Below, one piece after another: positions 1-59,895 of a stretch of DNA of 59,895 nt; position 1 is the stretch's first letter, and each line of letters begins with the position of its first letter. Made by a program: the position numbers and the translations under genes. The DNA comes from a virus. The notes under the pieces are model-generated. The model saw nothing but the letters and a program-made list of their open reading frames with translations, searched no databases and was not told where the DNA came from. Where the stretch lies: positions 1 to 59,895 of IMG/VR virus record IMGVR_UViG_3300030101_002103; one strand, written 5' to 3'.

Positions 1-227
1 AACACCACAAGAGGCAAGTAGTAGAGGCACACCTAATACAACCACCACCACCACCAACCACCCCACAGAAAAAGCCAAAAAGTTCCCACAAAAAATTACA
101 AAAAGACAAAATCACAACAACCCCCCCACCCCTTTTTCTGACACGACATGTCAGCGTATGACATATAATAACCCTCACCCCCCAGACATCTAAAAAAATT
201 TCATATCTTTGTAAAAAATAAAAAGAT
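1..227. other. Gene-free left end with C-rich low-complexity DNA
   Basis: No convincing gene is seen here. The stretch holds a CCA-type run near 40-60 and C-runs near 121-132 and 175-183, which stand out in an AT-rich genome. A perfect inverted repeat, CTGACA-cgaca-TGTCAG, lies at 138-154. The plus arm starts just right of this stretch and the minus arm starts at the right edge of the window, so if the genome is circular or permuted this is the divergent head region between the arms. Low-complexity contig edges can also be assembly artefacts. Confidence 0.6.
204..211 (+). promoter_or_regulatory. Bacteroidetes -7 promoter element TATCTTTG
   Basis: TATCTTTG matches the Bacteroidetes primary-sigma -7 consensus TAnnTTTG. 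It ends 17 nt before the ATG at 228. No clear TTG -33 box is visible. Confidence 0.65.
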
Positions 228-398
228 ATGCCTACAGTAAATTATAAATGTGGAGACACAGGTAAAAAAATGAAAAAGACTTTTCCTTATAATGCAGTTG
301 GAAAAGCACAAGCGGCTGAGTTTGCTAAAACAATGAAGGGTAAGGTTAAAAACAATCCAGGCTACGGTATGGAAAAGAAAATGAAATCTTCTTACTAA
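228..398 (+). CDS. Small basic phage protein (56 aa)
   Basis: This is a 56-residue Lys-rich protein starting MPTVNYKCGDTGKKMKKTFP and ending KKMKSSY. It is the first gene of the plus arm, directly behind a TATCTTTG promoter. Its stop TAA overlaps the ATG of the next gene, so the two are probably translationally coupled. It resembles the small Lys/Gly-rich proteins of 4120-9015 in style. I do not recognise a function. Confidence 0.6.
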   Translation: MPTVNYKCGDTGKKMKKTFPYNAVGKAQAAEFAKTMKGKVKNNPGYGMEKKMKSSY

Positions 399-682
399 TG
401 AATTGTGGTTGCGGACAAAATCCTTGTAAGACTTATGGATCTAAAAAAAACAATGATATGAAAAAAATGACAAACCCATTTGCAGGCTCTAACAATGTTG
501 GAGGTTTGTATGTAAAAAACGGAAGATTAATAAATGAGCGTATGGAAGGTGAGACAGGTATAGCTCAAGCAGCAAGGTTTAGAAAGCAAATGGAAAAACA
601 ATACAAGATTGACTGTATAGCTGATGGTATCGAAAGAGCTAAGATGCGTATGGACAATGATAAAGACATTTACGAATTCTAA
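398..682 (+). CDS. Hypothetical protein with Cys-rich N-terminus (94 aa)
   Basis: The protein starts MNCGCGQNPCKTYG, with three Cys in ten residues that could bind metal. An Asn/Gly linker follows, and then a charged, probably helical C-terminal half with GIAQAARFRKQMEKQYK at about residues 54-70. The ATG overlaps the previous stop codon. A hairpin terminator follows at 711-743, so this gene closes a two-gene unit. No function is recognised. Confidence 0.65.
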   Translation: MNCGCGQNPCKTYGSKKNNDMKKMTNPFAGSNNVGGLYVKNGRLINERMEGETGIAQAARFRKQMEKQYKIDCIADGIERAKMRMDNDKDIYEF

Positions 683-710
683 AAAGTTCCCATTTGTTCT
701 GTTGTGAAAA

Positions 711-743
711 GGAGGTAAGACATTCTGTCTGCCTCTTTTTTTT
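711..743 (+). terminator. Rho-independent terminator closing the 228-682 unit
   Basis: GAGGTAAGACA pairs with TGTCTGCCTC (one small internal mismatch) around the loop TTC, flanked by A-run/T-run pairing and followed by a T-run. It lies 29 nt after the stop at 682 and just before the operator-like repeats at 760-943. Confidence 0.8.
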
Positions 744-759
744 ATATATATGTTTATCT

Positions 760-943
760 TCAACACTAAAGTGTTATTCTTTTTTAAAGTCAACACTAAC
801 TTAACTTATTGATTATTAATACTTTAACTACTATTAGTGTTAAAGTGTTGAGTTGAAGTCAATATTTTATAATAAATAAATATATATATAATAAGAAAAT
901 ATATATATAAAAAAACCAAAAACAAAATCAACACCTCAACACT
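760..943. promoter_or_regulatory. Iteron/operator region upstream of groEL (left copy)
   Basis: The 8-mer AGTGTTRA or its complement occurs repeatedly. TCAACACT is at 760-767 and 790-797. AGTGTTAA and AGTGTTGA sit in tandem at 836-851, and TCAACACC and TCAACACT sit in tandem at 928-943. A palindrome AACACT-aa-AGTGTT lies at 762-775. The tandem pairs face each other with 92 bp from start to start around an A/T-only tract. The same architecture recurs inverted at 51325-51432, and TCAATATTTTA at 859-869 also recurs there. It may be an operator for a phage regulator or a replication initiator site. Within 683-1002 I see no gene. Confidence 0.75.
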
Positions 944-962
944 TAGTATATATTTTTTTTAT

Positions 963-970
963 TATCTTTG
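963..970 (+). promoter_or_regulatory. groEL promoter, -7 element TATCTTTG
   Basis: TATCTTTG follows a T-run in the extended form TTTTATTATCTTTG, also seen at 6708 and 32261. It lies 20 bp after the last TCAACACT repeat and 33 bp before the groEL ATG. The repeats are therefore well placed to control this promoter. Confidence 0.75.
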
Positions 971-1002
971 CTTCAAATTAATTTTAATTAAATCACAACA
1001 AA

Positions 1003-2583
1003 ATGCAAGAACAAGGATACATTCCAAAAGACCTATCATTTAATGAAGAGGCAAGAGAAAAACTAATATCGGGAATCTCAAAAATATCTAACGCAGTTAA
1101 ATCAACTCTGGGCCCACAGGGCCAAACTGTATTGATTGAATCAACTAACCATACTCAAGGATTGACAGTAACTAAAGACGGTGTGACTGTAGCTAAGTCT
1201 ATCTTTCTTTTAGATCCTGTAGAGAACCTTGCGGTTCGTATGATGAAACAAGCATCAGAGAAAACTGCAAACACCGCAGGAGATGGAACAACTACAGCTA
1301 TTGTCTTGACTGAGGCTTTAGTTAAAGCTGGTCAAAAATATATTAAGGATGGAGAAAACCCTATACAAGTTATCCGTCAGATTAGAGAGCTCGGTGAGAA
1401 GGTTCTTAAAAGAATCAAGGAAGAGTCAATTGAGGTAACTGATGATATGTTAAAAGATATCGCAACAATCTCTGCAAACAATGACAGTGAGATTGGTGAG
1501 ATTATAGCTAAGGCTTACAAAGAAGTAGGTCGTGATGGTATAGTAACTGTTGAGAGATCTCAAACAGATGATACATATGCTGAGGTTACTAATGGTATCA
1601 AAGTAGATAGAGGTTGGACTTCTCCTATGTTTATTAATGATCAAAGAAAAGATGAGTGTATTTATGAAGATGTAAAGATTCTTATATGTGACTCTGAGAT
1701 TAATAACATCTTACAAATTGAGAATGTATTAAAACCTATTATTAATGCAGGAGAGAAACTTCTTATAATTGGAGACTGCTCACAAAATGTAATTAATACT
1801 ATGGCTGCTAATGTTCAGCGTAATGGTTTAAAGTTCTGTAATATTAAACCACCTTCATTTGGATATAAGACTCACGAGTTAATGCAAGATATTGCTTTTG
1901 CAGTAGGAGCTAAATACTTTTCAGAAAAAACAGGAGATGATTTATCTCTAATTAGAACAGAAGACTTAGGTCATGCAGATAAAATAATTGTAGGTAAAGA
2001 CAATACTATTATTATTAAAGATGGTGAGATTACTAAGGAGACTACAGCCAGAGTAGAGGAGCTTAGAGAACAACAGCAAAGACTTACTGCTAAACATGAA
2101 AAGGATTTCATCAATGAAAGAATAGCAAGTTTAGTTGGAGGGATCGGTTGTATACAGGTAGGGGCTACTTCTGATATAGAGCAAAAAGAAAAATTCGACA
2201 GAGTCGATGACTCTGTCTGTGCAGTGCGTTCCGCCCTGCAGGAAGGAATAGTTGCTGGAGGAGGATTATTATTACATAGTTTAGCTAAAGAACTAAAAGG
2301 AAAAAATACAGCTAATAAAATTCTTAAGGAAACACTACAAGCACCACTACAACAAATTCTTGTAAATGCAGGTTTAGATAAAAAGGACATCTATAAAGAA
2401 AAGCTTAAAAAGAACTACGGATATAATGTTGCTACTGGTGAATATGGAGATATGTTTAAAATGGGAGTAATTGATCCTGCTAAAGTAACTACTCAAGCAT
2501 TATCTAATGCTATTAGTGTAGCGACTACCATACTTACTACTAATGCTATAATAACTCACGCAAGAGCTGGTCAAGATGATTAA
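1003..2583 (+). CDS. groEL: Phage-encoded chaperonin GroEL
   Basis: This 526-aa group I chaperonin folds proteins in an ATP-driven double ring. Visible family marks are STLGPQGQTV near residue 37, the ATP-site motif GDGTTTA at about 94-100, and VRSALQEGIVAGGG near 405-420. It is about 20 residues shorter than E. coli GroEL and lacks the GGM-rich C-terminal tail, ending THARAGQDD. groES follows 62 nt later, so the phage carries a full chaperonin pair, probably for capsid or tail protein folding. The ATG sits behind an A/T-rich leader with no Shine-Dalgarno site, as usual in Bacteroidetes. Its own promoter and the upstream repeats suggest separate regulation. Confidence 0.96.
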   Translation: MQEQGYIPKDLSFNEEAREKLISGISKISNAVKSTLGPQGQTVLIESTNHTQGLTVTKDGVTVAKSIFLLDPVENLAVRMMKQASEKTANTAGDGTTTAIVLTEALVKAGQKYIKDGENPIQVIRQIRELGEKVLKRIKEESIEVTDDMLKDIATISANNDSEIGEIIAKAYKEVGRDGIVTVERSQTDDTYAEVTNGIKVDRGWTSPMFINDQRKDECIYEDVKILICDSEINNILQIENVLKPIINAGEKLLIIGDCSQNVINTMAANVQRNGLKFCNIKPPSFGYKTHELMQDIAFAVGAKYFSEKTGDDLSLIRTEDLGHADKIIVGKDNTIIIKDGEITKETTARVEELREQQQRLTAKHEKDFINERIASLVGGIGCIQVGATSDIEQKEKFDRVDDSVCAVRSALQEGIVAGGGLLLHSLAKELKGKNTANKILKETLQAPLQQILVNAGLDKKDIYKEKLKKNYGYNVATGEYGDMFKMGVIDPAKVTTQALSNAISVATTILTTNAIITHARAGQDD

Positions 2584-2645
2584 GTTCTTATACTGGCTTT
2601 TTGGAATAGGTGAAGTTAATAATATAGAATCAAATATGAAACAAT

Positions 2646-2903
2646 ATGAAACCAATAGGGAAATACATAGTAATAAAAAAAATAGAAGAAGAGTTAAAAA
2701 CTAAATCAGGTCTTTTACTTTCGGCTCAGGATGCTTCAGGCTTTCGTTATAAAAAAGCTGAAGTTATAAAACCAGGAACTAATGTTGAGGTAATAAACGA
2801 AGGAGATATAATTTATTATGACGGAGCTACAGGACATCAAATGCTTATAAACGATAATCCTTATACTGTTATTCAGGAGAGAGATGTCGTTGTTGTTTTA
2901 TAA
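2646..2903 (+). CDS. groES: Co-chaperonin GroES
   Basis: This 85-aa co-chaperonin is shorter than the usual ~97 aa. The mobile loop that docks on GroEL is visible as EELKTKSGLLLSAQD at about 14-28, and the GroES end pattern GD-IIYYDG...-DVVVVL is present. It follows groEL in the same direction and was presumably acquired with it. The minus-strand regulator gene at 2869 overlaps its last 35 bases tail to tail. An out-of-frame ATG at 2637 is not used. Confidence 0.95.
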   Translation: MKPIGKYIVIKKIEEELKTKSGLLLSAQDASGFRYKKAEVIKPGTNVEVINEGDIIYYDGATGHQMLINDNPYTVIQERDVVVVL

Positions 2904-3342
2904 ACTTATTCATCTCTATAATCATATTGCGATAGATCTTATCCATGTAAGATGCATCGTGTCTAAATAAGGGGTTAGCCTGAGGGCTTTCCCCTATCTC
3001 TTCACCGTTTAATTTTTTATATAAGGTATTAACTAATCGTTTACCTTTATAAGATAGTTCATATAGAGTTGTTTCTTTACCTTGTCTTTTACGCCAGACA
3101 TGTATCCACCCTTCTTTAAGTAGTCTATGAAACCTGGGTTCGTCCCAAGACATACACTCTTCAAACTCTTTAAACTTTGTTTTATTAAATATATGTTCGC
3201 TATATAGAAAGAATAGCATGTCTATGTCGGGAGTTCCGACTTTGTATTTGGCTTTAGCCCAATACCTTATCACCCTCCAATACTTCATGTAGTCGTGGGA
3301 GGGCTGAACTCTATCGTAGTTCTTCCTGATAATATTTGGCAT
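2869..3342 (-). CDS. Winged-helix DNA-binding regulator (putative)
   Basis: This 157-aa protein is the only minus-strand gene inside the plus arm. The pattern is like MarR/PadR winged helices: helices with MLFFLYSEHIFNKTKFKEF, then MSWDEPRFHRLLKEGWIHVWRK as a recognition helix and wing, then a strand pair TTLYELSYKGKRLVNTLY. I start at the ATG at 3342 (MPNIIRKNYDR) and not at the longer in-frame start. That places the ATG 24 nt from a predicted start site of the minus promoter at 3370-3377. It probably represses or activates neighbouring promoters, which is inference. Fold confidence is moderate. Confidence 0.75.
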   Translation of the reverse strand: MPNIIRKNYDRVQPSHDYMKYWRVIRYWAKAKYKVGTPDIDMLFFLYSEHIFNKTKFKEFEECMSWDEPRFHRLLKEGWIHVWRKRQGKETTLYELSYKGKRLVNTLYKKLNGEEIGESPQANPLFRHDASYMDKIYRNMIIEMNKFIKQQRHLSPE

Positions 3343-3355
3343 TAAATTAAATTTG

Positions 3356-3363
3356 TATCTTTG
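3356..3363 (+). promoter_or_regulatory. Plus-strand promoter TATCTTTG for gene 3393
   Basis: This -7 element lies 30 bp before the ATG at 3393. It faces the minus promoter element at 3370-3377, and the two predicted start points nearly coincide at about 3366-3367, so RNA polymerase cannot hold both at once. Confidence 0.65.
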
Positions 3364-3369
3364 CAAGAA

Positions 3370-3377
3370 CAAAAGTA
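3370..3377 (-). promoter_or_regulatory. Minus-strand promoter TACTTTTG for the regulator gene
   Basis: On the minus strand TACTTTTG fits TAnnTTTG. It would start the regulator mRNA near 3366, giving a leader of about 24 nt to the ATG at 3342. It lies inside the transcribed leader of the 3393 gene. Confidence 0.5.
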
Positions 3378-3392
3378 ATAAAATTATAAGAC

Positions 3393-4073
3393 ATGGCTCA
3401 CAAACCGTTTCATAGACCAAATACAAAGAAAGTAACTAAAGTTAAATCTCCTGCTACTCTTAAAAAAGAAGCTAAGCAAAGAAAAAAAGACGAGGCGGAT
3501 AAGAAGGCTGAAGTAAAAAAGAAATTAGCTGAAAAGAAAAATAAAGAAAGGTTAGCTAAGATTGCTAAAAAATCTAAGGAGAAAAAAAGAAAGTTAGAGG
3601 ATAAAAGTCTTATGAAAAAATATGACTTAGAAAATAAAAGCAAAAAAAGAAAAGCAAAAGAAAAAGAAAAAGAGTCTAAAAGAAAAAGTAGTAAGCAAGC
3701 TAAACTTGATAAGGCTAATGCTAAAATAGAAGCGTTAAGAAAAAACAAAGAACTTAGTAAGGAAAAAAGAGATAAGCAAATAAAAGCTTTAAAAGATAAA
3801 AAAGCTAAAATTCAGAAAAAAGCTTTAGAAAGAAATATTAAAGCAGATAAAAGGTCTATTAGAAAAACAGCTTCTGAAGTTGCTAAAGAGTCTAAAAGAA
3901 AAAAAACTACTAAAAGAAAACTTCAAACAGCAGCGGAAAGAAGAGAAGCGAGAGAGAAAAGATCTAATACTAAGATGTCTCGTCAAAAACGTAGAGCTAC
4001 TAAGAGAGCGAATCGTAAAAAAAGATCAATGGCAGTAACAGGTATTAAGCGTTGGGATACTACCTGGCAGTAA
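3393..4073 (+). CDS. Extremely Lys-rich coiled-coil protein (226 aa)
   Basis: Most of this protein is Lys, Ala, Glu and Arg in long helical repeats such as KKLAEKKNKERLAKIAKKSK. It ends in an Arg-rich patch, RQKRRATKRANRKKRS, and a tail GIKRWDTTWQ. The net charge is strongly positive, so binding to nucleic acid or packaging DNA is plausible, but this is inference from composition only. It has its own promoter and sits opposite the winged-helix regulator. The A-rich codon content follows from the Lys content. Confidence 0.7.
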   Translation: MAHKPFHRPNTKKVTKVKSPATLKKEAKQRKKDEADKKAEVKKKLAEKKNKERLAKIAKKSKEKKRKLEDKSLMKKYDLENKSKKRKAKEKEKESKRKSSKQAKLDKANAKIEALRKNKELSKEKRDKQIKALKDKKAKIQKKALERNIKADKRSIRKTASEVAKESKRKKTTKRKLQTAAERREAREKRSNTKMSRQKRRATKRANRKKRSMAVTGIKRWDTTWQ

Positions 4074-4087
4074 ATAAAAAAATTAAC

Positions 4088-4095
4088 TATCTTTG
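4088..4095 (+). promoter_or_regulatory. Promoter TATCTTTG for the small-protein cluster
   Basis: The element lies 24 bp before the ATG at 4120 and 15 bp after the stop at 4073. It probably drives the run of tightly packed genes that follows. Confidence 0.7.
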
Positions 4096-4119
4096 TAGAA
4101 TATTAAAAAAAAATAAATT

Positions 4120-4329
4120 ATGAAAAAGCAAGGTTACAATTCAAGACTTGATGAGTCTTTAGGAAACAAGCACAAAGGCAAGCACTCTCAATCTATGAAA
4201 GACAGAAGAGATGAGTCTAAAGCAATGTCTAAAAAAGACTACGGTCATGCATATGGTGGAGATCACAATATGTCTTATGAAAAAATTAACAATGTGAAGG
4301 CACACATTGGTGCAGCTATAAGAAAATAA
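4120..4329 (+). CDS. Small basic phage protein (69 aa)
   Basis: This hydrophilic 69-aa protein has many Lys, His and Asp (LDESLGNKHKGKHSQSMKDR). HAYGGDHNMSYEKINNVKAH near residue 43 suggests a small folded part. It is the first gene behind the 4088 promoter. No family function is known to me. Confidence 0.65.
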   Translation: MKKQGYNSRLDESLGNKHKGKHSQSMKDRRDESKAMSKKDYGHAYGGDHNMSYEKINNVKAHIGAAIRK

Positions 4330-4331
4330 TT

Positions 4332-4535
4332 ATGGCAAAAAAAGGAAGAACTAAAGCCTTCCCAGAAATAAAAGAATCTCGTCAGGGAGCTTTTACGAAG
4401 TGGGCTAAGAATAACGGATTCAAAGATACGTGTAGTGCAGCTTCTACTGTTATGAAGAATACAAAAAAGTATTCTAAAAAAGTAGTATCAATGGCTAACT
4501 ACGCTAACAACTTTGGATGTAAAACGAAAAAGTAA
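4332..4535 (+). CDS. Small conserved phage protein, GAFTKWAK type (67 aa)
   Basis: The layout is MAKKGRTKAFPEIK, then GAFTKWAKNNGF, AASTVMKNTKKYSKKVV and ANYANNFGC. I recall this arrangement from small proteins in marine phage genomes, but I cannot name a function. It is packed 2 nt after the previous stop. It could be a minor virion or DNA-binding protein (inference). Confidence 0.7.
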   Translation: MAKKGRTKAFPEIKESRQGAFTKWAKNNGFKDTCSAASTVMKNTKKYSKKVVSMANYANNFGCKTKK

Positions 4536-4536
4536 T

Positions 4537-4677
4537 ATGGGTAAATTATTAATATGGTTAGGAGAGTCTATCTCTAACTTATGGTGTAAATTTCAATGCA
4601 ATTGGAATTGGTTAGTTTCTAAAGTAATATTTAGTGTAGACGCTTGTCCTAATAAATTATGCACTTGCAAGAAATGA
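4537..4677 (+). CDS. Small Trp/Cys-rich protein (46 aa)
   Basis: MGKLLIWLGESISNLWCK begins an amphipathic or membrane-leaning segment. Several Trp and five Cys follow, ending CPNKLCTCKK. The ATG is one base after the previous stop, and the TGA overlaps the next ATG in an ATGA junction, which supports it as real. The Cys pattern could bind a metal ion. The function is unknown. Confidence 0.55.
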   Translation: MGKLLIWLGESISNLWCKFQCNWNWLVSKVIFSVDACPNKLCTCKK

Positions 4678-4862
4678 AAAGACATAAATCTAATATATTA
4701 AACGAAATGAAATCAAGAGGACTGGGAGATACTATTGAAAAGTTTACTAAAGCTACAGGAATTAAAAGAGTAGTAGAAACGGTTTCTAAAGCAACAGGAA
4801 AAGACTGTGGATGTAATAAAAGAAGGGATAGTTTAAATAGAGCTTTTCCTTACGACAAATAA
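4674..4862 (+). CDS. Small conserved phage protein, GDTIEKFTKATGIK type (62 aa)
   Basis: I take the ATG at 4674, which overlaps the previous TGA, over the longer start at 4659. The core GDTIEKFTKATGIK, then CGCNKRRDSLNRAFPY, is a pattern I recall from other Bacteroidetes phages, but its role is unknown. The CxC and basic C-terminus may bind metal or nucleic acid. Confidence 0.7.
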   Translation: MKRHKSNILNEMKSRGLGDTIEKFTKATGIKRVVETVSKATGKDCGCNKRRDSLNRAFPYDK

Positions 4863-4873
4863 AAATAAAAAAA

Positions 4874-5431
4874 ATGGCATATCAAAAATTACAAAGTAGA
4901 GAAGCATTAGCGGTTATACCAAATGATCAAGTTCGTATACCTGATCCTTCATCAATAGTATCCTTAGATCCTATCAGAGTTTCAGGTGGGGTAGTAACAG
5001 GTACAGGTGCAACTGTATCGACAGGAAATTTTGGAAGTACAACTTTAATTGATTCTTCAGGAGTTGATTTTGAAGATTTAGGGATTAAAGCTGGAATGAT
5101 AGTTTATAATACTACTGCTGGATTAGCATATACTGTAGTTTCTGTTGATAGTGCTACACAACTTACTATTACAGGATCGGTAGCGGGTGGAGCAACTGAT
5201 AGTTATTCTATATATGCAAGACCTACTAACGGTTGTACTTTATTTGTAGGAAATACAGGGGCGGTAACTGTAAGAATGGCTGAACAAAATGGAAACACTA
5301 CAACAGCAGCGGCTCCTGCTAATCAAACAGTAACATTTGGAAATATAGCAAACGCTACGTTTATGCCTATACAAGTAGTTCAAGTAACTGTAACCGAAAC
5401 AACAGCTTCGGGAATTGTAGCAATGTGGTAG
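4874..5431 (+). CDS. Putative virion (decoration or spike-like) protein (185 aa)
   Basis: This is a beta-rich, Gly/Thr/Val-rich protein typical of phage surface proteins. Residues ~60-100 (VDFEDLGIKAGMIVYN, then YTVVSVDSATQLTI) match a small beta-barrel pattern common in phage structural proteins. It has few charged residues. It stands first in a set with 5433 and 5875, which also look like virion proteins. The exact position in the particle is unknown. Confidence 0.7.
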   Translation: MAYQKLQSREALAVIPNDQVRIPDPSSIVSLDPIRVSGGVVTGTGATVSTGNFGSTTLIDSSGVDFEDLGIKAGMIVYNTTAGLAYTVVSVDSATQLTITGSVAGGATDSYSIYARPTNGCTLFVGNTGAVTVRMAEQNGNTTTAAAPANQTVTFGNIANATFMPIQVVQVTVTETTASGIVAMW

Positions 5432-5432
5432 T

Positions 5433-5870
5433 ATGATTAGTAATGCCATATCTAACTCAAACGGAGCTCAAAAAGTAGCAGGCGGGGAAGCACCTTCAAA
5501 TCCCGAGCTTATTAGCAATGGAAGTTTTGAAGAAGGTCAAGAAGGTTGGTTAGTTGTTCCTACCGTAAATTTTAAAGGAGGAGTAGACGCAATAATAGGT
5601 CCCGCAGAAAGACCTCCTTATGCAGCTATTGGCCAGGCAGTTTTAGAAAATGGACTTTCTTATAATGTGGTTATAGAGGTAGAAGCAATATCAGAAGAAG
5701 CAACTTATAATGTTCTTGATGGATCAAATGAAAGCGTATATAATATAACGTCTACAGGAACAAATTCTTTTTCTTTTACAAATAGCGAAGGCACTACTTT
5801 TAGTATTGCCGCTTTATTTCCTGGAGAGGGAAGTATTACAATTACAAATGTATCAGTAAAAAAATCATAA
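5433..5870 (+). CDS. Carbohydrate-binding-module-like virion protein (145 aa)
   Basis: ELISNGSFEEGQEGW at about residues 25-39 is the typical start of a CBM4_9-type jelly roll. Beta strands follow and end in ITITNVSVKKS, which also fits that fold. Such modules bind polysaccharide, so a role in touching host capsule or marine glycans is likely. There is no catalytic part. It starts one base after the previous stop. Family assignment is moderate and the host-binding role is inference. Confidence 0.7.
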   Translation: MISNAISNSNGAQKVAGGEAPSNPELISNGSFEEGQEGWLVVPTVNFKGGVDAIIGPAERPPYAAIGQAVLENGLSYNVVIEVEAISEEATYNVLDGSNESVYNITSTGTNSFSFTNSEGTTFSIAALFPGEGSITITNVSVKKS

Positions 5871-5874
5871 TACT

Positions 5875-6441
5875 ATGGCAACAATACCAAGCGATCAGAA
5901 ATTTCACACAGTACCAGGGTTTGTAGACACAAAGCAACAAGGCTCAGCACAAGCAAATTCTAATAGAGGTGTCTTTACTATGCAAGACATTATAGACACT
6001 TATTCTACAGCACCATTTCTTTATCAAGAATATGTGGGCACTTTTACAAGAGCTGACTTAAATGCTTTAGCTGGATCTCCAGCAACAGAAATAATAGCGG
6101 GTGTTCCTAATAAGTCGCTTATTGTTGAAGAAACTTATTGGACCGTAAATATTGATGGAGCAGGAGCATACACTCCTTTAACTCCAGGTAGTATGAATGT
6201 AATTCAAGCTACAGCAACTACAGGAAACCTGACGGTATCTTCATTTCCTCATGAGAGAATAAATCAAATCCTTAATGCGGAAACAGATCAAGCTACTTAT
6301 TTTAGAGATGTTCCAGTTTCTGGAAATAGAGTTTATTCTTTAAATAAACCTACTCGACTTTTTGTTCCTAATAATTTTGTATTTCCTGATAGATTTGTTT
6401 CTTTAATTTTAAGACTAAAATACAGAACTATACCTTTATAA
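5875..6441 (+). CDS. Putative virion protein (188 aa)
   Basis: This beta-rich protein has a short N-terminal arm (FTMQDIIDTYS at ~38-48) and ends FVSLILRLKYRTIPL. The end resembles the end of the 9331 protein (LKINFRYRTVSGFTL), so the two may share a domain. It follows the CBM-like gene closely. It is probably a tail or surface protein; the function is not known. Confidence 0.65.
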   Translation: MATIPSDQKFHTVPGFVDTKQQGSAQANSNRGVFTMQDIIDTYSTAPFLYQEYVGTFTRADLNALAGSPATEIIAGVPNKSLIVEETYWTVNIDGAGAYTPLTPGSMNVIQATATTGNLTVSSFPHERINQILNAETDQATYFRDVPVSGNRVYSLNKPTRLFVPNNFVFPDRFVSLILRLKYRTIPL

Positions 6442-6452
6442 AATAAATAATT

Positions 6453-6698
6453 ATGCCTACAAACAATAATAACAAAACCGATAAAAAACATCGGGACGAG
6501 AAAAAAAATAAAAAAAGACTGGCTGAGTTGGCTGCTTATGCTAAAAAGAAAAAGATTCCAAAACCGCCACCACCAGGTAAACTTAAAGATCCAGTAAAAG
6601 AAAGATTAAATAATTTAAGAAAAAGTAATTCACTTCTTGCTTTGTATGGAGGTATTAAAGATACTGTCAACGCTGTTAAGAACAGAAATAAAGGTTAA
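6453..6698 (+). CDS. Small Lys-rich protein (81 aa)
   Basis: The protein starts with a charged MPTNNNNKTDKKHRDEKKNK stretch, then a Pro-rich KKKIPKPPPPGKLKDP linker, and a C-terminal helix RLNNLRKSNSLLALYGGIKD. It closes the unit before the promoter at 6708. No function is recognised. Confidence 0.6.
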   Translation: MPTNNNNKTDKKHRDEKKNKKRLAELAAYAKKKKIPKPPPPGKLKDPVKERLNNLRKSNSLLALYGGIKDTVNAVKNRNKG

Positions 6699-6707
6699 AA
6701 ATTTTAT

Positions 6708-6715
6708 TATCTTTG
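6708..6715 (+). promoter_or_regulatory. Promoter TATCTTTG giving a nearly leaderless mRNA
   Basis: The element is in the extended form ATTTTATTATCTTTG. Only 5 bases separate its last base from the ATG at 6721. With a start about 4 nt after the element, the mRNA would have almost no leader. It heads the lysis cassette. Confidence 0.7.
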
Positions 6716-6720
6716 TAATC

Positions 6721-6801
6721 ATGAATTATACACAAACTACAACAGGTGGAGCAATCGTAGAATGGCACGAAACCTCAACCTATAATATTAAAAATGCCTA
6801 A
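6721..6801 (+). CDS. Leader peptide or tiny protein (26 aa)
   Basis: MNYTQTTTGGAIVEWHETST is encoded directly behind the 6708 promoter, and the ORF overlaps the next gene by 8 bases. It may be a real micro-protein or a leader that couples translation into the holin-like gene. The evidence is position only. Confidence 0.4.
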   Translation: MNYTQTTTGGAIVEWHETSTYNIKNA

Positions 6802-6952
6802 GGAAATGAAAGATACTGTTGAAGTAGTTGCTGCGAATGGTGGAGCTTTAGGTTTAACATTAATGCAGGTAAACGAGATGCTTCAATTTGTTTCTCTTTC
6901 ACTTGCTATTGCCTTCACAATTTATAAGTTTATAAAGAAAAAAGAAAATTAA
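6794..6952 (+). CDS. Small single-TM protein, possible holin (52 aa)
   Basis: After a charged start (MPKEMKDTVEVVAANG), one hydrophobic helix covers roughly residues 28-43 (FVSLSLAIAFTIYKF), followed by KKKEN. Its size, single membrane helix and position 2 nt before the endolysin gene fit a small holin or pinholin. The true holin could instead be the 3TM protein at 8489. Confidence 0.6.
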   Translation: MPKEMKDTVEVVAANGGALGLTLMQVNEMLQFVSLSLAIAFTIYKFIKKKEN

Positions 6953-6954
6953 CC

Positions 6955-7317
6955 ATGAAATATTTTACCTTTAAAGAATTTGATTCTCCAGATGAGCCAG
7001 GTTCAGGTAAACATATGGACAGGGATTTTTTAGATATGCTTGACACCGCTCGAGAAGAAGCTGGTGTAGTATTCAAAATATCCTCTGGATTTCGTACAGA
7101 GGCTTACAATAAAGATTTATTAAAAAGAGGTTATAAGGCTTCAAAAAATAGTTCACACTTAAAAGGGTGTGCTGCAGATATTGTTTGTACAGATTCTGCT
7201 ACAAGAAGTATAATAGTTAGAGCTTTAATAAATGTCGGGTTCACCAGATTGGGGATTGCAAAATCCTTCATCCATGTGGACAGCGACTCTAAGCCTGACG
7301 CAATATGGTTATATTAA
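6955..7317 (+). CDS. Endolysin, peptidase M15A (zinc D-Ala-D-Ala-type)
   Basis: This 120-aa Peptidase_M15 protein cleaves peptidoglycan stem peptides. The zinc motif SSHLKGCAAD gives H68 and D75 in the HxxxxxxD spacing, and FIHVD gives H107. SSGFRTEAYN at ~43-51 is the usual family motif. There is no signal peptide, so it needs a holin, and candidates flank it at 6794, 8283 and 8489. Length and motifs are complete. Confidence 0.92.
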   Translation: MKYFTFKEFDSPDEPGSGKHMDRDFLDMLDTAREEAGVVFKISSGFRTEAYNKDLLKRGYKASKNSSHLKGCAADIVCTDSATRSIIVRALINVGFTRLGIAKSFIHVDSDSKPDAIWLY

Positions 7318-7318
7318 G

Positions 7319-7477
7319 ATGGCAAAGAAAGGAAGAGTTAAGAGTAAAGGAAATAAAATTTGTAAAGCAGGAAAAGACTGGGCTATGAGAACTTATGGTA
7401 AATGGTCAGCTTATGCTGCAATGGGAGCTTCTAAATACTGTAAAGATCCTAACTACGCTAAAAACAAAAAGAAATGA
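7319..7477 (+). CDS. Small conserved basic protein, GKDWAMRTYGKWSAYAAMGAS type (52 aa)
   Basis: I use the ATG at 7319, which lies one base after the endolysin stop, because the longer frame overlaps the endolysin. MAKKGRVKSKGNKICKAGKD is followed by a helical core with Trp, Tyr and Cys. The MAKKGR start is shared with the gene at 4332. No function is known. Confidence 0.7.
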   Translation: MAKKGRVKSKGNKICKAGKDWAMRTYGKWSAYAAMGASKYCKDPNYAKNKKK

Positions 7478-7605
7478 TAGATAAAAAGAAACTTAAAACA
7501 ATAGCTTCTGAATTAAAGAAAGCTTCTGCTATGCATAAAAGCCAAGCTGTTAGAATAGATAAAATGTTAAAATCTATGAAACCAAAGCCTAAAAAGAAAA
7601 AGTAA
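7474..7605 (+). CDS. Small helical Lys-rich protein (43 aa)
   Basis: MIDKKKLKTIASELKKASAM starts a single amphipathic helix, and the tail is Lys/Pro (MKPKPKKKK). The start overlaps the previous TGA (ATGA) and the stop overlaps the next ATG (TAATG), so it is embedded in a coupled chain. The function is unknown. Confidence 0.6.
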   Translation: MIDKKKLKTIASELKKASAMHKSQAVRIDKMLKSMKPKPKKKK

Positions 7606-7844
7606 TGGCTGGAGCTTTAAAAAAATGGAGAGACGAAAAGTGGGTTCGTATAGGAACTGATGGATCTATATTAGGCCCTTGCGGAACCAGTAAAGCTAAA
7701 AAGAATCCAGCAAGATGTTTACCCTTGTCTAAAGCTAAATCATTAAGTAAAACAGAAAGAGCGTCAACAGCCAGAAAGAAAAAAAGATCAGGTGGAAGAA
7801 AACAATTTGTAATGAACACTAAAAAAGCAAAAGTAAGATCATGA
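7605..7844 (+). CDS. Small conserved Lys/Arg-rich protein (79 aa)
   Basis: The pattern LKKWRDEKWVRIGTDG, then GPCGTSKAKKNPARCLPLSKAKSL and RKKKRSGGRKQ, is one I recall from small proteins in many aquatic phages and some giant viruses. Two Cys flank a basic segment and might bind zinc or DNA. It is translationally coupled on both sides. No proven function is known to me. Confidence 0.7.
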   Translation: MAGALKKWRDEKWVRIGTDGSILGPCGTSKAKKNPARCLPLSKAKSLSKTERASTARKKKRSGGRKQFVMNTKKAKVRS

Positions 7845-7981
7845 AAACATCAGCAATGCGTAAAAAATACAAAAAGAAACAGTTAAGTAAAGGTCAGAAA
7901 AAGATTGCAAAAGCTGCACCTCCTTATGATGCTATAACAAAAGCGGACTTTACTGTTCTTAATAAAAATAAAAACGCTTAA
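7841..7981 (+). CDS. Small conserved protein, KGQKKIAKAAPPYDAIT type (46 aa)
   Basis: The segment LSKGQKKIAKAAPPYDAITK, then ADFTVLNK, resembles a tiny conserved motif I recall from marine phage genomes. The ATG overlaps the previous TGA. It is very short, but the motif and overlap make it likely real. Confidence 0.6.
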   Translation: MKTSAMRKKYKKKQLSKGQKKIAKAAPPYDAITKADFTVLNKNKNA

Positions 7982-7989
7982 CATAAATA

Positions 7990-8283
7990 ATGGCAGTTAG
8001 CAAAAAAAATATGAAATGCAATGTTGTTCGTTCCAGCACCAGACCTGGTAAAAAACGAATGGTAAAAGCATGTGAAGGTGGTAAGGAAAAGATTATTCAT
8101 TTCGGTGCTAAGGGTTATGGTCATAACTATTCAGCTGCCGCAAGAAAATCTTTTAAAGCCAGACATAAGTGTGGTACTGCTAAATCAAAATTAACCGCAA
8201 GATATTGGGCTTGTAAAAATTTATGGGCAGGTAAAGGAGGATCAACAAAATCAAGCCCTAAAAGCAGAAGGGGTAAATACTAA
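7990..8283 (+). CDS. Small conserved Cys/Lys-rich protein, KSFKARHKC-YWACKNLW type (97 aa)
   Basis: The region from about residue 33 to 75 has IIHFGAKGYGHNY, ARKSFKARHKCGTAKSK and LTARYWACKNLWAGK. I know this signature from marine phages and algal giant viruses, where the role is unknown. Two Cys, a His and many basic residues allow a small zinc or nucleic-acid-binding fold (inference). Its stop overlaps the next ATG. Confidence 0.75.
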   Translation: MAVSKKNMKCNVVRSSTRPGKKRMVKACEGGKEKIIHFGAKGYGHNYSAAARKSFKARHKCGTAKSKLTARYWACKNLWAGKGGSTKSSPKSRRGKY

Positions 8284-8492
8284 TGGAAGAGATTTTAAAA
8301 TTAATAGAAGGATATGGATTACCTTTAGTTTTATTATTAGGGGCTCTTTATGCTTTGTATAGATTTTTCTTTTTCAGTATTCATGAAGTAAAAAATACTT
8401 TTTCAAGGCATCACGAAAAAAATGCTTCCAATATGGAAGAGATAAAAAATAAAATAGATATTATATTAGAATACATAAGAAAAAAATCATGA
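8283..8492 (+). CDS. Small membrane protein, lysis cassette (69 aa)
   Basis: A hydrophobic helix runs about residues 13-31 (LPLVLLLGALYALYRFFFF), followed by a charged helical tail with MEEIKNKIDIILEYIRKKS. One membrane span plus a cytoplasmic or periplasmic coiled coil fits a holin accessory or inner-membrane spanin. It sits directly before and overlaps the 3TM holin gene. The function is inferred from context. Confidence 0.6.
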   Translation: MEEILKLIEGYGLPLVLLLGALYALYRFFFFSIHEVKNTFSRHHEKNASNMEEIKNKIDIILEYIRKKS

Positions 8493-8881
8493 GCATTTGG
8501 ACTAAAATATTTGGAAAAGGAGCATTAGATGTAGCGGGTAAGGTTGCAGGAATTGCTGATAGGTTTATTCAAACAAAAGAAGAGAAGGCAGCTTTTGAAA
8601 TGGAGATGGAAAAAATCTTTATAGAAGCAGAGGCAGAAATACAAAAAAACGTAACTGAAAGATGGAGAAGTGATATGACCAGCGATTCCTGGTTAAGTAA
8701 AAATGTAAGACCTATGGTTTTAATATTTTTAGTTGTATGCACCGTCTTAATGATATTTATAGATGCAGGATCTATTAAGTTTCAAGTAGAAGAAAAATGG
8801 ACTGATCTTTTACAATTAGTTTTAATTACAGTGATTGGAGCCTACTTTGGCGGAAGGTCATTTGAAAAAATAAAAAAATAA
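8489..8881 (+). CDS. Holin, GTA_holin_3TM family
   Basis: This 130-aa protein has an N-terminal amphipathic part (GKGALDVAGKVAGIADRFI) and a helical linker. WRSDMTSDSWLSKNVRPMVL near 60-78 is the family's hallmark, and membrane helices follow at about 75-93 and 103-121, with a final GGRSFEK. This matches the gene-transfer-agent-type 3TM holins that release endolysin by making holes in the inner membrane. Its neighbours include the M15 endolysin at 6955. Confidence 0.85.
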   Translation: MSIWTKIFGKGALDVAGKVAGIADRFIQTKEEKAAFEMEMEKIFIEAEAEIQKNVTERWRSDMTSDSWLSKNVRPMVLIFLVVCTVLMIFIDAGSIKFQVEEKWTDLLQLVLITVIGAYFGGRSFEKIKK

Positions 8882-9015
8882 TGGCTAAAGCACCTTCATT
8901 TACTTTCAAAGGTAATGCTACTAAAAAACGACCTGGAGTTCACGCAAAATCTAAAACCAGTTCTTTAAAGTCAAGCAAGAACTATTCTAAGAAATATAGA
9001 GGTCAAGGAAAGTAA
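8881..9015 (+). CDS. Small conserved basic protein, RPGVHAKSKTS type (44 aa)
   Basis: The protein reads MAKAPSFTFKGN, then KKRPGVHAKSKTSSLKSSKN and YRGQGK. The RPGVHAK...SK...NY...YRGQGK pattern is one I recall from marine Bacteroidetes phages, without known function. Its ATG overlaps the holin stop. It ends this gene chain before the 9037 promoter. Confidence 0.65.
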   Translation: MAKAPSFTFKGNATKKRPGVHAKSKTSSLKSSKNYSKKYRGQGK

Positions 9016-9036
9016 AATACATTCCATAACTTTTAT

Positions 9037-9044
9037 TATCTTTG
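9037..9044 (+). promoter_or_regulatory. Promoter TATCTTTG for the 9078-12386 tail-fibre unit
   Basis: The element is in the extended form TTTTATTATCTTTG and lies 33 bp before the ATG at 9078. It separates the lysis/small-protein chain from the fibre genes. Confidence 0.7.
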
Positions 9045-9077
9045 TAAAAATTAATTATAATCTAAATTTATTAAAAA

Positions 9078-9329
9078 ATGAAAAAAATTGAAGAAAAAGA
9101 ATTAGCAAATTTACAAGAGTTACATACTGAGTTTAACAAACTTAAAACTTCACTTGGAGATTTAGCTTTACAAAAACACGGAATCTGTTTAAGAGTAGAA
9201 GAATTAAAGAAAGAGTTCCAAACGCATGAAAAGGCATTAGCCGATAAATACGGAATAAACTCTATTATTAATTTAGAAACAGGAGAAATTAAAGAAAAAG
9301 AAAAAGAAGAAGTAAAACAAAAAGAATAG
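9078..9329 (+). CDS. Coiled-coil protein (83 aa)
   Basis: The whole protein is a charged helix with heptad spacing (LANLQELHTEFNKLKTSLGD) ending in a Lys/Glu tail. It is the first gene of the fibre unit and could be a chaperone or trimerisation helper. That role is inference. Confidence 0.6.
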   Translation: MKKIEEKELANLQELHTEFNKLKTSLGDLALQKHGICLRVEELKKEFQTHEKALADKYGINSIINLETGEIKEKEKEEVKQKE

Positions 9330-9330
9330 A

Positions 9331-9900
9331 ATGGCAAAAATTGAAAATAAGATTGCTTATCCGTTAGTCAAACCTCAACCTAACGATTATGTTGTTTTAA
9401 CTGATGTTAGTGATAATAACGAAACTAAAACATGTTTGGTTGGAGATATAATGGGTTTCTATCCTTTTGAAATTTTTTCTACTACCCTATCAGCTGACCA
9501 AGTAAAAAATGCTGAAGGTAATCCTGTTATTTTACTTCCAGCCCCAGGACCAGGAAGAATGATAATTCCTGAATTTTTTGAAGGTGTCTTTAGTGTTGTT
9601 AGTGATAATACCGCACCAGTTCAATTTAATTGTGGTGGAGATGGACTGATAGTGTCTGGAAATAATAGTCCTTCTCAAGTTCTTTGTTATGGTTTACCTG
9701 AAGCTAACTTAAACCAAGTATTAAATTTTCCTCAGAATAGTATTTTTGGATCTAATGCAACTACCTATGATCAAGATATGGGTGGATTAGTAAACAGTAA
9801 TATTATATTTACATTTGCTTTTAATGAAGGTCCAACTGTTGGTAATGGATCATTAAAAATTAATTTTAGATATAGAACCGTAAGCGGATTTACTTTATAG
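9331..9900 (+). CDS. Putative tail or fibre-associated protein (189 aa)
   Basis: The first ~40 residues (MAKIENKIAYPLVKPQPNDY, then LTDVSDNNETKTCLVGD) are clearly paralogous to the start of the next, 827-aa gene. This shared N-terminus is probably the domain that anchors both to the virion. The rest is a beta-rich domain ending FRYRTVSGFTL, similar to the end of the 5875 protein. It may be a short fibre or cap. Confidence 0.7.
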   Translation: MAKIENKIAYPLVKPQPNDYVVLTDVSDNNETKTCLVGDIMGFYPFEIFSTTLSADQVKNAEGNPVILLPAPGPGRMIIPEFFEGVFSVVSDNTAPVQFNCGGDGLIVSGNNSPSQVLCYGLPEANLNQVLNFPQNSIFGSNATTYDQDMGGLVNSNIIFTFAFNEGPTVGNGSLKINFRYRTVSGFTL

Positions 9901-9902
9901 AC

Positions 9903-12386
9903 ATGGCAAAAATTGAAAACACTAAAGCGTACCCTACAGTTACTCCCTCAATGGAGGACTTACTTATTGCAACTGATGTTAGTAATGATAATGAAACAGT
10001 AACATTTTTAGTAAGCGATTTAATTGGTGGTGCAGGTGTTCTTCAAGGACTGCAATCTGTTTTAGATGTTAATAATACAGCTACTCAAAATATAAACTTA
10101 ACAGGTGTAGGTCCAAATGGAGGAATAACAGTAGTGGGAACAATTTATCCTACTACAATTACTGCAGGAGGATCTATAGGTTTGGCTGGTCAAGTTTTAT
10201 CTTCTACAGGTGCTGGTATACAGTGGGTAGATCCAGGATCTGCTTTTGCTTGCTGTAGTTGGAATGATACACTACTTGTTAATGATACCTCTACTACTTC
10301 TGCTGTTATGGATGGTGTAACTATGACATTTGAAAATGCAGGGGGAGGAGTAAAAGTTACCAGTCCAGCTACATTGGTAAGTTCAGGAATAAACACGTTT
10401 ACAGGCGAAGTACAAATTAACGGAACACAAATAAATTTTAACGCTTCAGGACAAATAAATGATAGTGCTGGATCCTTAGGTCTACCAGGACAATGGCTAA
10501 CAGCTACAGCAACAGGGGTAGAATGGAGTAGTACAGTTCCAGCTACATCTTGTTGTAATATACAAGATACATTAGGTGCTGGATCTACCGCATTTAATCA
10601 AGGTGTAGAGTTTACAGGTACAAGTAGTGTTGTATTTGGCACTGGAGTTAGTATAGGTTCTGCAGGAAATAATCTCTTTAGCGGCACTAATACTTTCTCA
10701 GGAACATTAGATGTAGATGGTTGTTTAGAAGACTCACTTGGTTCTTGCGGTTCAGCTGGTCAAGTATTAATATCTACAGGTACAGCAGTTCAATGGTCAA
10801 ACGGATCAGGTCTTGGAGCTCAAGATTTACAAGGAGTTTTAGATACAGGTAATACTGCTTCAGGAGCAAATGCAAGCATAACAATTACTGGAACGGTAGA
10901 GCCTGGAAGTATAACTGATGCTTCAGGAAGTATAGGAGCACCAGGGCAGGTATTAAGTTGGAATGGAGCAGGTCTTTCTTGGGTAACCCCTACAGGAGGT
11001 ACTGTTACTTCAGTTTCTTTAAATTCAGCCCTACCAATAGGTGCATCATCAGGAGATCCTTTAGATATTAGTCCAACTTCAGGTGCGGTAGTAGTAACTC
11101 CTTTTGTTTTCAATGGAGGAGCAAACATAGGTTTTGTTCCTGATTCTTCAGCTGCATCACAGACTACAACATTTTTAAGAGCAGACGGAACATGGCAAGT
11201 GCCTGCTGGTGGAGGTGGAGGTGTTACTTCGGTAACAGCAACATTAGGATCTTCAGCAGGAGCACCATTAACAATAGCTCCAACAACAGGGGCAGTAGTA
11301 ATTCAGTCTAATGCTTATACTGGAGGATCTAATGTAGGTCATGTACCATCAGGTGGTACTATTTCAACATTTTTGAGGGGAGACGGAAACTGGGCTGCTG
11401 GTGTTTCAGGGGTTATAACAATAGACTCTTCTTCAGCTGGGGCATCTACTGGTAATGCGATAACTCCTAATACCGCAGCATCTGGAGCTATAACACTTGA
11501 TGTGTTTGCGTATGATGGCGGTTCTAATATAGGTTATGTTCCTACGGGAGGTACTGCATCAACATTCTTAAGAGGAGATGGAACTTGGGCTGCAGGAGCT
11601 GTAGCAGGGGTAAGCGACTTAAGTATAGGAACGGTTGTATCATCAACAGGATTACCAATAACTATTTCTCCAGCATCTCCAGCAACAGGATCAGTAACCG
11701 TTACTCAAACAAGATATACAGGAGGAACTAATGAAGGATGTGTACCAAGAGGATCGGGTAACGATGCTACTAAATATTTAGATGGTACAGGAAACTGGAC
11801 AGTTCCTGCAGGTGGTAGTGCTGAAGATACTAATTCTGAACAGTTAATATTTACAAATCGTATTACAAAATCTTCCCAAGAATATGCTGAGGGCGATTAT
11901 ATGTCTATTAATGGAGCTTTAGATTCACAATTTTCAGCTACAGATACATACACTAACGTGTTAGGAGGAGCTCCAAATTTAGTCGCTGCGTCTGCAATGG
12001 AAGTGTTTGCTGGCTCTGTACTAAGAATTCCTACAGATGGATGTTCAACAGGAAAGCCTTGTCTTACATTATGTTCTATAACTACAGCAGGAGTGCTTAG
12101 CACCCTAAATGCTTCTCCTACTGTTCTTACCATAGAGGTATGGAGACTTCCAAATGGACCTTGTGTTTCAGGAGATGCTTTTTTAGCTGCAACATGTGAT
12201 ATGACTATTACAGCTGCAAGTACTCCTACATGTTGTGCTTCAGGAACTATAGAGACTACTGGTAATCAAATTTTTTGTCCAGGAGATGCTATGATGTTAA
12301 CTTGGAGAGCAGATCAAGATCTTCCTGGTGGTTATTATCAAATCTGGAAAACTTGGATTAGAGCAGAATGGACACAAACACCTTAA
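9903..12386 (+). CDS. Tail fibre-like protein with repeats (827 aa)
   Basis: The N-terminal ~40 residues match the 9331 protein. Repeat set one has the form D-S/A-x-GS-x-G-x-PGQVL-x-ST-x-G-x-x-W, seen four times between about 90 and 365. Repeat set two (about 365-640) has GG-N-V/I-G-VP followed by FLR-GDG-W (FLRADGTW, FLRGDGNW, FLRGDGTW, YLDGTGNW). Such repeats form shafts in phage fibres. The C-terminal ~180 residues are unique, Cys-rich and beta-like, and are the likely receptor-binding tip. Confidence 0.85.
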   Translation: MAKIENTKAYPTVTPSMEDLLIATDVSNDNETVTFLVSDLIGGAGVLQGLQSVLDVNNTATQNINLTGVGPNGGITVVGTIYPTTITAGGSIGLAGQVLSSTGAGIQWVDPGSAFACCSWNDTLLVNDTSTTSAVMDGVTMTFENAGGGVKVTSPATLVSSGINTFTGEVQINGTQINFNASGQINDSAGSLGLPGQWLTATATGVEWSSTVPATSCCNIQDTLGAGSTAFNQGVEFTGTSSVVFGTGVSIGSAGNNLFSGTNTFSGTLDVDGCLEDSLGSCGSAGQVLISTGTAVQWSNGSGLGAQDLQGVLDTGNTASGANASITITGTVEPGSITDASGSIGAPGQVLSWNGAGLSWVTPTGGTVTSVSLNSALPIGASSGDPLDISPTSGAVVVTPFVFNGGANIGFVPDSSAASQTTTFLRADGTWQVPAGGGGGVTSVTATLGSSAGAPLTIAPTTGAVVIQSNAYTGGSNVGHVPSGGTISTFLRGDGNWAAGVSGVITIDSSSAGASTGNAITPNTAASGAITLDVFAYDGGSNIGYVPTGGTASTFLRGDGTWAAGAVAGVSDLSIGTVVSSTGLPITISPASPATGSVTVTQTRYTGGTNEGCVPRGSGNDATKYLDGTGNWTVPAGGSAEDTNSEQLIFTNRITKSSQEYAEGDYMSINGALDSQFSATDTYTNVLGGAPNLVAASAMEVFAGSVLRIPTDGCSTGKPCLTLCSITTAGVLSTLNASPTVLTIEVWRLPNGPCVSGDAFLAATCDMTITAASTPTCCASGTIETTGNQIFCPGDAMMLTWRADQDLPGGYYQIWKTWIRAEWTQTP

Positions 12387-12406
12387 ATTAAATAAAATAA
12401 AATGAA

Positions 12407-12625
12407 ATGGATATTAGAAAATTATCAATCGGCTCTGACTATAAGTCAGGAGCCATGCATTATATCGTAGGACAAGACGTATTAGGAGGATCTTACGTTA
12501 TACATCTTATTCAGGGAACTGAAACATCTTATAAAATTTGGATACAAAAAGATAACGAAGTATATCTTTGGAAAGAGTTCCTAAGCACTTTACCTATATC
12601 ATTAGAATTTAACATTAACTTTTAA
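12407..12625 (+). CDS. Hypothetical protein (72 aa)
   Basis: The protein is MDIRKLSIGSDYKSGAMHYI, then VGQDVLGGSYVIHLI and YKIWIQKDNEVYLWKEF, and is mostly beta. I take the ATG at 12407; the ATG five bases earlier is out of frame. Its stop overlaps the ATG of the GroES-like gene, so both are likely coupled. No function is recognised. Confidence 0.65.
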   Translation: MDIRKLSIGSDYKSGAMHYIVGQDVLGGSYVIHLIQGTETSYKIWIQKDNEVYLWKEFLSTLPISLEFNINF

Positions 12626-13188
12626 TGCGTTCTCCTTATAACTTTATTGTTACTCCTTTAAAAAATAAAAGGTATGACAATAGTAAAAAAATAGCAGAGG
12701 TTGATTTTCTAACCAGTGTATCTCAAGAAGACCACAAAGCCTCTAATAGATTCGCTAAAGTAATAGCTTTACCTATAAATTATAATGGTCCTGTCAAAGA
12801 AGGTGACACGCTTCTGGTTCATCATAATGTATTTAAATTATATTATGATATGTATGGTAGAGAAAAAAGTGGGAGAAGCTTTTTAAAAGATAATTTATTC
12901 TTAATAGATAATGAGCAGTTTTTTTTATATAAACAAAATGGTGATTGGAAAGCTCATGGCAAATATTGTTTTGTAAAACCAGCTCCGTTAAAAGACTCTT
13001 ATATATTTAAAGGAGGCAATGAAGAGCCTTTATTTGGAACAATTAAATATATTAATCAGGAACTGATAGAATTAGGAGTTAAAGAAGGAGATGAAATATC
13101 TTTTACACCTGATAGTGAATATGAGTTTAATGTTGAAGGAGAAAAGTTATACAGAATGTTTACCAATAATATTACAATGATTATATGA
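12625..13188 (+). CDS. Divergent GroES-fold protein (187 aa)
   Basis: Two stretches look like GroES barrel edges: VKEGDTLLVHHNVF at ~57-70, and GVKEGDEISFTPDSEYEF followed by EGEKLYRM and NITMII at ~151-187. The second copies the GroES ending pattern GD-V-F...GE-Y...-DI-AII. HGKYCFVKP lies between. It is twice the length of GroES and lacks a clear mobile loop. It could be a specialised co-chaperonin in the manner of T4 gp31, or a virion protein with this fold. Family similarity is moderate and the role is inference. Confidence 0.6.
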   Translation: MRSPYNFIVTPLKNKRYDNSKKIAEVDFLTSVSQEDHKASNRFAKVIALPINYNGPVKEGDTLLVHHNVFKLYYDMYGREKSGRSFLKDNLFLIDNEQFFLYKQNGDWKAHGKYCFVKPAPLKDSYIFKGGNEEPLFGTIKYINQELIELGVKEGDEISFTPDSEYEFNVEGEKLYRMFTNNITMII

Positions 13189-13763
13189 TATATACTCAGG
13201 ATGATTTTATAGATAAAGATTTATTTAATATAGCTTGTAACTATTTAAAAAATGGAGAGTTTATTAAGCATACTGTAGGAGAAAAAAACTTTTATACTCA
13301 ACCTTCTATATCTTCTTTTGATGATTATGTTTTAACTAAATTAGGAATGATTGAGGGAAGAGATTTAGAAAACATATTAAGTTTTTTTAGAGTGTCAACT
13401 GATGAATTAGATAATAGTTGGAGGATACATTCAGACTTAAACATTAAAGGGGATAGGCCTGATAGGGCTGCGGTTTTATATATGTCTCCACGAGAAAGAG
13501 AAGAATTACATGGAACTGCATTTTGGGAGCATGCGGTGTATGGAAAAGATTTACCATCTCATATTAGTGATGAGCAATATGATGAGTTGATTAAAATAGA
13601 TGCAGAAAATTTAGATATGTGGAGATTAGTTTCTGTTTCTGGTTATGAACAAAATAGAATTATTTCTTACCCTGCTAATTATTTTCATAGTAAATATCCT
13701 AATAAATCCTGGAAGGAAGGACGAGAGGTATATGTTATATTTTATAAATTTAAAAAAAATTAA
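13185..13763 (+). CDS. 2OG-Fe(II) oxygenase-like protein (192 aa)
   Basis: The iron-binding triad fits H82 and D84 in WRIHSD and H168 in NYFHSKYP, with R180 or nearby Arg as the 2-oxoglutarate anchor before YVIFYKF. RAAVLYMSP and GTAFWEHAVYG give the expected beta strands of the double-stranded helix. Phage enzymes of this type may hydroxylate proteins, nucleic acids or small molecules. The start overlaps the GroES-like gene by 4 bases, so the two are probably co-expressed. The substrate is unknown. Confidence 0.7.
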   Translation: MIYTQDDFIDKDLFNIACNYLKNGEFIKHTVGEKNFYTQPSISSFDDYVLTKLGMIEGRDLENILSFFRVSTDELDNSWRIHSDLNIKGDRPDRAAVLYMSPREREELHGTAFWEHAVYGKDLPSHISDEQYDELIKIDAENLDMWRLVSVSGYEQNRIISYPANYFHSKYPNKSWKEGREVYVIFYKFKKN

Positions 13764-13766
13764 ATC

Positions 13767-13970
13767 ATGGGAGTACAAAAAAATATTGGAATACTAAAAG
13801 CTAAAGTAGAGGCGTTGACCACTAATCTTCAAAAGTTAATTTTAGAAGAAAAACAAACCAGGGACATGGTTCTTGGGGCTTTACAAATATTAAAAGAAAT
13901 GCCAGGTCACGAAGAAGCAATTAAAAAAATAAAAGAAAAATTTAAGGAAGATGAACATAAGGGAGCTTAA
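13767..13970 (+). CDS. Coiled-coil protein before the terminase (67 aa)
   Basis: An N-terminal helix, KNIGILKAKVEALTTNLQKL, is followed by ILKEMPGHEEAIKKIKEKF. The protein is fully helical and charged, and it overlaps the next gene by 20 bases. Its position just before the terminase genes suggests a packaging or scaffold helper, which is inference only. Confidence 0.6.
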   Translation: MGVQKNIGILKAKVEALTTNLQKLILEEKQTRDMVLGALQILKEMPGHEEAIKKIKEKFKEDEHKGA

Positions 13971-14229
13971 ATCTAATATTATACAAGCAGGCGAAAAAGC
14001 AGTTAAGCAACTTATAAAAGTAGCTAAAGAAGATATTATTAAATATGATAAAGATGATGAGCTTGCAGCAGATAGATTAAAAAATGCAGCAGCTACTAAA
14101 AAGTTATGCATTATGGATGCATTTGAAATATTAAAACGTATAGAAGAGGAAAGAGCTTTATTAGATGGTAATGTAGCAGAAAAGAAAAATAACACACCTA
14201 AAGGATTTGCAGAGTCAAGATCAAAATAG
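13951..14229 (+). CDS. Putative small terminase subunit (92 aa)
   Basis: This small helical protein lies directly upstream of, and overlaps, the large terminase gene. DELAADRLKNAAATKKLCIM, then DAFEILKRIEEERALLDG, forms a helical core like small terminase proteins found at this place in other phages. No classic helix-turn-helix is obvious. The assignment rests mainly on position and size. Confidence 0.55.
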   Translation: MNIRELKSNIIQAGEKAVKQLIKVAKEDIIKYDKDDELAADRLKNAAATKKLCIMDAFEILKRIEEERALLDGNVAEKKNNTPKGFAESRSK

Positions 14230-16453
14230 TTTATACAAAGAGATAAATAATATTATCCCTAAATCAGTTCTTTCTAATAAGAATAGAGCAAAAACTTGGC
14301 TATATGGATATAATGAAAAATACGATATAGTAGTTATATCTCGTAACGGAACCTTGGGGAAAGTAATAGATGTTAACGGATTAAAAATAGGATTACCTGC
14401 TTGCCCTAAAAATATACAATCTCGATCTAAAAAGAAAGAAGAACAATATTGGGAGCCTACTTTAATATCCAAACAATTAAGTAGAATAAAATCTATTTTT
14501 CAATGGCACGAAACACCTGATGCTTTTAAATCACAATGGGTAGATTATATAGAGGAAGAATTTAATAGAAGAGAAGAAGGGTACTGGTTTATGAATAATG
14601 GTACTCCTACTTATATAACAGGCACTCATTATATGTATTTACAGTGGACTAAAATTGATGTAGGACATCCTGATTTTAGAGAAGCTAATAGAATTTTTTA
14701 TATTTTTTGGGAAGCATGTAAAGCTGACAAAAGAAGTTTTGGAATGTGTTATTTAAAAATTAGGCGTTCAGGATTTTCTTTTATGAGTTCTTGTGAAGGT
14801 GTTAATCAGGCTACTATAACTAAAGATGCTCGTATAGGTATTCTTTCTAAAACAGGTTCTGATGCTAAAAAAATGTTTACCGATAAGGTTGTACCTATTT
14901 CTAACAATTATCCTTTCTTTTTTAAACCTATCCAAGATGGTATGGATAAGCCTAAAACAGAATTAGCTTACAGAGTTCCTGCTTCTAAGATTACAAAAAA
15001 GAATATGCACACTTTGGCGGATGAAGAGCTGGAAGGATTAGATACTACTATTGACTGGAAAAACACAGGGGATAATAGTTATGATGGTGAAAAGCTTCAA
15101 TTGCTTTTACACGATGAAAGTGGTAAGTGGGAAAAACCTGATAACATATTGAATAACTGGCGAGTAACTAAAACTTGTTTAAGATTAGGAAGTAAGGTTA
15201 TAGGTAAGTGTATGATGGGTTCTACCTCTAATGCTTTAGATAAAGGTGGTGGTAATTTTAAATCTTTATATGAGGATTCTATGCCCAGCAAACGAAATGC
15301 AAACGGTCAGACTAAATCAGGACTGTATTGTTTATTTATTCCAATGGAATGGAATTTTGAAGGATATATAGATAGGTATGGTATGCCTGTGTTTAAAACT
15401 CCAACTAAACCTATTATAGGAATAGATGGTGAAGATATTAAAATAGGTGCTATAGATTATTGGGAAAACGAAGTAAATTCTTTATCTCATGATCCTGATG
15501 CATTAAATGAATTTTATAGACAATTTCCAAGAAGCGAGTCTCATGCTTTTAGAGACGAAAGCAAACAATCAATATTTAACTTAACTAAAATTTACCAACA
15601 GATAGATTATAATGATTCTCTTATTATGGATCATCATCTAACACGAGGCTCGTTTTCTTGGGAAAATGGAATAAAAGATTCTAAAGTTATTTGGAGTCCT
15701 AATAATAGAGGAAGATTTTTAGTGAGTTGGACTCCTCCAAAACATTTGCAAAACAATATTGTAATGGAGCGAGGAATAAAAAAACCTGGTAATGAACATA
15801 TTGGATCTTTTGGTTGTGACTCTTATGATATATCTGGAGTGGTAGTAGGTAAAGGATCTAATGGGGCATTACATGGATTAACTAAATTTAATATGGAAGA
15901 AGCTCCAAGTAATGAGTTTTTTTTAGAATATATAGCACGACCTCAGACTGCAGAAATATTTTTTGAAGAAGTTTTGATGGCTTGTATTTTTTATGGTATG
16001 CCTATATTGTGTGAAAATAATAAACCAAGATTATTGTATCATTTTAAAAATAGAGGGTATAGAGGGTTTTCATTAAACAGACCAGATAAAACGTATAATA
16101 AATTATCTAAAACAGAAAGAGAATTAGGAGGTATACCTAACACCTCTGAAGACGTAAAACAATCTCATGCTTCAGCAATTGAATCTTACATCGAGAAGTA
16201 TGTAGGTATAGATTTTAATGGTGACTATAGGGATGCAGGAGATATGGGGGTTATGTACTTTGGCAAAACTTTAGAAGATTGGGCTAAGTTTGATATTACC
16301 AATAGAACCAAGTTTGATGCTGCTATTAGTTCAGGTTTAGCTATTATGGCTAATCAGAAACACTTATACACACCGTCTAAACAAAAATCAAAAATAAGTA
16401 TTAACTTTGCAAGATATAATAATACCAGCAATAAAAGTCAATTAATTACATGA
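14207..16453 (+). CDS. terL: Terminase large subunit (748 aa)
   Basis: This is the DNA-packaging motor. A degenerate P-loop-like motif, KIRRSGFSFMSS, sits at ~184-195, and the Walker B motif LLLHDES gives D303 and E304. A second, RNase H-type nuclease domain probably starts at FGCDSYDISG (about residue 537). No ATG exists near the start. The only usable start is TTG at 14207, overlapping the small-terminase-like gene by 23 bases. The portal gene follows with an ATGA overlap, which supports the packaging role. The Walker A departs from GxxxxGKT, as in several phage terminases. Confidence 0.8.
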   Translation: MQSQDQNSLYKEINNIIPKSVLSNKNRAKTWLYGYNEKYDIVVISRNGTLGKVIDVNGLKIGLPACPKNIQSRSKKKEEQYWEPTLISKQLSRIKSIFQWHETPDAFKSQWVDYIEEEFNRREEGYWFMNNGTPTYITGTHYMYLQWTKIDVGHPDFREANRIFYIFWEACKADKRSFGMCYLKIRRSGFSFMSSCEGVNQATITKDARIGILSKTGSDAKKMFTDKVVPISNNYPFFFKPIQDGMDKPKTELAYRVPASKITKKNMHTLADEELEGLDTTIDWKNTGDNSYDGEKLQLLLHDESGKWEKPDNILNNWRVTKTCLRLGSKVIGKCMMGSTSNALDKGGGNFKSLYEDSMPSKRNANGQTKSGLYCLFIPMEWNFEGYIDRYGMPVFKTPTKPIIGIDGEDIKIGAIDYWENEVNSLSHDPDALNEFYRQFPRSESHAFRDESKQSIFNLTKIYQQIDYNDSLIMDHHLTRGSFSWENGIKDSKVIWSPNNRGRFLVSWTPPKHLQNNIVMERGIKKPGNEHIGSFGCDSYDISGVVVGKGSNGALHGLTKFNMEEAPSNEFFLEYIARPQTAEIFFEEVLMACIFYGMPILCENNKPRLLYHFKNRGYRGFSLNRPDKTYNKLSKTERELGGIPNTSEDVKQSHASAIESYIEKYVGIDFNGDYRDAGDMGVMYFGKTLEDWAKFDITNRTKFDAAISSGLAIMANQKHLYTPSKQKSKISINFARYNNTSNKSQLIT

Positions 16454-18885
16454 AAGATGTCAAAATAGATATAAACTCTGCTGCGTTTCCTGATCAATTT
16501 GCAACTGACAAACAAAAGGCTACAGATGAATTTGGTCTGCAAGTAGGACAGGCAATACAATATGAGTGGTTTAGAAAAGACGGCATGCGTTGTAGGTTTT
16601 ATAATCAATGGAATGAATTTCATAGATTAAGACTTTACGCAAGAGGAGAACAATCTGTAGCCAAATATAAAAATGAATTAGCAGTTGATGGGGATTTATC
16701 CTATCTAAATTTAGATTGGACTCCAGTTCCAATTATACCAAAATTTGTTGATATCGTAGTTAACGGAATGTCAGACAGATTATTTAAAGTTAACTGTATA
16801 GCCATGGACGCTTTGTCTGCTGAAAAAAGAAATCAATTTCAGACAATGGTAGAAACCAATATTGTGGCTAAAGAATTATGGACTCAATTAGAAAGTGATT
16901 TTAAAGTTAAAATGTTTAATGTAGATCCTGAAACCTTACCAACAAGTGATACGGAAATGGAATTATACATGCAGCTTAACTATAAACCTTCTATAGAAAT
17001 AGCTAATGAAATTGCTATCAACACAATGTTGGAGGAAAATCATTATGCTGATATAAGAAAAAGAGTTGATTACGATATTGCTACTTTAGGAATTGGAATG
17101 TGTAAACACATGTTTCAACAAGGAGATGGCATAAGAGTAGAATATGTAGATCCTGCTAATGTAGTTTATAGCTATACCGAAGATCCTTATTTTAAAGATT
17201 GTTTTTATTGGGGGGAGATTAAAACTTTACCTATAGCGGAATTAGTAAAGATAGATCCAAACATTACAAATGAAGAGATGGAGGAAATATCTAAATATAG
17301 TCAATCATGGTATGATTACTATAATGTAGCCGCAATGTATGAAAACAGTATGTTCTCAAGAGATACCTGTACGCTTTTGTATTTTAATTATAAAACCACT
17401 AATAGTTTTGTTTATAAGAAAAAACAAATGGCTGAGGGAACTTTTAAAACTGTAGAAAAAAATGATGAGTTTAATCCTCCACAAGAAATGATGGATGAAG
17501 GAAACTTTGAAAAAGTAGAAAAAAGAATTGATGTATGGTATGAAGGAGTAATGGTAATGGGAACTAATATTATTCTTAAGTGGGATATGATGGAGAATAT
17601 GGTAAGACCTAACTCGGCTAATCAATATGCTTATCCTAACTATGTGGCTTGTGCTCCAAGAATGTACAAAGGAGTATTAGAGTCTTTAGTAAGAAGAATG
17701 ATTCCTTTTGCTGACCTTATTCAGTTAACACATTTAAAAATACAACAAGTAGTTTCTAAAGTAGTTCCAGATGGAGTATTTATTGATGCAGACGGATTAA
17801 GTGAAGTTGATTTAGGAACAGGAGCAGCTTATAATCCTGAGGATGCTTTACGATTATATTTTCAAACAGGTAGTGTGGTTGGAAGAAGTTATACGCAGGA
17901 TGGTGAGTTTAATAATGCAAAACAACCTATTAGTCAGTTAACTTCAAGTAGCGGTCAAAGTAAAATGCAAATGCTGGTTGGTAACTACAATCATTATTTA
18001 AATATGCTTCGTCAAGTAACAGGATTAAATGAGGCTCGAGACGCATCCACACCAGATCCTAACTCTTTAGTTGGTATACAAAAATTAGCTGCTCTGAATT
18101 CTAATGTAGCTACTCGACATATATTAAATGCAAGTTTATTTATTACTCAAAGATTAGCCGAATGTTTATCTATTAGAACTGCAGATGTATTAGAATATTC
18201 AGAGTTTGCAGATGAATTTGCAATGCAAATTGGTAAATATAATTTAGGAATATTAGAAGAGATTAAAAATCTTTACATATATGACTTTGGTATATTTATA
18301 GAAATGACTCCTGATGAAGAAGAAAAACAGCAGTTAGAACAAAATATACAAATGGCTTTACAAAACGGAGGAATTGATTTAGAAGACGCAATTGATATTA
18401 GAACTATCAATAATTTAAAAATGGCTAATCAATTACTTAAAGTAAAACGTAAACAAACAGAAGTTGAAAAACAAAAACAACTTCAACAGCAACAAGCCAT
18501 GCAAGGACAGCAAGCACAACAGCTGCAACAAATGAAAGCTCAAGCTGAGATGCAAAAAACCCAACAAGAGTTACAAGCTAAGATTCAAATTAAACAAGCT
18601 GAAATTGCTTTTGAAATTGAAAAACAAAACAATGAAGCAAATCTTAAACGTAGATTAATGGATGCTGAGTTTAATTATAATATGCAACTTAGAGGAATGG
18701 AGCAAGAGCAAATAGATATGCGTGAGCAAAAGAAAGAAGATGGTAAAGCAGAAAGAATTACTATGGCTAACACCCAGCAGTCTAAAATGATTGAGCAGCG
18801 TAAAAGAAATCTTCCTCCAATTAACTTTGAATCTAATGAAGATAGTTTAGATGGGTTTGATTTAGCGGAATTTGATCCAAGATAA
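16450..18885 (+). CDS. Portal protein (811 aa)
   Basis: This large protein lies between terminase and scaffold/capsid genes, where the portal is expected. It has a mixed core with YARGEQSVAKYKNELAVDGD and VDIVVNGMSDRLFKVN, and a helical crown region (VTGLNEARDASTPDPNSLVG, then AALNSNVATRHILNAS). About 150 C-terminal residues are Gln-rich coiled coil (LQQQQAMQGQQAQQLQQMKA). The long crown/barrel suits podovirus-like portals. The ATG overlaps the terminase TGA. Confidence 0.85.
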   Translation: MKDVKIDINSAAFPDQFATDKQKATDEFGLQVGQAIQYEWFRKDGMRCRFYNQWNEFHRLRLYARGEQSVAKYKNELAVDGDLSYLNLDWTPVPIIPKFVDIVVNGMSDRLFKVNCIAMDALSAEKRNQFQTMVETNIVAKELWTQLESDFKVKMFNVDPETLPTSDTEMELYMQLNYKPSIEIANEIAINTMLEENHYADIRKRVDYDIATLGIGMCKHMFQQGDGIRVEYVDPANVVYSYTEDPYFKDCFYWGEIKTLPIAELVKIDPNITNEEMEEISKYSQSWYDYYNVAAMYENSMFSRDTCTLLYFNYKTTNSFVYKKKQMAEGTFKTVEKNDEFNPPQEMMDEGNFEKVEKRIDVWYEGVMVMGTNIILKWDMMENMVRPNSANQYAYPNYVACAPRMYKGVLESLVRRMIPFADLIQLTHLKIQQVVSKVVPDGVFIDADGLSEVDLGTGAAYNPEDALRLYFQTGSVVGRSYTQDGEFNNAKQPISQLTSSSGQSKMQMLVGNYNHYLNMLRQVTGLNEARDASTPDPNSLVGIQKLAALNSNVATRHILNASLFITQRLAECLSIRTADVLEYSEFADEFAMQIGKYNLGILEEIKNLYIYDFGIFIEMTPDEEEKQQLEQNIQMALQNGGIDLEDAIDIRTINNLKMANQLLKVKRKQTEVEKQKQLQQQQAMQGQQAQQLQQMKAQAEMQKTQQELQAKIQIKQAEIAFEIEKQNNEANLKRRLMDAEFNYNMQLRGMEQEQIDMREQKKEDGKAERITMANTQQSKMIEQRKRNLPPINFESNEDSLDGFDLAEFDPR

Positions 18886-18914
18886 TGGGCTTAAAAATAT
18901 AATAAAATTAGTAT

Positions 18915-18922
18915 TAACTTTG
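18915..18922 (+). promoter_or_regulatory. Promoter TAACTTTG for the scaffold/capsid unit
   Basis: TAACTTTG fits TAnnTTTG and lies 21 bp before the ATG at 18944, within a 58-bp gap after the portal gene. It would give extra transcription of scaffold and capsid. Confidence 0.6.
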
Positions 18923-18943
18923 TAAAAAATTAAATTAAATAAA

Positions 18944-20104
18944 ATGGACCAAAATAAATTTACAGTAAAAGACGTGTCAGGGGTTGAAAAATCCAAAGCA
19001 GAAGTTGAAGAAAAACTTCTTAAAGAGCATGAAGAAAAAATTGAAACTCCAAAAGATGACACTAACGTGGAGCGAGTGGATACACGCACTGCGAGTACCA
19101 ACACCGACACGAAACAAAAAGAAGTACAACAGGAAGGAGAAGCACAAAAAGAAACTCCCGTATCAGAGTTAAGTGATACAGACGTTCTTTCATATATTAA
19201 AAAAAGATATGATAAAGATATCGAATCGGTAGATCAATTGTTTGAAACACAAAAATCAAATGAAGATTTACCTGAAGATGTTGCAGCGTATTTTAAATAT
19301 AAAAAGGAAACTGGACGTGGACTCAAAGACTTTGTTGAATTACAAAAGGATTATGATGAAATGGACGGAGACCAAGTGCTAAAAGCTTACTATTCTAAAA
19401 CTGAAGAAGGTTTAGATATGGAAGATATTCAAGATATCATGGAGGATAAATTCTCGTTTGATGAAGAATTAGATGATCCAAAGGATATTAAGAAAAAGCA
19501 ATTAGCTAAAAAAAGAGAACTTGTAAAAGCTAAAAAGTTTTTAAACGAACAAAGAGATAAATATAAAGCTCCTCTTGAGTCAAGTGGGGGTGGGTTATCT
19601 GCCGAGGACAAAGAAAAATTTAATAGCTATAAAAGTTATATAGAGGAGTCTAACAATGCTCGAGACGCACAAAAGAAAAGGTATGATTACTTTTTAGATA
19701 AAACCAATGAGGTTTTTAACGATGAGTTCAAAGGTTTTGAGTTCAATATCGGAGAAAAAAGTTTCACCTTTAAGCCAGGAGATAAAGACGAGTTGAAAAG
19801 TAAGCAGTCTGATGTAAATAATTTTGTCAATAAATATATGGACACAGACAGCGGACTAATCAAAGATGCTCGAGGATATCACAGGGCTATGTCAGTTGCT
19901 ATGAATTTAGACAAATTTGCTGAATTCTTTTACAATCAAGGAATGACCGAAGCTGTAGATAATGTTGCTAAGAAATCAAAAAACATTAATATGGACGTAA
20001 GGAAAACTCCGCAAAGTTTCAGTAAAGATGGATTAAAGATTAGAGCTGTGGGCGATAGTAGTAGTGGAAAGGGCCTCAAAATTAGAAGTATAAAAAGAGT
20101 ATAA
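18944..20104 (+). CDS. Scaffold-like head protein (386 aa)
   Basis: The protein is strongly acidic and helical, with an unstructured N-terminus rich in Glu, Lys and Thr (to ~75) and long charged helices. It ends in a basic tail, GKGLKIRSIKRV. An acidic helical protein with a basic C-terminal capsid-binding tail directly before the major capsid gene is the usual form of a scaffolding protein. A protease domain is not visible. Confidence 0.75.
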   Translation: MDQNKFTVKDVSGVEKSKAEVEEKLLKEHEEKIETPKDDTNVERVDTRTASTNTDTKQKEVQQEGEAQKETPVSELSDTDVLSYIKKRYDKDIESVDQLFETQKSNEDLPEDVAAYFKYKKETGRGLKDFVELQKDYDEMDGDQVLKAYYSKTEEGLDMEDIQDIMEDKFSFDEELDDPKDIKKKQLAKKRELVKAKKFLNEQRDKYKAPLESSGGGLSAEDKEKFNSYKSYIEESNNARDAQKKRYDYFLDKTNEVFNDEFKGFEFNIGEKSFTFKPGDKDELKSKQSDVNNFVNKYMDTDSGLIKDARGYHRAMSVAMNLDKFAEFFYNQGMTEAVDNVAKKSKNINMDVRKTPQSFSKDGLKIRAVGDSSSGKGLKIRSIKRV

Positions 20105-20123
20105 ACTAAAAAAAATTTAAAAA

Positions 20124-21572
20124 ATGGCAGTAATAACACCTCCAGGCTTTGACTTGCAACCAAGTGGACAGCAAGTAGCACTGGCAACAAATTACCTAAC
20201 TGACTTTGATTTCTTAAATCAGTATCTTCCAGATACATATGAGAAAGAATTTGAGCGTTATGGTAACAGAACAGTAGCATCATTCTTAAGAATGGTTGGT
20301 GCTGAAATGCCTTCTAACTCAGACCTTATAAAGTGGGCTGAACAAGGAAGGTTACATACTAAATACACAGGATGTACAACGACAGCGGTAGCAACGGATG
20401 ACGTAGCAACGTGGACTATTCCAACAGCTCAAGTTAACCCAGCTTCGCCTCCAGCTTCATCTGCACCAGCTAATGGTTTTACAGCAATCAGAGTAGGTCA
20501 AACTATAATGATTTCTGATGAAACTGCTGGTTCAACTTTAAGCAATAAGGCGATTGTAACATCTGTAGATACAGCAGCAGGTCCTATATACACTATTGAC
20601 GTAGCTTACTACGAAGGTGGTGGTCAAACAATGGGTGCGGCTACAGACTGTACTATATTTATTTATGGATCAGAATTTAAGAAAGGCCAAGAAGGAATGG
20701 TCGGTTCTATCGAAGCTCAAGACTTTATCTTTGAAAACAATCCAATTATCATTAAGGACACTTACCAAGTAAATGGTTCTGACATGGCACAAATTGGATG
20801 GATAGAGGTAACTACTGAGAACGGTGCAAGCGGATACCTTTGGTACTTAAAGTCTGAGCACGAAACAAGACTTCGTTTTGAAGACTACTTAGAAACTGCA
20901 ATGGTTGAAGCGGTTCCAGCTGAAGCTGGTTCTGGTGCGGCTGCAGCGACTGGAGCTGTTGGTAACAATGGTTCTGAAGGAGTTTTCCATGTAGTAAATA
21001 CAAGAGGAAATGTATGGAGCGGTGGTAACCCAGTTGCTCTTGCAGGTTTCGATTCAGTTATCCAAAGACTTGATAAGCAAGGTGCTATCGAGGAAAATGT
21101 AATCTTTGTTAACAGACAATTCTCATTTGATATTGATGATATGTTAGCTGCTCAAAACTCTTATGGAGCGGGTGGTACTTCATATGGTCTATTTGATAAT
21201 GATGAAGAGATGGCTCTTAACTTAGGGTTTACAGGATTCCGTAGAGGTTATGACTTCTACAAGTCAGACTGGAAATACTTAAACGATCCTACTATGAGAG
21301 GAGGTTTAACAGGTGGTGCAATCAATGGACTTATGGTTCCAGCTGGTTCTACAACTGTATATGACCAAATCTTAGGTAAGAACGCTAAGAGACCATTCTT
21401 ACATGTTAGATATAGAGCTTCTGAAACTGAAGACAGACGTTACAAAACTTGGATCACTGGTTCTGCTGGTGGAGCAAGAACATCTTCTTTAGATGCGATG
21501 ACAGTTAACTTCTTATCAGAAAGAGCTGTATGTACTTTAGGTGCAAACAACTTCTTCTTGTTTAGAGATTAA
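20124..21572 (+). CDS. Major capsid protein (482 aa)
   Basis: This protein is placed after portal and scaffold and is followed by a strong terminator, with regular codon use, as expected for the most abundant virion protein. The N-terminus has FDFLNQYLPDTYEKEFERYG, and the core has DFIFENNPIIIKDTYQVNG and LRFEDYLETAM. Residues ~75-180 (Thr/Ala/Ser-rich) look like an inserted surface domain. FNDDEEMALNLGFTGFRRGY-like and NFLSERAVCTLGANNFF segments suggest an HK97-type fold, but I cannot prove this by eye. Confidence 0.85.
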   Translation: MAVITPPGFDLQPSGQQVALATNYLTDFDFLNQYLPDTYEKEFERYGNRTVASFLRMVGAEMPSNSDLIKWAEQGRLHTKYTGCTTTAVATDDVATWTIPTAQVNPASPPASSAPANGFTAIRVGQTIMISDETAGSTLSNKAIVTSVDTAAGPIYTIDVAYYEGGGQTMGAATDCTIFIYGSEFKKGQEGMVGSIEAQDFIFENNPIIIKDTYQVNGSDMAQIGWIEVTTENGASGYLWYLKSEHETRLRFEDYLETAMVEAVPAEAGSGAAAATGAVGNNGSEGVFHVVNTRGNVWSGGNPVALAGFDSVIQRLDKQGAIEENVIFVNRQFSFDIDDMLAAQNSYGAGGTSYGLFDNDEEMALNLGFTGFRRGYDFYKSDWKYLNDPTMRGGLTGGAINGLMVPAGSTTVYDQILGKNAKRPFLHVRYRASETEDRRYKTWITGSAGGARTSSLDAMTVNFLSERAVCTLGANNFFLFRD

Positions 21573-21588
21573 TAACTAACAATAATCA

Positions 21589-21619
21589 GGGGGAGGACTA
21601 ACCTCCTCCCCTTTTTTTT
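21589..21619 (+). terminator. Strong terminator after the capsid gene
   Basis: GGGGGAGG pairs with CCTCCTCCCC around ACTAA, followed by eight T. This G/C-rich hairpin in AT-rich DNA lies 16 bp after the capsid stop and probably limits read-through and stabilises the capsid mRNA. Confidence 0.85.
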
Positions 21620-21642
21620 AACTTTAATTAAATTATAATAAA

Positions 21643-22437
21643 ATGAAAAAGATAACCAAATCTGTTGCAAAACAGTATAAACTTAAAAGTGAGGTAGCAC
21701 CATTGTGCTTTATGTTAAACTCTCACCACAACAAAAGATCACCATTACTTTATTTTGATGAAGAAACAGGAACTAACCGACCTCTTCGTTATGCAAGAAA
21801 TCAAAAAAGCCCATTTGAAGATGAGCAAGATGGAAATGCAATTATGGAACCTATTATTTTTGAAGACGGGTTTTTAAATGTAGAAAGAAGTAATCAGGTG
21901 TTGCAAGAATTTTTATCATTACACCCTGGTAATGGAATGATATTTGAAGAAATAAATCATGCTAAAGACGCTGCTCAAGATTTAGAAGTAGAAGAGTTAG
22001 TTTTAGACGCTCAGCTTTTAGCAAGAGATTTAGATATAAATACTTTAGAAACTTTAGGTAGAGTTTTATTAGGGAGAGATACTTCTAAAATGTCTACTGC
22101 AGAATTAAAAAGAGATGTATTAGTATATTCTCGTACTTATCCGTCAGACTTTATTGATGCTTTAAATGATCCTGCTTTACAATTACAAGATGATGTAGTT
22201 AAGTTTTTTAGCAATAATCTTTTACAATCAAGAAATAAAGGTAGAGATATTTACTTTAATCTTCCAACTAATAAAAAGAAAATGTTAACAGTTCCATTTG
22301 GAGAAGATCCTTATGACATCGCAGCTTCTTATATGCAAACTGATGATGGTATAGAAACTTATAAACTTCTTAAAAAAGTATTAGGAGGAGATGAAAAGCC
22401 TAAACCTAAAAAGAAAGCTAAGGTTACTGAAGAGTAA
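21643..22437 (+). CDS. Hypothetical head-module protein (264 aa)
   Basis: This mixed, mostly helical protein starts MKKITKSVAKQYKLKSEVAP and ends in a Lys/Glu tail (KPKPKKKAKVTEE). An internal acidic helical region is followed by LNTLETLGRVLLG-like helices. It is flanked by terminators on both sides, so it is a single-gene unit fed by read-through or an unseen promoter. It may be a head assembly protein (inference from position). Confidence 0.7.
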   Translation: MKKITKSVAKQYKLKSEVAPLCFMLNSHHNKRSPLLYFDEETGTNRPLRYARNQKSPFEDEQDGNAIMEPIIFEDGFLNVERSNQVLQEFLSLHPGNGMIFEEINHAKDAAQDLEVEELVLDAQLLARDLDINTLETLGRVLLGRDTSKMSTAELKRDVLVYSRTYPSDFIDALNDPALQLQDDVVKFFSNNLLQSRNKGRDIYFNLPTNKKKMLTVPFGEDPYDIAASYMQTDDGIETYKLLKKVLGGDEKPKPKKKAKVTEE

Positions 22438-22445
22438 TAAAGAGA

Positions 22446-22472
22446 GCACCTAAAACAGGTGCTTTTTTTTTT
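22446..22472 (+). terminator. Terminator after gene 21643
   Basis: GCACCT-aaaac-AGGTGC is a perfect 6-bp stem followed by ten T. The next promoter begins two bases later at 22474. Confidence 0.85.
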
Positions 22473-22473
22473 G

Positions 22474-22481
22474 TATCTTTG
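22474..22481 (+). promoter_or_regulatory. Promoter TATCTTTG for the two small virion-like genes
   Basis: This is a clear -7 element directly behind a terminator. The predicted mRNA start at about 22485 lies just before a hairpin at 22490-22508, so the transcript would begin with a stem-loop. Confidence 0.75.
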
Positions 22482-22489
22482 CACACAGT

Positions 22490-22514
22490 ACTACCAATAA
22501 GTGGTAGTTTTTTT
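22490..22514 (+). promoter_or_regulatory. Hairpin at the 5' end of the 22536 mRNA
   Basis: ACTACCA-ataag-TGGTAGT is a perfect 7-bp stem followed by a T-run. It lies between promoter and gene, so it is either an attenuator or, more likely, a 5' stem-loop that protects an abundant mRNA. Confidence 0.65.
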
Positions 22515-22535
22515 ACTAATTAAAAAATTAAAATT

Positions 22536-22811
22536 ATGCACAAGTATGGAGACATTACCACAACAGGTGGTACAGGACTCATTTCTTTAATGAATGTCGC
22601 ATCTTGCTATTTAGACGCAGCTGATGATATAGTTATTGATTATGAGAGCGGTTCGCAAATTAAACTTGCCTCAGCATCAGCTTTAGTACAAGCAGATGTA
22701 GATAAAGTGTTCGAGGTAATAAAAAACGCTCAAGAACAAAAATGGAGCACAGTAGAGTATACAATTCCAGCATTAAGCGAAAGTGTTAATGCTGTAACAT
22801 TCACCTTTTAA
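22536..22811 (+). CDS. Small abundant virion-type protein, paralog 1 (91 aa)
   Basis: The protein is MHKYGDITTTGGTGLISLMN, then DDIVIDYESGSQIKLASA and QADVDKVFEVIKNAQEQKWS, ending NAVTFTF. It shares the layout (beta hairpin, helix with AD-x-x-V, W-S, Ala/Leu-Ser, end NAV/TAV) with the next gene, so they are distant paralogs. A dedicated promoter and terminators suggest high expression, as for decoration or head-completion proteins. The function is not proven. Confidence 0.7.
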   Translation: MHKYGDITTTGGTGLISLMNVASCYLDAADDIVIDYESGSQIKLASASALVQADVDKVFEVIKNAQEQKWSTVEYTIPALSESVNAVTFTF

Positions 22812-22823
22812 AATTAAGAAATC

Positions 22824-23066
22824 ATGAATAAATTTTTAAAAATCGGAGATTATGTTTTTGGTGGCAGTGTAGTATATGTTGGCGAAAGTGGAGGGACATT
22901 AACCCTTAACTATGCAGATAAGCAAATTAACCTTACAGGTGTAGGATCGTTTGGTGCTGCAGATAAAGCTGCAGTAGAAAGAGCTCTTGTAGCTGTTTGG
23001 AGCCAAGGCTTTACTGACTCAACTATTGACGTGTCTCTAAGTCAAGCTATAACAGCAGTTTCATAA
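22824..23066 (+). CDS. Small abundant virion-type protein, paralog 2 (80 aa)
   Basis: The protein is LKIGDYVFGGSVVYVGESGG, then LTLNYADKQINLTG and AADKAAVERALVAVWSQGFT, ending SQAITAVS. It is a distant paralog of the 22536 protein and is co-transcribed with it. The terminator at 23088 closes the unit. A role in capsid decoration is plausible but inferred. Confidence 0.7.
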   Translation: MNKFLKIGDYVFGGSVVYVGESGGTLTLNYADKQINLTGVGSFGAADKAAVERALVAVWSQGFTDSTIDVSLSQAITAVS

Positions 23067-23087
23067 CAGTTGTTTTATCGTACAAGG

Positions 23088-23123
23088 AGAGGTCTGCAAA
23101 AAATGTGGACCTCTTTTTTTTTT
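23088..23123 (+). terminator. Terminator after gene 22824
   Basis: AGAGGTC pairs with GACCTCT around a 13-nt loop, followed by ten T. A TATCTTTG promoter starts three bases later. Confidence 0.85.
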
Positions 23124-23125
23124 GT

Positions 23126-23133
23126 TATCTTTG
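23126..23133 (+). promoter_or_regulatory. Promoter TATCTTTG for the tail module
   Basis: The element directly follows the T-run of the terminator and lies 18 bp before the ATG at 23152. It heads the long gene chain 23152-32253. Confidence 0.75.
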
Positions 23134-23151
23134 TAAAAATGTTTATTTAAT

Positions 23152-24105
23152 ATGGCGGCATCTATAAATGAAGTACGAAATACTGTATTAGCAATAGCAA
23201 ATAAAAATAATTACGGATACATAACTCCTCAAGATTTTAATTTGTATGCTAAGCAAGCACAGTTGGATATGTTTGAAGATTATTTTTATTCTTACAATAA
23301 CTGGATTCTTAGACAAAACAATAGAGCTTCAGGAACAGGCTATGCAGATATAACAAAAGGTTTATTAGAAGTAATGGACAGTTTTTCAGATACTGTATTT
23401 TTACCTCAAGTAAATGCAAATGTTTATTCCTTGCCTTTAAATTATTATTTAATAAATAAACTTTTTTATTACAACACTCCATTGTTTACGGGTACATGTA
23501 CGTCTGCTTCTCCTAATCAATTAATAGATTCAGCAGTTATAGGTTGGACTACTATTCCTGCGGGTGCACCAACTCCTAATATAGGAAGTATTGTAGTAAA
23601 CACCACTACCTTTCAACAAGCTTTTGTAACAGGGGTAGTAAACACAACAACAGTAGATTTAAGTGCGGATATATTTACATTGGCAGGAGAAAGTTATGTT
23701 ATATATTCTAATACCAATATTAGAGAGGTAGAAAGAGTAAGTCAAAATAAAATATTTTATTTAACTAATTCTATGTTGACTGCACCTACTACTACCTATC
23801 CAGCGTATACTTTAGAGAATAATAATATTACTGTATATCCTTCTACTATATTACAGCCAGGTGCTATACAAGCTCAATATATAAGATATCCATTAACACC
23901 GAGATGGACCTTCCAAAACTTACAATTAGGTGAACCTCAGTTTGATCCTACTCAACCTGACTTTCAAGAATTTGAATTACCTGATTCTGATGAGCCAACT
24001 TTAATAGCAAAAATTTGTCAATATGTAGGGATAGAAATTAGAGAAGCAGAAGTATATAATTTTGGAAAAGCAGAAGAAGATAGAGAAACACAAGAAACCA
24101 GTTAA
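23152..24105 (+). CDS. Putative head-tail adaptor or connector protein (317 aa)
   Basis: An N-terminal helical part, MAASINEVRNTVLAIANKNN, then YITPQDFNLYAKQAQLDMFE, is a form common in phage connector proteins. A beta-rich middle and acidic C-terminal helices follow. It is the first gene of the tail module, followed 2 nt later by another connector-like protein. Its order after capsid fits a podovirus neck. No catalytic motif is seen. Confidence 0.65.
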   Translation: MAASINEVRNTVLAIANKNNYGYITPQDFNLYAKQAQLDMFEDYFYSYNNWILRQNNRASGTGYADITKGLLEVMDSFSDTVFLPQVNANVYSLPLNYYLINKLFYYNTPLFTGTCTSASPNQLIDSAVIGWTTIPAGAPTPNIGSIVVNTTTFQQAFVTGVVNTTTVDLSADIFTLAGESYVIYSNTNIREVERVSQNKIFYLTNSMLTAPTTTYPAYTLENNNITVYPSTILQPGAIQAQYIRYPLTPRWTFQNLQLGEPQFDPTQPDFQEFELPDSDEPTLIAKICQYVGIEIREAEVYNFGKAEEDRETQETS

Positions 24106-24107
24106 CT

Positions 24108-25040
24108 ATGACATATATTACAGATTACGTTTATTACGAAAATAATATTGGACCATCATTTAATGCTCCTTCAGATGCTAATTGGGGTTCTTATCAATAT
24201 GTTTCTTTGGATGATATTGTAAATAATTTTATGTTAATGTTTCAAGGAAACAATGAAATTGTAAATAATTTAAACAGATATCAAGTTTTATTTCACGCAA
24301 AAAGAGGAATTCAAGAATTGAATTACGATGCAATGAAAGAAATAAAAATATTAGAACTTACTGTATGTGAAACTCTTAGATTTATTTTACCTCCCGACTA
24401 TGTAAATTGGGTTAGGATTTCTTGGGAAAAAGATGGTATGCTTTATCCTTTAACTGAAAACATTCAAACCAATTGGAGTGGAGCTTATTTACAAGATCAT
24501 GATTGTAGAATATTATTTGATATTGACGGTAATGTTTTAAAACCTCATGAGTCGTTTTGGGATACACAAAGAAAAGATGGAAAACAAAAAACATTATACT
24601 TAGGAGAGGGTAAGTTTCATGGTCAAGAAGGATATTGTATAGACGGTTGTTGGTATTTTGATTATCAAGTCGGTAGTAGATTTGGATTAAATACTGAAAC
24701 TGCAAATGTTAACCCTACATTTAGTATTAATAAAAAGGGAGGAGTAATTAATTTTAATTCAGTTATGTCTGGGCAAATGGTCGTTTTAGAGTATGTATCA
24801 GATGGTATGGAAAACGGTGATGATTCAGCAGTTAGTGTAAACAAATTATTTGAAGACTACTTATATGCTTATATTAAGTATGCTATTTTGAATGGCCGAT
24901 TTGGAGTACAGGAATATATAATTAACAGAGCAAGAAAAGATAAATCATCTTTACTTCGTAATGCTAAATTAAGATTAAGTAATATACACCCTGGTAGACT
25001 CTTAATGAATTTAAGAGGTCAGGATAAACAGTTAAAATAA
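24108..25040 (+). CDS. Putative tail tubular or neck protein (310 aa)
   Basis: Helical segments (LFHAKRGIQELNYDAMKEIK) are followed by ILELTVCETLRFILPPDYVN and beta strands. The FILPPDYVNW motif and the C-terminal helix LFEDYLYAYIKYAILNGRFG resemble tail-tube/gatekeeper proteins (gp4/TTPA-like) in position and style. It lies between the adaptor and the 1760-aa tail protein. The assignment is from order and general pattern. Confidence 0.65.
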   Translation: MTYITDYVYYENNIGPSFNAPSDANWGSYQYVSLDDIVNNFMLMFQGNNEIVNNLNRYQVLFHAKRGIQELNYDAMKEIKILELTVCETLRFILPPDYVNWVRISWEKDGMLYPLTENIQTNWSGAYLQDHDCRILFDIDGNVLKPHESFWDTQRKDGKQKTLYLGEGKFHGQEGYCIDGCWYFDYQVGSRFGLNTETANVNPTFSINKKGGVINFNSVMSGQMVVLEYVSDGMENGDDSAVSVNKLFEDYLYAYIKYAILNGRFGVQEYIINRARKDKSSLLRNAKLRLSNIHPGRLLMNLRGQDKQLK

Positions 25041-25041
25041 T

Positions 25042-28000
25042 ATGGCGTTAACCTCAACAAATTTTATAGCGGGTAAAATGAATAAGTCTGTTGATGAAAG
25101 GCTTATTCCACCAGGAGAATATATTGATGCTTTAAATGTTCGATTAGGTTCTACAGAAAATACTGAAATTGGAGCGGTAGAAAACTCTTTAGGTAATACT
25201 GTTTTAACTCAGTTAGAATTTAACGGAGTTCCATTACAGGGAGATATAAGAACTATTGGAGTATATGAAGATGGAATAAACGAAACTCTGTATTGGTTTG
25301 TTCATAATGAAAACAATCCTAACTCAATAACCACAGGAGTGGTAGATATGGTTGTTTCTTATAATACTAATTTAGGATCATTAACTTATCATGTAGTCAG
25401 CACATCTGTTTTAAATTTTAGTTTTACTTATTTAATTACAGGTGTAAGTAAGATTGAAAATTTATTATTTTTTACTGATGACCTTAATCCTCCAAGAGTA
25501 ATTAATGTTTCAAGTGATTATGCTTATCCAGGTCCAGGGGCGATAGATGATGTGTTGGAAGAAGAAGATGTAAGTGTTATAGTTAAGCCTCCAGGGTATG
25601 AAGATTTTGATACTGCAGCAGGACAAATAGCTCCTTTAGGAGCTCCTTATGTAAAACCTCGAGTTATTCCAGGAGAAGAGAATTATATGGAAACTCGTTT
25701 TCTTTGCTTTGGTTATCGTTATAGATATCAAGATGGGCAGTATAGTGCTACCTCTTTATTTTCTAAGCCATCATTTCAGCCATCTGCATTTGCTTTAAGC
25801 ATTCAAAATTTTTGGAATGACGGAATGGAAAATAGGTTTAATGGGGCTGATGTTCATTTTTCTACAGGAAGTAAACGAGTAAAAGAAGTAGATTTATTAT
25901 ATAAACAAAGTACATCTAATGTTATATATGTAATTAAAAGATACAATAAACAAGAATTAGGATGGTCAGATAATGACTTTAAAATGGTTACATTTACTAA
26001 TAGTGAGATTTATACTACATTAGGTAGTGATGAACTATTAAGGCTATATGATAATGTACCTCGTACTGCTAAAGCACAAACCATACAAGGTAATCGTTTA
26101 ATGTATGGTAATTATGTAGATGGATATGATATTAGATATAGTGAAGGTGGAGCAAAGATTCCTATTGTATATGATTTAGAGGGATTAAGTGGAGAAATAG
26201 CGGGTACCAATTTACCTGATCCTGTTAGTTCTAATGGGGTATATGATTTTGATGGTATTCATAATGAGCCTGATTCGGTTCTAACTTTTGATTTATCAGA
26301 TTTAAACCCTGCTGGTGGTGGTAATATTCAAGAAGGTCTTATTATACAGTTTGGTATAACAATGCAGCAGACTACCGCTACGGTATGTACTGATAGTGGA
26401 GGGGCTACTTTTTGTCCTGGTGGAGCTGCATTACAAAGCTCTCCTTTTACGCTTCCATTTAGTTTTACTGTACCTCCAGGGGGTTATGCAGATGTAAACG
26501 CTATGTTATCTTCTCAAGCATTTAAGGATAGAATTGGAGGAAGTGTTGCTCAAAACTTTACAGGTCTTAATGTTGTAAAACCCTTATACCCTTGTTATGA
26601 TAGTGGTCAAGGTGCTACTTTAAGTGATAAGTTTTATCAGCAATCAGACAATCCAATATCTACAACTGGACTTGTAATGGTAAGTGGGGGTATAGGAGGT
26701 ATTCCTGAGGCTCCTACACAACTTTGTAGTCTTACAGCCTTAGACACGAATCCGTTTCCAACACCGTGTTCTACTACAATTATTACATCAGGTGTCACTG
26801 ATTGTGATCCAGCTACTACTCCTTGTGGAACTATAACTCCTGGACCACCTGATACAGGTGATATGGTTCAGGTTGGTTTTGATTTTGGTGATCCAGCTCT
26901 TGGGTTAGTCGCTGGAATGATAGTAATAGATCAGTTAACGGGATTGAGTTGCTCTATTTTAGTAACTCCAACAGCAGGTGATAATTTTTTACAATTACAA
27001 GATATAGATGGCGGTATTAATACTTTAGTAGGTAATACAGGTGTGGGTTATCAAATAGTAAGTGGAGGGGCAGTTTCTAACCCTGTTTGTTTCCCTGATG
27101 GTTTTGCTTACACAAATACAGGTAATAGTTTTTCTATTCAAGCTCCTTGTATTCAGTATTACCAAGCTGATGGAACAAACTCAGGAGTATTTTCTCATGC
27201 AATTAGATATTTTAACTTTTTAAGTTTTTCTTCCACAGCATCTTATTTACAAGATGCAGATTCAGGAAGTTTACATTCCAATAGAGATTATGAAGTAGGT
27301 ATAGTATATATGGATGAGTATGGTAGATCATCCACAGTATTAACAAGCCAACGTCCTACTGTATTTTTTGATGCTTCAACTTGTGTTTTTAAAAATCGAA
27401 TTCAAGTAACATTAGAAAACTTACCTCCATACTGGGCTCGTAAATATAAGTTTGTAATTAAACCGAGTCAAGGAACTTATGAAACTATTTATTCTAACTT
27501 GTTTTATGTGCAAGATGGAAGTGCCGAAGCTACAGGTGCAGGATTGCCAGTAGCGGATGCTAATGATCCAAGTCAAGTATGGTTCAGATTAGAAGGTCAA
27601 AACCAAAATGTATTAAAAACAGGAGATGAGTTAATAGTAAAACAAGATAGTCAAGGGGCGGTTGTAACAGGTGCTAAAGCAGTTGTTTTAGATATTCAAT
27701 CGTATTCAGGTAAGGGTATTACAGATAAATCTTTATCAGGTTTATATATGTTATTAAAACCTTCTGGATGGACTATAGAATCTATAGAAAACTCTACTTA
27801 TTTTTATCCAGAGATATGTCGTAAAAATGAAAGTGGATCAAGTGTTGGTGGTGCCTGTATTAGTAATTATAGTTTAAATGATGCTAATGGAGTTCCTTAC
27901 ACTATACCTGTTGGTTCTTCTATAAGAATAAAAGGTCGTTCTTGGAGAGGTGGTACTAACGCTGCTGCAAGTATAAACTACGACAGAACATTTACAGCTT

Positions 28001-30324
28001 CTCAAGATTATAACACATTCCATCAGTGGGCTGTAGGAGATGATTTAGCAAGTAAAATGACTACTAATGGTACAGGAACGACTAATAATAATGGGATGTC
28101 TATATCATTTGATAACACTTTGTATACCAGTACAAGTGCTGCTTGTGCAACTTCAGAGTATGCTGTAAAGTGTAGTATAGTGCAAAATGCAGCAGGTGGG
28201 CAGTTCTTTGTTTGGAGTGGAGCTTTAACAGAAGAGTTTGAAGCATCATGGAGTGATAGCGGATGGTTTCCAGGAAGAGCTTGTTTTAAAATTGAGACTA
28301 CTCGAACAGGAGGTGTTTTTGTTTTTGAAACTGTTCCAGGGGATGCTGATCCAAATTTATTTTACGATGCTTCTGAGCTTTTAGATATTGAGCCTGATCC
28401 TGCAGATCCTAACGGACAACAGTATCATATGGCTGCCAGAAGATTTGATCCAGATGGTAATGGTGGTTCGGGATCATATAGTATAGCTCCAAACAGTCAA
28501 GACCAAACTGCAGCTGGAGATTTTATGATAACAATGTTAGATTTTTATAACTGTTTTGTTTTTGGTAATGGAGTAGAAAGTTATAAAATATATGATAGTC
28601 CCGCAGGTAAATCTTTTCAATTAGGAGAGCGGGTATTAGCAGTGTCTAATCAAGACTTTCAAGAGGCAGATAGATTTGCAGGTATTACTTATAGTGGTGT
28701 TTATAGTAGCTCAGCTAATAGTAATAATCTTAATGAATTTAATTTAGGATTATTAAACTTTAAAGATTGTGAAACTACTTTTGGTCCTATTCAAATTTTA
28801 TATGCTCGAGAGACCGATATATTATGTTTACAAGAAGACAGAATATCTTATGTGTTAGCCTCTAAAAATGTTATTACAGATTCAACTGGTGGTGGAGCAA
28901 TAGCTTCTGTTCCTGAAGTATTAGGAACACAGATAGCTCGTATAGAAGAATATGGTATAAGTTTTAATCCTGAAAGTTTTACTTCGTGGGGTTATGATAT
29001 GTTTTTTACTGACACTAAAAGAGGGGCTGTAATAAACTTACGAGGTGCTTCTAAAGGTAATGATCAATTACAAGTGGTATCCAGTTATGGAATGAATAGT
29101 TGGTTTAGAGATTGTTTTAACACTCAATTAACTACGCAAAAATTAGGAGCCTATGATCCTTATATGAAAGAGTATGTATTAGGAACTAATTTAATTCAAG
29201 TACCTACTCCTGTAAATCAAGTTCCTTGTGGTACTACTGTCAGCCAATTTAATAGTAGTCAAGCTATTACATATGAAGTAGATTTAGGAGAAGTAATTGG
29301 AACTGTTAGTGTGCCTTACAATATAACTCCAGGAGGACAAGTTACTATAACTGTAGATTGGAATGGTGATGTAACAACTGTAACAGCAAACAGTAATGGA
29401 ACCTTAACTTTTGATAAACTTTACAATACACCTCAAATCTGTACTGTTACTTTAACACCTCTGGTAACTTCTACTTATGACGTTACTGTAGAGTGTCCAC
29501 CAGAAGTTCCTTTAACAGTAATTCAAGTAGTAGTTTCTTCTAATAATTATAATGGACAAACTATTACTGCTAATTATAATTGGAATGATATAGTAACTAT
29601 AAGTCCTTTTTCTAATGATCTTGATCCTGCTACTATAACTAATTTTATACCTTCAGAATATGAAGTAAATGTAGGAGTAAGATCCGTAGGTGTGTTCCCT
29701 TATGATGGAGCGGATATAACTTTAAGAACTCAAAAGCTGGCAACAGATACTTTTGATTTTAATCCTTCATTACATAAATTTAGAATATTATCTTCTAATA
29801 CTTTATATAATTCTACTCCTACAGATATACAAAACTTATTGTTAGCATCTTCTGTTGTAAGTGGACCTATTATTGCGTCTAATCCAGGAGAGTTTAAGGC
29901 TACTGAACCAGCCTTCAGTATGCCTTTAGGTAATCAGTATTTATATTTAATTTGGGATTTACGATTAATTAGTTCAGGTAATTTATGTTACTGTTCAAAC
30001 CCATCAACTGAAGAAGAAGTTTGTTGTCAATGTGAGGTACAGTGTGATACGGTATATCTTGGACCAGTTACAAATACATCAGCACAAGCGTGTCAAACTT
30101 CTGTGAGTTCTCCAGGAAGTCAAGGTCAAGTAGGGTTCCAGGGTAGTGGAGGTTTACCAGTAACAGGAAATATAGTGTTTGCTAATTCTACTTGTTTGTT
30201 ATCTGCAGGCTATCCGCCTCCAGGTTTTTATGTAGTAGATCCAAGTTCAACAACAACATTAACTCCAAAACGATGGATACAGCTTGGTCCAAATGGAGTA
30301 GTAATAGGAGAAGGATCATGTTAA
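25042..30324 (+). CDS. Large tail protein (1760 aa), TTPB/tail-hub like
   Basis: The start LTSTNFIAGKMNKSVDERLI, then PPGEYIDALNVRLGSTENTE, matches large podovirus tail proteins that cap the tube. Beta-rich blocks follow, including AIRYFNFLSFSSTASYLQDA near 735, and EVGIVYMDEYGRSSTVL is typical of tail-tube proteins. The C-terminal ~90 residues (Cys-rich, ending GPNGVVIGEGSC) are shared with the next gene's end, VGPNGVVTAVTPCSGTC. That region looks like a swappable adhesin-type module. Confidence 0.8.
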   Translation: MALTSTNFIAGKMNKSVDERLIPPGEYIDALNVRLGSTENTEIGAVENSLGNTVLTQLEFNGVPLQGDIRTIGVYEDGINETLYWFVHNENNPNSITTGVVDMVVSYNTNLGSLTYHVVSTSVLNFSFTYLITGVSKIENLLFFTDDLNPPRVINVSSDYAYPGPGAIDDVLEEEDVSVIVKPPGYEDFDTAAGQIAPLGAPYVKPRVIPGEENYMETRFLCFGYRYRYQDGQYSATSLFSKPSFQPSAFALSIQNFWNDGMENRFNGADVHFSTGSKRVKEVDLLYKQSTSNVIYVIKRYNKQELGWSDNDFKMVTFTNSEIYTTLGSDELLRLYDNVPRTAKAQTIQGNRLMYGNYVDGYDIRYSEGGAKIPIVYDLEGLSGEIAGTNLPDPVSSNGVYDFDGIHNEPDSVLTFDLSDLNPAGGGNIQEGLIIQFGITMQQTTATVCTDSGGATFCPGGAALQSSPFTLPFSFTVPPGGYADVNAMLSSQAFKDRIGGSVAQNFTGLNVVKPLYPCYDSGQGATLSDKFYQQSDNPISTTGLVMVSGGIGGIPEAPTQLCSLTALDTNPFPTPCSTTIITSGVTDCDPATTPCGTITPGPPDTGDMVQVGFDFGDPALGLVAGMIVIDQLTGLSCSILVTPTAGDNFLQLQDIDGGINTLVGNTGVGYQIVSGGAVSNPVCFPDGFAYTNTGNSFSIQAPCIQYYQADGTNSGVFSHAIRYFNFLSFSSTASYLQDADSGSLHSNRDYEVGIVYMDEYGRSSTVLTSQRPTVFFDASTCVFKNRIQVTLENLPPYWARKYKFVIKPSQGTYETIYSNLFYVQDGSAEATGAGLPVADANDPSQVWFRLEGQNQNVLKTGDELIVKQDSQGAVVTGAKAVVLDIQSYSGKGITDKSLSGLYMLLKPSGWTIESIENSTYFYPEICRKNESGSSVGGACISNYSLNDANGVPYTIPVGSSIRIKGRSWRGGTNAAASINYDRTFTASQDYNTFHQWAVGDDLASKMTTNGTGTTNNNGMSISFDNTLYTSTSAACATSEYAVKCSIVQNAAGGQFFVWSGALTEEFEASWSDSGWFPGRACFKIETTRTGGVFVFETVPGDADPNLFYDASELLDIEPDPADPNGQQYHMAARRFDPDGNGGSGSYSIAPNSQDQTAAGDFMITMLDFYNCFVFGNGVESYKIYDSPAGKSFQLGERVLAVSNQDFQEADRFAGITYSGVYSSSANSNNLNEFNLGLLNFKDCETTFGPIQILYARETDILCLQEDRISYVLASKNVITDSTGGGAIASVPEVLGTQIARIEEYGISFNPESFTSWGYDMFFTDTKRGAVINLRGASKGNDQLQVVSSYGMNSWFRDCFNTQLTTQKLGAYDPYMKEYVLGTNLIQVPTPVNQVPCGTTVSQFNSSQAITYEVDLGEVIGTVSVPYNITPGGQVTITVDWNGDVTTVTANSNGTLTFDKLYNTPQICTVTLTPLVTSTYDVTVECPPEVPLTVIQVVVSSNNYNGQTITANYNWNDIVTISPFSNDLDPATITNFIPSEYEVNVGVRSVGVFPYDGADITLRTQKLATDTFDFNPSLHKFRILSSNTLYNSTPTDIQNLLLASSVVSGPIIASNPGEFKATEPAFSMPLGNQYLYLIWDLRLISSGNLCYCSNPSTEEEVCCQCEVQCDTVYLGPVTNTSAQACQTSVSSPGSQGQVGFQGSGGLPVTGNIVFANSTCLLSAGYPPPGFYVVDPSSTTTLTPKRWIQLGPNGVVIGEGSC

Positions 30325-30345
30325 ATAATAAAATAAAATAAAGAT

Positions 30346-31350
30346 ATGGCGTGCGTTAATTCAACAACTTTTTATTGGGCAGGTTCAACCTTTGCTGCAG
30401 CTACTCAGATTTATACTGATAGCAACCTTACAACTGTTGCCCCTGATGGTTGGTATCAACAAGGAGGTATATATAGAGAAATGGTTGGAGGTGTATTAGG
30501 AGGGGCTACAACTTGTCCTACTTGTATAGTACAATGTGATACTACTATTACTGGAAGTGGAGGACAAGGACAGTATTTCTTAAGTGCTTATGTGGGGCCA
30601 GCAACGGGAGTTGTTTTAGCCAGCTTTGATCCTTATAGTTATCCTGATAAATGTACATGGTCTTTTGATTATGATAATTCAGGAACACCTACGGTAGCTT
30701 CAGAATACTCTTCAGCTTCAGAAGGATATTTACAAGGGTTGATTGGTACTATTGCTGAGGCAGCATCTCAGTGTTCACCTCCTCCAGGAGGATACACTAA
30801 TGCAGCGGGAAGTTCAGGGCAGGTTTCTGTAGTGGATAGATTTGATTATGATGTAGCACTTGCAGGTTTTCCAACCACACCTACTTCTGTAGGTACTCAA
30901 ACTTTAGGGCCTTACGATCCTCAAGGAGGTAGCCCTAATCCTGTTGACTTTACTACTAATGCACCAGGATACAGTATGATGGTTATACCAAAACCAAATG
31001 CATTTCCTGATACAATAGATTTTATATTTGATGGACCTTGTTCGGGGACAGGGTGGAGAATGTTTATTACCTGTCCTGTTGCTTTAAATTCTTTTACCTG
31101 TAAACCATCTCCACAACCTTGTACTGCTACGCCTTTACTTGATCCGTTTTTTACAGCTCATCCAGGAAATATAAATAGTGGAGGTGCTAATGCGGTATTT
31201 GTTAATGACTGGGCTTTCGTAGACCAATATGGAGTAACTATAATGCCTGCAGGAGATTACTTAGTAGATAATGGAACAGCCTATCAATGTGTAACAGTAG
31301 GGCCAAATGGAGTAGTAACCGCAGTAACCCCTTGTTCAGGAACATGTTAA
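30346..31350 (+). CDS. Cys-rich tail or adhesin-like protein (334 aa)
   Basis: An N-terminal module, FYWAGSTFAAATQIYTDSNL, then TTVAPDGWYQQGGIYREM and GGVLG, is of a type common in Flavobacteria surface proteins. A middle domain and a C-terminal module (PAGDYLVDNGTAYQCVTVGP, ending CSGTC) follow, and the last matches the end of the 1760-aa protein. The modules suggest surface display on the tail and host contact. The specific ligand is unknown. Confidence 0.7.
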   Translation: MACVNSTTFYWAGSTFAAATQIYTDSNLTTVAPDGWYQQGGIYREMVGGVLGGATTCPTCIVQCDTTITGSGGQGQYFLSAYVGPATGVVLASFDPYSYPDKCTWSFDYDNSGTPTVASEYSSASEGYLQGLIGTIAEAASQCSPPPGGYTNAAGSSGQVSVVDRFDYDVALAGFPTTPTSVGTQTLGPYDPQGGSPNPVDFTTNAPGYSMMVIPKPNAFPDTIDFIFDGPCSGTGWRMFITCPVALNSFTCKPSPQPCTATPLLDPFFTAHPGNINSGGANAVFVNDWAFVDQYGVTIMPAGDYLVDNGTAYQCVTVGPNGVVTAVTPCSGTC

Positions 31351-31368
31351 ATTTAAAAATATAAAACT

Positions 31369-32253
31369 ATGTCATCACCATTTGAACCAAATACTTTATC
31401 ATACAGCGAAGATGTAAAAGGATGGCCTTCTTTTTATTCATTTTTACCTGACTATATGTGTGGAATGAATGGATTTTTTTATACTTGGAGTGGAGGTAAT
31501 TTATATAGACACAATACTAATCCTTTAAGAAATAATTATTATGGAGTTCAGTATAGTTCTACTATTCAATCGGTGTTTAATTTTGAGCCGCAAACTATTA
31601 AGTTATTCAAAACCATGTCATACGAAAGTAATGATGCGTGGAACTGTACAGGGTTATTTACAGATTTAAATACAGGATCTATTCCTGGTGATCCAGGTCC
31701 ACCAATTCAAACTTGGTTTGTACAAAAAGAAGGAGAGTGGTTTTCTTTTTTAAGAGAAAATAATACAACTGCTAATTTTAGAGATAGATCAGCTAATGGT
31801 ATAGGTGTTTGTAGTAATATAACAGGACCGCCAACAGCAGTAGTTATAGAATTTAACTTACAAAACATTGGAAATTTAGTTACGGTTGGAGATAGGGTTT
31901 TTTCAGCTACACCTACTACGCCTCCTGCAGTTTCTGGAACACCAACATTTGTTGGTGCTGTCACTAATGTGGTAAGACAATCTACAACTAATATTGCTAC
32001 AGGGGTTGTAACTCCTGCGTCTATTACAGTAGATACTGTAGGACCTTATCCTGCTTTACCTAACCCTCCTTTACCTTATCCTTTTCCAGGGGTTGTACCT
32101 GTGTTAGGAGATTTTATTTCATTTATAAAAGATGCAATAGCTGGATCCAATGGAGCTCGTGGATACTTTATGAATTTTACGCTACAAAATGACAACACTG
32201 AAGCGGTAGAGTTATTTTCTGTAGGTAGTAGTGTCATGAAAAGTTTTCCATAG
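31369..32253 (+). CDS. Putative tail structural protein (294 aa)
   Basis: SYSEDVKGWPSFYSFLPDYM near residue 12, then GMNGFFYTWSGGNLYRHNTN, marks a beta-propeller or beta-helix-like start seen in flavophage tail proteins. PFEPNTLSY precedes it. A Pro/Thr/Val-rich middle follows. It ends the module before the 32261 promoter. The function is inferred from context. Confidence 0.65.
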   Translation: MSSPFEPNTLSYSEDVKGWPSFYSFLPDYMCGMNGFFYTWSGGNLYRHNTNPLRNNYYGVQYSSTIQSVFNFEPQTIKLFKTMSYESNDAWNCTGLFTDLNTGSIPGDPGPPIQTWFVQKEGEWFSFLRENNTTANFRDRSANGIGVCSNITGPPTAVVIEFNLQNIGNLVTVGDRVFSATPTTPPAVSGTPTFVGAVTNVVRQSTTNIATGVVTPASITVDTVGPYPALPNPPLPYPFPGVVPVLGDFISFIKDAIAGSNGARGYFMNFTLQNDNTEAVELFSVGSSVMKSFP

Positions 32254-32260
32254 ATTTTAT

Positions 32261-32268
32261 TATCTTTG
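32261..32268 (+). promoter_or_regulatory. Promoter TATCTTTG giving a nearly leaderless mRNA
   Basis: It has the extended form GATTTTATTATCTTTG and ends only 5 bases before the ATG at 32274. The transcript should be leaderless or almost so. It heads the GNAT and internal virion protein genes. Confidence 0.75.
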
Positions 32269-32273
32269 CATAA

Positions 32274-32684
32274 ATGAAATTAAATATATTACCACTAAAA
32301 GAAGGAGATTATGAAAACATTCTGTGTAATTGGTGGAAAGACTGGAGGTGGACACCTCCTTCAAAAGATTTTTTACCAGAGAATGGAATGGGTGGCTTTA
32401 TTGTTTATGATGGAGAAACTCCAATTTGTGCAGGATTTATGTATATAACTAACTCACAAGCAACCTGGTGTGATTGGATTATATCTAATTTAAAATATAA
32501 AGACAGACAAAAAAGAAAAGAAGCTTTAGAGTTATTAGTAAAAACTATAAGTGATAAAGCAGAAAGTTTGGGTAAAAAATATGTATATGCGTTGATTAAA
32601 AATAAACCTTTGATTAATGTATATAAAAAAATAGGTTTTGTGGAAGGTAGTACCTATACACATGAAATGATAAAAACAATATAA
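32274..32684 (+). CDS. GNAT-like N-acetyltransferase (136 aa)
   Basis: The fold pattern fits GNAT. A beta strand GFIVYDGETPICAGFMYI is followed by the helix region KYKDRQKRKEALELLVKTIS that usually carries the acetyl-CoA loop. Strand KKYVYALIKNKPLINVYKKI and the GF-V-G motif (IGFVEGST) follow. The acetyl-CoA loop (normally Q/RxxGxG/A) is degenerate. Such genes are common beside tail genes in Bacteroidetes phages, but the substrate is unknown. Confidence 0.75.
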   Translation: MKLNILPLKEGDYENILCNWWKDWRWTPPSKDFLPENGMGGFIVYDGETPICAGFMYITNSQATWCDWIISNLKYKDRQKRKEALELLVKTISDKAESLGKKYVYALIKNKPLINVYKKIGFVEGSTYTHEMIKTI

Positions 32685-32685
32685 T

Positions 32686-33474
32686 ATGGCAGTAGCAACC
32701 GCAGCAGTAATAGGCATAGCAGCCTCAGGATATCAAGCAGCTCAAGGTTTTAAACAAGCTTCAGACGCTAAAGCAGCAGCTAAAAAAGCAGACGCTGAAG
32801 CGGCTAAAGCAATGTCAGAAGCAAAAGCAAAAGCTGAAGTAGACCAGTATGCTGGATTAACAATTCCTTTAGACGCATACGAATCAGAATTTGAAAATCA
32901 ATTAGCAGCTCAAAAGCAAAGTGTTGAAGCATTACAAGAAGGGGATGCCAGATCTTTGGCTGCAGGTGTTGGAAGGATAGGAGCTCAACAAACTGCAGCA
33001 GGCGAACAAACTCGTATCGCTATGGGTGAGGATATTTCAGATCTTGAAAAAATGAAAGCTGATTCTAAAGACGCTATAAACCAACAACTTATTGAAATGG
33101 ATGTGGCTTATGCAAGAGAGCAAAATCAAAGAAAAAGAGATGCTGAAGCGGCTCGAGCAGCAGGTATTAGTTCTGGAGTTCAAGGAATAGCAGGGGTAGC
33201 AACAGGAGTTGCTTCATTAGCTCCATTATATAGTCAAAGTAGAGCAGATAGGAGAGGATCTAAATTAGCCGAACAATATGCAGACCAAAGACCTGAAGGT
33301 ATGAGTGAGGCAGAATTTTCAGCCAAATTAGGAGAAAAATACGGAAATGATCCAGAGATGTATAAGAAACTTAAAAACGCTGAAAAAGGCAGAGCAATGT
33401 ACAATTTTAAGGATAACGAATTTATGTTCCAAACCGATTATGGAATGGATTATATGTCTGGAAAATATGATTAA
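32686..33474 (+). CDS. Putative internal virion (ejection) protein (262 aa)
   Basis: The start is an Ala-rich, hydrophobic helical segment (AVATAAVIGIAASGYQAAQG), followed by a long Ala/Lys coiled coil. A Gly/Ala-rich membrane-like stretch follows at ~160-180 (SGVQGIAGVATGVASLAPLY). This layout is typical of podovirus internal core proteins that are ejected with DNA, such as the T7 gp14 group. The match is structural style plus gene order, not sequence identity. Confidence 0.65.
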   Translation: MAVATAAVIGIAASGYQAAQGFKQASDAKAAAKKADAEAAKAMSEAKAKAEVDQYAGLTIPLDAYESEFENQLAAQKQSVEALQEGDARSLAAGVGRIGAQQTAAGEQTRIAMGEDISDLEKMKADSKDAINQQLIEMDVAYAREQNQRKRDAEAARAAGISSGVQGIAGVATGVASLAPLYSQSRADRRGSKLAEQYADQRPEGMSEAEFSAKLGEKYGNDPEMYKKLKNAEKGRAMYNFKDNEFMFQTDYGMDYMSGKYD

Positions 33475-33490
33475 AAATAAATCTTAAAGT

Positions 33491-35434
33491 ATGGCAAATC
33501 AATTCGCAAAAAAAAGTATAGACTTTGATGTTTACGAAAGGCAAGATCCCGCATCATTAATTGATTGGGGAAAACAAGCCAAGGTAATATCAGATACATT
33601 TACAGGTATAGCCGAAGAAAGAGAAAAGAAAAAAGCGGCAATAGAAAAAAGTTTTGCGGATCAACAAGCTAAACTAAACGAATTAGGAGAATACGATAAC
33701 CCTACCGCTCAGCAAATTATGATGAATGCTGGAACAGATGGGGCAAATAAATTATTAGATGTTCAAAATTTAGTAAAGAGAGGTTTAATGAAGCCTTCGG
33801 AAGCTACTATGTTTAAGCAAAACCAATTAAATGGTTTTAATTTGCTAAAGAAAAACATGGCTAATTTTGATAAAACTTTCCAAAACTACACTAAAAGATT
33901 GCAAGACGGAACAGGTGCTCCAGCTGAACAATACCTTGCTACTCTAACTGAGGGGTTTGCTAATTTAAATAATATTTCTGTACAGACTGATCCTACAACA
34001 GGAAATGTTTCTTTATTAAGAATAGATCCTAAAACAGGAAAGCCTGTTAAAGGAGGAGATAGTATGACGGTAAATAGGCTTACTCTTTTAATGAAACAAC
34101 AGATAGATAATTTTGATATAGGAAAAGAAGTAGTGGCTATACAAGATGAGATGGGTACTATTACCAGACAAATTGCTACCGACATGGTGGGGCCTAATGT
34201 AAAGCTTACTAAAGAAATAATAAGTAGAGCTGAAACAGAGTTTGGTAATTCGGAAAAAGGTAAAAAGTTTTTAGATTTAAAAGTGCAGGAAATTATGTCT
34301 AATCCTATGGATGTTAATAGTATGATTATTAATGCTGATTTAAAAACAGATAATGGCGAATCATATAAGTGTGGTAGTCAAGAAGACTATGACAAATGGA
34401 TGGCAGAAAATAATAATGATGAAAAAAATAATCCATTTTTGGTTTTAGAGTTTGGTGAAGACAATCAATATAAAGCGGTGTTTAACGAGACTCAAAAAGA
34501 AAAAGCAAGAGATTATGTTAGAGCTCAAATCACAGGATCTTTAGATTACGAAGAAACAGAAACTACTAAAAGCTTAGCTCAAACACAACAGCCTAATGCG
34601 GCAAGTATTGCGAAGAGTGGATCTGATAAAAAGTTATTATCTAAAGGTAAAAACTTAATGTATGCAGTTTCAGGAGATGCGGAGCAATCAGCTGCAGGTT
34701 TGAGATATTTGGTAGACGCAAGTAATGGAACTATAACTAATATGGAAGCAACTGACACTGGGTTTATAGTTACTTATCCTGGAAGAGATCCTTTAGAAGT
34801 TAATACTCAAACTGAGAGAGATGCTACTCAAGAAGATATAGATACTTGGGTGAGCGAAAATCCTGGTAAAACCGCAGAGGATGCTCCATTTAAAGTGGGT
34901 GATAAGATTAAAGAAGATGCTACTCCTGAAGAATCAATGAGATTAATGTGGAAAGCATCAGGGTTAAGTGAGGATGAGTTTGATGCGTGGCTTGATGCTG
35001 GAGGTAGAGATTTACTTAAAGATAGAAAAACAACAAGAAACGTACAGACTGTAAGTGGTCCTCAAAAATCTATTCCGTATGACACGAATGCTCAATTTGA
35101 AAATGCAGATGGAGTTAAAGTTACTGCTGTAGAATTTATAAATGACTCTTCTTTAGGAGAAAGTTTAAATGCACTTAACGATAGTAATAATGAAGTGGTA
35201 GAAGTGTTTACAGGACTTCTTGCAAAACCAGAATTTTTTCCAAAAGAGTTTGAGGGTAGTGTAAGAATGGATGGTAACACCATGTACTTTACAATAAACG
35301 GTAAAGAAATGAAAGTAGATGATGATGTATTTGCTATGGAAACTGCGGAGATAGTAAGCAAAATGCAAGAGATGATTCAGAAAACTATAAAAAACAGAAA
35401 GGGTGGTGGTAATGCCAGTCAATATAATAAATAA
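33491..35434 (+). CDS. Putative internal virion protein (647 aa)
   Basis: The protein is mostly helical and charged, with a start KKSIDFDVYERQDPASLIDW and coiled-coil stretches to ~150. Mixed domains follow. It sits between the other two internal-protein-like genes, as core proteins do in podoviruses. I see no enzyme motif, so it is probably a core or ejection component. Confidence 0.6.
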   Translation: MANQFAKKSIDFDVYERQDPASLIDWGKQAKVISDTFTGIAEEREKKKAAIEKSFADQQAKLNELGEYDNPTAQQIMMNAGTDGANKLLDVQNLVKRGLMKPSEATMFKQNQLNGFNLLKKNMANFDKTFQNYTKRLQDGTGAPAEQYLATLTEGFANLNNISVQTDPTTGNVSLLRIDPKTGKPVKGGDSMTVNRLTLLMKQQIDNFDIGKEVVAIQDEMGTITRQIATDMVGPNVKLTKEIISRAETEFGNSEKGKKFLDLKVQEIMSNPMDVNSMIINADLKTDNGESYKCGSQEDYDKWMAENNNDEKNNPFLVLEFGEDNQYKAVFNETQKEKARDYVRAQITGSLDYEETETTKSLAQTQQPNAASIAKSGSDKKLLSKGKNLMYAVSGDAEQSAAGLRYLVDASNGTITNMEATDTGFIVTYPGRDPLEVNTQTERDATQEDIDTWVSENPGKTAEDAPFKVGDKIKEDATPEESMRLMWKASGLSEDEFDAWLDAGGRDLLKDRKTTRNVQTVSGPQKSIPYDTNAQFENADGVKVTAVEFINDSSLGESLNALNDSNNEVVEVFTGLLAKPEFFPKEFEGSVRMDGNTMYFTINGKEMKVDDDVFAMETAEIVSKMQEMIQKTIKNRKGGGNASQYNK

Positions 35435-35436
35435 TT

Positions 35437-38400
35437 ATGAACGAAAACGCACTACAAGACGTATATAATCTGTTTGTAAAAGACGGATACTCAGATTCTA
35501 TAGATGACTTTAAAGAGCTTTTAAGTACCAATGAAGACGCAGTAAATGATGCGTATCAGTTATTCGTTGATGATGGATATGGAGATACCATTTTAGATTT
35601 TGTTGAGTTAATGGGTATCGCCCCTGAAAAAAAAAAGCCCGTTACACCTGGTACTGGAGAAGAGGAAGTTATGGCCTCAGATACAACGGTGGTGGAAGGA
35701 CCTGGCTCATCGGAGCCTTCTCTTCAACCAAGTAGAGAAGAGGTTGATAGCACTTTAAATGTAGGTAATGAAGATGTTCAGCTTGAAGAAACTGAACAAG
35801 ATACTATAAATATAGGTCAAGGTAATGAGGTTGATCCTAATAACCTTATGCAACCTGAAACTTTTTCTACTAAAGAAGAAGAGTTTGTTACTCCAAATGC
35901 AAACGCCACTGAAGATTTCTTTGAGCAGTCTTTACAACAAATTAATTCTGATCTTATTGATAAAGAGGAAGAAGCTGTAGTTCCTTTAATGAATTATCAT
36001 TTTAATGATTACGGTTTTAAATTTGACCAAACAGGATTACGTGACGCAATGAAAGTAATAGCGGCTAATGGTAATACAGTTGTTATAGATTTAGATCCTG
36101 CTACTGGAAATTTATTAGGCTTTGAAAGTAAAGAAGCTAATAAGTTAAATCAATTTTTAAAAAATAATAGAGCAGAAAGCGAAGCTTTATACCAATTAGA
36201 AAACGGATATGTTTTAAAAAAACAAAAGATTCAAAGTAAAAAGAATGTAGAAGATATGGTTCAATCTTTTAATGACGAAACCAATCTTGTAAGGGATAAT
36301 ATAAAAAAATATTTAGAAGCAAAAAATTTTTATGACAGTAACAATTTAGCTGATAGAGATCCAAATGAAGTAATATATGTTGAAGGTCCTGAGGGAGAAC
36401 AATTAGCTACCACCCCTAAAAGACTGTTAGAAGAACTTACTATAGCACAATCTACTATTGCCTCTTCTAAAAAAACATTAGCTCAAAAGGGTAAAGATTT
36501 AGATGCTGCTGTAGGAGCGTGGTATGAAATGCGTAGCAAACAAAGAAGTGTTTTAGGGTTTGGTTATAATGCATTGTTAGATGGATCGGCTCGTATCGCA
36601 TCTGAAACAGCAAATAAAATGTTAGACCTTGGGACATGGATTGCCCCTAAAGAAGGAGGGTTGATGTCTAAAAGAGAATACAGAACTCGAGTTCTTACTA
36701 AGGCTCGAGAGAAAGGAGTATTAGGAGACACATATACAGATAAAAGAATACAACAAATTATTTCTGATGATGAAGAGTATAATTCAATGTTAGAAATATT
36801 AGATGAAGCTAAAGGAACTGAACGAGAAATACAAGTAGCAGGATCTATAAAAGACGGAATACCTGCAAGCACCCGAAAAGTATCTACTTCTGTATTGGAT
36901 GATATCGAGTCTGAAATTTTAGACGAAGCTCGTAAGCAAATAAAGTATGATGTGAAGCCAGGTGAAGAGCAGTTTGCTAATCCGTTTTCTCAATTTGCTA
37001 ATGATCCCATGTATGATGGAAAAATGGGTATGTTAGATGCGGTGCGTCAAGGACAAAGAGAAGTCTTCGGTATGGATGAAACCACAAGAGAAGCAACACA
37101 AGAAGCTAAAAAAACTTTTTGGGGAGGAGCGTTAATAGGCGTGACAGAATCTATACCTGCTATGATAGGGCCTACTCCTATTAGATTATATAGCATGATA
37201 TCTCAGGTGCAAGATCATGTCAATGAAGAGATGCAAAACGATCCTGATTTTCAAGACATATCAGAAGGAGAAAAAATGATGTTTACTGTTCCTTTAGGTA
37301 TAGTAGTGGGTGTGTTAGAAAATATAGGTTTTAGAAATGCTATTGCTCAAAAAGGTTTAGCCAGTAAGATTTTATTAAGAGTATTAAAGAAAAGAGGTAA
37401 GGATATTACAGGTCAAAACTTTAGACAAGTAGTAAAAAAAGAAGTGAACAGCATGATGGCCCAAGGACTTCTGTTGGTTACAGCTTCTGGACTGGCGGAG
37501 TTTGAAACAGGTTTAGCACAAGAGATTGCAGATATAGGTTTTAAAGAAGCTTATAATGCTATGAAAGAAAAAGAGATGTTTAGAACTCCTGAAAGTTTTG
37601 CTGACGGAGTGAAGCAAGTAATAAGAGCGGGAGCACAAGAAGCAGTAGGTGGATTTGTAATTGGTACACCATCGGCTGTAATACAAACTGCAACCGCTGG
37701 TGATTTTACTGCTTTGCCAGATGATGTTTTTAGAATGTATGAAGACATTCATAATGAACCTATTGTAAGGGACGCTTTTGTAGAAAAAGTTAAACAGCGT
37801 ATTTTAAATAACGAGATAACTAAAAAAGAAGGAGAGCGTGAAATTCAGATGTATGATCAAATCAATGGAGTAATGAATCAAATTCCTACTGATTTACCTA
37901 CAAAACAAAAGAAAGAGTTATTAGGAAACCTTTTGAGACAACAAGAATTACAAGATGATATAGATAAGTATAATCAACAGTTAACTAAAAGACAACAAAG
38001 AGAAAAGCAGGAATTAGAAAATGATGTAGAAAGAATTGTGAGGGAAGGTCAGGCTCAGATGCAAGAGGATGCTAAGGAAACTGAGTTAAATACACAAGCA
38101 ATAAATGAATTAAAAGAGGAGGGAATAGAAAACCCTACTCCTGAACAAATTAAAACTAAAAAAGATGCCATTCAAAAGTCAAGCACAGAGAAAGTGGATG
38201 TACAAGAATCTACCGAGGGTAGCCAAGAAATGGGAGATGGAAACACCGCCAGGGAGGTTACCGAAGAGAGTGAGCTCGGAACGAAAAATGATCTTGACTC
38301 GCAGACGCAAAAGGAAGTAGATGATTTAACTTCTATGATTAACGAGCAAACGGGAGTTCAAGAAGAAACAGAAACAGAAACAGAAACTACTACAGACCAA

Positions 38401-41400
38401 ATTAAAACTAAAGGAGTTGAAGTAGATAGTGAAAATAATAATGTAACTATAACCAAAAGTGATGGAACAACAGTAAATATTCCTGGTGTAAGTGTAAGTG
38501 AAAATGTAACTGTAACTGAAACTGCAGGCGATCCTAAAGCGGTAAGAATTATTCCATCTTTATTAAGACAAGCAAAGAATGCAGGTAAGGCTATTGCTAA
38601 GTTAATACCTGAAACTAATATTGTTATTCACGCTACTGAAGATGCTTATAATCAAGCAGTTAGTGAAGCAAACAAAGGAACAAGAGGAACATTTTCTACT
38701 ACAACTAATACTATTCATGTCAATGCTCCTAAGGCTAATACAAGAACTGTAGCTCATGAGGTTATGCATGCTGTGTTATTAAAAAGACTTGGTATAAATG
38801 CAGACTTCAGTAAAGTTACAGGAAGAATGTTAAAGGCGGTAAGCAAAGGAATAAAAGATCCAGAGCTGAAAAAAACTATTGAAGCTTTTGCTGCCGACTA
38901 TAATACTAAAGATCAGAATGAAGAACAAGTAGCTGAGTTGTTTGGATATTTATCTGCGGCTTATACTAAATTAGACGGACCAACTAAAAGCATAGTAAAG
39001 AGATGGTTACAGAAAGCAGCTAAGGCTGTTGGTTTACCTGTTAACATAACAGAGTTTACTAAAGAAGAGGCTGATATGATCGAGTTCTTTAATACAGTAT
39101 CTAAAAAAGTAAGAGAAGGAACTGAGGTTACAGAGGGAGATATAGAAGTTATAGAGGATGGAACAGTTCCTATTGGAGATCCAACTACTATTAATGAACC
39201 TTCAACTAAAGAGAAAAAACAAATTGACTTCAAAGAAAGTTATAATATGTCTTTAGTTACTCCTGAAAACAAAATAGATTTATTAGGATTAATAGATAAT
39301 ATAGTTAAGAATGATGAGAAGGTTTGGTTTTGGGTGGCAGATCAATTAGGTAAAGGTGAATTCAATGGTATTGAAATGGATGCAGGTCCAAGCTACGCAT
39401 TAGATCCTACAAACTTAGCAGCTAATATTATATGGGCAAGCGGGATGCAACCTTCACAAATGGCTAATAATGTAAAAAAAGCAGACTATATATTTATCAT
39501 TAGTGGATCTCCTACCGCAAGCAAACTGTTTAATAAAAAAGTATATGATGCTTATGCAAATCAACTCGGAGATTATGCTCAGTTTAAAAAAGAAGCATTA
39601 GCTACTAACCCTGTCAAGGCCATAAGAGATGTGTTGAACAAATATGATTCGTGGCCTGCTCTTCGTAGAAATCAAGATAGAAAAGTTTTTTTAAGTGCTA
39701 TTGTTCAACAAGAAGCTACTCCTAACACAAACTTTCATAAGTTAATTAAATCTAAAGATGGTTTTATAGATTTAAATAGTTTACGAGATGGTTTTTATCA
39801 AGAAAATAATTTTGAACAAAACGATGTAATGTTGGTGTTAAAACCAACAGCAGTTGGCGGAAAGTCTAATCACTCTACTTATGAAACTAATATTTTAGGA
39901 GAGGTGGTAGGCGTTCCAGATATTAAGTTAGATGCTTTTGAAATTATGCCTGCTGATATTAGAGCTAAATACGAAGGAAGAGGAAGACCAGTTAAGGCTC
40001 AGGTTGTAGCTCCTTATGGATCGGGAGTTAAGAAGATTTCTAAACCTGCCCCAAAAACCGAAAGCACTTCCGAAGAAAAAGCACAGAAAGCTGGATTAGA
40101 TAAGCTGGTAAAAATGTATAACATGAATTCAAAAGGGTTTATAGGACCTAACATTCATTCATTAGGTGCGTTAAGAAACTGGGCTGCATCCTTAGGTTTG
40201 ACTGTAGATGAAGCTCGTATAAGAGAAGGATATGGTAGAGGTCGTTTAACAGGTTATTACTTGCGTAAGAATGGTAAGTTTTTTAATCCAAGAAGTAATG
40301 AAAAAGCACAAAGAAGTGTAGATGAAAAAGCACAAAAGACTTTTAACAAGTTTGATTCTCCTCGAGAAATAATTAATAAAGCAAGAGAGTTAAACTTTAC
40401 TGATGCTGCTATTACTGACTACCTAACCAGAGTAAGAAAATTTGGTAAAAGAGAAATAAAAGAATTAATGATACTTAATAAAGATTTATTAAGTATTATC
40501 CCTCCTGCTTTAGGTAATGTGAAAGGAGGAATGAAAGCAGGTATAAAACTGTTTAATAAAGTTTCTACTCATTATAATAAGTTGTTAGCAAAGAATGCTA
40601 AAGCTAAAGTTAAATTGTCTGAACAAGAAATAATGGATCAGGCTATGGATTTCTTTAGGTCTCAACCTGAGTATAAAGCATTAAAAGAAAAAGGATTAAA
40701 AGGGACATCTACTGATCAAATGGTTTTAGAATTGGATGTAGCTAAAGCTTTAGGAGGAAAACAAAGTAATGACCTAAATGCATCTATTCGTAATGCTCGT
40801 ATCATATTAAAAGCTAAAACCAAAGGAGAAAAACAATTACGAAAAATACAAAGAGAGCTTAGAAACTTTATGCGTAAAACCTTACCTGCTGATATATATA
40901 CAAAATCAGAAGCTCTTAAGTTGATGAGAAAAATTGAACAAGCAAGTAAAGATAACATTCAAGAAATAATGAATGAGGTGTTAGAGTTTGCAGCTGTTAA
41001 AAATAATATAAAATTAGAGAAGTCTATTGCAGACTTATTAGATCCAGCAAATACTTTAAAGAAAATAAGTAATGTTCTTAAAGGTGTAAAGATAGATGAA
41101 GGTACAAGAAAAAGGTTGGCTAATATTAAAAAGAGAATAGAGGATGCTAAGACAGTTATTAATACTAAGACTGGTAAAAAAGAAAAAGCTACAGCTGATA
41201 GTGTAATTGAATATTTAAATGATTTAGAAACAGAGTTTAATGAATTACTTAAAAACCCTGTAAAGAGTGAGTCTGATTATACAGCAATGGCTGATTTACA
41301 AATCATTATGAATATGGTTAAGGCTAATGAACTAATGTCTAATGATGATCTTACTAAAGTTAATGTGTTAGCGGGAGTAGATACAGAGCTAAAACAAATT

Positions 41401-43968
41401 GTTACAGCTGGTAGAACTTTATTAAAAGAACAATTACAAAAAGCTCATTTAGAATATCGTAGACAATTTGAGCAAGTATTCTTAGATGTTACAGGTAGAA
41501 CTGAAAGCTTTAAAAAGCAAGCTGTTCAGGAGTTAAAAGATGAAGGAATTGAAAACCCTACAGACGCTGAAATTAATGACAAGGTAACGGATATTATTGA
41601 AAAACTTAGAGCTACTATAGATTCCAGAAGCAGAGATGAATCAGGAACTTCTAAAAAGAAAATAACTGTTAAGGAAAGATTTAAAAATTTAGCCAATGGT
41701 ATTGTACAGTCACTTGGAAATGTTATGGCTAAAAACTCTGATCTGTTTTTATTAATGGATAAGATATCTTTATTACCTGCAGAATTGTTTGAAGGTAACA
41801 CTCAAGAAGAAGTTACTAAAAAAATTGACGCTGCTAATCGTGAGATGAAAGGAAGAATGTTAATGAACGATGCGTTAATAATCAGTAAGCTACAAGAATT
41901 GTTTGGAAAAAAATACAAATCTGTGGTGACATCTTTTGGTAGAAAAACTGAGGCAATTGATTTACCAGACGGAACTGAAATAGTTTTATCTCCTAATCAA
42001 ATGTATTATTTATATAATCAATACAAAGATGATGCTAATCACCCAGGTTTACAAAAAACATTTAGTACAGACCAAGCAGGGTTAACTAATGTAATGAATG
42101 AAATAACTTCACGATTAGAGTCTGATCAATATAAAGAATTAAAAGAGTTTGCAGATTGGCAGGTAGATGTATTGTATCCACTGCTTTATAGTCATTACAA
42201 TAAAGCGTATGAAGATATATATAGAACTCAAATGCCTTACAATGTAAACTATGCTGGTATGGTTTATAGAGACGGGCAAGAAGCAGAAGGTGTTAATCTT
42301 ATCCCAGGGAAAGATGGTGGAAAGATTCAGTATCACAATGTAGTGGCAGCCAACTCTACTAAAATGAGAGAACAAAACTCTAAAAAAATTAAAGCTATGG
42401 ATGGGACTAATGTTCTTTATACTTATATGAGGGACATGGAATACTTCTCTGCTTATGCACGACCTATTAATGATATCAATAAATTATTTACTAATGATAT
42501 TATAAAGTCAGAGATTGAAAGACTGCATGGTAAAACTACTATGGTAGCTATAGATGCTGCTATTCAAAAGATAGCTAACAAAGGATCTTTTAAAACAGAC
42601 ACTCAAATGGATGAAGCTGTAGACATTATGCAGGATATGTTTATACTATCCCGTTTAGGTATTAACCCTGTAGTAACTTTAAAACAGTTAACATCCTTCT
42701 TAACTTTTGCTTCAGATATAGGTTATGGAAATTGGATGAAGAACGCTGCGTTGAGTAGGTTTGCTAAAGGTCAAGGAGTTAAAGAAATTTGGAAAGAGAT
42801 ATCCGAAAACTCTACATATCTTAAAGATAGAGATGCTAAAAGCATGACTAAAGCTATTGAAATGTATTCAGATAAAGGCATGGAGAATGTATTCCCTGAT
42901 ATAAAAATTAGGGGGCAACGAATTATGAGTGGTGCTAATAAAGAAACTCTTGTAGATATTTTAATGTATACTACAAAAATAGGTGATAGGGGTGCAATAT
43001 TTTTAGGTGGTGTTCCTAACTATGTTCATTATAAAAATGAATTTAAAAAGAAAAACCCTAACGCTTCTGAACAAGAAGCTATTGACTATGCTATAGTTAA
43101 ATTTGAAAGAGATACTAAAAGATCTCAGCAGTCTACTGACTTGCAAGATAGAGATTATTATCAAACACGAGGACCAATCTTTAGAGCCCTTAACATGTTC
43201 TTAACCACACCTAAACAATATTTAAGAAAAGAAGCGTATGCTATACGAAATGCATACAGGCTTATGTCTTCAGGAGGTAAGTCAGGTAAAGGTAATAAGA
43301 CAGATGCTGGTCGTATATTTTTAACTTATCATGTAATTATGCCTGTATTCTTTCAGTGGGTAGCCAATGGAATGCCAGGGTTTTTAGCTGATTGGGAGGA
43401 TGAAGACTCAAAAGATTTAGCAACAGCTGCAATACTTGGAAACATAAATGCATTATTCTTGTATGGAGACTTTGCTGTGATGCTTAAGAATTTATTATCT
43501 GATAAACCTGAAACATTTTTAAATGCTGATTCACTTCCTATATTAACACAGGGTTCTGAAATATTTAAGAAGTTTAGCCGATACAGAAAGCTTAAAGATC
43601 CTCAGAAAAAACAAGAAGCTTTATACGCTGCGTTAGCTGAAGCGTCTCAAATAACAGGGCTTCCTGTTAATAATCTTCGTAAGATATTTAAAAACATGGA
43701 GGAGCTCATTGATGGTGGTGAAGATCCAGAAAAAGTAATCATGCGTTTATTTAATTATAGTGAGTATCAAATACAAAATGAAGCAGAGAGAAAGCGTAAT
43801 AACAAAAGAAAAAGAAAAGCAACTAAGAAAGTAAAAAAAGAAGTAGAAGATAATACTATATTCCAAGAGGGTAGAAAAAATGAAGATGCAATATTTAATA
43901 CAGGAACAAAAAATGATAATGCTATTTTTAAAAAGGGAAAGAAGAATGAAGACGCTATATTTAAATAA
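35437..43968 (+). CDS. Giant polyvalent virion protein with HEVMH zincin motif (2843 aa)
   Basis: The N-terminus has two repeats of an acidic helical unit (YNLFVKDGYSDSIDDFKELL, and YQLFVDDGYGDTILDFVELM). A membrane-like helical region follows near 560-760. A zinc-metallopeptidase motif, RTVAHEVMHAVLLKRLG, has H1107 and H1111, with downstream E in NEEQVAELFGY as a possible third ligand. Long helical regions and a conserved phage C-terminal domain follow (RALNMFLTTPKQYLRKEAYA). The last ~40 residues are three short repeats of G-x-KN-E/D-D/N-AIF. The modules fit large polyvalent proteins ejected with DNA. The length alone (8.5 kb, 14% of the window) is notable. Confidence 0.75.
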   Translation: MNENALQDVYNLFVKDGYSDSIDDFKELLSTNEDAVNDAYQLFVDDGYGDTILDFVELMGIAPEKKKPVTPGTGEEEVMASDTTVVEGPGSSEPSLQPSREEVDSTLNVGNEDVQLEETEQDTINIGQGNEVDPNNLMQPETFSTKEEEFVTPNANATEDFFEQSLQQINSDLIDKEEEAVVPLMNYHFNDYGFKFDQTGLRDAMKVIAANGNTVVIDLDPATGNLLGFESKEANKLNQFLKNNRAESEALYQLENGYVLKKQKIQSKKNVEDMVQSFNDETNLVRDNIKKYLEAKNFYDSNNLADRDPNEVIYVEGPEGEQLATTPKRLLEELTIAQSTIASSKKTLAQKGKDLDAAVGAWYEMRSKQRSVLGFGYNALLDGSARIASETANKMLDLGTWIAPKEGGLMSKREYRTRVLTKAREKGVLGDTYTDKRIQQIISDDEEYNSMLEILDEAKGTEREIQVAGSIKDGIPASTRKVSTSVLDDIESEILDEARKQIKYDVKPGEEQFANPFSQFANDPMYDGKMGMLDAVRQGQREVFGMDETTREATQEAKKTFWGGALIGVTESIPAMIGPTPIRLYSMISQVQDHVNEEMQNDPDFQDISEGEKMMFTVPLGIVVGVLENIGFRNAIAQKGLASKILLRVLKKRGKDITGQNFRQVVKKEVNSMMAQGLLLVTASGLAEFETGLAQEIADIGFKEAYNAMKEKEMFRTPESFADGVKQVIRAGAQEAVGGFVIGTPSAVIQTATAGDFTALPDDVFRMYEDIHNEPIVRDAFVEKVKQRILNNEITKKEGEREIQMYDQINGVMNQIPTDLPTKQKKELLGNLLRQQELQDDIDKYNQQLTKRQQREKQELENDVERIVREGQAQMQEDAKETELNTQAINELKEEGIENPTPEQIKTKKDAIQKSSTEKVDVQESTEGSQEMGDGNTAREVTEESELGTKNDLDSQTQKEVDDLTSMINEQTGVQEETETETETTTDQIKTKGVEVDSENNNVTITKSDGTTVNIPGVSVSENVTVTETAGDPKAVRIIPSLLRQAKNAGKAIAKLIPETNIVIHATEDAYNQAVSEANKGTRGTFSTTTNTIHVNAPKANTRTVAHEVMHAVLLKRLGINADFSKVTGRMLKAVSKGIKDPELKKTIEAFAADYNTKDQNEEQVAELFGYLSAAYTKLDGPTKSIVKRWLQKAAKAVGLPVNITEFTKEEADMIEFFNTVSKKVREGTEVTEGDIEVIEDGTVPIGDPTTINEPSTKEKKQIDFKESYNMSLVTPENKIDLLGLIDNIVKNDEKVWFWVADQLGKGEFNGIEMDAGPSYALDPTNLAANIIWASGMQPSQMANNVKKADYIFIISGSPTASKLFNKKVYDAYANQLGDYAQFKKEALATNPVKAIRDVLNKYDSWPALRRNQDRKVFLSAIVQQEATPNTNFHKLIKSKDGFIDLNSLRDGFYQENNFEQNDVMLVLKPTAVGGKSNHSTYETNILGEVVGVPDIKLDAFEIMPADIRAKYEGRGRPVKAQVVAPYGSGVKKISKPAPKTESTSEEKAQKAGLDKLVKMYNMNSKGFIGPNIHSLGALRNWAASLGLTVDEARIREGYGRGRLTGYYLRKNGKFFNPRSNEKAQRSVDEKAQKTFNKFDSPREIINKARELNFTDAAITDYLTRVRKFGKREIKELMILNKDLLSIIPPALGNVKGGMKAGIKLFNKVSTHYNKLLAKNAKAKVKLSEQEIMDQAMDFFRSQPEYKALKEKGLKGTSTDQMVLELDVAKALGGKQSNDLNASIRNARIILKAKTKGEKQLRKIQRELRNFMRKTLPADIYTKSEALKLMRKIEQASKDNIQEIMNEVLEFAAVKNNIKLEKSIADLLDPANTLKKISNVLKGVKIDEGTRKRLANIKKRIEDAKTVINTKTGKKEKATADSVIEYLNDLETEFNELLKNPVKSESDYTAMADLQIIMNMVKANELMSNDDLTKVNVLAGVDTELKQIVTAGRTLLKEQLQKAHLEYRRQFEQVFLDVTGRTESFKKQAVQELKDEGIENPTDAEINDKVTDIIEKLRATIDSRSRDESGTSKKKITVKERFKNLANGIVQSLGNVMAKNSDLFLLMDKISLLPAELFEGNTQEEVTKKIDAANREMKGRMLMNDALIISKLQELFGKKYKSVVTSFGRKTEAIDLPDGTEIVLSPNQMYYLYNQYKDDANHPGLQKTFSTDQAGLTNVMNEITSRLESDQYKELKEFADWQVDVLYPLLYSHYNKAYEDIYRTQMPYNVNYAGMVYRDGQEAEGVNLIPGKDGGKIQYHNVVAANSTKMREQNSKKIKAMDGTNVLYTYMRDMEYFSAYARPINDINKLFTNDIIKSEIERLHGKTTMVAIDAAIQKIANKGSFKTDTQMDEAVDIMQDMFILSRLGINPVVTLKQLTSFLTFASDIGYGNWMKNAALSRFAKGQGVKEIWKEISENSTYLKDRDAKSMTKAIEMYSDKGMENVFPDIKIRGQRIMSGANKETLVDILMYTTKIGDRGAIFLGGVPNYVHYKNEFKKKNPNASEQEAIDYAIVKFERDTKRSQQSTDLQDRDYYQTRGPIFRALNMFLTTPKQYLRKEAYAIRNAYRLMSSGGKSGKGNKTDAGRIFLTYHVIMPVFFQWVANGMPGFLADWEDEDSKDLATAAILGNINALFLYGDFAVMLKNLLSDKPETFLNADSLPILTQGSEIFKKFSRYRKLKDPQKKQEALYAALAEASQITGLPVNNLRKIFKNMEELIDGGEDPEKVIMRLFNYSEYQIQNEAERKRNNKRKRKATKKVKKEVEDNTIFQEGRKNEDAIFNTGTKNDNAIFKKGKKNEDAIFK

Positions 43969-43986
43969 TAATTAATTTAAAATCTT

Positions 43987-44220
43987 ATGAGAAATTTTAA
44001 TGAAGACATGTGTATGAGACACACTTATAACTTACTCTTAGGTAAGAAAACATTAGATGAATTAATAGAAGAAACTGCTGAGCTTACTCTGATGTTTAAT
44101 CCTAAAAGAAAATATGTAAAGATGGAGGATGATTTGTATGATACTCTTATCGAATATTTTACTTATACAGAAGAGTATGAAAAGTGTGCCGAATTACTTA
44201 AGGCTAAAAAAAATATTTAG
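43987..44220 (+). CDS. Hypothetical protein ending the plus arm (77 aa)
   Basis: This acidic helical protein (LGKKTLDELIEETAELTLMF) has no recognised domain. Its TAG at 44218-44220 overlaps the stop of the facing minus-strand gene at 44217, so this is the exact meeting point of the two arms. No terminator hairpin is visible between them. Confidence 0.65.
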   Translation: MRNFNEDMCMRHTYNLLLGKKTLDELIEETAELTLMFNPKRKYVKMEDDLYDTLIEYFTYTEEYEKCAELLKAKKNI

Positions 44221-44600
44221 ATTTCGCTTTCAAATCTTATGTGGTCTTTATGTTCTCTATTTCTGTTATACTGATCTACTAAAAAATTTTTGTTATAGTT
44301 TTTTCTTTCTGCCTCTAACTTGTAATACAAGAATGCTTGAAATCCATTTACATGAGAGTCAGTAGGAAAGAAATACTTCCAACCTTTAGACGCTCCTCTG
44401 TTTATATAATAACAAAAAGCAACACCTATCTTTCCGCTACTCTTTCTAAAATTAATAACTGCTGTATGATCTGATGTAGGTATAACCTCATCCACAATAA
44501 AACTTTCTTTGTTTTGATTTCCCTCTCTATCATTATAAGAAAACCTTTTAGCTATAACCTTACTAAACTGATTTAATTCTTTTGCTATTTGTTTATTCAT
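44217..44600 (-). CDS. Hypothetical protein ending the minus arm (127 aa)
   Basis: The protein is mixed alpha/beta, with KRFSYNDREGNQNKESFIVD, then VIPTSDHTAVINFRKSSGKI, and a basic C-terminus. It overlaps the methyltransferase gene by 8 bases and is the last gene of the minus operon. No family is recognised. Confidence 0.65.
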   Translation of the reverse strand: MNKQIAKELNQFSKVIAKRFSYNDREGNQNKESFIVDEVIPTSDHTAVINFRKSSGKIGVAFCYYINRGASKGWKYFFPTDSHVNGFQAFLYYKLEAERKNYNKNFLVDQYNRNREHKDHIRFESEI

Positions 44601-45312
44601 TCTTTTTAAATTTTAATTGATAAGGAATAACAAATCGAGTATTAGGATCTAATGTAGGGAACACCGCTTTTTTAACATACTCATGATGGTCTTCCAAAGA
44701 CTTTTGATAAGGAACTTGATTCATTACTCTTTCTAAATTCTTTTTTCTTATTAATTCAAAACCTTCTTCTTCAGCTATTCGTAAGAGATACGAAAGCTTA
44801 TAAGGGTTGTAATAAAATATATCCTCTAATGCATTTTTATTTTGAAGAGTTTGTCCGTTATCGTCTTCTACTCCGCACCATTCTTTTATAAACAATATAC
44901 CTCCTGGTTGTAAATTGTTATAAGCTCTCTTAAAAGTTTTTTCAGGATTACTATAATTAAAACTTTCTAATGCCAGAACATGAGACTTTAACTCACACTC
45001 ATAAGTTTCCATATCAGCTAAAGTAAATTTATTATCAGGGTATAATGACTCACAAACTTTCAAGTTACCAGGGCTATTTGTAATTCCTTCAGCCTCACAA
45101 AATTCACTTAACTCATTTACTAAATAACCTGATCCACAACCCATATCTAAAACGGAAGATAAAGGGGTGAGCTCCGCTTCTTGTATAATATAATTAATAA
45201 ATTCTTCTTCAGTCTCACCAATAAAAGCTCGATGATAAAATTTATTTTTATTAAATATATTTAATGATTGTAAATTGTAGTATTCTATATTTGATTTGTA
45301 AGGTTTTTTCAT
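44593..45312 (-). CDS. Class I SAM-dependent methyltransferase (239 aa)
   Basis: The SAM-binding motif I, SVLDMGCGSGYL, is at ~53-64. Motif II-like ADMETYECE and post-motif LQPGGILFIKEWCG follow. No DNA-methylase catalytic motif (DPPY or PCQ) is seen, so a small-molecule, lipid, sugar or protein target is more likely. It overlaps both neighbours by a few bases, forming a three-gene group with the two unknown proteins at 44217 and 45309. Confidence 0.85.
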   Translation of the reverse strand: MKKPYKSNIEYYNLQSLNIFNKNKFYHRAFIGETEEEFINYIIQEAELTPLSSVLDMGCGSGYLVNELSEFCEAEGITNSPGNLKVCESLYPDNKFTLADMETYECELKSHVLALESFNYSNPEKTFKRAYNNLQPGGILFIKEWCGVEDDNGQTLQNKNALEDIFYYNPYKLSYLLRIAEEEGFELIRKKNLERVMNQVPYQKSLEDHHEYVKKAVFPTLDPNTRFVIPYQLKFKKNE

Positions 45313-45860
45313 TTTATTAGCCAGTATATATCGTTATTATTATCAGAGGTATGAAAAGCACTTATCACTTCATCCTTTATTTTATGGTCTAAGTATTTTT
45401 CAGACACTTCTTTTAGCGTGTCATTGGCATGACAAACTTCTGCAAATCTACTATAACTTTTTGAAATCTTAGAGTTTTTAGATTGAATACAAAAAATTTT
45501 ATCCATTCCAAATTCATACTTAGCTACAAGATTATTATATTGATCGTATCTATATTCTGTTGCAACTTCTATATCTCCAAAATATTCTTTATTAATTAAA
45601 GGAGCTTTTATATATATAGAATCAAACTCTAAATTGTTATTTAAATTGTTAAACCTAACAATACTTTTGCGGTCCGCTTTACTTTCAATATAAAAATAGA
45701 TAGCAAACACTTTATCATTTAATGTTCTTATACATCCTGGAGTAGGAGTAATTAATTTTAAATTATAAAAGTCTTTAATTATAAAAGGAATAGATTCCCA
45801 TCCTTCTTGAACAGTAGAATTATTAAAATATATTTCATTATTTATTGATTCAATTTTCAT
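45309..45860 (-). CDS. Hypothetical protein next to the methyltransferase (183 aa)
   Basis: This beta-rich protein (KLITPTPGCIRTLNDKVFAI, then DSIYIKAPLINKEYFGD) has no Cys-rich or nuclease motif. It overlaps the methyltransferase start by 4 bases and the HNH gene by 11 bases, so it is coupled to both. It may supply or modify the methyltransferase's substrate, which is inference. Confidence 0.65.
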   Translation of the reverse strand: MKIESINNEIYFNNSTVQEGWESIPFIIKDFYNLKLITPTPGCIRTLNDKVFAIYFYIESKADRKSIVRFNNLNNNLEFDSIYIKAPLINKEYFGDIEVATEYRYDQYNNLVAKYEFGMDKIFCIQSKNSKISKSYSRFAEVCHANDTLKEVSEKYLDHKIKDEVISAFHTSDNNNDIYWLIK

Positions 45861-46200
45861 TTGTTCTTCTTTGATGAGTAATTATTCTATGACAATTAGA
45901 ACACCTTACCTCACACTTGTCTATTTCTTTCATTATAGCCTCTCTACTATACGAGGTTCGAGCCATGTCAGAAATATTCATAATTTTTTCTCCTTCAACA
46001 TGATCAAAATCTAATACTAAAGGATTTGTTTCTCCGCAATCCACACAACAACTTCTGTTTTTTACCCACTTTACAAAGTTTTTGTTTTTCTTTTTTTGAC
46101 TTTTGTTTCTGGCTCGAGTTCGAGCTTTTATTTTTTCTTTATTAGCTTCGTAATGACGCTTACTTGCTTTAGCTTGATCTTTTTTATTCTTATAAGCCAC
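45850..46200 (-). CDS. HNH endonuclease-like protein (116 aa)
   Basis: The first 40 residues are Lys/Arg-rich and helical. CVDCGETNP (C52, C55) and CSNCHR (C100, C103) form a zinc site, and DFDHVEGEK with H67 gives the HNH catalytic core. It is probably a DNA nuclease, either homing-like or linked to replication or packaging. The start is GTG, overlapping the upstream stop as TAGTG. Confidence 0.8.
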   Translation of the reverse strand: MAYKNKKDQAKASKRHYEANKEKIKARTRARNKSQKKKNKNFVKWVKNRSCCVDCGETNPLVLDFDHVEGEKIMNISDMARTSYSREAIMKEIDKCEVRCSNCHRIITHQRRTNEN

Positions 46201-46391
46201 TACACTTCATCTGATAAAGATTGAATTAATCCTTGTAATTCTTTAACTAAATGCTCTGCTTTATTCCTTACTTCTTCGTGCTCCCTGTCCATTAAATTTT
46301 CATAAATTTCATCAGCAAAGTCGTGAATACTATCACATAAAAAAGTAATGTGAGCGATTTGCTGACTATCTTCTGGAGCTATCCTCGGCAT
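46200..46391 (-). CDS. Small helical acidic protein (63 aa)
   Basis: The protein has helices with ITFLCDSIHDFADEIYENLM and AEHLVKELQGLIQSLSDEV. It is packed between the HNH and DnaA-like genes and has no recognised function. Confidence 0.6.
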   Translation of the reverse strand: MPRIAPEDSQQIAHITFLCDSIHDFADEIYENLMDREHEEVRNKAEHLVKELQGLIQSLSDEV

Positions 46392-46394
46392 TAG

Positions 46395-46910
46395 TTACAG
46401 TCCGTTTATCAAATGATTAATTTTAGTTTCGACTTCTTTTAATCTTTGTTCAGGAACTCTTTTATCTATCAAATCTACTACTGATTTATATTTTTTAGTG
46501 TGTTTTGATAGTTCTTCACACCGTTCTTGAACATCAATTAGTGACAAATTTAACATTTTATTTTGTTCTTGCAAGAGATTAAGCTGTTTTTTTAATTCAG
46601 TTGGTTTTAACTCCACATAATCTGTAGCCTCTTCCAACCATAATGCACGAATGTTATGATAGTCTCTATCCATCTGCTTATCTGATTTAAACATCCATTC
46701 TATTTCCTTTAATGCATGTATAATAGTAGCATGGTTTCTGCGGAAAGACATACCTATAAAACTATATGTCATATTACAATCTTCTTTCAAGATCTTATAA
46801 CAAATAGCTCTTGCTTTTACTAATCTGTCTGTTTTTATTTTGGAATTTACTTGTATATTATAATAAGTATTAACTATGTTTTTTATTGCGTCTACTTTTA
46901 ATCGGTCCAT
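46395..46910 (-). CDS. Stand-alone DnaA domain IV-like DNA-binding protein (171 aa)
   Basis: Residues ~31-72 match the DNA-binding domain IV of DnaA: a helix with ARAICYKILKED, then MTYSFIGMSFRRNHATIIHA and LKEIE. FRRNHATIIHALKEIE corresponds to the DnaA signature R-DHTTVLHA-KIE, though the first Asp is Asn here. There is no AAA+ ATPase domain. The C-terminal half is coiled coil. It may mark the phage origin or repress DNA start. A second such protein is encoded at 53601. Confidence 0.8.
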   Translation of the reverse strand: MDRLKVDAIKNIVNTYYNIQVNSKIKTDRLVKARAICYKILKEDCNMTYSFIGMSFRRNHATIIHALKEIEWMFKSDKQMDRDYHNIRALWLEEATDYVELKPTELKKQLNLLQEQNKMLNLSLIDVQERCEELSKHTKKYKSVVDLIDKRVPEQRLKEVETKINHLINGL

Positions 46911-47223
46911 TTGATTTTGTATTTAAATTTAATAAGTCTAAGTAGTCATCCATTGAAATAGGTTGAAGATCTGATAAAATAATTTGTGAAGAATAACCTT
47001 TTATTATTTCTACCGCAAAGGTAACAGGTTCATTGTCATCATTAATAACAACTCCTCCTAAAATAGTAGAAACATTTAGGTCTGGCTCTATGTCATCAAT
47101 ATTTGCTTGAATAAATTTAGCAATTTTTATAGCAGTACGAATATCAAATTGTTGAATGGTTTCGACAAACCCTTCGTCAATATCAAACCCCGCCTCCTTT
47201 ATATACCTCTGTTCTACATCCAT
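46870..47223 (-). CDS. Hypothetical protein (117 aa)
   Basis: The protein has a helical N-half (FDIRTAIKIAKFIQANIDDI), then a beta part (VSTILGGVVINDDNEPVTFA) and a basic tail, KSRRNKKHS. It overlaps the DnaA-like gene by 41 bases. No family is recognised. Confidence 0.6.
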   Translation of the reverse strand: MDVEQRYIKEAGFDIDEGFVETIQQFDIRTAIKIAKFIQANIDDIEPDLNVSTILGGVVINDDNEPVTFAVEIIKGYSSQIILSDLQPISMDDYLDLLNLNTKSNGPIKSRRNKKHS

Positions 47224-47431
47224 GATTTTTTAATTCTTTTATTCTATACTCTTGTAGTTTTGATAATTTTCCATTAGGTTTTTTTACTTCTGAAAATAAA
47301 ACCTGGCATCCAGGAGGAATAGCAAGGAGGTCGGGTATACCATTCTTATTGGTCTTGATTAGCTTAAGAACATAGTATCCTTCCGCCTCTAATTGCTTAA
47401 TCCTCTTGCTTTGTATTTGTTGTTCGGTCAT
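47183..47431 (-). CDS. VRR-NUC domain nuclease (82 aa)
   Basis: This protein is the size of a minimal PD-(D/E)XK VRR-NUC domain. GIPDLLAIPP gives D34, and FSEVKKPNGKLSKLQ gives E48 and K50. The end, YRIKELKNHGCRTEVY, fits the family. Such phage proteins act on branched DNA like a Holliday-junction resolvase. It lies beside the SNF2-type helicase, as often seen for this domain. Confidence 0.85.
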   Translation of the reverse strand: MTEQQIQSKRIKQLEAEGYYVLKLIKTNKNGIPDLLAIPPGCQVLFSEVKKPNGKLSKLQEYRIKELKNHGCRTEVYKGGGV

Positions 47432-47606
47432 ATTTATAGTCCAAATAAAATCCTACACCCACTATTATGTTCATCCCAATTGATGAAATAATTTCTACCA
47501 CATCGTGAAAATCATGGATAGATAAATGAATATGTCCTACCACCCAGAAGGGTATTGCTAAATTTTGACTTACCCATATGAGTGTAAATATAACAAACCT
47601 TTTCAT
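47397..47606 (-). CDS. Small two-TM membrane protein (69 aa)
   Basis: Hydrophobic helices lie at about 4-22 (FVIFTLIWVSQNLAIPFWVV) and 37-56 (VVEIISSIGMNIIVGVGFYL), joined by an His-rich loop, with a charged tail. It sits between the helicase and VRR-NUC genes. No function is recognised. Confidence 0.6.
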   Translation of the reverse strand: MKRFVIFTLIWVSQNLAIPFWVVGHIHLSIHDFHDVVEIISSIGMNIIVGVGFYLDYKYDRTTNTKQED

Positions 47607-47608
47607 AT

Positions 47609-48841
47609 TTACAAATTTACAAAATCCCTTTTGAAATGTGTAAGCGTATAATCTTTCTTCTTTACAACCGCTTTATAGATGTCTTTTTCAATACCTCCTT
47701 TACTAAATATCCAATATATATTATTCTTTAACCGATCTTTAGTTGTCATTCTGTCTCGGCTTTGCCAGTATGATGTAGCACTGAAATCAATATTATAATA
47801 TACCAAACAATCTGCTTGTCTTAAAGATATGCCCTCTCTACCACTAACTATTTGAAGAGCAATGTTTTTATTAGTGGTATTAAAGCATTCTAAGTCCTGA
47901 CAAATATCATCTCCAAATACTTCTTTCAAAGCATTGAGTTCTTCTTTGAACTTGTAAAATATACCTATCTTTTTGCCTTTAAACTTTTGTTTAATAAACT
48001 CTGCCTTGCTTAAATCTAACACCATAGAGTTTCCACTTTCAAATTTTATAGTTCCACTACATAACTGATGAACTTTAGTCATAAGTTTAACCGAAGTGTC
48101 AGCAAGTATCACCTCACTTTCACCCTCAACTACTAAATCTTTTTTTAATTTTTTAATTAGATCTTGAGTAGATTTTTTTATTTCCACCTCTAAAACTTTT
48201 TCTTTAGTATCTACTATAAAACCTGCATCTTTTTGACTAAAGTTTATAGTGTAAGGAGACATATGTTCTATAATTTTAACACTACCTTTCGAGTAATCAT
48301 TTATATACATTCCTCCTATTTTTTTTCTAACTACTGCAACATAGTCTCTTGCAAACTGATAAAAGTTTTTGTATTTAGCAAAAGGATTGCGAGGTATAAA
48401 ATGAACTTGATGATACATTTGAGAGTAAGCTTCTGGAGTAGGTGTTCCGCTTAGTAATATTACATAAGGATTACATCTAAATATTAGCCTTCCTACTTTT
48501 TTAGATCTTCCACTTGGTTTAGGGAATGCTCCCATACCATGAGCCTCATCACATATAACTACATCCCAACCAGCCTGAGGAATTTTGTGTAGTGATTCAT
48601 AGTTTATAACCACTAATTCAAAGTCAGGTTTAAGTAATTCATAATCATTTTGAATACTTGAGATGGCTTTCTTTTTTGTTATAAATAAAACTTTTTTAAT
48701 GTGTAGATTTTCACATATACCTAAACTTGTTAAAGTTTTACCTGTCCTAACCTCCATTGCTAAATATAAAAAGCGATGAGGTTTTAAGATACCTATACCT
48801 CTTGATATAATATCTTTCTGATAATCTCTAAACTCTATCAT
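47609..48841 (-). CDS. SNF2-type SF2 helicase/translocase (410 aa)
   Basis: Motif I is MEVRTGKTLTS (~29-39), motif II is VVICDEAHGMG, motif III is LLSGTPTPEAYSQ, and motifs V/VI are IVSGREGISLRQADCLVYYN and SRDRMTTKDR. The last replaces the usual Q-R-R. The protein is compact, with both RecA lobes and no extra domains. In phages such proteins work in replication or recombination. It overlaps the primase-helicase gene by 4 bases. Confidence 0.9.
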   Translation of the reverse strand: MIEFRDYQKDIISRGIGILKPHRFLYLAMEVRTGKTLTSLGICENLHIKKVLFITKKKAISSIQNDYELLKPDFELVVINYESLHKIPQAGWDVVICDEAHGMGAFPKPSGRSKKVGRLIFRCNPYVILLSGTPTPEAYSQMYHQVHFIPRNPFAKYKNFYQFARDYVAVVRKKIGGMYINDYSKGSVKIIEHMSPYTINFSQKDAGFIVDTKEKVLEVEIKKSTQDLIKKLKKDLVVEGESEVILADTSVKLMTKVHQLCSGTIKFESGNSMVLDLSKAEFIKQKFKGKKIGIFYKFKEELNALKEVFGDDICQDLECFNTTNKNIALQIVSGREGISLRQADCLVYYNIDFSATSYWQSRDRMTTKDRLKNNIYWIFSKGGIEKDIYKAVVKKKDYTLTHFKRDFVNL

Positions 48842-51240
48842 ATCTCAAGTGCAGACTGTGGATCTTTAGATATGAATTCAATCCACTTACCTATATTATC
48901 TCGACCTTCAATAGGATCGCATCCATATTTATAATTAGAGTAAGACACTAACCATTTACCAAATCTAACTCTACTTACCGCCATTCTTGACTTAGGAGCA
49001 TAGTCAGGATATTCATTAGTAAAATCAATATATAAATCATTTATTTTTATTCTACTATTTTTTACTAACTTACTATTGGATGCACCACCAATAACTCCAC
49101 ACCATTCAATAAATTCGTGAGAAGTTTCTGCAGAGAACTTTCTTGTTTTAAGATTTACAAAATCACTCTTAAGCAATCCTTTATTTAAATATAATTGTAG
49201 GCAAGATATCATATAGTTATCAAACTGACACCAGTCATTATCATCCCATTCTCCAAACATAAGTTTACCAAACTCTACAAGAGGAGTAAACTCTTTAGTA
49301 TAAAATTGACTCAGCTCTAATTCCCATTTTCTTCTCTCAAAAGATGATCCTTTACCTTTAATAGCGTAGTTAGTAGTGATTGCTACCTTTGGAGATTTAC
49401 TAAATGGTATTTTAATTGCATCTTTATTTTTCTTCTCAAGAGTCAGTCCTTCAGTTACCACACTAAACAATCTCTCAAAGTCAAAATGTTTCTTAACATC
49501 ATCAAAACAAAGTATCTGCGTATCTGCAGAAACCAGTTGGTAAGCAAAAGATTTTTCAAAGTTAAATGACTTACCATCTATCACTACTAATTTTTTCATA
49601 TGAGATATACCATTCATAAACAAACCCTTACCAGTTCCTCCTTCAGGATTGTCTGATATAACTTCATCATTCAATATTGTAGCAGGACAATAAGATAAAT
49701 TTTTCCATCCGTGTAATAGATAACCAATAGTAGATTCCATAGATGTAGTTCTTTTTTCTGTTCCTCCACTAATATTATTGATAAAAGTTTTATAATCACA
49801 ATCAGTAATCTCACACAAATCAAAAACTCTATCAATAACATGATCTTTCCAAACATATCCTCCTAAATCTAAATAATCAATAGGAGTTATTTCATCTTTA
49901 GTTATTTTAACTGCACAATTTTTGTAATATAAATACGCAGTATCTTTATCATCTGCAATAAAGTATACATTTATTGATGAAAGTAATGTCAAGAACTCCT
50001 CTCTAAAATATCTTGTACACTCTGCAAAATAATTATAAATAGATATATCATCTATTTCTAATAAATAATTTAAAACAAAATCTTTTATTTCTTTTTCAGA
50101 AGTATGATCTATTAAGTTGTTGGTTACCTTAACGAAAACATAGTTTTTACTTCCTTCAGGATTAAATTTATAAAACCCATTATCTTCTAAAAATTTTTTA
50201 AAAGATATATGAACTATTTTAACTACTCCCTTTTCAGATTTACTCCAAAACTTTGATTTATCTTGTTCCTCTTCTAACCTTCTAATTACATTATCTAAAA
50301 CACTTTCCTCCACATCTGACTCCTCCTCTATTTGAGATTTTATTTCTCCTTTAGATATACCTTTACGCAATTTAGATTTTACTTGATTAACCCTTTCCTC
50401 ATCCTCGTAGTATTTAGTACCAAAATTTTGTACTTGTTTATATGCAGAATGAATAGTTCTTTTTATTTCACTTTGAGGAAAATCTTTACTTACAAAATTA
50501 CTCATTACATACTCTGCTAAAGTTTTATTAACCCCAAAGTCATTGAAAGCAGAGGCCAGTATATATACATTATTATTTCTCTCTCCATTACTTAGTCCAT
50601 ACTTTCTTTCCCACCATTTCATAAGTATATCTACAATCTTATTTTCATCTGTGATAGGTATAGTTTGTATGTCTTTATGTTTTACTACCTCTTGGTATTC
50701 TTGTTCTACAATTTGATTAAATATACTGGATTGTTCGTTAATATAAATCAAAGGATCATAAGACTCATAGCATACTCTTGAAACATTTTTACAAGTAATA
50801 TCAAAGTATGGAGAGTCGAAATGATGTTGTAGAGAATTAAAAAATTGTTTGTGAGTTTCAACTTCCGCAGGTATCTTTACTAATACCTTTAACCCCAAGC
50901 CACTTGGAGAAATAAATACAGAAAAAACATATCTGTCCTTTGTTAATTTTTCTTTTTCTTCTAATAATAATTTATCATTTTCATAACCATCAAAATCTAA
51001 ACATATTAAACCACTATGTTTGCTTAAAGATGCGTCATTTCTTTTTGTAAATTTACCACTAAAACAAATTGCAGGTAATGATTGCTTTAATTCGTTTCTT
51101 ATTTCTTTGTCTTTCTCTGCCCTTATTGATCTTACTACTTCTTGGGATGATCCTTCTCGAATTCTTTCTAATATCTTTGATACATCTCTATAAAAAGGTT
51201 GAGCGGTATCTTTAATATCTTTAAATATTGTTATTTCCAT
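48838..51240 (-). CDS. Primase-helicase: VirE_N/BT4734-like primase fused to SF3 (D5-type) helicase (800 aa)
   Basis: I use the ATG at 51240 (MEITIFKDIK); the longer frame starts from TTG inside a hairpin leader. Residues ~1-190 are of the VirE_N/BT4734 type (FSGKFTKRNDASLSKHSGLI, then CLDFDGYEND and FISPSGLGLKVLVKI). A helical PriCT-like part follows near 215-270. The SF3 helicase core has Walker A NPEGGTGKGLF (~534-544), Walker B QILCFDDV and motif C KVAITTNY. It should prime and unwind phage DNA. A terminator, repeat region and hairpin leader lie upstream. Confidence 0.88.
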   Translation of the reverse strand: MEITIFKDIKDTAQPFYRDVSKILERIREGSSQEVVRSIRAEKDKEIRNELKQSLPAICFSGKFTKRNDASLSKHSGLICLDFDGYENDKLLLEEKEKLTKDRYVFSVFISPSGLGLKVLVKIPAEVETHKQFFNSLQHHFDSPYFDITCKNVSRVCYESYDPLIYINEQSSIFNQIVEQEYQEVVKHKDIQTIPITDENKIVDILMKWWERKYGLSNGERNNNVYILASAFNDFGVNKTLAEYVMSNFVSKDFPQSEIKRTIHSAYKQVQNFGTKYYEDEERVNQVKSKLRKGISKGEIKSQIEEESDVEESVLDNVIRRLEEEQDKSKFWSKSEKGVVKIVHISFKKFLEDNGFYKFNPEGSKNYVFVKVTNNLIDHTSEKEIKDFVLNYLLEIDDISIYNYFAECTRYFREEFLTLLSSINVYFIADDKDTAYLYYKNCAVKITKDEITPIDYLDLGGYVWKDHVIDRVFDLCEITDCDYKTFINNISGGTEKRTTSMESTIGYLLHGWKNLSYCPATILNDEVISDNPEGGTGKGLFMNGISHMKKLVVIDGKSFNFEKSFAYQLVSADTQILCFDDVKKHFDFERLFSVVTEGLTLEKKNKDAIKIPFSKSPKVAITTNYAIKGKGSSFERRKWELELSQFYTKEFTPLVEFGKLMFGEWDDNDWCQFDNYMISCLQLYLNKGLLKSDFVNLKTRKFSAETSHEFIEWCGVIGGASNSKLVKNSRIKINDLYIDFTNEYPDYAPKSRMAVSRVRFGKWLVSYSNYKYGCDPIEGRDNIGKWIEFISKDPQSALEI

Positions 51241-51244
51241 TTGA

Positions 51245-51276
51245 TTTGTGTTGTTTAGTGACAACTTTGTGTTGTC
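51245..51276 (-). promoter_or_regulatory. Hairpin and direct repeats in the primase leader
   Basis: TTTGTGTTGT occurs twice, at 51245-51254 and 51266-51275, 21 bp apart (two helical turns). A perfect inverted repeat, GACAAC-tttgt-GTTGTC, spans 51260-51276 and would form a stem-loop about 20 nt before the primase ATG. It could bind a regulator as DNA or RNA. Confidence 0.55.
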
Positions 51277-51324
51277 TTTTTTTATTATTTTTTTTCTATT
51301 CTACTATCTTTATATATATATTTT

Positions 51325-51432
51325 AGTGTTAAAGTGTTAATAATAATATAAAAAAATAAAATATAAAAATATATAAGAGTTAAAATTTAAATGAGTGTAA
51401 AATATTGAGGGCCAACTCAACACTTCAACACT
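51325..51432. promoter_or_regulatory. Iteron/operator region upstream of the primase (right copy)
   Basis: AGTGTTAA occurs twice in perfect tandem at 51325-51340. TCAACACT occurs twice in perfect tandem at 51417-51432. Start-to-start spacing is 92 bp, exactly as at 836-943. Read on the minus strand, the 20 bases from 51432 match 836-855 at 19 of 20 positions, and TCAATATTTTA at 51408-51398 matches 859-869. It lies between the SSB terminator and the primase leader. No gene is seen in 51277-51487. Confidence 0.75.
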
Positions 51433-51439
51433 TTAAGAA

Positions 51440-51463
51440 CAAAAAGAAAGGGGATAAACCCCT
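51440..51463 (-). terminator. Terminator after the SSB gene
   Basis: On the minus strand AGGGG-tttat-CCCCT is followed by TTTCTTTTT. It lies 24 bp after the SSB stop and separates the recombination genes from the primase operon. Confidence 0.8.
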
Positions 51464-51487
51464 AACTTTTATGCTCTATAAAAAGAT

Positions 51488-51745
51488 TTAGAAAGGAAGG
51501 TCATCATCTACCTTTGCAGTTTCTTTCTTTGGCTCTGGCTTGTAGGTATCAACCGCAAGATAATGCGTTTTACCATACTCATCAGCACCATCTCTTTTAG
51601 CTGATACATTTATTTTAATGTATTTTTTACCATTGTACTCGAACATATGTTCTTGAGGTAAATCAGTTAAACAAATACTGCATGAGATTAAGTTCCCATC
51701 AAACTTGGAAATTCCATTTCCGACATAGATTTTTTCTTCTGCCAT
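51488..51745 (-). CDS. ssb: Single-stranded DNA-binding protein, short (85 aa)
   Basis: The acidic C-terminal tail KVDDDLPF is the SSB tip that recruits replication proteins. The body (~65 residues) is a short beta-rich OB-like core with KKYIKINVSAKRDGADEYGK and HYLAVDTYKP. It is much shorter than bacterial SSB (about 110-residue core), so it is a phage-type variant. It sits between the annealing/exonuclease genes and the primase, as expected. Confidence 0.78.
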   Translation of the reverse strand: MAEEKIYVGNGISKFDGNLISCSICLTDLPQEHMFEYNGKKYIKINVSAKRDGADEYGKTHYLAVDTYKPEPKKETAKVDDDLPF

Positions 51746-51747
51746 GA

Positions 51748-51918
51748 TTAATAGTTTTTATAAATTATTTGCTCCAACTTATTCATTGTTGCCTCCATGA
51801 CTTTGTCACGATCAGCTTGTGATGTATAGTTGGTTGGAACTCGCAACCATACAGCACTTTCTTTTTTCTTAAAGAGTTTCTTTAATAATATAGGTTTCAA
51901 TATCTTCTGTAGATTCAT
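51748..51918 (-). CDS. Small basic helical protein (56 aa)
   Basis: The reading frame fills the gap between the exonuclease and SSB genes. It starts MNLQKILKPILLKKLFKKKE inside the end of the exonuclease gene (50-base overlap) and continues with AVWLRVPTNYTSQADRDKVM to a helical end. A later internal start is also possible. The AVWLRVP part looks conserved-like. No function is recognised. Confidence 0.5.
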   Translation of the reverse strand: MNLQKILKPILLKKLFKKKESAVWLRVPTNYTSQADRDKVMEATMNKLEQIIYKNY

Positions 51919-52606
51919 CGCTAAAAAATTTGTTATACACTTCTATTGCTCTTTCCACTTTATCCTTTCCATAACTTAAAAATGTTTCTGATGGATGGTA
52001 AACTCCTAATTCAAAAGTGAGTTTATCTACCACATAAAACATCAAAGGTTTGTCAAAAAATTGCTGATATAAATATGCTTGACTATCATAGTTATATTTC
52101 CTCGCACTATATTTAAAATCTTTAATATTAGATGTTGTTTTTAAGTCAATCAACATATCCTTTCCCACTATATCTGCTTTTCCTTTCCACTTCATTCCCA
52201 TTACTTCTTTAATAACTGGAACTTCATATTGATTATCATCATCATATATCGCCTCATAAAACTCTAAATTATTTTTCATAGTGCTGATAGCTTTATCTAT
52301 CTCCTCTTTTTCTTTAGTCAGCATCATAAGAGGTCTTTTATAATGAAGTAATCTTTCTTTATATAATTTAGTATTTCTACTGGATGCATCTATAGTCCAA
52401 TATTCTACACTATCTATCTTCTCAGGTTCAAGCATTGCAGTATGAAAATATCTCCCTACCAGCATTGCTTTAGTCATAGGTTTATCTTTCCTAAAATTTT
52501 TAGGATCATTCAATAAAGTTATTATATCTGAATTAGATAAAAATTGTTTACCAAACTTTCCATAATAGTGACTATCCTCTTTAAGTAATTGTAAATCTTT
52601 TTCCAT
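51869..52606 (-). CDS. RecE-like PD-(D/E)XK exonuclease (245 aa)
   Basis: LVGRYFHTAMLEPEK (~49-63), then KWKGKADIV and LIDLKTTSNIKDF, give the nuclease core (D in KADIV, D-x-K in IDLKTT). YDSQAYLYQQFF is the QxxxY motif. This is the pattern of exonuclease VIII-type proteins, which resect double-stranded ends. It is followed by an SSB and preceded by a Sak-type annealing protein (TAATG overlap), so the pair forms a recombination system like RecE/RecT. Confidence 0.88.
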   Translation of the reverse strand: MEKDLQLLKEDSHYYGKFGKQFLSNSDIITLLNDPKNFRKDKPMTKAMLVGRYFHTAMLEPEKIDSVEYWTIDASSRNTKLYKERLLHYKRPLMMLTKEKEEIDKAISTMKNNLEFYEAIYDDDNQYEVPVIKEVMGMKWKGKADIVGKDMLIDLKTTSNIKDFKYSARKYNYDSQAYLYQQFFDKPLMFYVVDKLTFELGVYHPSETFLSYGKDKVERAIEVYNKFFSDESTEDIETYIIKETL

Positions 52607-53214
52607 TACTTAATATTTTTTGATAGTTCTTTCTTTACTATTGCTTTAATATTATATTTAGTTTCAAGATTTTTTACAATCTTTGGTAACCCTAATTCTT
52701 TATTATCAGCTACATACTTTAACACTTTACTCCAGTTTGCATCTCCAATATCTAATGACATTTTAGTTATTGTTTTTGCAGTAGGAGTTTTACTAACCGC
52801 CTGAGGTGTTCTCACTACTTGTGTAGTGTCTTCTCCAATCCATAAAGACAATCCTAAACCATGCATAGCTATAGCTTTAGCAGTCGATCTTTGTATTGCA
52901 GTATTAACATCCATTGATGTTACTTTATCAAGAGCAATAGAATTATTTCTGTAGTCCATAACTGGTAGGTAATCAATATGTTCCATTCCTCCTATTATTA
53001 TTCCTACTTTTACATATGCAGTTTTACCATCAGTAAAAAAATTAAGTCCCGTATGTTCTGATTCATAAACAATTCGTTGAGCATCAGGGTATTGTGTTTT
53101 TACCATACTCCAAGCAGTTGCCCAAGAAATATAATCAAACTTTCCTTTCTTATCAGTTTTATCTTTTATAGATATGGATGATAGTTCCTTAAAAATGTTT
53201 TTCTTTTTTTCCAT
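52606..53214 (-). CDS. Sak-type single-strand annealing protein, DUF1071-like (202 aa)
   Basis: YISWATAWSMVKTQYPDAQR, then FFTDGKTAYVKVGIIIGG, LPVMDYRN, DVNTAIQRSTAKAIAMHGLG and LSLWIGED form the DUF1071/Sak signature (Rad52-like fold). It should anneal resected strands. The gene is coupled to the exonuclease by an overlapping stop/start and overlaps the unknown 53189 gene by 26 bases. Confidence 0.9.
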   Translation of the reverse strand: MEKKKNIFKELSSISIKDKTDKKGKFDYISWATAWSMVKTQYPDAQRIVYESEHTGLNFFTDGKTAYVKVGIIIGGMEHIDYLPVMDYRNNSIALDKVTSMDVNTAIQRSTAKAIAMHGLGLSLWIGEDTTQVVRTPQAVSKTPTAKTITKMSLDIGDANWSKVLKYVADNKELGLPKIVKNLETKYNIKAIVKKELSKNIK

Positions 53215-53608
53215 TTGTTATTAAATTTAATTGTTTATTGCGTTTTGAATATTTAATTAAGAGATTCTCTCTTGTAGTTTTTAATTTTTGTATGTGCTTA
53301 TCGTTCTTTCTTGTGTTAATTTCCTTCTTAATTCTTTCCTCGATCAGATTTAATTTTCTTTTGCAGTTAAGCATTGATAATCTTATTGATCCTTCTTTCC
53401 ACCCAAACTTATAAAATAAATCATACTCCTCTTGATTACACTCTTGAAAGTAATCTCCACTTCTACTACAATTTAATATTTCAGTTTTAGATGGAAACTT
53501 CTGAATTTTTGCCCCATAGTTTAAAACACTTTTACCTAATGGTTTGTCTATAATTCTGGAATAATTATCTTCAATAGCTTGTTTAAATATATCCTCTAAA
53601 CTATACAT
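53189..53608 (-). CDS. Hypothetical basic coiled-coil protein (139 aa)
   Basis: A structured N-half (YSLEDIFKQAIEDNYSRIID, then YDLFYKFGWKEGSIRLSML) is followed by a Lys/Arg coiled coil. It lies between the DnaA-like and Sak genes and overlaps both. It could bind DNA as a recombination mediator, but that is inference. Confidence 0.65.
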   Translation of the reverse strand: MYSLEDIFKQAIEDNYSRIIDKPLGKSVLNYGAKIQKFPSKTEILNCSRSGDYFQECNQEEYDLFYKFGWKEGSIRLSMLNCKRKLNLIEERIKKEINTRKNDKHIQKLKTTRENLLIKYSKRNKQLNLITNGKKEKHF

Positions 53609-53894
53609 TCTCCATTTCTCTTACCACTGATTGAAAATCTTTATCTTTATTTATAAGTTCTTTAGCTTTTTTATATCCATGAATGATTGTAGAATGGCTA
53701 ACTTTATGTCCCTGCTCCTCCATAAATCTTTGGATGTAAGATATTCTGATAGGTCTTTCCATACACATATAGTAGAGCATTTGTCTTGCATCTACTATTT
53801 CCCTTTTTTTTGTTTTGTCAAACATCTGATCCATTGTCAGATGAAATTGCTTTGCAATAGCTATTGCATAAGCATCAAATATTTCTTTTTTCAT
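53601..53894 (-). CDS. Second DnaA domain IV-like protein (97 aa)
   Basis: EIVDARQMLYYMCMERPIRI (~32-51) is the first helix, and VSHSTIIHGYKKAKELINKD (~65-84) matches the DnaA signature DHTTVLHA-KI, with SHSTIIHGYKKA. No AAA+ domain is present. It is the first gene of the recombination set. Together with the 46395 protein it may recognise the phage origin or the repeat regions. Confidence 0.75.
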   Translation of the reverse strand: MKKEIFDAYAIAIAKQFHLTMDQMFDKTKKREIVDARQMLYYMCMERPIRISYIQRFMEEQGHKVSHSTIIHGYKKAKELINKDKDFQSVVREMENV

Positions 53895-53971
53895 TTGATT
53901 TTATTATGATTAAATTAGTCGGCTAATATAATTCTTTTTCAATAAATAGCCAAAACTTGTTTAACTTATTT

Positions 53972-54241
53972 TTATTTCTTTTCTTTTTTACATTGCACTC
54001 TATACAATATAAGATATCCAATTAAGTCCAGTAAAGTATCTTCGGTCTGATCATTGATACCTACTTGTTTAATTCTACTTAATTTATCATCTATTCTCGC
54101 CAGTATTCCTTCTTTAGCAGATAATTTAGAAAAGATTTTAGGGGGATCGTTTGCAGTATCTCCATATGCTTTATTCTTTTCAAGCAATAGCATTATTACT
54201 TCTCTTCCTACCTCCTTAATTAACTCATCTGTTTTTTTCAT
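53972..54241 (-). CDS. MazG-like / DUF1599 (Nmad1-type) protein (89 aa)
   Basis: NKAYGDTANDPPKIFSKLSA, then ILARIDDKLSRIKQ and DTLLDLIGYLILYRVQ, form the all-alpha pattern of DUF1599 and MazG-like proteins. The Glu/Asp pairs in DDK and D-x-x-GY bind Mg-nucleotide. It probably hydrolyses nucleotides or takes part in base modification. It is at the head of the replication genes. Confidence 0.75.
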   Translation of the reverse strand: MKKTDELIKEVGREVIMLLLEKNKAYGDTANDPPKIFSKLSAKEGILARIDDKLSRIKQVGINDQTEDTLLDLIGYLILYRVQCKKEKK

Positions 54242-54426
54242 AATTTATTATTTAATTTATTTTTCCAAAATTCTTTTCTACCTAATTTAGTTTCCAAATA
54301 TAATTTTTTGAGCTGATTCTCAAAATATTCTCTCATATATTCATTATCTATTATTATTCTACCCTCTTTATTTTCGTGGTAGAATACTGGTATAGTTATA
54401 CTTGTTCTCATTACTTTTTTCGCCAT
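54238..54426 (-). CDS. Small basic protein (62 aa)
   Basis: The protein is VMRTSITIPVFYHENKEGRI, then a helix with YFENQLKKLYLETKLGRKEF. The beta strand followed by a helix looks like a ribbon-helix-helix, but this is weak. It overlaps both neighbours (4 and 16 bases). Confidence 0.6.
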   Translation of the reverse strand: MAKKVMRTSITIPVFYHENKEGRIIIDNEYMREYFENQLKKLYLETKLGRKEFWKNKLNNKL

Positions 54427-54689
54427 TTTTTATAATTTTTTGATCGTTCTTTACTAATTATTTGATTATACTTTTCTCTTTTTTTCTCCATTTTCTTTCT
54501 ATTTTTTTGATGAAACTTGTCAAAATCACTTATATTTCTTTCAATATAACTATAATCTTCAGTAGATTTTTCTGTCTTTCCACTATACTTAAAGTAGTCA
54601 TCCATATCTATAGTGTTTTGCTTATAGAGATCCTCTAAAAATTTCTTTTGCTTTACTTCTGCAATTAAATTTCTAACAAGTTCTTTCAT
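54411..54689 (-). CDS. Basic helical protein (92 aa)
   Basis: I choose the ATG at 54689, which overlaps the previous stop as TAATG, over the longer start at 54731. The protein is helical and Lys-rich (LIAEVKQKKFLEDLYKQNTI, then KKMEKKREKYNQIISKERSK). The function is unknown. Confidence 0.6.
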   Translation of the reverse strand: MKELVRNLIAEVKQKKFLEDLYKQNTIDMDDYFKYSGKTEKSTEDYSYIERNISDFDKFHQKNRKKMEKKREKYNQIISKERSKNYKKWRKK

Positions 54690-54952
54690 TACAAATGTCC
54701 TCCAATTCCATCCTCTCCCATATACATCCATTCACTCTCCTCATCCTTATCAGTCCAATCGTATGTGTCCATACCATTACCAAAAACAAATTCTGATATA
54801 TTTATTTTTGTATCTAATGTATCTACCCATTTGTCCTCATTATTAAGTAGCCATTCGTGGACTTCGGTTTCCCCATCTATCAAATCAGGAACATCTATTT
54901 CTATTTCAGCATACTTATGATATACTGATCTTTGCATAATTTTTACTTTCAT
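54689..54952 (-). CDS. Acidic hypothetical protein (87 aa)
   Basis: A beta start, VKIMQRSVYHKYAEIEIDVP, is followed by a very acidic C-terminus with YDWTDKDEESEWMYMGEDG. It overlaps the next gene by a stop/start. Its acidity suggests a DNA mimic or host inhibitor, but nothing proves it. Confidence 0.6.
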   Translation of the reverse strand: MKVKIMQRSVYHKYAEIEIDVPDLIDGETEVHEWLLNNEDKWVDTLDTKINISEFVFGNGMDTYDWTDKDEESEWMYMGEDGIGGHL

Positions 54953-54990
54953 TTTAATTTATTTATTGTTAATTCTTTTACCTCTGTGCG

Positions 54991-55221
54991 TTAGTCAACA
55001 ACACCATTTCCATAAAACATCTTGAACTTAGTGCCTTCACTTAAAGATTTATACCAATCAAAATACTCTTGTTGTAAATTTTTGTCTTCAAACTTGTAAT
55101 AACTACCATTACAATATCTTAATCTGTTATTTTCTGCATCAAACTTTTTAAAGATTTCTTCTTTAGTTCCACTCCAATTTTCAACTTTTTTTATTTTATT
55201 ATCCCAGTATTCTACTTTCAT
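54991..55221 (-). CDS. Hypothetical protein (76 aa)
   Basis: The protein is MKVEYWDNKIKKVENWSGTK, then EEIFKKFDAENNRLRYCNGS and YYKFEDKN. A beta start and aromatic residues suggest a small fold. The leader is AATTAAATAAAATG, repeated before several genes of this arm. No function is known. Confidence 0.6.
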   Translation of the reverse strand: MKVEYWDNKIKKVENWSGTKEEIFKKFDAENNRLRYCNGSYYKFEDKNLQQEYFDWYKSLSEGTKFKMFYGNGVVD

Positions 55222-55232
55222 TTTATTTAATT

Positions 55233-55427
55233 TTAATTTACACTATTACTCCAATCGTAAATCTTGGAATTTATTATTATTTCACTCTCAACTTCTTTTA
55301 TATCATCCTCATCAAGATTGTATAAAAAGGTTATAAACTCATCTACATTGTTTATATTGTAATTATCTAAAAATCTTTCTAAATCTTGAGGGTATAATTC
55401 TCCTATTGTTGTTATCAATTTTTCCAT
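55233..55427 (-). CDS. Acidic helical protein (64 aa)
   Basis: The protein is MEKLITTIGELYPQDLERFL, then DNYNINNVDEFITFLYNLDE with an acidic end. Its stop is 11 bases before the next ATG. The function is unknown. Confidence 0.6.
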   Translation of the reverse strand: MEKLITTIGELYPQDLERFLDNYNINNVDEFITFLYNLDEDDIKEVESEIIINSKIYDWSNSVN

Positions 55428-55429
55428 TT

Positions 55430-56107
55430 CTATTTTACTAATTCTAAGTGGTTAAACTTCTTTCTCGCCTCCTCCAATGTTTTACCTAAAAAATCATTGG
55501 AATAATCTGCATAATAACCTACTCCATTTTCATAATGAGGATGATCCTCTAATAATTTTGTTATACATATAGTATAATCATTAGTTTCTATCTCATCTAC
55601 CTCATCCCATTGTGGCTCATCATATTGGCTAAAAAATATACATTCTCCTTCTTCATAATCTAATTCTGCTCCCCATCCAGTTTCCTCCTCGTATTCATAA
55701 TGAAAAGATGGAAAATCTTTAGCAAACATTTGAATTATAGTTTCTCCTATTGGACTCCACGCAGATGTAAACATAATTACATCATCATCTATTCCAAAAT
55801 CATAACATCCCCACTTTGTTCCCCAATTATTGAGACACCAATCATACCAATTAGTTGCTCCATACTTTTCTTTTAATTTTGTTAATTCTTTTTCAGGAAT
55901 AGCAACATTTTTTCCATCTACATCTCTCCAATATCTAACTGACTTACCATTTATTGTAGTATTACCATTTACAATACCATCTAACTCTTTTGGAAATGGT
56001 TTGTAGTATCTACATAGTCCACCATCTAACTTAATTTGTTTTAATATTTCCTCTTGCTTTTTAGTAGGATTGGAAATAGAAATCCTCGTATAACAATGAT
56101 TTGGCAT
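55430..56107 (-). CDS. YubB/Api92-like ferredoxin-fold protein (225 aa)
   Basis: MPNHCYTRISISNPTKKQEE and NWYDWCLNNWGTKWGCYDFG are hallmarks of DUF1281 / YubB ferredoxin-like (Api92-like) proteins, found in phages and plasmids. TSAWSPIGETIIQMFAKDFP is the next family helix. The C-terminus is acidic. The role is unknown in the family. An A/T-rich leader precedes the ATG. Confidence 0.82.
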   Translation of the reverse strand: MPNHCYTRISISNPTKKQEEILKQIKLDGGLCRYYKPFPKELDGIVNGNTTINGKSVRYWRDVDGKNVAIPEKELTKLKEKYGATNWYDWCLNNWGTKWGCYDFGIDDDVIMFTSAWSPIGETIIQMFAKDFPSFHYEYEEETGWGAELDYEEGECIFFSQYDEPQWDEVDEIETNDYTICITKLLEDHPHYENGVGYYADYSNDFLGKTLEEARKKFNHLELVK

Positions 56108-56133
56108 TTTATTTAATTTTAATTGATTTATAA

Positions 56134-56388
56134 TTATATTACTGGTATTGTTTGCAATTCTTTAAATGAGGTTGATATTGCTCCTCCATCATTACCCTCA
56201 TCATCCATCATAGGAACAAGCCAATCTTTACCATCTAATTGTATAGCTATTGGTTTCTTATACCACATATTTTGTTCCATTTCTTCATCACATATGTATT
56301 GAACGCTTGTTATTGTCTTACCAACTAAATGTTTTGATATTAACTCTGTCCAATATTTTTCTACTTCTTCTTTACTATAATTTTTCAT
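56134..56388 (-). CDS. Conserved small phage protein, DDEGNDGGA type (84 aa)
   Basis: LVGKTITSVQYICDEEMEQN, then KPIAIQLDGKDWLVPMMDDE and GNDGGAIST, form a motif I recall from many phage genomes without assigned function. It is a beta-rich, acidic protein. It has the repeated A/T-rich leader. Confidence 0.7.
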   Translation of the reverse strand: MKNYSKEEVEKYWTELISKHLVGKTITSVQYICDEEMEQNMWYKKPIAIQLDGKDWLVPMMDDEGNDGGAISTSFKELQTIPVI

Positions 56389-56403
56389 TTTATTTAATTT
56401 AAT

Positions 56404-56589
56404 TTAATTATTACTCGGTTTAATAACTTTATCGTATAATCTTTCTCTATATTCTACTTCATCTTTACTCAATTCCAACTCAAATTCTCCAATGTTTATA
56501 TACATTTTATCCTTTTGTATAAAAGTATCTATATCGTGGAGGGCAAACCATTTGTCTGCTTTTTTAAGTATATCTATATAATTTTGCAT
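56404..56589 (-). CDS. Hypothetical protein (61 aa)
   Basis: The protein is MQNYIDILKKADKWFALHDI, then INIGEFELELSKDEVEYRER. It is a small alpha/beta protein. A possible structured RNA or terminator element precedes it at 56611-56702. Confidence 0.6.
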   Translation of the reverse strand: MQNYIDILKKADKWFALHDIDTFIQKDKMYINIGEFELELSKDEVEYRERLYDKVIKPSNN

Positions 56590-56610
56590 TTTATTCTGTT
56601 TTTATTTATT

Positions 56611-56702
56611 AAAAAAAATAAGGTAAGAGGTGGGTATCGCAACTGATTTCTCTCTTATTAAGTGTATAGTAGTTAATTACTCTACAACCCTTACACACCT
56701 TA
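56611..56702 (-). other. Structured intergenic element of unknown kind
   Basis: The 117-base gap 56590-56706 holds no gene. On the minus strand TAAGGT pairs with ACCTTA at the ends, and GGGT pairs with ACCC inside, enclosing about 50 nt that can form a further hairpin (ATTAA/TTAAT). Eight T follow the outer stem. It may be a terminator with a large folded loop or a structured regulatory RNA. It does not fit a tRNA, and the hammerhead core is absent. Confidence 0.4.
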
Positions 56703-56706
56703 TATA

Positions 56707-56919
56707 CTATTCATCTCTCATATCCTCAAGATAATTTTCTCGTTGGATCTCTTGGTATTCGTATTCCTCTATCTCCTCACAATACTCATTACATTCACTA
56801 CATAGTAATTTATCCTCATCAAACATTTCACTATATATTTCCTCATACTCTGCTCCACAACATCTACTTACCATTTCAGTATAGTCAGGAGATGCTAATT
56901 TCCATTGATCATAATTCAT
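56707..56919 (-). CDS. Small zinc-ribbon protein (70 aa)
   Basis: SRCCGAEYEEIYSEMFDEDK and LLCSECNEYCEEIEEYE give a CC...CxxC pattern like a mini zinc ribbon. The C-terminus is acidic. It overlaps neither neighbour (one base apart upstream). The function is unknown. Confidence 0.65.
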   Translation of the reverse strand: MNYDQWKLASPDYTEMVSRCCGAEYEEIYSEMFDEDKLLCSECNEYCEEIEEYEYQEIQRENYLEDMRDE

Positions 56920-56920
56920 A

Positions 56921-57214
56921 TTATCTATATTTAATTTGTTCTATTTTAATTGTCCCACTATTTATCATATTGAATACTTCATTCCAATTCCCTTTGTCCA
57001 TCTCCCATTCAATATCATCTCTCTTGAATTTAGTTTGGAAATTACTATAAGCAAATGGAGATGTAAATATTTTATAATCTCCATCAACTTTTCTAACTCT
57101 CCATCTATATTTGTTGTCGCACATTACTGAAACAACATCAATTTTAATTTCTCTTGGCTTTCCCTCAACTTTTAGTGTTGGAGGATTGGATTGTAATTTT
57201 TGATATAAACTCAT
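56921..57214 (-). CDS. Hypothetical protein (97 aa)
   Basis: The protein is MSLYQKLQSNPPTLKVEGKP, then DVVSVMCDNKYRWRVRKVDG and YKIFTSPFAYSNFQ. It has a beta-rich core. The ATG overlaps the TGA of the gene at 57211 as ATGA. No family is known. Confidence 0.6.
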   Translation of the reverse strand: MSLYQKLQSNPPTLKVEGKPREIKIDVVSVMCDNKYRWRVRKVDGDYKIFTSPFAYSNFQTKFKRDDIEWEMDKGNWNEVFNMINSGTIKIEQIKYR

Positions 57215-57321
57215 TTCTTTTTCTTTTTATTTTTATTGATTTGTTTATGGATGTATTCCATCCACTCATTGTAGTTTTTAGCAGAACGCTTACCTACTTT
57301 ATATGTTCTCATTGGTTTCAT
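57211..57321 (-). CDS. Tiny basic protein (36 aa)
   Basis: The protein is MKPMRTYKVGKRSAKNYNEW, then MEYIHKQINKNKKKKK. The ATGA junction with the next gene supports translation. It has one amphipathic helix and a Lys tail. Confidence 0.5.
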   Translation of the reverse strand: MKPMRTYKVGKRSAKNYNEWMEYIHKQINKNKKKKK

Positions 57322-57372
57322 TTTGCAATATTAAGTATTATTATTTAATTACACAAGTTTTATTAAAGATTT

Positions 57373-57612
57373 CTACAATATAATATGTAACAACTTGATT
57401 AACTGCAAGATAACAAATGCAGAAAATATTAGTATTATTCCCATTATTACTGCAAATTGTATTCCTTCTTTAATAAACTTTGGTAAGTTTTTCTTTAATT
57501 CTTCCCATTCCTGAGGCGTAGGATCTAAATCTTTATGGTCGGATGCTTCGTTATGAAACACATCATTATATCCACTATCCTTACACCAATCAAATTCGTT
57601 TTCTTTTTTCAT
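57373..57612 (-). CDS. Small membrane-anchored protein (79 aa)
   Basis: A charged N-half (FDWCKDSGYNDVFHNEASDH, then PTPQEWEELKKNLPKFI) is followed by a C-terminal membrane helix at ~53-72 (FAVIMGIILIFSAFVILQLI). It is likely a C-tail-anchored inner-membrane protein that could act in superinfection exclusion or host takeover (inference). Confidence 0.6.
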   Translation of the reverse strand: MKKENEFDWCKDSGYNDVFHNEASDHKDLDPTPQEWEELKKNLPKFIKEGIQFAVIMGIILIFSAFVILQLIKLLHIIL

Positions 57613-57614
57613 AT

Positions 57615-58064
57615 CTATTTAATTTTAATGTTATAAGTTTCTCCCATCGGACTATCGTGGTGTGCTATTCTCACTTCATATTCTCCATTATCATCTTTTG
57701 TCATTAGGTAGGTTAAATCACATTTAGGAGCAATCTCTCTAAACATATCTATTGTTTCATTTAGAGTAAAGGTTTTCTCTCCACTTCTATTTCTCCATCC
57801 CATATTTTTTCCTTCTACATAAACTTCTTTACCAATCTGTTTAGTAAACTCCTCCTCTAAATCTATCTCAAACATTTCCCAATATATAGATTTGTCATAA
57901 TCTCCCCAAAAGAACTCCTCAATCTCCTGATCAGAAATATCCTCAATTTCTCTTACTTCACTACAATAGATTTGCTGATATTCTGTTTTGTTTTTTTGAA
58001 AGTATTCAATGTCGTGTGATATTTGATTTGCGACATCATACTCTGCTACTACATACTTTTTCAT
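57615..58064 (-). CDS. Acidic hypothetical protein (149 aa)
   Basis: The protein is MKKYVVAEYDVANQISHDIE, then EEFFWGDYDKSIYWEMFEID and VRIAHHDSPMGETYNIK. It is rich in Glu and Asp. It has the repeated A/T leader. No family is recognised. Confidence 0.6.
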   Translation of the reverse strand: MKKYVVAEYDVANQISHDIEYFQKNKTEYQQIYCSEVREIEDISDQEIEEFFWGDYDKSIYWEMFEIDLEEEFTKQIGKEVYVEGKNMGWRNRSGEKTFTLNETIDMFREIAPKCDLTYLMTKDDNGEYEVRIAHHDSPMGETYNIKIK

Positions 58065-58102
58065 TTTATTTAATTTTAATTGTGCGAGGAATATCCCTCT
58101 AC

Positions 58103-58140
58103 CACCAAAAGCCCACTACTTTCATAGTGAGCCAAAGGTG
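58103..58140 (-). terminator. Possible hairpin terminator
   Basis: CACC/GGTG and GC-CACTA/TAGTG-GC pairs form a long interrupted stem. On the minus strand TTTT follows the inner stem. It is a weak terminator or mRNA-stabilising hairpin in the gap 58065-58154. Confidence 0.4.
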
Positions 58141-58154
58141 TCCTACACACACAA

Positions 58155-58244
58155 TTAGTATTTATTCTTATTTATTTTTCTATATGCTTGTGCCTTTTGT
58201 TTTTTTACTTGTCTCTTGACTTCTATCGTTCTAAATGTTCCCAT
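58155..58244 (-). CDS. Tiny Lys/Arg-rich peptide (29 aa)
   Basis: The peptide is MGTFRTIEVKRQVKKQKAQA, ending in YRKINKNKY, after an A/T-rich leader AATTAAATAAG. It is short, so it could be spurious. Confidence 0.35.
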   Translation of the reverse strand: MGTFRTIEVKRQVKKQKAQAYRKINKNKY

Positions 58245-58245
58245 C

Positions 58246-58428
58246 TTATTTAATTTTATAGTATTCTATAAGTAAAGAGTCGTTCTTTACCTGATACTCG
58301 TTATACAATTTATTTAACTCATAATCAATCTTACTTCTTTGGTGTAATTGTTCAGGAGTAAGTTTGTTCATCATTCCACAACTACTCAATGTGAGTATTG
58401 CAGAGAATGTTATTATTATCTTTTTCAT
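58246..58428 (-). CDS. Small lipoprotein (60 aa)
   Basis: I start at the ATG at 58428 because it gives a clean signal peptide: MKKIIITFSAILTLSSCGMM has a basic start, a hydrophobic stretch and the lipobox LSSC. The mature part is a charged helix. It is exported and lipid-anchored, as phage superinfection-exclusion and spanin-type lipoproteins are. It follows a second lipoprotein at 58457, which stands after hammerhead A. Confidence 0.7.
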   Translation of the reverse strand: MKKIIITFSAILTLSSCGMMNKLTPEQLHQRSKIDYELNKLYNEYQVKNDSLLIEYYKIK

Positions 58429-58456
58429 TTTTTTAATTTTTAGATTAAACTTCATT

Positions 58457-58576
58457 TTAATGGTATGCTGGACATTTATTGTAATTCTTTACATAACTAC
58501 CCCCACAACTACTTGTTGAGGCACAACTCGATAGTAAGAATGTCAATACTACCATTGCTAAAATTATCTTTTTCAT
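58457..58576 (-). CDS. Small lipoprotein downstream of hammerhead A (39 aa)
   Basis: MKKIILAMVVLTFLLSSCAS has a typical lipobox LSSC, and the mature tail (TSSCGGSYVKNYNKCPAYH) carries two more Cys. Ribozyme cleavage would leave a 25-nt leader (AGTATTAACAAACACATACA...) before this ATG. It is too short for the ORF threshold, but the signal peptide is strong. Confidence 0.65.
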   Translation of the reverse strand: MKKIILAMVVLTFLLSSCASTSSCGGSYVKNYNKCPAYH

Positions 58577-58593
58577 TTGTTTGTATGTGTTTG

Positions 58594-58668
58594 TTAATAC
58601 TGACTATGTTAGTTTCGATCGGAATTCCTAACATAGTTTCGTCCCATCAGGACTCATCAGAGTATTTA
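58594..58668 (-). ncRNA. Type-I hammerhead ribozyme A
   Basis: On the minus strand stem I is AATACT/AGTATT. The core CTGATGA is followed by stem II GTCC/GGAC (loop TGATG), the core GAAA, and stem III CTATGTTAG/CTAACATAG with a 15-nt loop. GTC at 58604-58602 is the cleavage triplet. Cleavage lies between 58602 and 58601. All invariant hammerhead residues are present. Its 5' end overlaps the TAA stop of the 58666 gene, and the next ATG is 25 nt after the cut. Confidence 0.93.
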
Positions 58669-59094
58669 TATATGTAGTGTTAATTCTCTCTCATAATCTA
58701 AAACACCTTTCTCAATATGCATTCTATATCCTACATCAAAAGGTAAATATTCAACTATTACCCTACCCACATCATCATCCTCTTCTCCTTTCCATTCCAT
58801 ATCTCCCTCGGCATAAATCAAATGGTCACTTGCTTTACTCCAATCAAGTAACTTTTTTAGGAAGAATTTTATCCATTGCTTACCCTCGTAAGTTTTTTCA
58901 CTACCATTCCATCTAAACTCCTTTCCATCAATGCAGAAATCACACCATATACTTGGAAACTTTCTTTTTGGGTTTCCATAGTTATACTCGCTATCGTGCC
59001 TATTCTCTACAATAGTATTCCATTCTTTTAACTCTTGTTGTTTTAATGGTCTGCTTAATTTTAAACTACCATTCCAATCGGTATTATATCCCAT
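58666..59094 (-). CDS. Hypothetical protein between hammerheads B and A (142 aa)
   Basis: I start at the ATG at 59094 (MGYNTDWNGSLKLSRPLKQQ) because an upstream in-frame start would lie inside hammerhead B. The protein has many Trp and charged residues (KFPSIWCDFCIDGKEFRWNG, then DVGRVIVEYLPFDVGYRMHI). The pattern of Trp and acidic runs resembles uncharacterised phage proteins of this arm. Its stop is part of hammerhead A. Confidence 0.65.
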   Translation of the reverse strand: MGYNTDWNGSLKLSRPLKQQELKEWNTIVENRHDSEYNYGNPKRKFPSIWCDFCIDGKEFRWNGSEKTYEGKQWIKFFLKKLLDWSKASDHLIYAEGDMEWKGEEDDDVGRVIVEYLPFDVGYRMHIEKGVLDYERELTLHI

Positions 59095-59110
59095 TTTATT
59101 TGTGTGTTTG

Positions 59111-59174
59111 TTAATACTGACTATCTCAGCTGAGATAGTTTCGTTCCATTTCAGGAAACTCATCAGAGTATTTA
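59111..59174 (-). ncRNA. Type-I hammerhead ribozyme B
   Basis: On the minus strand stem I is AATACT/AGTATT. CTGATGA is followed by stem II GTTTC/GGAAC (one T-G wobble; loop CTGAAAT), GAAA and stem III CTATCTC/GAGATAG with the AGCT tetraloop, then GTC. Cleavage lies between 59119 and 59118. It begins on the TAA stop of the 59172 gene, and the next ATG is 24 nt after the cut. The stem sequences differ from copy A while pairing is kept, which is good evidence for a selected RNA structure. Confidence 0.93.
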
Positions 59175-59411
59175 GTATTTGTATAAATTATTATTTTGCA
59201 ACGCTTCAAAAATATTTGTTGTTTTAAATTCTTTTTCTGTTAACTCTTCGTTTGCACCACTAATGGAATGAAAAATTGTAAAGGTGTTTGTTTCTGTATT
59301 ATAAATTATTTCTTTGCTACTTCTTACCATTCCATTTGCTAACGATATAAAACAATCTAAATAATCTTCTGTATGTTGTTTTATTTGGTTTATATTTTTA
59401 ATTCTTTCCAT
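59172..59411 (-). CDS. Hypothetical protein (79 aa)
   Basis: The protein is MERIKNINQIKQHTEDYLDC, then MVRSSKEIIYNTETNTFTIF and SISGANEELTEKEFKTTN. It is a mixed alpha/beta protein ending NNLYKY. It is 3 bases from the 59415 gene. Its TAA is the 5' edge of hammerhead B. No function is recognised. Confidence 0.6.
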   Translation of the reverse strand: MERIKNINQIKQHTEDYLDCFISLANGMVRSSKEIIYNTETNTFTIFHSISGANEELTEKEFKTTNIFEALQNNNLYKY

Positions 59412-59414
59412 TCT

Positions 59415-59600
59415 CTATTTATTTATTTCGTTATAAAATTGTTTTATTTGTTCCTGACTCATCTCAATATCGTAGGTGTCAGTTAATTCTTTGCTCCATA
59501 CACATATCCAAATGCTTTTAGTTTGTTGGTTTACCCAAGTATCTAAATCGTATGTTTTATTGATATAATCGGATGTTTGCTCTAATTGTGTTAAATTCAT
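59415..59600 (-). CDS. Hypothetical protein downstream of hammerhead C (61 aa)
   Basis: I start at the ATG at 59600 (MNLTQLEQTSDYINKTYDLD), 24 nt after the cleavage site of hammerhead C. The longer frame would translate through the ribozyme. TWVNQQTKSIWICVWSKELT suggests a small beta fold. The function is unknown. Confidence 0.6.
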   Translation of the reverse strand: MNLTQLEQTSDYINKTYDLDTWVNQQTKSIWICVWSKELTDTYDIEMSQEQIKQFYNEINK

Positions 59601-59616
59601 TTGTGTGTTGATTAAG

Positions 59617-59679
59617 TTAATACTGACACCATATGAAATGGTGTTTCGCCAAAATTTCATTGGCTCATCAGAGTATTTA
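59617..59679 (-). ncRNA. Type-I hammerhead ribozyme C
   Basis: On the minus strand stem I is AATACT/AGTATT. CTGATGA is followed by stem II GCCAA/TTGGC, GAAA and stem III CACCAT/ATGGTG (loop TTCAT), then GTC. Cleavage lies between 59625 and 59624. Stems II and III share little sequence with copies A and B but keep pairing. It begins on the TAA stop of the 59677 gene. Confidence 0.93.
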
Positions 59680-59886
59680 TCCTACCATTGATTTGTATTG
59701 CTCCCAATCTCTATATCCTACTCTTGAATACAATACAGAATTCAATGCCTCAATATTACTTCCATTGATAGAGGTAACTAATCTCAACTCATTTTCAGTA
59801 GCAATTCCATACTCTACGATATTATCCCATACCTCATCAAAAGAATATGTTCTTTTCTTACGCTTTTTTAACTCCACTTCTACCAC
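59677..59886 (-). CDS. Conserved-looking phage protein at the right edge, possibly partial (69 aa)
   Basis: The segment TYSFDEVWDNIVEYGIATEN, then ELRLVTSINGSNIEALNSVL and YSRVGYRDWEQY, is helical and looks like phage proteins of this size I have seen. The only start in the window is GTG, and the frame stays open to the window edge, so the gene may extend further. Its TAA overlaps hammerhead C. Confidence 0.6.
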   Translation of the reverse strand: MVEVELKKRKKRTYSFDEVWDNIVEYGIATENELRLVTSINGSNIEALNSVLYSRVGYRDWEQYKSMVG

Positions 59887-59895
59887 TTGCTTTAA

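Follow-up and report, generated by a model that had tools for sequence, protein, structure and literature searches.

Can self-cleaving RNA divide a phage operon into separate messages? The question is raised by IMG/VR virus record IMGVR_UViG_3300030101_002103, in which three type I hammerhead ribozymes (HHRs) were predicted, from the sequence itself, to lie between genes of one minus-strand operon and to cut its polycistronic RNA. We analyzed positions 1 to 59,895 of this record, a stretch that we call the window; the record behind it comprises 60,613 bases. The best reading of the locus, and in our judgment a probable one, is intercistronic mRNA maturation, in which the HHRs would act as punctuation in the 5' part of a long phage operon.

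Clustered hammerheads have been described before. Perreault et al. 2011 reported clusters that flank individual genes or short blocks in prophages, including a triple arrangement around ardA in Agrobacterium tumefaciens and others in C. scindens and A. caulinodans, and proposed that a long phage RNA is processed into single-gene mRNAs (PMC3088659). Three tandem arrangements cleaved in vitro and the A. tumefaciens triple arrangement cleaved in Escherichia coli; the survey did not settle what role hammerheads play in bacteria and phages (PMC3088659). Because these clusters precede the case in the window, the array belongs to a known kind, and the original prediction was mistaken in taking a phage operon divided by hammerheads to be new. 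Nor are three tandem HHRs a maximum, as other phage records hold seven and eight.

Identification of the hammerheads

A search descriptor that requires pairing returned exactly three matches in the window (A, B, and C), and 60 dinucleotide shuffles gave no match. With a covariance model derived from the HHRs of other phages (19 sequences, this record excluded), we independently recovered A (53.4 bits, E = 3.3e-15), C (46.6 bits, E = 7.3e-13), and B (41.8 bits, E = 3.5e-11). The three predicted hammerheads are therefore real, and the cuts anticipated after the C at 58602, 59119, and 59625 coincide with the independently predicted sites. The count of three applies to the window; a fourth HHR, which scored 48.0 bits with the same model (all four copies, E = 3.3e-15 to 3.5e-11), lies just outside it and was invisible to the first reading because the window stops at a run of ten Ns (record 59896-59905) inside gene 2. 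All four copies fall within about 1.5 kb, in keeping with the proximity of clustered phage hammerheads.

58596..58666, minus strand: hammerhead A, type I, C17 at 58602, predicted cut between 58602 and 58601
59113..59172, minus strand: hammerhead B, type I, C17 at 59119
59619..59677, minus strand: hammerhead C, type I, C17 at 59625
Record 60042-60100, beyond the window: fourth HHR, core nucleotides intact, one stem I mismatch

In copies A to C the elements follow the order AATACT-CTGATGA-stem II-GAA-stem III-C-AGTATT, and the core CTGATGAG..CGAAAC..GTC occurs three times on the minus strand (58602-58660, 59119-59166, and 59625-59671). As predicted, stem I (AATACT/AGTATT) is common to the three, and stems II (5 bp in each) and III (10, 9, and 7 bp in A, B, and C) differ in sequence with pairing kept. 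Stem II of A reads GTCCT-GAT-GGGAC and is followed by GAA and a long stem III hairpin; B combines GTTTC..GGAAC with stem III ACTATCTCA/TGAGATAGT, and C combines GCCAA/TTGGC with ACACCAT/ATGGTGT. CUGANGA, GAA, and NUH at the cleavage site, the core of the hammerhead class, are present in the right order. Stem I is open and holds both ends while loops close stems II and III, which is the type I arrangement.

Since the descriptor itself demands pairing, we relied on two pairing-independent tests. First, among hits found by core letters only, at least five contiguous stem I pairs were present in 49%, compared with 2.2% when partners were shuffled; about half of such hits resemble chance, so the stem I pairing rate among real ribozymes must exceed 49%. 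Second, a gapless alignment of the 19 sequences showed two-sided changes at 14 of the 17 pairs, with 97.5% of cells paired and a covariation score of 0.925, compared with 0.199 for shuffled data. Covariation across three helices is a mark of the hammerhead class, and stems that covary indicate a structure held by selection.

These findings bear on the idea that the elements are structural relics, i.e., noncutting hairpins that serve as a terminator, an RNase block, or an RNase III site. The stem I mismatch in the fourth copy would fit such a reading, as would the minimum free energy fold of copy B, which is a competing ACTC/GAGT hairpin and not the hammerhead. We consider relics highly improbable: the core nucleotides required for catalysis, needless in a plain hairpin, are intact in all four copies, and the hairpins are not followed by a U-tract.

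An Rfam search had been proposed as a check. At gathering thresholds it gave no hits for the window copies, which thus stay below the curated hammerhead cutoffs; the sub-threshold matches at A to C were to RAGATH-1-hammerhead (RF03152; 27.1, 26.6, and 22.9 bits, less than half of the 56.3 cutoff) and also to Hammerhead_3. The RAGATH-1-hammerhead shares the core, its order, and the open stem I, but the extra 5' hairpin of that model is not clear here. Gathering thresholds also yielded no hits at phage loci L147, L120, L109, L036, and L007, which hold up to six clear HHR copies. Because Rfam overlooks obvious copies in other phages, its negative result in the window weighs little and points to a limit of the models. 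Comparison of HHR DNA with cultured phages by blastn produced chance matches only, and the covariance model succeeded where blastn did not.

The phage and its operon

By its terminase, the phage groups with podoviruses of Flavobacteriia. The protein is 72.5% identical to that of metagenomic phage MW202828.1, 46% identical to that of Elemovirus (Flavobacterium sp. BAL314), and 37-38% identical to those of Cellulophaga phages phi19:3 and phi38:1. No HHR was found in MW202828.1, the closest phage by terminase. The window also encodes a GroEL-type chaperonin (1003-2583, plus strand, PF00118).

The minus-strand operon begins with a predicted promoter, gene 1, the fourth HHR, a second hairpin element, and gene 2, and continues with hammerhead C, genes 3 and 4, hammerhead B, gene 5, hammerhead A, and gene 6. 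Past gene 6 there are about twenty or more genes without HHRs, so that most genes of the operon lack one. The claim that A, B, and C lie between coding genes of one operon was borne out by the following features.

59677..59895, minus strand: gene 2, 3' part, with its start past the 10-N gap (record 59896-59905)
59415..59600, minus strand: gene 3, 61 amino acids, no family match
59172..59411, minus strand: gene 4, 79 amino acids, its stop codon giving the first stem I base of hammerhead B
58666..59094, minus strand: gene 5, 142 amino acids (MGYNTDW...), PHROG 38666, its stop codon giving the first stem I base of hammerhead A
58457..58576, minus strand: gene 6, 39 amino acids, PHROG 22308

Gene 4 matched Imm15 under the Pfam cutoff (19.7 bits versus 22.9), and none of 84 pattern matches to possible gene 4 homologs was confirmed. 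Judged by its sequence, the gene 6 product resembles a small lipoprotein (MKKIILAMVVLTFLLSSCAS...). Eight orthologs on viral contigs, with 48-51% identity, indicate that gene 5 is a real gene. The element upstream of gene 5 varies among these orthologs: L036/L195 (one contig) carries an HHR, L190, L191, and L194 carry a different hairpin, and no recognized element was found upstream of the remaining orthologs. The ribozyme is therefore not essential to gene 5 in all phages.

The second intercistronic hairpin element consists of GCCTCA..TGGGGATTTCGTGGTA, an A-rich leader, and an ATG. It is present at window positions 58078-58156 and record positions 59920-60035 (both minus strand), as well as in L190, L191, L194, and L196 to L204. 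In L190, L191, and L194 it occupies the place ahead of the gene 5 ortholog that the hammerhead has in the window and in L036. Against Rfam, nothing matched the window copy at E<10.

Sequence, covariation, position, and recurrence are the grounds on which A to C are identified. It is well supported that they are intercistronic type I hammerheads, and we infer that they cut the polycistronic RNA.

Spacing between stop codon, cut, and start codon

The original prediction held that stop-to-cut and cut-to-ATG distances are the same in all copies. This is true of the cut-to-ATG distance (24, 24, and 25 nt). The stop-to-cut distance varies (52, 53, and 64 nt), reflecting different lengths of the stem III hairpins. 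What is constant on the upstream side is the 5 nt from stop to core in A, B, and C, where the TAA gives stem I its first base; at hammerhead C this is the TAA of gene 2 (59679-59677).

Similar spacing was found in other viruses. Among the 142 viral type I HHRs listed, which are matches and not a census, a stop codon fell within -20 to +6 of the core in 115 (91 of 815 random positions), an ATG lay 15 to 40 nt past the cut in 96 (74 of 815), and both occurred together in 83 (58%, compared with 9 of 815, or 1%); the counts are not independent, because related contigs share ancestry, and the tally of neighboring genes is built on open reading frames and not on curated annotation, yet clearly different phages are included. 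Leaders in L147 and L120, for instance, carry Shine-Dalgarno sequences, while those of the flavobacterial phages are A-rich. The L109 record holds eight HHRs in a row (4454-8173, 3.7 kb). In six of these copies, the TAA adjoins the core without a gap (GATTAA-CTGATGA); in the other two, the best stop found is 5-6 nt earlier. The cut is placed 20-22 nt ahead of an ATG in seven of the eight. In L120, the stop codon TGA is itself part of the catalytic core CUGAUGA.

Given a stop codon at stem I, ribosomes that terminate there would unfold the ribozyme, and cutting should await the gaps between ribosomes. A translation-coupled switch would go further, with ribozymes that mainly sense upstream translation and act as regulators, not as constitutive processing sites. 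A ribosome on the upstream stop would block folding, and the cut would occur only once upstream translation ceases, altering the fate of both halves. Such a switch would accord with a stop codon that touches or overlaps stem I in most copies, reaches the core in six of the eight L109 copies, and lies inside the core in L120. However, simple packing of the ribozyme against the stop codon in dense phage genomes should produce this overlap as well, and the sequence carries no sign of regulation. We think a switch possible but unlikely as the main role, and it is compatible with mRNA maturation, not exclusive of it.

Separate hairpins at type III sites

In a type I hammerhead, the upstream RNA keeps the ribozyme body as a 3' hairpin, and the downstream RNA begins with a short, clean leader. 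The body of a type III hammerhead travels with the downstream RNA. If the upstream message needs a 3' hairpin, type III sites should carry a separate one. Among the matches listed, which again are not a census, a hairpin with 6 bp or more that ended at most 3 nt upstream of the motif was present at 19 of 37 type III HHRs and at 9 of 161 type I HHRs, and it was found at 91 of 990 random positions (enrichment at type III HHRs, Fisher P = 3e-10). The 36 nt upstream of type III HHRs had a mean folding energy of -11.05 versus -4.52 kcal/mol and a mean z-score of -2.41 versus -0.48; the GC content of the type III set is higher (0.49 versus 0.38), for which the z-scores allow. Strong separate upstream hairpins are found, for example, at L221, L231, L255, L256, L283, and L309. 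Alternatively, the type III upstream hairpin may stack on stem III and aid folding.

Two flanking ribozymes might also free a gene-length RNA that is then circularized or rejoined. Gene-length RNAs between two HHRs are indeed predicted, and ligation is possible in principle with a type I body that sits beside the cyclic phosphate (PMC3088659). Against this, Perreault et al. sought spliced or circular products and detected none (PMC3088659), and in some families, the window phage not among them, the stem I strand is repeated downstream, where it would trap the product and work against religation. We give circularization or ligation very little probability.

Leaders downstream of the predicted cuts

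A Bacteroidetes-type promoter (TTTG-18-TATATTTG) is predicted at about record position 60376, directly upstream of gene 1, and would drive a transcript with the leader ATATTAACAAATACATACACAAAAA. A general promoter scan gave 11 consensus matches against 9.7 expected, i.e., the consensus is no commoner in the genome than by chance. For this reason we used only the match directly upstream of gene 1, as a prediction. Cleavage of the three window hammerheads is predicted to release the following leaders.

59601..59624, minus strand: leader released by hammerhead C, 24 nt, AGTATTAACTTAATCAACACACAA
59095..59118, minus strand: leader released by hammerhead B, 24 nt, AGTATTAACAAACACACAAATAAA
58577..58601, minus strand: leader released by hammerhead A, 25 nt, AGTATTAACAAACACATACAAACAA

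Across the entire 60.6-kb record, the motif TATTAAC-N-ACA-N-ATG is confined to four sites, gene 1 and the three HHR-released genes; shuffled sequences contained a mean of 0.92 and a maximum of 3. Because this motif was picked after the leaders had been viewed, a ranking by similarity is the better test. When 41 gene leaders were ranked by similarity to the promoter leader, the HHR leaders took places 1, 2, and 4. One HHR leader ranked first in each of L037 (19 genes) and L045 (14 genes), where the second HHRs ranked 5 and 9. The remaining genes of the operon mostly have AATTAAATAAA-type leaders. This resemblance suggests a shared leader function, and after cleavage the downstream genes would have 5' ends similar to that of the primary transcript.

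Some phages repeat the 5' strand of stem I in the leader that follows the cut (L011, L014, L016, L026, L027, L030, and L046; L055; L074), and the released 5' end can fold into a hairpin of its own (AGTATCATAAGATAC, TTAGACAATCAAGTCTAA). We considered such product-recapture hairpins as a general mechanism and rejected it, since hairpins of at least 6 bp were found in 4 of 151 cases, not a clear enrichment, and the window phage has no clear hairpin of this type.

Cultured phages and Flavobacteriales chromosomes

Two cultured phages carry type I HHRs with stop and start spacing like that in the window, but with a single confident copy each in the records searched. Neither record has a ribozyme annotated.

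17290-17347 of NC_055852.1: type I HHR of Flavobacterium phage vB_FspP_elemoA_7-9A, E = 5e-15
21769-21817 of NC_021789.1: type I HHR of Cellulophaga phage phi19:3, 35.7 bits

In elemoA_7-9A, an unannotated frame of 21 codons closes with a TAG that ends 5 nt ahead of the core, and the cut is placed 28 nt before gp69. The RefSeq coding sequence KNV10_gp68 (NC_055852.1, 17275-17382), on the strand opposite the hammerhead, is probably spurious. In phi19:3, the TAA of gp051 runs up to the core, and the start of gp050 is 34 nt past the cut.

A strict-pattern search of GTDB identified HHRs in 12 Flavobacteriales genomes (L174 to L185), all at one orthologous site between the stop codon of a TonB-dependent receptor gene (Pfam PF00593 and PF07715 in the copy tested) and the gene for a small Cys/His-rich lipoprotein. 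The cut mostly lies 23-27 nt ahead of the ATG, a phage-like distance. Examples of these type I hammerheads are L181:5188-5243 and L175:2642-2695. Each of four genomes checked has one copy, and one copy resides on a 1.39-Mb contig, which makes it chromosomal. The receptor and lipoprotein operon may possibly serve in metal uptake. In the open-licence literature, we found no paper linking hammerheads to Flavobacterium phages, Bacteroidetes, or TonB-dependent genes, which is not proof of absence.

Recurrence of this kind could also arise from mobile or selfish punctuation, a small cassette of ribozyme and leader that moves between phage genes through recombination or gene swapping and brings the phage little benefit. 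In the window copies and L045, stem I and the leader are nearly identical around differing stem III sequences, presence and absence differ between orthologous gene borders, and self-cleaving ribozymes are common in selfish elements, according to Perreault et al. (PMC3088659). Nevertheless, the covarying stems reveal a structure under selection, the stop and start spacing is held across unrelated phages, and 12 Flavobacteriales genomes keep the element at a single orthologous operon on the chromosome. We judge a selfish origin of this pattern to be improbable.

Discussion

The motif, its covariation, its geometry, the similarity of the leaders, and its recurrence were all observed; from them we infer cleavage in this phage's RNA, the resulting mRNA products, protection of their ends, and coupling to translation. 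Under mRNA maturation, the ribozyme would fold behind the passing RNA polymerase and cut the nascent RNA just past stem III, about 50-65 nt beyond the upstream stop codon and 24-25 nt ahead of the next ATG. Type I topology means that the whole body (stems II and III) would remain on the upstream mRNA, which would keep its stop codon intact and acquire a structured 3' terminus with a 2',3'-cyclic phosphate at its end. The downstream mRNA would begin with a 5'-OH and a short A-rich leader similar to that of the predicted promoter. In effect, one promoter, with no internal promoters or terminators, would yield a series of single-gene mRNAs whose 5' ends are promoter-like and whose 3' ends are protected by a hairpin.

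The clusters of Perreault et al. 2011 resemble the window array in having several hammerheads per transcript, placed between or around single genes, with a proposed role in RNA processing; they differ in host group, and neither "bacteroid" nor "stop codon" appears in the main text (PMC3088659). The overlap of stop codon and stem I, the fixed cut-to-ATG distance, and the promoter-like leader were measured here, and in the open-licence literature we found no description of these features, of the type III hairpin, or of the Flavobacteriales operon. Another relative is the hammerhead variant HHphage, known from haloviruses HF1 and HF2, which lies 13 nt ahead of a start codon in a lytic virus (PMC3088659). 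In contrast to the window array, it concerns a single gene of an archaeal virus, has a variant structure, and forms no intergenic array (PMC3088659).

More broadly, hammerhead punctuation may be a general operon-processing system of phages, with one case on bacterial chromosomes. In such a system, the ribozyme would be locked to the stop codon, release the following gene behind a copy of the promoter leader, and leave a hairpin upstream of the cut, which would be its own body in type I and a separate hairpin in type III, replacing internal promoters, terminators, and host RNases. We advance this generalization tentatively, at somewhat less than an even chance. Standard Rfam thresholds overlook this group of hammerheads. 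The spacing rules give it a specific, testable role, the production of single-gene mRNAs with defined ends, and elemoA_7-9A and phi19:3 are two cultured phages in which that role can be tested. In the 12 Flavobacteriales genomes, the HHR at an orthologous operon of the chromosome would mean that cells, too, use this device.
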